DNA from: Polaromonas sp.
Lineage (GTDB): Bacteria; Pseudomonadota; Gammaproteobacteria; Burkholderiales; Burkholderiaceae_C
Assembly: GCA_026786065.1 (NCBI GenBank)
Contig: JAJAYS010000082.1
Location: 1 to 17,886, forward strand
Direction: 5' to 3'
DNA length: 17,886 nt
The notes below the pieces were generated by a model, which saw nothing but the letters and a program-made list of their open reading frames with translations, had not been told where the DNA came from and did not search any database. A program made the translations under genes and the position numbers. This document shows positions 1-17,886 of the stretch, piece by piece (within the stretch, counting starts at the first letter, position 1; each line of letters begins with the position of its first letter).

Positions 1-895
1 CAAAGTCGCTTGCCGTCAAACCCCGGTTGAGGTCCAGGCCGGTCAGATAAAAATCGTGCGCCGGAAGGCCAGCAAACGGCCGCACCACGGTCTCGTAAAA
101 GTGCGTCGGCCAGGTAACCCCGCCCACCTTGACGAAGCGGTCGTGGACCACGCTGACGATTGCGCCCTGGCTGGGCACACTGCCCTCCAGCGTCAGCCAG
201 ACGCGCCGCACCAGTTTGGTTTCGCGGTCAATCGACAGCAGCACCCGATCTTCCGGCGCGCTGCCGATGCCGGGGCGCAGCACCGCCAGCAGCACATCGC
301 AGTCGCGGCCATTGACCACGCTGGTGCCGGCCAGCTCCAGCACGCTGGCGCGCTGCACATAAAACGCCGGGTACAAAAACAGCTGGTAGGCGTGCAGCAC
401 CAGGTGTGAGGCGGCCTGCTGGTCGGCGCCGGTGTAGGGCTCGCCGTTATAGCGAACGGTCACCTTACGGTCGATTTCGATCACGGTTTTTTGCCCCCCC
501 GGGCCGCTGTGAACCTGTGCAATCAGGCCGCTGGAGGTTCCGGTAGAGCCGGTGGTGCCGGGCCCGCCCGGCATCAGCATGCGCTCTTGCGAAGTCTGGC
601 GATAGGCGGTGTCGGTGATCGCCGGTTGAATCCGCTTGATCAGGTCGTACCAGGTGCCGCCGTAGCCGACGTTGATGTCCCGGATCGCCGCAAACGCAGC
701 CTTGCCGTGCGCCTGCTGCGCCTGCTCCAGCAACGCGAGCGCCTCGGGCCGGGAGCCGGAGCTTTGCGGCAAGGGGATGGAGCCGCAGCCTGCGCCCAGC
801 GCAAGCAGGCCGCAGGCCAGCCATGTCCGAATTCCGCCAGCAGAAGAAAACTGCAGGGATGCGGGCTCTGCCGATACGGAGGTTTGCTGATTCAT
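1..895 (-). CDS. Probable lipoprotein of unknown function, 3' end missing
   Basis: The minus strand is open from an ATG at 895 to the left window edge (298 codons, no stop seen). The protein starts MNQQTSVSAEP, has a hydrophobic stretch at about residues 24-36 ending LGAGC (Cys37), then a polar secreted-type sequence. That points to a signal peptide and possible lipid attachment at Cys37, although Gly at -3 of the lipobox is not canonical. After a short helical segment (residues 52-70, ALALLEQAQQAHG) the sequence is rich in beta-strand-like stretches (VTVRYNGEPYTG, RVLLSIDRETKLVRRVWLTLEG). This resembles the fold style of periplasmic lipid- or lipoprotein-binding proteins of the LolA/RseB kind, but I recognise no specific family. 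It is divergent from the sugar dehydrogenase gene at 1147, with 251 bp between them. A seven-C run at 494-500 is in frame as read. The product name is unknown; the gene itself is well supported. Confidence 0.75.
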   Translation of the reverse strand, partial: MNQQTSVSAEPASLQFSSAGGIRTWLACGLLALGAGCGSIPLPQSSGSRPEALALLEQAQQAHGKAAFAAIRDINVGYGGTWYDLIKRIQPAITDTAYRQTSQERMLMPGGPGTTGSTGTSSGLIAQVHSGPGGQKTVIEIDRKVTVRYNGEPYTGADQQAASHLVLHAYQLFLYPAFYVQRASVLELAGTSVVNGRDCDVLLAVLRPGIGSAPEDRVLLSIDRETKLVRRVWLTLEGSVPSQGAIVSVVHDRFVKVGGVTWPTHFYETVVRPFAGLPAHDFYLTGLDLNRGLTASDF

Positions 896-1146
896 GGGCA
901 CTGCTTTCCAAAAAACGAATGGCTGCTTACAGCGGCGGCCCGACGGAGCCGGGCGCGGCGCAAGTCGGCGCAATGTACACCGTGACCGGGCAGCGTGGAT
1001 AGGGCGAGGCCTGATACCCCACCGCGGCCAGGCAATCCGCTGAAGGGCTTCTGACGCGGTGTAGCCACGTTTGCGAAGCGCCCCTGTCATTCGGGCACCC
1101 AAGCCCAAGTCAGGCGCAAGGGGAAAAACCAACGGAGACAAACCCA

Positions 1147-2523
1147 ATGAAAATCAACATGATTCTGGGCGCGGCCTTGCTGGCTAGCCTTGGCAGCGCG
1201 GCAATGGCGCAGACACCGGCGGGCGCTGCGCCGGCTGCCACGCTGCCTTCTGCGTCCCCAGCCGCCAAGACCACGCCGGCCGCTCCGGCTCCTTCGTCTG
1301 CTGCAGCGCCCGCACCGACGGCGCCCGCCCCCGCGGCTCCGGTGGCAGCAGCGCCGATGCCGGCCGCCGCCCCGCCCCCCGCCCCGGCATGGCGGCAGGG
1401 CATGTCGGCCGAGCAGGAAAAATCGGCGCTGCACCCGTTTGCGCCGCACCTGACCGGACGCGCGGCCAGCACGCTGCCGGTCAACAAGCTCACTGTGCCC
1501 GACGGCTTCAAGGTCGAAGTCTGGGCCGAGGGCGTGCCGGAAGCCCGTTCGCTGGCACTCGGCGACAACGGCACGGTGTTCGTCAGCAACCGCAACCTGA
1601 CCAATGTCTATGCCATCGTGGACAACGGCGGCAAACGCGAAGTCAAGACCCTGCTCAAGGGCATGAGAGCGCCCAACGGCATCGTCTTCGACAAGGGCAC
1701 GCTCTATGTGGCCGAGCGCCACCGCATCACGCGCTACGACAACATCGAGGCCAAACTTGACGACCCTGGCCAAGGCCAGGTCGTCATTGACAACCTCGAC
1801 CCGAACATCCAGCCCGGCCACTTCTGGAAGTACATGCGCATGGGCCCGGACGGCATGCTCTATTTCAACGTTGGTGCGCCCGACAACATCGTGATGCCGA
1901 CCTACAACGAGGCCGCGATCTTGCGCGTCGATCCCAAGAGCGGACGCATCGAGAACTACGCACAAGGCGTTCGCAACAGCGTCGGCATGGACTTCCACCC
2001 TGTTACCAAGCAGCTATGGTTTACCGAGCATGGCCGCGACTGGATGGGCACCGACCTGCCGCACGACGAACTGAACGTCGTCAAAACCAAAGGCGAGCAT
2101 TTCGGCTACCCGTATTGCCACCAGGGCGACGTACTCGACCCGGTTTTCGGCAAGAGCCGCAGCTGCCAGGAGTTCACCGCGCCGGTGATGAACCTCGGCG
2201 CGCATATTGCGCCTATGGGCATGAAGTTCTACACCGGCAGCATGTTTCCGAAAGACTATAAAAACAGCATGCTGATCGCGCAGCACGGCTCCTGGAACCG
2301 GGACCCAAAACAGGGCTTCGACGTGATCCGCGTGACGGTCGATAACAAGGGCAAAGTTACCAAGCACCCCTTCGTCAGCGGCTTCCTGGAGAACGACCGG
2401 GCCGATCCACCGATGTGGGGCCGCCCGGTCGATGTGTTGCAGATGAAGGACGGCTCCATCCTGTTCTCTGACGACTTCAACGGCATCTTGTACCGCGTCA
2501 GCTACGCCAAAAAGGCAGCATGA
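1147..2523 (+). CDS. Secreted PQQ-dependent sugar (sorbosone-type) dehydrogenase
   Basis: This 458-residue protein resembles the glucose/sorbosone dehydrogenase beta-propeller family, soluble periplasmic quinoproteins that oxidise sugars or aldehydes with PQQ. Residues 1-21 form a signal peptide ending AMA. Residues 22 to about 80 are an Ala/Pro-rich low-complexity linker, and the propeller begins near LTVPDGFKVEVWAEGV. Family-like stretches include SLALGDNGTVFVSNR, APNGIVFDKGTLYVAE, FTEHGRDWMGTDLPHDELN, HGSWNRDP and a C-terminal DGSILFSDDFNGILYRVSY. A GGAG ribosome site lies about 10 bases before the ATG. The stop codon overlaps the start of a diheme cytochrome c (ATGA), so the two are co-translated and the cytochrome is the likely electron acceptor. 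The substrate cannot be read from the sequence. The long Ala/Pro linker is unusual and may tether the domain away from the membrane or a partner. Family assignment is firm; cofactor and substrate are inferred. Confidence 0.88.
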   Translation: MKINMILGAALLASLGSAAMAQTPAGAAPAATLPSASPAAKTTPAAPAPSSAAAPAPTAPAPAAPVAAAPMPAAAPPPAPAWRQGMSAEQEKSALHPFAPHLTGRAASTLPVNKLTVPDGFKVEVWAEGVPEARSLALGDNGTVFVSNRNLTNVYAIVDNGGKREVKTLLKGMRAPNGIVFDKGTLYVAERHRITRYDNIEAKLDDPGQGQVVIDNLDPNIQPGHFWKYMRMGPDGMLYFNVGAPDNIVMPTYNEAAILRVDPKSGRIENYAQGVRNSVGMDFHPVTKQLWFTEHGRDWMGTDLPHDELNVVKTKGEHFGYPYCHQGDVLDPVFGKSRSCQEFTAPVMNLGAHIAPMGMKFYTGSMFPKDYKNSMLIAQHGSWNRDPKQGFDVIRVTVDNKGKVTKHPFVSGFLENDRADPPMWGRPVDVLQMKDGSILFSDDFNGILYRVSYAKKAA

Positions 2524-3152
2524 CACACCCCCGCTTCACGCACCTTGCCCTGGGCGCGCGGCGGGGCAGCCGGGCGGTGGTGGCGCAGGCCGCCGCTCTG
2601 GCTTTTGCGGCCCTCGCACTGCCGGTGCACGCCGGGCTTGAAGAAGGCCGGGCAAAAGCGCAGGTGTGCGCGGCCTGCCACGGCGCCGACGGCAATTCGC
2701 CGAGCCCGGAAATTCCATCCCTGGCGGGCCAGCCGGCGCAGTTCATCGTTTCGGCGCTGTACATGTTTCGAGAGGGCCGGCGCGTCAACGCGCAAATGAC
2801 GCCGTTTGTCGAAAAACTCAGCAACGCCGACCTGAACGATTTGTCGCTCTTCTACGCTTCCTTGAGGCTCGCGCCGCCCAAACTCAAGATGCCCGACGAT
2901 CAAGTCGCCAGGGCGCGGGCCGTCACCGAGAAAAACAACTGCGTTGCCTGCCACACGCCGACCTTCGTCGGCCAGCAGCACATTCCGCGCGTCGCCGGCC
3001 AGCACAAGGCCTATCTGCTGACCCAACTCAAGGGCTTCAAGGCCGGTACCCGGGCCGACATCGACGGCACGATGACCTCGGCCGCGCAGGGGCTGGCTGC
3101 CGATGAGTTGGAGTTGGTGGCCGACTATTTGTCGAGCTTTTCGCCGCCCTGA
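2520..3152 (+). CDS. Diheme cytochrome c, c4-like
   Basis: This 210-residue periplasmic electron carrier has two covalent heme sites: CAACH at residues 50-54 and CVACH at residues 141-145. Each starts one cytochrome c domain, giving the two-domain layout of the cytochrome c4 class. A hydrophobic segment at about residues 19-36 ending PVHA is the export signal, preceded by a rather long Arg-containing N-terminus. Candidate axial methionines include the Met in NAQMTPF (residue 93) and the Met in GTMTSAA near the C-terminus, at the expected places after each heme site. The ATG overlaps the stop of the upstream sugar dehydrogenase by four bases. Such a pairing suggests that this cytochrome takes electrons from that enzyme and passes them to a terminal oxidase; this is inference from context. 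The downstream neighbour is convergent. Confidence 0.92.
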   Translation: MTHPRFTHLALGARRGSRAVVAQAAALAFAALALPVHAGLEEGRAKAQVCAACHGADGNSPSPEIPSLAGQPAQFIVSALYMFREGRRVNAQMTPFVEKLSNADLNDLSLFYASLRLAPPKLKMPDDQVARARAVTEKNNCVACHTPTFVGQQHIPRVAGQHKAYLLTQLKGFKAGTRADIDGTMTSAAQGLAADELELVADYLSSFSPP

Positions 3153-3262
3153 AACGCCCGGCGGGACCGACGGGACGGCGGGACCGGGGGGAACGGCGGC
3201 GCGGCGTTCGTCACAGCGCCGAGGCCAAAGCCTTTATCTACCAGTCGGCACCCGGTGCCCGC

Positions 3263-3832
3263 TCAGGGCATGATGCCCGGCGCTTCGGCGCTGGCCAGAT
3301 AGCCCCGCACCAAATCAAAAAAGCTGTCATAAAACGGCGGCGACGACACAGTCTCGCTCGCAACCTTGACCATCGAATCGCTGCTGGCCGAAAACGGCAG
3401 CGACACCGAGCCCAGCATTCCGACCCCCAGACTGGCCGAGTTGTTGCTCTTCTTGAGCGCATAGCGGTCTTGCAGCGCGGTGACGAAGCCGAGGCTGACC
3501 TGCCCATCAGCCGAGTCTGGCGCACAAACAAAGCGGATCTCAATTTGCAGGTGCGATTCAAGGTCAGGCTGGAAATTCTTGCGGCCTTCGATCAAATCGG
3601 GACGGGTGGTGTTGATGACGTAACCCTGACTGAGCAGGGCACGCCGCCCCGCCTCGCAGGTCTGGGCCGGCGTCGAGTCGAACAGCCGCGAATGGGTTTC
3701 CGACGAGGCGAAGTTCTCCTGCAACCCAAACACCTGCGCCTTGCCGGCGCAGCCTGTCAGGGCCAGCGCCAGCCCCAGCATCGCCACGCCGGCACCGGCG
3801 CTACAAAAGCGGTGCGCCAAATTCAAATTCAA
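3263..3832 (-). CDS. DUF2242 lipoprotein
   Basis: The product resembles DUF2242 proteins, small envelope lipoproteins of betaproteobacteria with no known function. I place the start at the TTG at 3832 (189 residues) because AGGAG lies eight bases upstream of it. The frame stays open to an ATG at 3871, but that longer form would put extra sequence in front of the signal peptide. From the TTG, the signal peptide runs through a hydrophobic stretch to the lipobox LTGC (Cys28), which predicts lipid anchoring. The mature part contains ETHSRLFDSTPAQTCEAGRRALLSQGY, then INTTRPDLIEGRKNFQPD, and a central LQIEIRFVC strand. Two further cysteines, in QTCEAG and RFVCAP, could form a disulfide. It converges with the cytochrome c gene, with 110 bp between them. 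That gap is very G-rich, with repeated GGGACGG/GGGACCG units, and shows no clear terminator. Confidence 0.85.
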   Translation of the reverse strand: MNLNLAHRFCSAGAGVAMLGLALALTGCAGKAQVFGLQENFASSETHSRLFDSTPAQTCEAGRRALLSQGYVINTTRPDLIEGRKNFQPDLESHLQIEIRFVCAPDSADGQVSLGFVTALQDRYALKKSNNSASLGVGMLGSVSLPFSASSDSMVKVASETVSSPPFYDSFFDLVRGYLASAEAPGIMP

Positions 3833-4058
3833 TGTAAAGACTCCTGAAAAAAATAGCCGCGCAGCGTGCACCGCGCGCCGGACCTCCTGTGCAACTTCAG
3901 CAATGTAAGCCTCAGGCGTACGCCGTTGCTGCGACGGGGCTTACACCCGATTTGCATCGTCCCACAGACACTGGTAGCTGGAATACATCCACCCGGCTCT
4001 TTAAACCGCGCTTATCGCGGCTGGTTCACTCTACAACACTACTTGCAGAAAGATGCAC

Positions 4059-4331
4059 ATGATCAAATCCACACTGGTTGCTGCTTCGGTGATCGCTGGC
4101 GTTCTTGCCCTTTCGGCCTGCGACGTCAAGAAAACACAAGAAGGCAATGTCACGCTACCCAAAGTCGAAAAAACCCAGGAAGGCAACGTCACGCTGCCGA
4201 AGTACGACGTGACCGCACCCGACGTCAAAATGGGCACCACCGAGAAAACCGTGACGGTGCCAACCATCAAGACCGAAGAGAAAAAGGTCGAAGTTCCCAA
4301 GGTTACCGTGACTCCGGCCAAAGACAAGTAA
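4059..4331 (+). CDS. Small lipoprotein with an internal peptide repeat
   Basis: This short lipoprotein is 90 residues from the preferred ATG at 4059, or 92 from the ATG at 4053. The later start is preferred because a GCAGAAAG ribosome-like site lies at the right distance from it and too close to the earlier one. The signal peptide ends at the lipobox LSAC (Cys23 in the longer numbering). The mature part is strongly charged and Lys/Thr/Val/Pro-rich, with an 11-residue unit KTQEGNVTLPK present twice at residues 27-37 and 40-50 with 13-residue spacing. The tail alternates V-x-V-P units (TVTVPTIKTEEKKVEVPKVTVTP). It has no enzyme-like features. An elongated envelope or periplasmic spacer is possible, but I do not recognise a named family. 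The next gene, a methyltransferase, follows 85 bp downstream. Confidence 0.8.
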   Translation: MIKSTLVAASVIAGVLALSACDVKKTQEGNVTLPKVEKTQEGNVTLPKYDVTAPDVKMGTTEKTVTVPTIKTEEKKVEVPKVTVTPAKDK

Positions 4332-4375
4332 AACGGCCGGCAGGTTCGGCTGGTGGCGCGGGCCGCTTTCATGCT

Positions 4376-4399
4376 GCAATCGGGGCAACACCCCATTGC
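4376..4399 (+). other. Hairpin before the methyltransferase start
   Basis: GCAAT and GGGG on the left (one bulged C between them) pair with CCCC and ATTGC on the right around a CAACA loop, giving nine base pairs. No T run follows, so it is not a standard terminator. It lies directly before the triple ATG repeat and could affect translation of the methyltransferase. The structure is visible; the role is a guess. Confidence 0.35.
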
Positions 4400-4400
4400 C

Positions 4401-4424
4401 ATGACCGCATGACCGAATGACCGA
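4401..4424 (+). repeat. Three 8-bp tandem repeats carrying start codons
   Basis: ATGACCGC, ATGACCGA and ATGACCGA follow each other without gaps. Each has an ATG in a different frame. The first two ATGs each open a three-codon frame that ends in a TGA overlapping the next ATG; the third is the start of the DUF938 gene. No Shine-Dalgarno sequence is evident upstream. Confidence 0.7.
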
Positions 4425-5040
4425 TCTTCCCTTCAGCCCCGCCGCAGAACGTAACCGGCAGCCGATTCTTGAAAGCCTGCTTCACGCCCTGCAGGAACGC
4501 GGGCAGGCGCTTGAAATTGCATCCGGCACTGGCCAGCATTCCTGCTGGTTCGCTGCGGCGATGCCGCGCTGGACTTGGCAGCCGACCGATGCCGATAGCG
4601 CTGCGCTCCCCGTCATCGCGGAATACCGCGCGCGATCCGCACTACCCAACATTCGGCCACCGCTGCAGCTCGACGTCTTGGCCTGCCCATGGCCGACGGC
4701 CTCCGATGGATTTACCAAACGCTTTGACGCGATCTACTGCGCAAATCTGATTCATATTGCCCCGTGGCAGGCTTGCACTGCACTGATGCAGGGCGCGGCC
4801 AGGCACCTGTCCAGCACCGGCGTGTTGCTGACCTACGGCCCGTACATCGAAGACGGCGTGCCCACCTCTGCAGGCAATGCGGCCTTTGACGGCAGCCTGC
4901 GCACGCGCGATCCGGCCTGGGGCATACGGCGGCTGGCCGATGTGGCGGCCGAGGCCGGGCGCGCCGGTTTCCGCTTGCGTGCACGGCATGCGCTGCCGTC
5001 CAACAACCTGTTGCTGGAATGGGTCAGATCGGGCGGGTGA
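4417..5040 (+). CDS. DUF938 SAM-dependent methyltransferase-like protein
   Basis: This 207-residue protein matches the DUF938 group of class I SAM-dependent methyltransferase-like proteins. It opens with the group's typical AAERNRQPILESL. It has motif I LEIASGTGQH at residues 32-41 (SAM binding), an acidic residue after strand 2 (QPTDAD), and a motif IV-like region DAIYCANLIHIAPW. The middle part LLTYGPYIEDGVPTSAGNAAFD and the C-terminal ALPSNNLLLEWVR are also typical. The natural substrate of this family is unknown. The ATG is the third of three tandem 8-bp units, and no ribosome site is visible, so translation may depend on re-initiation or on coupling with the upstream reading. The gene ends 55 bp before a dispersed repeat and converges on the decarboxylase-like gene at 5160. 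Confidence 0.85.
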   Translation: MTDLPFSPAAERNRQPILESLLHALQERGQALEIASGTGQHSCWFAAAMPRWTWQPTDADSAALPVIAEYRARSALPNIRPPLQLDVLACPWPTASDGFTKRFDAIYCANLIHIAPWQACTALMQGAARHLSSTGVLLTYGPYIEDGVPTSAGNAAFDGSLRTRDPAWGIRRLADVAAEAGRAGFRLRARHALPSNNLLLEWVRSGG

Positions 5041-5095
5041 GTGGCTGGGCACGCGGCCGCCAGTGCTGCTACGGGCACCGATGCGCCTGCTTTTA

Positions 5096-5140
5096 ACTAC
5101 TTTTTTTATAGCTGTTTACGCCCGTATTTAGCGGGCTTAA
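5096..5140 (+). repeat. Dispersed palindromic repeat, copy 1 (intergenic)
   Basis: This is the intergenic copy of a ~45-bp repeat found three times in the window. It has a first inverted pair (degenerate ACTAC, seven T, ATAGC), then TGTTTA, then a second hairpin GCCCG/CGGGC (5120-5124 with 5132-5136). It shares the 17-mer ATAGCTGTTTACGCCCG exactly with the copy in the photolyase gene. It lies between two convergent genes and could act as a two-way transcription end, since T-rich tracts flank it on both sides. Confidence 0.8.
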
Positions 5141-5159
5141 AGCACTTTTTTGTTATTTT

Positions 5160-5681
5160 TCAGGTTCTATCTACTGAGCCGGTGAGCGGCAGCAGCTCGG
5201 GCTCGGCGCCGTCCGGCAGCGGGTACTGATCGACATTGAGCGTCATGCTGACCAGCGTGTAGTAACTCAGGGTTCCCATTACATCGACGACGCCGGCCTC
5301 ACCGAACTGCGCCACCAAAGCCGCATAGGTCTGGTCGCCAACGCGCCGCGTTTGCAGCAACTCGCTGCAAAAGTCGTGGACGGCGGCGACATCGGCCGGC
5401 AAGGCAGGCGGCTTGGCGCCGCTTGCAATCGCAGCAACCAGCGCGGCGTCGAGCCCCGCCTCGAGCGCGATGCGCTTGTGCGCCCACCAGACAAAGTGGC
5501 TGCTCCAGAAACGCGCCACCAGCAAGATCGCCAGCTCGTTGAGCGCCAGCGGCAGCGACGAGTTAAAGCGCGTGTGCGCCCCGAACTTCTGCGCCAGGTC
5601 GCCGAGTTCGGGGCTGCGCAGCAAGACGTTGTACGGCCCCTGTAGCGAGCCGCGCTGGCCGGACAGCACGCTCTCGACCAT
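5160..5681 (-). CDS. Carboxymuconolactone decarboxylase-like protein, N-terminus unclear
   Basis: The product resembles the carboxymuconolactone decarboxylase (CMD/AhpD-like) family, small all-helical proteins acting in aromatic catabolism or peroxide defence. From the first in-frame ATG (5681) it is 173 residues. Typical features include GPYNVLLRSPELGDLAQKFGAHTRFNSSLP in two stretches, LNELAILLVARFWSSHFVWWAHKRIALEAGL, and DFCSELLQTRRVGDQTY. The CxxC pair of AhpD is absent, so peroxidase activity is unlikely. The frame stays open upstream of the ATG and encodes RFKPLTWDTLTQRQLS, which looks like the normal family N-terminus, but I find no ATG, GTG or TTG for it. An ATG at 5779, 13 bases after the dioxygenase stop, lies in another frame. 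A one-base loss between 5779 and about 5740 would explain this. It is the third gene of a minus-strand unit with a Bug protein and a dioxygenase. Confidence 0.75.
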   Translation of the reverse strand: MVESVLSGQRGSLQGPYNVLLRSPELGDLAQKFGAHTRFNSSLPLALNELAILLVARFWSSHFVWWAHKRIALEAGLDAALVAAIASGAKPPALPADVAAVHDFCSELLQTRRVGDQTYAALVAQFGEAGVVDVMGTLSYYTLVSMTLNVDQYPLPDGAEPELLPLTGSVDRT

Positions 5682-5792
5682 CGAAAGTTGCCTTTGGGTC
5701 AGCGTGTCCCAGGTCAGCGGTTTGAAGCGCTGGCCACGCGGTTCAGCGGCGGGCGGTTCGGTTTTGTGACTGTGCGCATTTCGAAAATTCTT

Positions 5793-6640
5793 TCAGACCG
5801 GCCTGTCGCCCTCGAGCGTGATGCGCTGCATGATGCGGCGAAAGCCGTGGTAGTCGTTGACCGGGTTGTGCTGGGTGCAGCGGTGGTCCCAGAAGGCGAT
5901 GGCGCCGGGCTCCCAGGCCCAGCGGCAGGTCAGCTCCGGCTTGACCTGGTGCGCGAACAAAAACTGCAGCAGCGGCGCGCTTTCCGCGTCGCTCAGGCCC
6001 TTGATGCCCGAGGTGTGCGCGACGTTGACATACAGGGCCTTGCGGCCGGTTTCAGGATGGGTCCGGACGACCGGGTGCTCGGCGCGGTGTTCCCTGGGGG
6101 CGGCAGCGTCCTTGCCACCGTTCTTTATGCGGTCCTCGCGCGTCTTCGACACGTCGGCGTTCGCCGAGCTGCTGATGCCGATGAGTCCGACGAGCAGGCT
6201 CTGCATGGTGGCCGACAGCGTGTCGTAGGCCAGGTACTGGCTGGCAAACAGGGTGTCGCCACCGTAAGGCGGCACCTCACGCGACAGCAGCATCGAACCC
6301 ATAGGCGGCAGGTCAAGGTAGGTCAAGGTAGGTCAAGGTAGGTCGTGTCGGAATGCCAGATTCCACCGAAGTTCACGGTTTCGTGCTCCAGCTTCTTGAC
6401 CTGGATGATGTGCGGGAAGCCGTCCAGGCCTTTGACGAAAGGGTACTCGACCGGCCGGCCCATTGCCTGCGCGAAGGCCAGAAACTGCGCTGGGGTCAGA
6501 TGCTGATCGCGCAGAAAAATCACCTGATGCTGCAGGAAAACCTGGCGAATGTCGCAGGCCAGTTCCAAAGAAACGCCCTGGACCAGATCGACCCCCGAAA
6601 TCTCTGCGCCCAGCGCCCCGGCAATCCGCCTGATCTTCAT
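5793..6640 (-). pseudogene. TauD/TfdA-type Fe(II)/2-oxoglutarate dioxygenase, frame broken by a 10-bp repeat
   Basis: The sequence encodes a TauD/TfdA-family dioxygenase in two frames. The upstream part starts at the ATG at 6640, with AAAGGAG placed seven bases before it and overlapping the stop of the preceding gene. It runs to HSDTTYLDLP and stops at 6323 after about 105 residues. The rest (VPPYGGDTLFASQYLAY to the end) continues in another frame from 6326. The iron ligands are His96 and Asp98 in WHSD and the His in CTQHNPVND; the 2-oxoglutarate Arg is in RRIMQR. All catalytic residues are present once the frames are joined. The break lies exactly at three copies of GGTCAAGGTA; with one copy the frame is restored to TTYLDLPPMGS, about 276 residues, normal for the family. 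It may be a recent pseudogene, a variable locus or an assembly artefact. Substrate unknown. Confidence 0.85.
6311..6344 (+). repeat. 10-bp tandem repeat inside the dioxygenase gene
   Basis: GGTCAAGGTA occurs three times in a row (6311-6340), followed by a partial GGTC. On the coding strand each unit reads TACCTTGACC. Two extra units add 20 bases and shift the frame, creating a TGA in the second unit. The stop TGA overlaps a TTG, so limited re-initiation is conceivable. Confidence 0.9.
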
Positions 6641-6652
6641 CAAGTTGCTCCT

Positions 6653-7624
6653 TTACTCGGCGCTGGCGCCTGAGCTTTTGACCACAGCCGCCCAGGTTTT
6701 GATGTCTTTGGTCAGCATCGCTGCAAAGGCCTGCGGCGTGCTGTCCAGAGGCTCGGCACCGAGCACGGCGAACTTCTCCAGCGTGTCGCGGTCCTGCAGG
6801 ATTTGCCTGATGTCGGCATTGATCTGCGCGGCCGCGGCAGGCGGCGTGCTCCTTGGAGCGAACAGGCCGAACCACGGATTGATGACGAAGCCCGGATAGC
6901 CCGACTCGGCCACTATCGGAATGTCCTTGAAGGCCTGCGCGCGTTGGTCGCCGGTCACGCCAAGGCCTTTGACGGTGCCAGCACGGATGTGTTGCGCCAC
7001 CGACGGCAGGCTGGTGAAAACCAGTTGAATCTGCCCGGCAATCAGGTCGGTCAGCGCCGGCGCCGCGCCCTTGTACGGCACATGCAGCATCTTGGCCTGG
7101 CTGGCGCTTGCGAACATTTCGCCGAGCAAGTGGTTGACCGAACCGTTGCCGGCCGAGCCGAAAGACACCGGGTTTTTGGCTGCGTAGGCCGCCAGCTCCT
7201 TGATGTTGCTGACCGGCAGCGCGGCCGTTGCGGCTGCGACGAAGGGCACATTGGCCAGCGTCGCCACCGCGACAAAATCGACCTCGGGGTCGAACGGCAA
7301 TTTTTTGTAGATGCTGACGTTGATCGCGTGCGAGCCGACGTAAGACATCAGCAGCGTGTGGCCGTCGCCCGTCGCTTTGGCGACCGCATCCATGCCGATG
7401 TTGCCGCCGGCGCCGGCCCGGTTTTCAACAAGCACCGGCTGACCCGATTTTTCCGACAGCTTCTGTCCGACGATGCGGGCCAGCGGGTCCGACGCACCAC
7501 CCGGAGCCTGGGGCACAACCATGCGAACCGGCTTGTTCGGGAAGGTTTGCGCGTGGCCTTGAAGCGGCAACCCAGCAGCAGCCATGGCCAGCAGGCCGAG
7601 GCCCCCGAGGACTGTGGGTTTCAC
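6653..7624 (-). CDS. Bug/TctC-family periplasmic solute-binding protein
   Basis: This 323-residue protein belongs to the Bug (TctC) family of extracytoplasmic binding proteins, which capture carboxylates and other small organic molecules and are abundant in Comamonadaceae and Bordetella. The start is the GTG at 7624, with TTGGAGA about seven bases upstream. The frame remains open further upstream, but that is non-coding and crosses the acnB terminator. A signal peptide ends near GHAQ (residues 23-26). Typical stretches follow: FPNKPVRMVVPQAPGGASDPLAR, QPVLVENRAGAGGNIGMD, PYKGAAPALTDLIAGQIQLVF and a PWFGLFAP motif. There is no TctA/TctB membrane pair nearby, as is usual for orphan Bug genes. 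It leads a unit with a dioxygenase (12 bp downstream) and a decarboxylase-like gene, so it may bind that pathway's substrate. This link is inferred. Confidence 0.9.
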   Translation of the reverse strand: MKPTVLGGLGLLAMAAAGLPLQGHAQTFPNKPVRMVVPQAPGGASDPLARIVGQKLSEKSGQPVLVENRAGAGGNIGMDAVAKATGDGHTLLMSYVGSHAINVSIYKKLPFDPEVDFVAVATLANVPFVAAATAALPVSNIKELAAYAAKNPVSFGSAGNGSVNHLLGEMFASASQAKMLHVPYKGAAPALTDLIAGQIQLVFTSLPSVAQHIRAGTVKGLGVTGDQRAQAFKDIPIVAESGYPGFVINPWFGLFAPRSTPPAAAAQINADIRQILQDRDTLEKFAVLGAEPLDSTPQAFAAMLTKDIKTWAAVVKSSGASAE

Positions 7625-7760
7625 GGGAGTCTCCAAGATAGTTATTAGACGAAGCTTGCGAGGTTTGCGCAGCAGCTGACCGGGCCTGCGCAGAGCTCTG
7701 CCCTCACAGCCCCGTGACGGCGCCTCCTGCCGGACTCGCGCCGCATTCGCGCGGATAGAA

Positions 7761-7786
7761 AAAAAGCGGCCCGAGGGCCGCTTTTT
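7761..7786 (-). terminator. Strong hairpin terminator after acnB
   Basis: AAAAAGCGGCC and GGCCGCTTTTT pair around a CGAG loop, giving an 11-bp stem. A run of seven A on the plus strand (7759-7765) gives a T tract for minus-strand transcripts leaving acnB, whose stop is 20 bases before. The stem is symmetrical and could also stop plus-strand transcription. It separates the acnB unit from the Bug gene. Confidence 0.92.
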
Positions 7787-7806
7787 CACGAAGCGGGTGA
7801 ATCCTG

Positions 7807-10434
7807 TTAAGCCGGCACGCCGTCTTTCACCGTGTCCGCCATGTCGGTGTAATCCTTCACCTTGTCGAAGTTCAGGTACTGGTAGACGGTTTCGCTGGCT
7901 GCCGTCAACACACCCATGTCGGCCATGTATTCGGCCCGGGTCGGGATGCGGCCGAGCTTGGAACAGATCGCCGCGAGTTCGGCCGAGCCGAGATAGACGT
8001 TGGAGTTTTTGCCGAGGCGATTCGGGAAGTTGCGGGTGGACGTTGAGAACACCGTCGCGCCTTCCTTGACCTGCGCCTGGTTGCCCATGCATAGGCTGCA
8101 GCCGGGCATTTCCATCCGGGCACCGGCCGCGCCGAGTACGCCGTAGTGGCCCTCGTCGCTGAGCTGGCGGGCGTCCATCTTGGTCGGCGGGGCCATCCAG
8201 AGCTTGACCGGAATGTCGCGCTTGTTCTCTAACAGCTTGGACGCAGCGCGAAAGTGGCCGATGTTGGTCATGCAGCTACCGATGAAGACTTCATCGATCT
8301 GGCTACCGGCCACGTCGCTGAGCGTTTTCACGTCGTCCGGGTCGTTCGGGCAGGCAACGATGGGTTCATGAATGTCTGCCAGGTCGATCTCGATGACGGC
8401 GGCGTATTCGGCATCTGCATCGGCTTTGAGCAACTGCGGGTTGGCCAGCCAGGCCTGCATCGCCTCGATGCGGCGTTTGATGCTGCGCACGTCGCCGTAG
8501 CCGGTGGCGATCATCCACTTGAGCATGGTCACATTGCTGTTGATGTACTCGATGATCGGCTCTTTGTTCAGGTGCACGGTGCAGCCGCCAGCGCTGCGTT
8601 CGGCCGACGCGTCGCTCAGCTCGAAAGCCTGCTCGACCTTCAAATTCGGCAGGCCTTCGATCTCCAGGATGCGACCCGAAAAAATGTTCTTTTTGCCCTG
8701 TTTGGCGACCGTCAGCAGGCCGGCCTTGATGGCATACAGCGGAATCGCGCCGACCAGATCGCGCAGCGTGACGCCGGGCTGCAGCTCGCCCTTGAAGCGC
8801 ACCAGCACGCTTTCGGGCATGTCCAGCGGCATCACGCCGGTGGCAGCGGCAAACGCCACCAGGCCAGAGCCTGCGGGGAAGCTGATGCCGATCGGGAAGC
8901 GGGTGTGGCTGTCGCCGCCGGTGCCGACGGTGTCGGGCAACAGCATGCGGTTGAGCCACGAATGGATGATGCCGTCGCCAGGGCGCAGGCTGATGCCGCC
9001 GCGCGTCTGCATGAACTCCGGCAATTCGTGGTGCATCTTCACATCGACCGGCTTCGGATACGCCGCCGTGTGGCAAAACGACTGCATCACCAGGTCGGAG
9101 CTGAAGCCGAGGCAAGCGAGGTCTTTGAGTTCGTCGCGGGTCATGGTGCCGGTGGTGTCCTGCGATCCGACCGAGGTCATCTTCGGTTCGCAATACGTGC
9201 CGGGGCGCACGCCCTGGCTCTTGCCGTCAATATCTGGCAGGCCGACCGCACGGCCGACCATCTTTTGCGCCAGCGTAAAGCCGCGCTGGCTTTGCACCGG
9301 CGCCTGCGGCAGGCGAAACTGCGTCGAAGCCGGCAGTCCGAGCGCCCAGCGGGCCTTGCCGGTCAGGCCGCGGCCGACGATCAGCGGAATACGGCCACCG
9401 GCACGCACTTCGTCGAACAGCACCGCGCTGCGCACTTCGAACTCGGCAATCACCTTGCCGTCTTTCAGCGCTTTGCCTTCGTAAGGGCGCAGCTCGATCA
9501 CGTCGCCCATCGCCATCTGGCTGACGTCGAGCTCGATCGGCAGCGCGCCCGAGTCTTCCATCGTGTTGTAGAAAATTGGCGCGATCTTGCTGCCGAGGCA
9601 GACGCCGCCGTAACGCTTGTTGGGGACGAAGGGAATGTCTTGCCCGGTCCACCACAAAACCGAGTTGGTCGCCGACTTGCGCGATGAACCGGTGCCGACG
9701 ACATCGCCGACGTAGGCGATCAGGTGGCCTTTGGCTTTGAGTTCTTCAATAAACTTCACCGGGCCGCGTTTGCCATCGACCTCTGGCGTGACGCCGGGGC
9801 GGGCGTTTTTGTGCATGGCAATCGCGTGCAGCGGAATGTCGGGCCGGCTCCATGCGTCCGGTGCTGGCGAAAGGTCGTCGGTGTTGATCTCGCCTGCGAC
9901 CTTGAACACCGTCAGCATGATGGACTGCGGCACTTCCCGCCGGCTGGTGAACCATTCGGCGTCGGCCCAGCTTTGCAGCACCGCCTTGGCCTGGCGGTTG
10001 CCCTTGTCTGCTTTTTCCTTGACGTCGTGAAACTGGTCGAACATCAGCAAGGTGTTCTTCAGCCCGGAGGCGGCCTGGTTCGCCACGTTCTGATCAGCGT
10101 CGTCCAGCAGATCGACCAGCCCGCTGATGTTGTAGCCGCCCAGCATGGTTCCGAGCAGTTCCGTGGCTTTCTCGCGCGACATCAACGTGCCTTGCTCGGC
10201 GCCGTGCGCCACGGCCGTCAGATAGCTGGCCTTGACCTTGGCCGCGTCATCGACACCGGCCGGCACCCGGTGGGTGATCAGCTCCATCAAAAAGCGGCCC
10301 TCGCCTGCGGGCGGGTTTTTCAGCAGCTCGATGACCTCGCCGGTCTGCACGGCCGAAAGCGGCAAGGGCGGAATGCCCTGGGCAGCGCGCTCGGCGACAT
10401 GGGTGCGGTAGGTTTGGAGAAATTCGGATGACAT
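7807..10434 (-). CDS. acnB: Aconitate hydratase B / 2-methylisocitrate dehydratase
   Basis: AcnB interconverts citrate and isocitrate through cis-aconitate in the TCA cycle, and can also hydrate 2-methyl-cis-aconitate. It is a cytoplasmic [4Fe-4S] enzyme. The 875-residue length fits the family (about 865). The N-terminal helical (HEAT-like) domain is seen at residues 1-160, followed by the swivel domain (QSIMLTVFKVAGEINTDDLSPAPDAW) and the catalytic domains. The cluster cysteines are Cys721 in GSCMTNIG and Cys779 and Cys782 in CSLCMGN; the spacing 58 and 3 is close to that of E. coli AcnB. GTGSSRKSATNSVLWWTG and GGDSHTRFPIGISFPAGSG are further conserved blocks. TGAGGAAAA is the ribosome site before the ATG. 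It lies last in the minus-strand unit with mdh, a CitE-like lyase and a small periplasmic protein. A plus-strand open frame of over 400 codons inside it is a shadow. Confidence 0.98.
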   Translation of the reverse strand: MSSEFLQTYRTHVAERAAQGIPPLPLSAVQTGEVIELLKNPPAGEGRFLMELITHRVPAGVDDAAKVKASYLTAVAHGAEQGTLMSREKATELLGTMLGGYNISGLVDLLDDADQNVANQAASGLKNTLLMFDQFHDVKEKADKGNRQAKAVLQSWADAEWFTSRREVPQSIMLTVFKVAGEINTDDLSPAPDAWSRPDIPLHAIAMHKNARPGVTPEVDGKRGPVKFIEELKAKGHLIAYVGDVVGTGSSRKSATNSVLWWTGQDIPFVPNKRYGGVCLGSKIAPIFYNTMEDSGALPIELDVSQMAMGDVIELRPYEGKALKDGKVIAEFEVRSAVLFDEVRAGGRIPLIVGRGLTGKARWALGLPASTQFRLPQAPVQSQRGFTLAQKMVGRAVGLPDIDGKSQGVRPGTYCEPKMTSVGSQDTTGTMTRDELKDLACLGFSSDLVMQSFCHTAAYPKPVDVKMHHELPEFMQTRGGISLRPGDGIIHSWLNRMLLPDTVGTGGDSHTRFPIGISFPAGSGLVAFAAATGVMPLDMPESVLVRFKGELQPGVTLRDLVGAIPLYAIKAGLLTVAKQGKKNIFSGRILEIEGLPNLKVEQAFELSDASAERSAGGCTVHLNKEPIIEYINSNVTMLKWMIATGYGDVRSIKRRIEAMQAWLANPQLLKADADAEYAAVIEIDLADIHEPIVACPNDPDDVKTLSDVAGSQIDEVFIGSCMTNIGHFRAASKLLENKRDIPVKLWMAPPTKMDARQLSDEGHYGVLGAAGARMEMPGCSLCMGNQAQVKEGATVFSTSTRNFPNRLGKNSNVYLGSAELAAICSKLGRIPTRAEYMADMGVLTAASETVYQYLNFDKVKDYTDMADTVKDGVPA

Positions 10435-10496
10435 GGCGCGGTTTTCCTCAGGGTGTAGAAAAGTTCAGGGGGCCCGGCCGGGGCGCACCTGCCGGT

Positions 10497-11081
10497 TTAC
10501 TTGATCACGATTTTTGGCGTGTCGAGAATGCCGGGAATCGGGTTCTTTTTCAACTCGTCGGCGTAGGTGACCTGCGCCGGACTCATGCATTCGTCGGCCA
10601 GGCGCTGGCCGAGTTTCTGGCTCATCAGCATCGACTTGTTGCCGAGCTGCAGCCACAACGCGCCAGCACGCGGGTCTTCAAGCCGGATCGCGCCGGTGCG
10701 GCTGCCGACCGGATGCATCGAAAAGCGCGCGCCTTTGTTCACCGCGACCGTAAAGAAGCCGGGGCGCTTCTCGTTGGCGGTGATGGTGACCGAGGCGCCA
10801 AGCTCGCAGGGAATGCTGCCAACATAAACCCGCTTGGCGATTTCCAGGTCTTCGTCGCTTAGGATGATGCTGGTGTCGGTATCGATGGGCGTGTTTTCTT
10901 CGACCGCCTTGGCAGCGGAGCGCCGGATCGGTGCTTTTTTCTGCTGTGCGGCGTCGTTGCCACTTTGCGTGGCCGCTGCTTTGGGAGCGGCTTTGGGTGC
11001 GGCGGCCGCTGGCGCGGCGGTTTGTGCCAGCGCGGTCAGCGGCAACGCAAGAGCCAGAGCGGTGGTGATCAGAAATTTCAT
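10497..11081 (-). CDS. Periplasmic protein of unknown function between CitE-like gene and acnB
   Basis: This 194-residue protein starts at the ATG at 11081, with AAGGA five bases upstream. An earlier in-frame start would run into the preceding gene. A signal peptide ends TALAQ (cleavage after Ala19), followed by an Ala/Pro/Lys-rich linker to about residue 60. The folded part runs from DTDTSIILSDEDLEIAKRVYVGSIPCELGASVTI to the C-terminal KIVIK. Two cysteines, Cys92 and Cys165, could form a disulfide in the periplasm. Blocks such as VNKGARFSMHPVGSRTGAIRLEDPR in the centre look conserved, but I do not recognise a named domain. It lies 35 bp after the CitE-like gene and 62 bp before acnB, in the same direction, so it is likely cotranscribed with TCA-cycle genes. 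Its role is unknown. Confidence 0.85.
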   Translation of the reverse strand: MKFLITTALALALPLTALAQTAAPAAAAPKAAPKAAATQSGNDAAQQKKAPIRRSAAKAVEENTPIDTDTSIILSDEDLEIAKRVYVGSIPCELGASVTITANEKRPGFFTVAVNKGARFSMHPVGSRTGAIRLEDPRAGALWLQLGNKSMLMSQKLGQRLADECMSPAQVTYADELKKNPIPGILDTPKIVIK

Positions 11082-11116
11082 GGTGGTCCTTGCAATGTGG
11101 TTGAGGCTCGGCGGTT

Positions 11117-12112
11117 TCAGGGGGAGGCCCCGACGTCGGCAAAGTAATTCTGCGCCTCGGGCGGCAGGGCGCGGCCAGTGCGGTGCGCACGCTCGAGCAC
11201 ATGCCAGAAGTATCGGTAGCTGGCACGGTCGTGCAATTTCCCAAAAAAACTGATCGGAGCCCAATTTTCATGGGCGCCAAAAGCTATGATTTTGATAGCG
11301 ACTTCGACCTCGGCCTGCTGTGGCGCGAAAGCCTCAAGAATCGGCCGGATCTGGTTCGGGTGGACGCTCCACATTCGGGTAAAGCCGAAGTCGAGGGCGG
11401 CACGGCCGACCGCCGCCTGAATCGCCGCAGCGTCGCCAAATTCGGTGACGACGCAGTGCGACGGCACCTTGCCGTGGGCGTGGCAGGCCGACGCGATTTC
11501 GAGCTTGGCGCGCACCACCAGCGGGTGCGTGAACTGGCCTTTGCCGCTCATACCGTCGGAGGGAATGGCGCCGCCGTGGCTGGAGACGAAATCCATCAGG
11601 CCAAAGCTAAGCGACTGCACGCGCGGATGGGCAGCGATATCGAAAGCGCGGTGCACCGCCGCCGGCGATTCGATCAGCACATGCAGCGGCAAGGCGCCAG
11701 CGGACGCCGCCAGCAGCGCCTGCTCGGCGCGCAGCACGTCGGCTACCGACTCGACCTTGCGCACCATGATGTGCACCAGCCGCTGCGACAGCCGGCCGGC
11801 AATGGCCGCCATGTCGGCCTCAAAAGCCGGGTGATCGACCGGATGCACCCGCACCGCAATGCGTGCGCCGGCGGGCGCGGCCAGTGCCAGCTCGATGACC
11901 ATCTGCGCATGATCGGCCTCGCCGCCGACCGGCGCGCCGTCTTCGCAGTCCAGGCTGACGTCGAAGACGCAAGCGCCGAACTCTTCGGTCATCTCGGCCT
12001 GCAACTGCAGGCTTTTGCGCATCCGTGCCTCGACGCCGCTGTAGTGGTCGCAAACCGGGATGGCGCTGGCCGCGGCTTGCGCACCTAGAAGGATGTCGCG
12101 GGGGTGGGTCAT
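11117..12112 (-). CDS. CitE-like (HpcH/HpaI) acyl-CoA lyase
   Basis: This protein of about 331 residues belongs to the HpcH/HpaI aldolase/citrate lyase beta-subunit superfamily, TIM-barrel Mg-dependent lyases acting on malyl-CoA-type or citramalyl-CoA-type substrates. The start is ambiguous: ATG 12112 (MTHPRDILLG) is chosen, but ATG 12133 is also possible, and neither has a clear ribosome site. Family features include SLDCEDGAP, an IMVRKVES strand, LIESPAAV (the metal-binding Glu region), SFGLMDFVSSHGG (metal-binding Asp region) and RMWSVHPNQI. The C-terminal LHDRASYRYFWHVLERAHRTG is well formed. Near residues 272-285 the sequence AIKIIAFGAHENWA is encoded by a dispersed repeat also found in the photolyase gene. 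No CitF or CitD partners are present, so this is a stand-alone lyase, not citrate lyase. It sits between mdh and acnB, suggesting a link to C4 or C5 acids. Confidence 0.88.
   Translation of the reverse strand: MTHPRDILLGAQAAASAIPVCDHYSGVEARMRKSLQLQAEMTEEFGACVFDVSLDCEDGAPVGGEADHAQMVIELALAAPAGARIAVRVHPVDHPAFEADMAAIAGRLSQRLVHIMVRKVESVADVLRAEQALLAASAGALPLHVLIESPAAVHRAFDIAAHPRVQSLSFGLMDFVSSHGGAIPSDGMSGKGQFTHPLVVRAKLEIASACHAHGKVPSHCVVTEFGDAAAIQAAVGRAALDFGFTRMWSVHPNQIRPILEAFAPQQAEVEVAIKIIAFGAHENWAPISFFGKLHDRASYRYFWHVLERAHRTGRALPPEAQNYFADVGASP
11255..11299 (-). repeat. Dispersed palindromic repeat, copy 3 (inside the CitE-like gene)
   Basis: On the minus strand: GCTAT, CAAAATC, ATAGC, then TTTTGGCGCCC, ATGAAAATT and GGGCT. 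It aligns without gaps to the copies at 5096 and 14912, has the same two hairpins, and is read in the same frame and direction as in the photolyase gene. Confidence 0.75.
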
Positions 12113-12142
12113 GGTGGGCTCTGACTGTGTCATCACGGCTTC

Positions 12143-12222
12143 GTCATTGCGGGCTTGACGCGCAAGCCACGCAACGTACCTGGGGATCGCTGCATGGATC
12201 CCGGAGCAAGTCCGGGATGACA
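12143..12222. repeat. REP-like two-hairpin intergenic repeat
   Basis: The gap between mdh and the CitE-like gene starts with TCATTGCGGGCTTGACGCG, pairing GGCTTG/CAAGCC (12152-12157 with 12163-12168). It ends with ATCCCGGA/TCCGGGAT around GCAAG (12198-12218) and GAC. This pattern (GTCATTGCGGGCTTGAC to CCGGGATGAC) is a common proteobacterial intergenic repeat. There is no T run, so it is not a simple terminator. Confidence 0.7.
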
Positions 12223-12268
12223 GCGTTTCTTATGGCTGACCGCGTTTTTTTCAGGATGACGACCTTAT

Positions 12269-13255
12269 TCAGAGCAAATGCGCCACGCCGGACTGTTCGT
12301 CCTGCAGCTCCTTGAGCGTTTTGTCTATGCGCTCGCGGCTGAAAGCGTCGATCTCGAGGCCGTCAACCAGCTTGTATTCACCGGCTTCGCAGGTCACCGG
12401 GAAGCCGAACATCACATCGGCTGGAATGCTGTATTGGCCGTCTGACGGTATGCCCATCGTGACCCATTTGCCGCTGGTGCCCAGCGCCCAGTCGCGCATA
12501 TGGTCGATGGCGGCGTTGGCGGCCGAGGCGGCGGAAGAAAGGCCGCGCGCCTCGATGATGGCCGCGCCGCGCTTGCCGACGGTCGGCAAAAAAGTGTTGG
12601 CGTTCCAGTCCTGGTCGTTGATCATTTTGGCGACGCTTTCACCGTTGATCGTCGCGAAGCGGTAGTCGGCGTACATGGTGGGCGAGTGGTTGCCCCAGAC
12701 CGCCAGTTTTTCGATGTCGGCGACCGGCTTGCCGGTTTTGGAAGCGATCTGGCTGGCAGCGCGGTTGTGGTCCAGACGCAGCATCGCGGTGAAGTTCTTG
12801 CGCGGCAGGTCGGGGGCGCTTTTCATCGCGATGTAGGCGTTGGTATTGGCCGGGTTGCCGACCACCAGCACCTTGACGTTGCGGCTGGCCACAGCATTAA
12901 GGGCCTTGCCCTGCGCGGTGAAAATTGCGCCATTGACCGCCAGCAGCTCGGCGCGCTCCATGCCGGGGCCACGCGGCCGCGAGCCGACCAGCAGCGCGTA
13001 GTCGGCGTCCTTGAAGGCGGTCATCGGGTCGCCGTGCGCCTGCATGCCCGCGAGCAGCGGGAAGGCGCAGTCGTCGAGTTCCATCATCACGCCCTTGAGC
13101 GCTTTTTGCGGGCCCTCGGCAGGGACTTCGAGCAGTTGCAGGAACACCGGCTGGTCTTTGCCGAGCATTTCTCCCGAGGCAATGCGAAACAACAGGGCGT
13201 AGCCGATCTGGCCGGCGGCACCGGTGACGGCGACACGAACAGGCTTTTTGCTCAT
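12269..13255 (-). CDS. mdh: Malate dehydrogenase (NAD-dependent)
   Basis: Mdh oxidises malate to oxaloacetate with NAD in the TCA cycle, in the cytoplasm. The 328-residue length is that of the LDH-like betaproteobacterial Mdh type. The start is the ATG at 13255 ([12 protein letters not shown]), with TTTGGAG five bases upstream; a TTG 12 bases earlier is part of that ribosome site. GAAGQIG at residues 12-18 is the NAD-binding loop. [10 protein letters not shown] is the substrate-binding mobile loop with its arginines, [12 protein letters not shown] follows, and His190 in GNHSPTMY is the catalytic base with the Asp in RLDHNRA. It heads the minus-strand unit and diverges from the GntR-type regulator. 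A good promoter (13394-13422) and a palindromic operator lie upstream. A REP-like repeat separates it from the next gene. Confidence 0.98.
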
Positions 13256-13393
13256 TGGGAACTCCAAAAATGGGCGGTGATGGCATGTACACCGCCGGGC
13301 TGGGAAATCGCGGTGGTACGCGAACGGTTGCCTCGTGGCGACGGGCGCAGCGGGCTCAAACCGGGCTCAAGGCGGGCTCAAAACCGAGAGCCA

Positions 13394-13422
13394 AGTTTAT
13401 CGCCGAAAGTCGGGACGGTCAA
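13394..13422 (-). promoter_or_regulatory. Predicted mdh promoter
   Basis: On the minus strand: TTGACC (-35), 17 bases, then TAAACT (-10). The match to the sigma-70 pattern is good (5/6 and 4/6). The TCTTATATAAGA palindrome lies 11 bases upstream of the -35 box. The untranslated leader would be about 130 bases. Confidence 0.6.
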
Positions 13423-13423
13423 T

Positions 13424-13451
13424 TTGTCTTATGTCTTATATAAGATAAGAT
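13424..13451 (+). promoter_or_regulatory. Predicted gntR promoter with palindromic operator
   Basis: TCTTATATAAGA is a perfect 12-bp palindrome at 13434-13445, with extra half-sites TCTTAT (13428-13433 region) and TAAGA on its flanks. It sits between a candidate -35 (TTGTCT, 13424-13429) and -10 (TAAGAT, 13446-13451), 16 bases apart. A regulator bound here would block gntR transcription and could also influence mdh. The GntR protein next to it is the likely binder; this is inferred from position. Confidence 0.65.
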
Positions 13452-13522
13452 TGAGGCCGATTAATGTTGTCCCACCAGCCCCTCGTTTTTCCCCTTTTTT
13501 CATTCCTGTTCCCGCGTGCCGC

Positions 13523-14326
13523 ATGGCTGCTTCCCCAAGCACACCGACGACTCTCTCGCCCCAGACAGCCGCAGTCCCCGTGCAGGCCGAAGGCAGCGGC
13601 GCGCCCGCGTTCAGCCCGCTGTACCAGCAGATCAAGTCGCTGATATTGCAGAGCCTGCAGGCCGGCGAATGGAAGCCGGGCGAAACGATTCCGTCAGAGA
13701 TCGAGCTGGCCGCGCGGTTTCGCGTTAGCCAGGGCACGGTGCGCAAGGCAATCGACGAGATGGCCGCGGACAACCTGGTGGTGCGGCGCCAAGGCAGGGG
13801 CACGTTCGTCGCGACCCACGCCGAGCAGCAGGTGCAGTTCCGGTTTCTCAAGCTGGTGCCCGACCTGGGCGAGCCGGGAAGCGAAGGCCCGGCACAGCGC
13901 GACGTCATCGACTGCCGGCGTATGCGCGCCAGCGCCGATGTGGCGCGCGCGCTGGCGCTGCGCAGCGGCGACGCGGTGCTGCAGGCCCGGCGGGTGCTGA
14001 GCTATGGCGGTGCGCCAACCATCGTCGAAGACATCTGGCTGCCCGCAGCACCGTTCAAAGGCCTGACGGCCGAGCGGCTGGCCGATTACCACGGGCCGAT
14101 GTACGAGCTGTTTGAAACCGAATTCAATGTGCGCATGGTGCGGGCAGACGAAAAGATCCGCGCCGTATCCGCTGCGGGCGGGCTTGAAGCCCTGCTCAAT
14201 GTTGCCGCAGGCACGCCGCTGCTGAGTGTCGAGCGCATCGCCTACACCTACAACGATCTGCCGATGGAGCTGCGGCGCGGTTATTACCGCACCGACACCC
14301 ACCACTATCACAACACGCTGGGCTAG
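13523..14326 (+). CDS. GntR/HutC-family transcriptional regulator
   Basis: This 267-residue protein has the GntR/HutC architecture. The winged helix-turn-helix spans about residues 32-98 (PLYQQIKSLILQSL, PSEIELAARFRVSQGTVRKAIDEM, NLVVRRQGRGTFVA). A UTRA ligand-binding domain runs from about residue 118 to the end (ALRSGDAVLQARRVLSYGG, VEDIWLPAAPFKGL, LSVERIAYTYNDLPMELRRGYYRTD). It probably senses a small organic acid, but the ligand cannot be read. The ATG at 13523 is chosen because the family domain starts about 30 residues later. The frame is open far upstream, but only as the shadow of mdh. No good ribosome site is visible. The gene diverges from mdh and precedes sdhCDA on the same strand, separated by the DUF2256 and photolyase genes, so it is a candidate regulator of these TCA genes. 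Confidence 0.9.
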   Translation: MAASPSTPTTLSPQTAAVPVQAEGSGAPAFSPLYQQIKSLILQSLQAGEWKPGETIPSEIELAARFRVSQGTVRKAIDEMAADNLVVRRQGRGTFVATHAEQQVQFRFLKLVPDLGEPGSEGPAQRDVIDCRRMRASADVARALALRSGDAVLQARRVLSYGGAPTIVEDIWLPAAPFKGLTAERLADYHGPMYELFETEFNVRMVRADEKIRAVSAAGGLEALLNVAAGTPLLSVERIAYTYNDLPMELRRGYYRTDTHHYHNTLG

Positions 14327-14336
14327 CGTTGCTTAA

Positions 14337-14549
14337 ATGAACTTCAAAGGCAACAAATCGGCGCTGCCGACCAAAATCTGCGAGGCTTGCGGGCGGCCTA
14401 TGAGCTGGCGAAAAAGCTGGGCAAAAAACTGGGCCGAAGTGAAGTATTGCTCCGACGCCTGCCGCCGACTGAAAGCGGCCCGCCAGCCGGCTGAGCCGGC
14501 AGACTGCCCCGCCGGTGACCCCCCGAACGTCGCAGGGCCCTCCGCATGA
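14337..14549 (+). CDS. DUF2256 small zinc-ribbon protein
   Basis: This 70-residue protein has the DUF2256 pattern. N-terminal KSALPTKICEACGRPMSWRKSWAKN is followed by WAEVKYCSDACRRLK, giving CxxC and CxxxC pairs (CEAC and CSDAC) that likely bind one zinc. The C-terminal part after residue 46 is Ala/Pro-rich and looks disordered. DUF2256 genes commonly lie next to photolyase/cryptochrome genes, and here the stop overlaps the photolyase start by ATGA, so the two are translationally coupled. The function is unknown; a helper role for the photolyase is a guess from context. It begins 10 bp after the gntR stop, which suggests cotranscription with the regulator. Confidence 0.9.
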   Translation: MNFKGNKSALPTKICEACGRPMSWRKSWAKNWAEVKYCSDACRRLKAARQPAEPADCPAGDPPNVAGPSA

Positions 14550-16138
14550 CCCAGCCGGAACACGTGCCTTGTCGCCACCTGATCCTGATCCTCGGCGACC
14601 AACTCGATCGGCACTCGGCAGCTTTTGACGGCATCGACCTGACGCAAGACGTGGTGCTGATGGTCGAGGCCCGTGAAGAATCGACGCATGTGTGGTCGGC
14701 AAAGGCGCGCACCACGCTGTTCCTGTCGGCAATGCGCCATTTCGCGCAGGAATTACGGCATCGCGGCTGGCGGGTCGCCTACCGCGCGCTGGAGAGTGAA
14801 GGCGACGCGACGCTTGCCGCCGGTCTGGCCGCCGCCATCGCGCAGCACCGGCCGCAGCGCGTGCTTGGCGTAGAGCCCGGTGACCTACGGGTTCGGGAAA
14901 GCCTGACAGTCGCTATAAAAAACATAGCTGTTTACGCCCGAAAAAACTGGGCTCACGAGCTAAATGATTCAATACTTTGGCACGAAGACCGGCATTTTCT
15001 GTGCAGCCCGGCACAGTTTCGCAAATGGGCCGGCAAATCGACCAGCCTGCGCATGGAATTTTTCTACCGCGTCATGCGGCGCCAGCACCGGGTGTTGATG
15101 GACGGCGACGCGCCCGTCGGTGGCAAGTGGAACTTCGACCTGGAAAACCGCAAGGGGTTTGGCAGGGCCGGTCCGCAGGCGGTGCCGCCCGCGCCGGAGT
15201 ACGCGCCAGACGCGCTGACCCGCGAGGTGATGGCAGTCGTTGAAGACCAGTTTGGCAGCCATCCTGGTAACCTGGGCAAGTTCAACTGGCCGGTGACCCG
15301 CGCCGAGGCCTTGCGGGCACTCGCCGATTTCATCGACCACCGCCTCGGGCAGTTCGGCACGCATCAGGACGCGATGTGGACGGACATGCCCTTTGGCTGG
15401 CATGCGCTGCTGTCGAGTTCGCTAAACCTGAAGCTGCTCAACCCGCTCGAAGTCGTCGTCGCAGCCGAAACCGCCTGGCGCGAGCGCGGCCTGGACCTGG
15501 CCAGTGTTGAAGGCTTCATCCGGCAGGTTCTCGGATGGCGGGAGTTCATCCGCGGGGTGTATGCGCTTGACATGCCAGCCCTAAAAGAAGCCAACCATTT
15601 CGGGCATGGCAACGTTTTGCCGGCCTGGTACTGGACCGCCGCAACCAAGATGAACTGCATGCGGCAGTGCCTCGGGCAAACGCTGGCGCACGGTTATTCG
15701 CACCACATTCAGAGGCTGATGGTGACGGGCATGTTCGGCGTGATTGCGCAAATCCGCCCCCAGGACCTGTGCGACTGGTATTTGGCGGTGTACGTCGATG
15801 CGGTCGAATGGGCTGAATTGCCCAACACTGCAGGCATGGCGCTGTATGCCAATGGCGGCCGCTTCACCTCCAAACCCTACATTGCCAGCGGCGCTTACGT
15901 CCACCGGATGAGCAACTACTGCGGCGGCTGCCAGTACAAGCCGACACAGCGAACCGGCCCCGAGGCATGCCCCATGACGACGCTGTACTGGAACTTCCTG
16001 GATTGCCACGAGGCGGAAATGGCCGCCAACCCGCGCACCAGCCTGATGGTCAAAAACCTGCAACGCCTGGGCCCGGCCGAGCGTCAGGCGGTGCGCGAGC
16101 GCGCTGGCGAGATGCTGGCCGAACTGAACGCACTGTGA
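14546..16138 (+). CDS. FeS-containing photolyase/cryptochrome (PhrB-like, (6-4) type)
   Basis: This 530-residue protein belongs to the FeS bacterial cryptochrome/photolyase group; Agrobacterium PhrB of this group repairs (6-4) photoproducts in DNA using light. The N-terminal Rossmann-like antenna domain starts with LILGDQLDRHSAAFDGI. The catalytic FAD domain follows from about residue 230 on. Four cysteines, 371 (MNCM), 459 and 462 (YCGGC) and 475 (EACP), have spacings 88, 3 and 13, identical to those I know for Agrobacterium PhrB, and ligate a [4Fe-4S] cluster. AHGYSHHIQRLMVTGMFG and WYLAVYVDAVEWAELPNTAGM are conserved FAD-domain blocks. Residues 123-136 (AIKNIAVYARKNWA) come from a dispersed repeat and interrupt the usual path from RVRESL to EDRHFLCSP. 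ATGA overlap with DUF2256. Whether it repairs DNA or signals cannot be decided here. Confidence 0.92.
   Translation: MTQPEHVPCRHLILILGDQLDRHSAAFDGIDLTQDVVLMVEAREESTHVWSAKARTTLFLSAMRHFAQELRHRGWRVAYRALESEGDATLAAGLAAAIAQHRPQRVLGVEPGDLRVRESLTVAIKNIAVYARKNWAHELNDSILWHEDRHFLCSPAQFRKWAGKSTSLRMEFFYRVMRRQHRVLMDGDAPVGGKWNFDLENRKGFGRAGPQAVPPAPEYAPDALTREVMAVVEDQFGSHPGNLGKFNWPVTRAEALRALADFIDHRLGQFGTHQDAMWTDMPFGWHALLSSSLNLKLLNPLEVVVAAETAWRERGLDLASVEGFIRQVLGWREFIRGVYALDMPALKEANHFGHGNVLPAWYWTAATKMNCMRQCLGQTLAHGYSHHIQRLMVTGMFGVIAQIRPQDLCDWYLAVYVDAVEWAELPNTAGMALYANGGRFTSKPYIASGAYVHRMSNYCGGCQYKPTQRTGPEACPMTTLYWNFLDCHEAEMAANPRTSLMVKNLQRLGPAERQAVRERAGEMLAELNAL
14912..14956 (+). repeat. Dispersed palindromic repeat, copy 2 (inside the photolyase gene)
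   Basis: GCTAT, AAAAAAC and ATAGC are followed by TGTTTACGCCCG, AAAAAACT and GGGCT. It shares ATAGCTGTTTACGCCCG exactly with the intergenic copy at 5108-5124. In the photolyase it encodes AIKNIAVYARKNWA in frame and without a stop. It is more A-rich than the surrounding gene. Confidence 0.85.
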
Positions 16139-16192
16139 GGCACTGCGGCGCGAGCTGCAGGGTTGATGGTCCCGAGGGGTCAGGGTTAACAC

Positions 16193-16206
16193 TCTATTGC
16201 AATAGA
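16193..16206. promoter_or_regulatory. Palindrome upstream of sdhC
   Basis: TCTATTGCAATAGA is a perfect 14-bp palindrome, about 86 bases before the sdhC ATG, in an otherwise GC-rich gap of 154 bases. It is likely a protein-binding site controlling the sdh operon. It differs from the TCTTATATAAGA site near gntR in its centre, so a shared regulator is not shown. No clear sigma-70 promoter was found around it. Confidence 0.55.
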
Positions 16207-16292
16207 ATTTGCTGCAGTGCATCACTCCCAGCCAACCACGGGGCGCCTGGCGGTTACCACGCAGTTACACAGAACGATAGAAAGCGAAATTT

Positions 16293-16739
16293 ATGTCCGA
16301 ACGCGCTCCCTCTGCTTCCGCCAAACGCCCCGAATTCCGCAACATCAACGCTATAACCGACCTGCCCGGTTACCGCCTGCCAGCCGCAGGCATCGTGTCC
16401 ATTCTTCACCGCGTCAGCGGCGCGCTGATGTTTTTGCTGCTGCCCTTCATCGTCTGGCTGTTCGACAAGTCGGTGTCGTCTGAAATCTCGTTCGGCAAGT
16501 TCAAGGCCGCTTTCAACATCGGCCTGTTGGGACTGCCAGGGTTTTTCTGGAAACTGGTGGTGCTGGCGCTGATCTGGGCCTTCCTGCACCACTTTATTTC
16601 CGGGGTGCGGCACCTGTGGATGGACACCCACCACGGCGCCACCAGCAAGACTTTCGGCCGGAGTTCGGCGCTTTTCACGCTGGCCTCCAGCGTGTTGCTG
16701 ACGCTGATCCTGGGCGCCAAGCTGTTCGGCGTTTACTGA
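16293..16739 (+). CDS. sdhC: Succinate dehydrogenase cytochrome b556 subunit
   Basis: SdhC is a membrane anchor of complex II, holding heme b and the quinone site. The 148-residue protein has three predicted membrane helices (about residues 34-57, 84-106, 124-146). SILHRVSG (Ser36, Arg40) matches the quinone-site motif of E. coli SdhC. His100 in HHFISGVRHLWMD corresponds to the heme-ligating His, and the following RH-x-x-MD is typical. The N-terminal tail is somewhat long and Ser/Ala-rich. A weak GAAAGCGA site precedes the ATG. It is first in the order sdhC-sdhD-sdhA, which continues past the window. The palindrome at 16193 lies upstream. Confidence 0.96.
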   Translation: MSERAPSASAKRPEFRNINAITDLPGYRLPAAGIVSILHRVSGALMFLLLPFIVWLFDKSVSSEISFGKFKAAFNIGLLGLPGFFWKLVVLALIWAFLHHFISGVRHLWMDTHHGATSKTFGRSSALFTLASSVLLTLILGAKLFGVY

Positions 16740-16805
16740 GCTCCCGGCACGCAGCCAATTCGCCAAACCGCCAACCCGACCCCCACCTTTCAGGAAGCAA
16801 ACCTC

Positions 16806-17171
16806 ATGGCTGTCAATTACGGTTCCAAGCGCCTCGTCGTCGGCGCACATTACGGCCTGCGCGACTGGCTGGCCCAGCGCGTGACTGCCGCGCTGATGGC
16901 GCTCTTCACGCTGCTGGTGCTGGCGCAGTTGCTGTTCACACGGGGCCCGATCGGCTACGACAAGTGGGCCGGCACGTTTTCACCGCAATGGATGAAGGTG
17001 CTGACCTTCACCGTGATCCTCGGGCTGATGTATCACATCTGGGTCGGCGTGCGCGACATCTGGATGGACTACATCAAGCCGGTCGGCCTGCGGCTGACGC
17101 TGCAGGTTGTGACGCTGGTCTGGCTGGTCGCCTGCGGCGGCTGGGCTGTGCAGGTTCTGTGGCGGCTGTGA
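16806..17171 (+). CDS. sdhD: Succinate dehydrogenase membrane anchor subunit
   Basis: SdhD is the second membrane anchor of complex II. The 121-residue protein has three hydrophobic segments (about 26-44, 63-82, 97-118). His77 in YHIWVGVRDIWMDY is the heme-ligand position, and Asp88 and Tyr89 are in the place of the quinone-site Asp/Tyr of E. coli SdhD, with the same spacing. The N-terminal RLVVGAHYGLRDWLAQRVTA has the Arg/His pattern of the family. AGGAAG lies nine bases before the ATG. It is separated from sdhC by 66 bp and from sdhA by 69 bp. Confidence 0.95.
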   Translation: MAVNYGSKRLVVGAHYGLRDWLAQRVTAALMALFTLLVLAQLLFTRGPIGYDKWAGTFSPQWMKVLTFTVILGLMYHIWVGVRDIWMDYIKPVGLRLTLQVVTLVWLVACGGWAVQVLWRL

Positions 17172-17191
17172 GTCGCCGACGTTCCCCAATT

Positions 17192-17236
17192 CGTTTTCCC
17201 CGCGCCATCTTGCCGCAACGTTTTCCCCGCTCCATC
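17192..17236 (+). repeat. 18-bp direct repeat before sdhA
   Basis: CGTTTTCCCCGC-G-CCATC (17192-17209) and CGTTTTCCCCGC-T-CCATC (17219-17236) differ by one base and are 27 bases apart, just before the sdhA ATG. No purine-rich ribosome site is visible in this pyrimidine-rich leader. Confidence 0.7.
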
Positions 17237-17240
17237 CACC

Positions 17241-17886
17241 ATGACCGCAACTTCCAAACTCCCCAAACGCAAATTCGACGTCGTGATCGTCGGTGCCGGC
17301 GGCTCGGGCATGCGCGCCTCGCTGCAACTGGCCAAGGCCGGACTGAACGTCGCGGTGCTGTCCAAGGTGTTTCCGACACGCTCGCATACCGTTGCGGCGC
17401 AGGGCGGCATCGGCGCCTCGCTCGGCAATATGTCCGAGGACAACTGGCACTACCATTTTTTCGACACCGTAAAGGGGTCTGACTGGCTCGGCGACCAGGA
17501 TGCCATCGAATACATGTGCCGCGAAGCACCGCGCGTGGTGTACGAACTCGAACACATGGGCATGCCGTTTGACCGCAACCCCGACGGCACCATCTACCAA
17601 AGGCCGTTCGGCGGGCACACCGCCAACTACGGCGAGAAGGCGGTGCAGCGCGCCTGCGCTGCAGCCGACCGCACTGGCCATGCGATGCTGCACACGCTCT
17701 ACCAGCAAAACATCAAGGAAAAGACCAGCTTTTTCGTCGAATGGCTGGCCCTGGACCTGATTCGCGATGCCGACGGCGATGTGCTGGGCGACAGCGCGGT
17801 GGAGATGGAAACCGCCGCCATACACGACTTTGAAGCCAAGACCACCTTGATGGCCCCTGGCGGCGCCGGCCGGATTTACGCCGCCA
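17241..17886 (+). CDS. sdhA: Succinate dehydrogenase flavoprotein subunit, 3' end missing
   Basis: SdhA oxidises succinate to fumarate with covalently bound FAD. The window contains its first 215 codons, from the ATG at 17241. [15 protein letters not shown] (residues 14-28) is the FAD-binding loop. His49 in [16 protein letters not shown] is the residue that carries the covalent [26 protein letters not shown] and the [26 protein letters not shown] region are typical of betaproteobacterial SdhA. At the window end the usual ATGG motif reads APGG (Pro206 instead of Thr), which is unexpected at an FAD-contact loop. The preceding gap carries a direct repeat and lacks a visible ribosome site. sdhB should follow outside the window. 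Confidence 0.97.

Follow-up and report, generated by a model that had tools for sequence, protein, structure and literature searches.

The window analyzed here, 17,886 nucleotides, comprises the entire contig C82 of a Polaromonas sp. genome (G000; 2.93 Mb in 396 contigs, 83.6% complete). Two genes in it, for a photolyase and a CitE-like lyase, each carry a copy of a palindromic motif, and there is a third copy in a spacer. Many of the named homologues of both proteins are from Polaromonas. The features are as follows.

5090..5157, + strand: third motif copy, in a spacer (56.9 bits with the weight matrix; maximum in the reversed window, -16.5)
11117..12136, - strand: CitE-like (HpcH/HpaI aldolase/citrate lyase family) protein, 339 aa (homologues with PF03328; PDB 3r4i and 3qqw)
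11238..11305, - strand: motif copy in the CitE-like lyase gene, frame S0 (55.1 bits with the family model, 55.5 with the weight matrix)
14546..16138, + strand: cryptochrome/photolyase-family protein, 530 aa (homologues with PF04244; PDB photolyases 3zxs and 4dja)
14906..14973, + strand: motif copy in the photolyase gene, frame S0 (70.1 bits with the family model, 73.1 with the weight matrix)
14912-14952, + strand: core palindromes of the photolyase copy

The original prediction was that a 45-bp repeat encodes almost the same peptide inside these two enzymes, and what it described at the locus was confirmed. The 45-mers at 14912-14956 (+) and 11299-11255 (-) align without gaps with 34 of 45 bases identical, both on direct reading contain GCTAT-n7-ATAGC followed by GCCC-n9-GGGC, and both are in the same orientation and frame in their genes, where they are translated as AIKNIAVYARKNWAH and AIKIIAFGAHENWAP with 9 of the 14 leading residues identical. 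Elsewhere on either strand of the window, the photolyase 45-mer matched at no more than 28/45 bases, and a pattern covering both 45-mers had these two matches only, with none in 200 shuffles. The third copy, which is intergenic and had been missed, is flanked by convergent ORFs at 4417-5040 (+) and 5160-5681 (-). Also in the window, ORFs 6323-6643 and 5793-6326 (both -) overlap, with residues TYLDLP common to both at the junction; the two look like one gene split by a frameshift, presumably for a TauD/TfdA-type dioxygenase.

The motif is about 68 bp long and consists of two short palindromes and an AT-rich tail. That the repeat is dispersed, palindromic and in frame in unrelated genes of a betaproteobacterium was supported by a search of the genome, in which GCTATNAAAANNATAGCT with up to one mismatch occurred at 101 places and at none in the reversed control. 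A family model built from 29 of the first 30 loci (L024 was left out) matched 150 of 150 scored candidates in G000, a lower bound given that these were scored out of 1097 first-look candidates, and a weight matrix applied to 159 fetched G000 loci recognized 158 distinct copies, compared with none when the sequence was reversed. The left edge of the motif (CAGTC) is sharp in G000 and the right edge fades beyond about 65 nt. Copies in G000 average 42% GC compared with 64% in their loci.

Pattern counts against the reversed control were 512/5 in G048, 442/8 in G023, 343/2 in G000 and 337/6 in G061, and at the low end 78/7 in G058 (which we take to be strain JS666), 18/10 in G002, 13/7 in G012 and 8/5 in G073. 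In six related genomes, 352,647 bp contained 80 copies and the reversed control none; evenly spaced stretches of G061 totalling 300 kb contained 58, compared with 1 in the reversed control. Three of the G061 stretches, L480, L481 and L482, had 1, 0 and 1 copies, compared with 3 to 6 in the other twelve, and could be acquired DNA. In G023, 69 of the 71 listed places (0-1 mismatch) were on contig C9, which makes up 4.41 of about 5.4 Mb. The motif matched in 20 of 25 genomes sampled from the genus (none in G004, G006, G012, G021 and G022), in 42 of 120 genomes and 41 of 119 genera sampled from the family, and in one of 16 genomes from other families of the same order, where the matches were two and weak. 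As about one in three of the family's sampled genera carry the motif, its cause is open to test in cultured laboratory strains. The window had no match to an Rfam family at E up to 1, and the motif strings were not found in the open-licence literature searched, where the shortest string alone gave matches, those listed being irrelevant; nor was there anything on the motif among the matches listed for open-licence literature on Comamonadaceae or Polaromonas repeats, uptake or BRE.

Placement relative to genes was assessed with gene calls from a hexamer model trained in this analysis, not from annotation. The 57 placed copies of G061 were in convergent spacers (20), codirectional spacers (20, at a median of about 22 nt past the upstream gene), divergent spacers (3) and genes (14); with 83% of the sequence coding, copies are under-represented in genes. 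Of the 80 copies in the six related genomes, many of which are one site counted several times, genes contained 31, and the rest were in codirectional (28), convergent (14) or divergent (5) spacers or at edges (2). Intergenic copies thus favor positions just past the 3' ends of genes or between convergent genes. In G000, 19 ORFs contained 21 in-frame copies flanked on either side by coding signal; their frames were S0 in 6, A2 in 11, S2 in 2 and A0 in 2, in a sample of the best-scoring copies with the antisense frame of the lyase set aside; in G061 the frames were S0 in 7, A2 in 5, A0 in 1 and S1 in 1. Other genes, then, read the motif in other frames and on the opposite strand from the photolyase and lyase, and the peptides from different frames are unrelated. 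In-frame entry in the manner of the Rickettsia palindromic elements (RPE) had been proposed; the in-frame copies agree with it, and the use of at least four frames does not. One PutA gene (L138, G000 contig C126) contains two motif copies that lie in opposite directions and are read in different frames, and an unnamed ORF in L191 has two as well.

The copies look like sites of one motif rather than recent duplicates. Among 137 non-coding copies, pair identity was 0.610 (sd 0.062) compared with 0.618 (sd 0.055) in simulations with independent columns, and column dependence faded by about 5 nt (the value at distance 17 is a division artefact). The best pair among all 158 copies was 87% identical. 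Across eight genomes, 52 of 63 copies had one or more orthologous places available for comparison, and lengths were mostly 61-84 for a 72-nt window, the exceptions being an aconitase-like gene, some sites with sequence lost or gained (49, 99) and, as an artefact, a trpF-like gene. No empty site was seen at these 52 copies, and motif positions were mostly the same in related species. There was no sign of recent mobility, either in the best-pair identity or as a clean full-length presence or absence at the comparable copies.

The consensus differs by lineage (G000, clade B and G061). The CAGTC left edge of G000 is not conserved in clade B or G061, and the second palindrome is GCCC..GGGC in two of the lineages and GCGCA..TGCGC, in shifted register, in G061. 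At six intragenic sites the matrix of the copy's own lineage fitted better for 6 of 6 G000 copies and 34 of 35 clade-B copies, a likelihood ratio that is biased because decay mimics a less sharp consensus. Four GC-neutral diagnostic columns divided 17:6 in G000 and 8:12 in clade B (p = 0.03), and six AT-to-GC columns 18:10 and 7:18, respectively (p = 0.013), in a test with one clade-B genome per site and a clade-B consensus that includes the 12 coding copies excluded from the matrix comparison. The trend was reversed for UbiA in G000 (1:3) and for the lyase in clade B (16:2). Intragenic copies thus lean modestly to their own lineage's version. Conservation driven by structure was considered and rejected, as bases expected to pair in the inner stems frequently mismatch and gave no particular signal in the dependence test, and folding of the consensus was not clearly better than that of shuffles (z -1.45 to 0.12).

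At the lyase site, spacing between landmarks was identical in 106 of 106 comparable rows, motif or not (110 loci were given, and at least 11 of the rows are the same gene fetched twice). Motif scores were above 40 bits in 49 of the 110 orthologues and below 0 in 41, and PDB 3r4i and 3qqw align across the segment free of gaps. Motif-like codons at this site are present in Polaromonas and, judged by eye, also in Acidovorax, Simplicispira and Giesbergeria, with native codons in Limnohabitans. A mobile repeat that donates a peptide had been proposed for both enzymes; for the lyase this failed by the refuting check given with the proposal, since the comparable rows keep one spacing with or without the motif, and it held for the photolyase, where alignment with homologues shows an extra segment. 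Other genes resembled the lyase. PurK has 53 aa in the compared window at 29 of 29 other loci, only one of which scores below 0, and its matched stretch is 386 aa in the motif-free G012 compared with 387. UbiA has mostly 53 aa (56 in two motif-bearing loci and 54 in one motif-free locus), PutA has 51-53 aa at its first site, i.e. within 2 aa, and 53 at its second except for one distant PutA at 91 and three truncated matches, and MCC-beta has 49, 52 or 53 aa, with 5 of the 6 genes with the strongest motif at 49, the same as motif-free genes. PDB alignments showed small or no length change in PutA, PurK and MCC-beta, and a gene that we take to be trpF was of equal length in six genomes. Overlay without length change was the majority among sites tested with close orthologues and not the sole pattern; the ortholog sets, each limited to the 30 best loci at most, contain too few of the distant motif-free orthologues.

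In these natural orthologue series one can follow how a long DNA motif appears within a gene, and they are graded, from GC-rich native codons that are already motif-like at many places to a strong motif. The protein sequence changes along with the motif. Amino acid identity between motif-rich and motif-free orthologues was 0.22-0.59 in the core compared with 0.57-0.84 in the flanks, and even among motif-free genes the core was variable in UbiA and both PutA sites (identity 0.19-0.38), though less variable in MCC-beta (0.67) and the lyase (0.70).

In photolyase, the motif goes with a longer loop. There were 33-53 codons between two landmarks in 10 of 10 orthologues with a positive motif score (33 in G000), compared with 20-24 in 18 of 20 with a negative score, the other two (L074 and L076) having 33, and two PDB photolyases lack 12 and 16 residues at the motif segment. 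The aconitase-like gene, presumably an aconitase, has gained 8 aa in G041 and G065 and 12 in G005 relative to four related genomes. Larger gaps near or around the motif were present in PDB alignments of DapF, TrmJ, GluQRS and XdhA, and there were hints of inserts, from profile or PDB alignments, in GluQRS, CobU, TrmJ, XdhA and DapF. Spacers were compared with those of motif-free genomes in five rows, of which three (deltas -764, 114 and 570) are uninterpretable and two are one orthologous site, leaving a single clean independent spacer, 58-66 nt longer than in motif-free G012. The copy in this spacer (G048:C12, near 102470) ends 4 nt before the start codon of a gene that we would call leuB-like.

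We tentatively interpret the motif as an old, family-wide, REP-like motif that is now maintained and shifting in place under a putative driving process, a reading to which we would give slightly less than even chances. In its favor are the length-neutral sites, the graded series, pair identities as expected of independent columns, the lineage consensus and the rarity of copies in genes; against it are the photolyase loop, the aconitase-like gain, the hinted inserts, the longer spacer and the length of the motif itself, together with UbiA in G000 and the lyase in clade B, which were contrary in the column test. Copies would be maintained and changed mainly by point substitution, through a process that depends on recognition of the sequence, which might be selection to bind some nucleic-acid-binding factor or else molecular drive like that of uptake sequences; no protein recognizing the motif was found in this analysis. 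Within genes, the motif would be found where the native codons were similar to it to begin with, or in parts of the protein that can absorb change, such as variable segments and expandable loops like that of photolyase. The peptide shared by photolyase and lyase would be a by-product, arising because one DNA motif is read in the same open frame in both. A motif of this length that is present hundreds of times yet shows no trace of recent copying is not what is generally expected of REP or mobile repeats, and neither is its overlay on conserved enzymes such as PurK, UbiA and PutA.

A decayed mobile repeat is a close rival. Quite possibly an ancient REP- or MITE-like palindromic repeat once spread by insertion into many spacers and tolerant protein loops and later ceased to do so, leaving the present copies as diverged remnants. 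Because photolyase loop length tracks the motif, maintenance in place was judged less probable and this alternative more so; it is also consistent with the gain in the aconitase-like gene, with the one clean spacer that is longer than in G012, and with positions that are mostly common to species, as expected of old insertions. It accounts less readily for the six sites without length change, for the absence of copy lineages or of any pair above 87% identity, for a consensus that tracks lineage, and for the lack of a transposase link. Length-neutral copies could be old insertions trimmed by selection or patches from short recombination, but patch copying of more than about 6 nt should give longer column dependence than was seen. 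The proposed RPE-like mobile repeat, which would enter genes in frame and contribute an additional peptide, is very unlikely in our judgment. The 21 in-frame copies and the extra photolyase segment agree with it, but there is no extra segment in the lyase, PurK, PutA (two sites) or UbiA and at most 4 aa in MCC-beta, the motif is read in several frames as unrelated peptides, recent copies are lacking, and the photolyases of L074 and L076, with 33 codons and a negative score, are possible equal-length cases. Chance or codon overlap as the source of the likeness of the two window copies has only short length to recommend it and was rejected with near certainty on the shuffles, the next-best match in the window, and the 101 places and 158 matrix matches with none in reversed sequence.

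A more specific form of maintenance in place would be that the motif is a self-recognition, uptake-type signal of Comamonadaceae that accumulates by molecular drive, rewrites protein segments mostly without length change and drifts in each lineage. We consider this unlikely; it would make the family a third group with such a signal besides Pasteurellaceae and Neisseriaceae, and the motif the longest of the uptake type and the only double palindrome. Uptake sequences are reported to arise through point mutations and not to be inserted, to be specific to lineages, and to be depleted both in coding DNA and in DNA acquired recently (PMC7811141). The motif resembles DUS of Neisseriaceae and USS of Pasteurellaceae in its many genome-wide copies and lineage-specific variants. 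It differs in being far longer, 40-68 bp compared with known cores of 9-11 bp, and in that the photolyase and one spacer look insertion-like.

Among other known systems, RPE are likewise short palindromic repeats in frame in genes of unrelated function (PMC3733652); in contrast, most of the gene copies examined closely here add no segment, and the motif is read in at least four frames and its copies have diverged like motif sites. The beta-proteobacterial repeat element (BRE) is a short dispersed repeat of Betaproteobacteria including Polaromonas, with some copies wholly in coding sequence, a length of 75-91 bp and 69% GC in Bordetella, and copy numbers of 29 in Polaromonas JS666 and 4 in P. 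naphthalenivorans (PMC3110155). The motif, with 42% GC in G000, differs from that description in base composition and could yet be a BRE variant. The order of copy numbers is also the reverse, 78 in G058 and 442 in G023, if G058 is taken as JS666 and G023 as P. naphthalenivorans.

REP and BIME, which are GTAG/CGTC-tagged and associated with RAYT, are similar to the motif as high-copy palindromes that are mostly intergenic, 3' of genes, and sometimes intragenic. REPs inside genes are already on record, including one in a photoreactivating enzyme of Thauera (PMC3733652). The motif differs in its length of about 68 bp with two palindromes, compared with 20-40 bp for REPs, and no conserved GTAG or CGTC tag was present beside the palindrome in G000, clade B or G061. 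A RAYT-linked REP was considered and rejected: the motif occurred in only 4 of 20 PF01797 loci, within 200 nt in 2, and a PF01797 gene was present in 60 of 61 genomes of the genus, motif-free ones included. The gene was not found in the motif-rich G010 (79% complete). The PF01797 (Y1 transposase-type) gene is usually about 240 aa long and occurs mostly once per genome in the genus (L234-L248).
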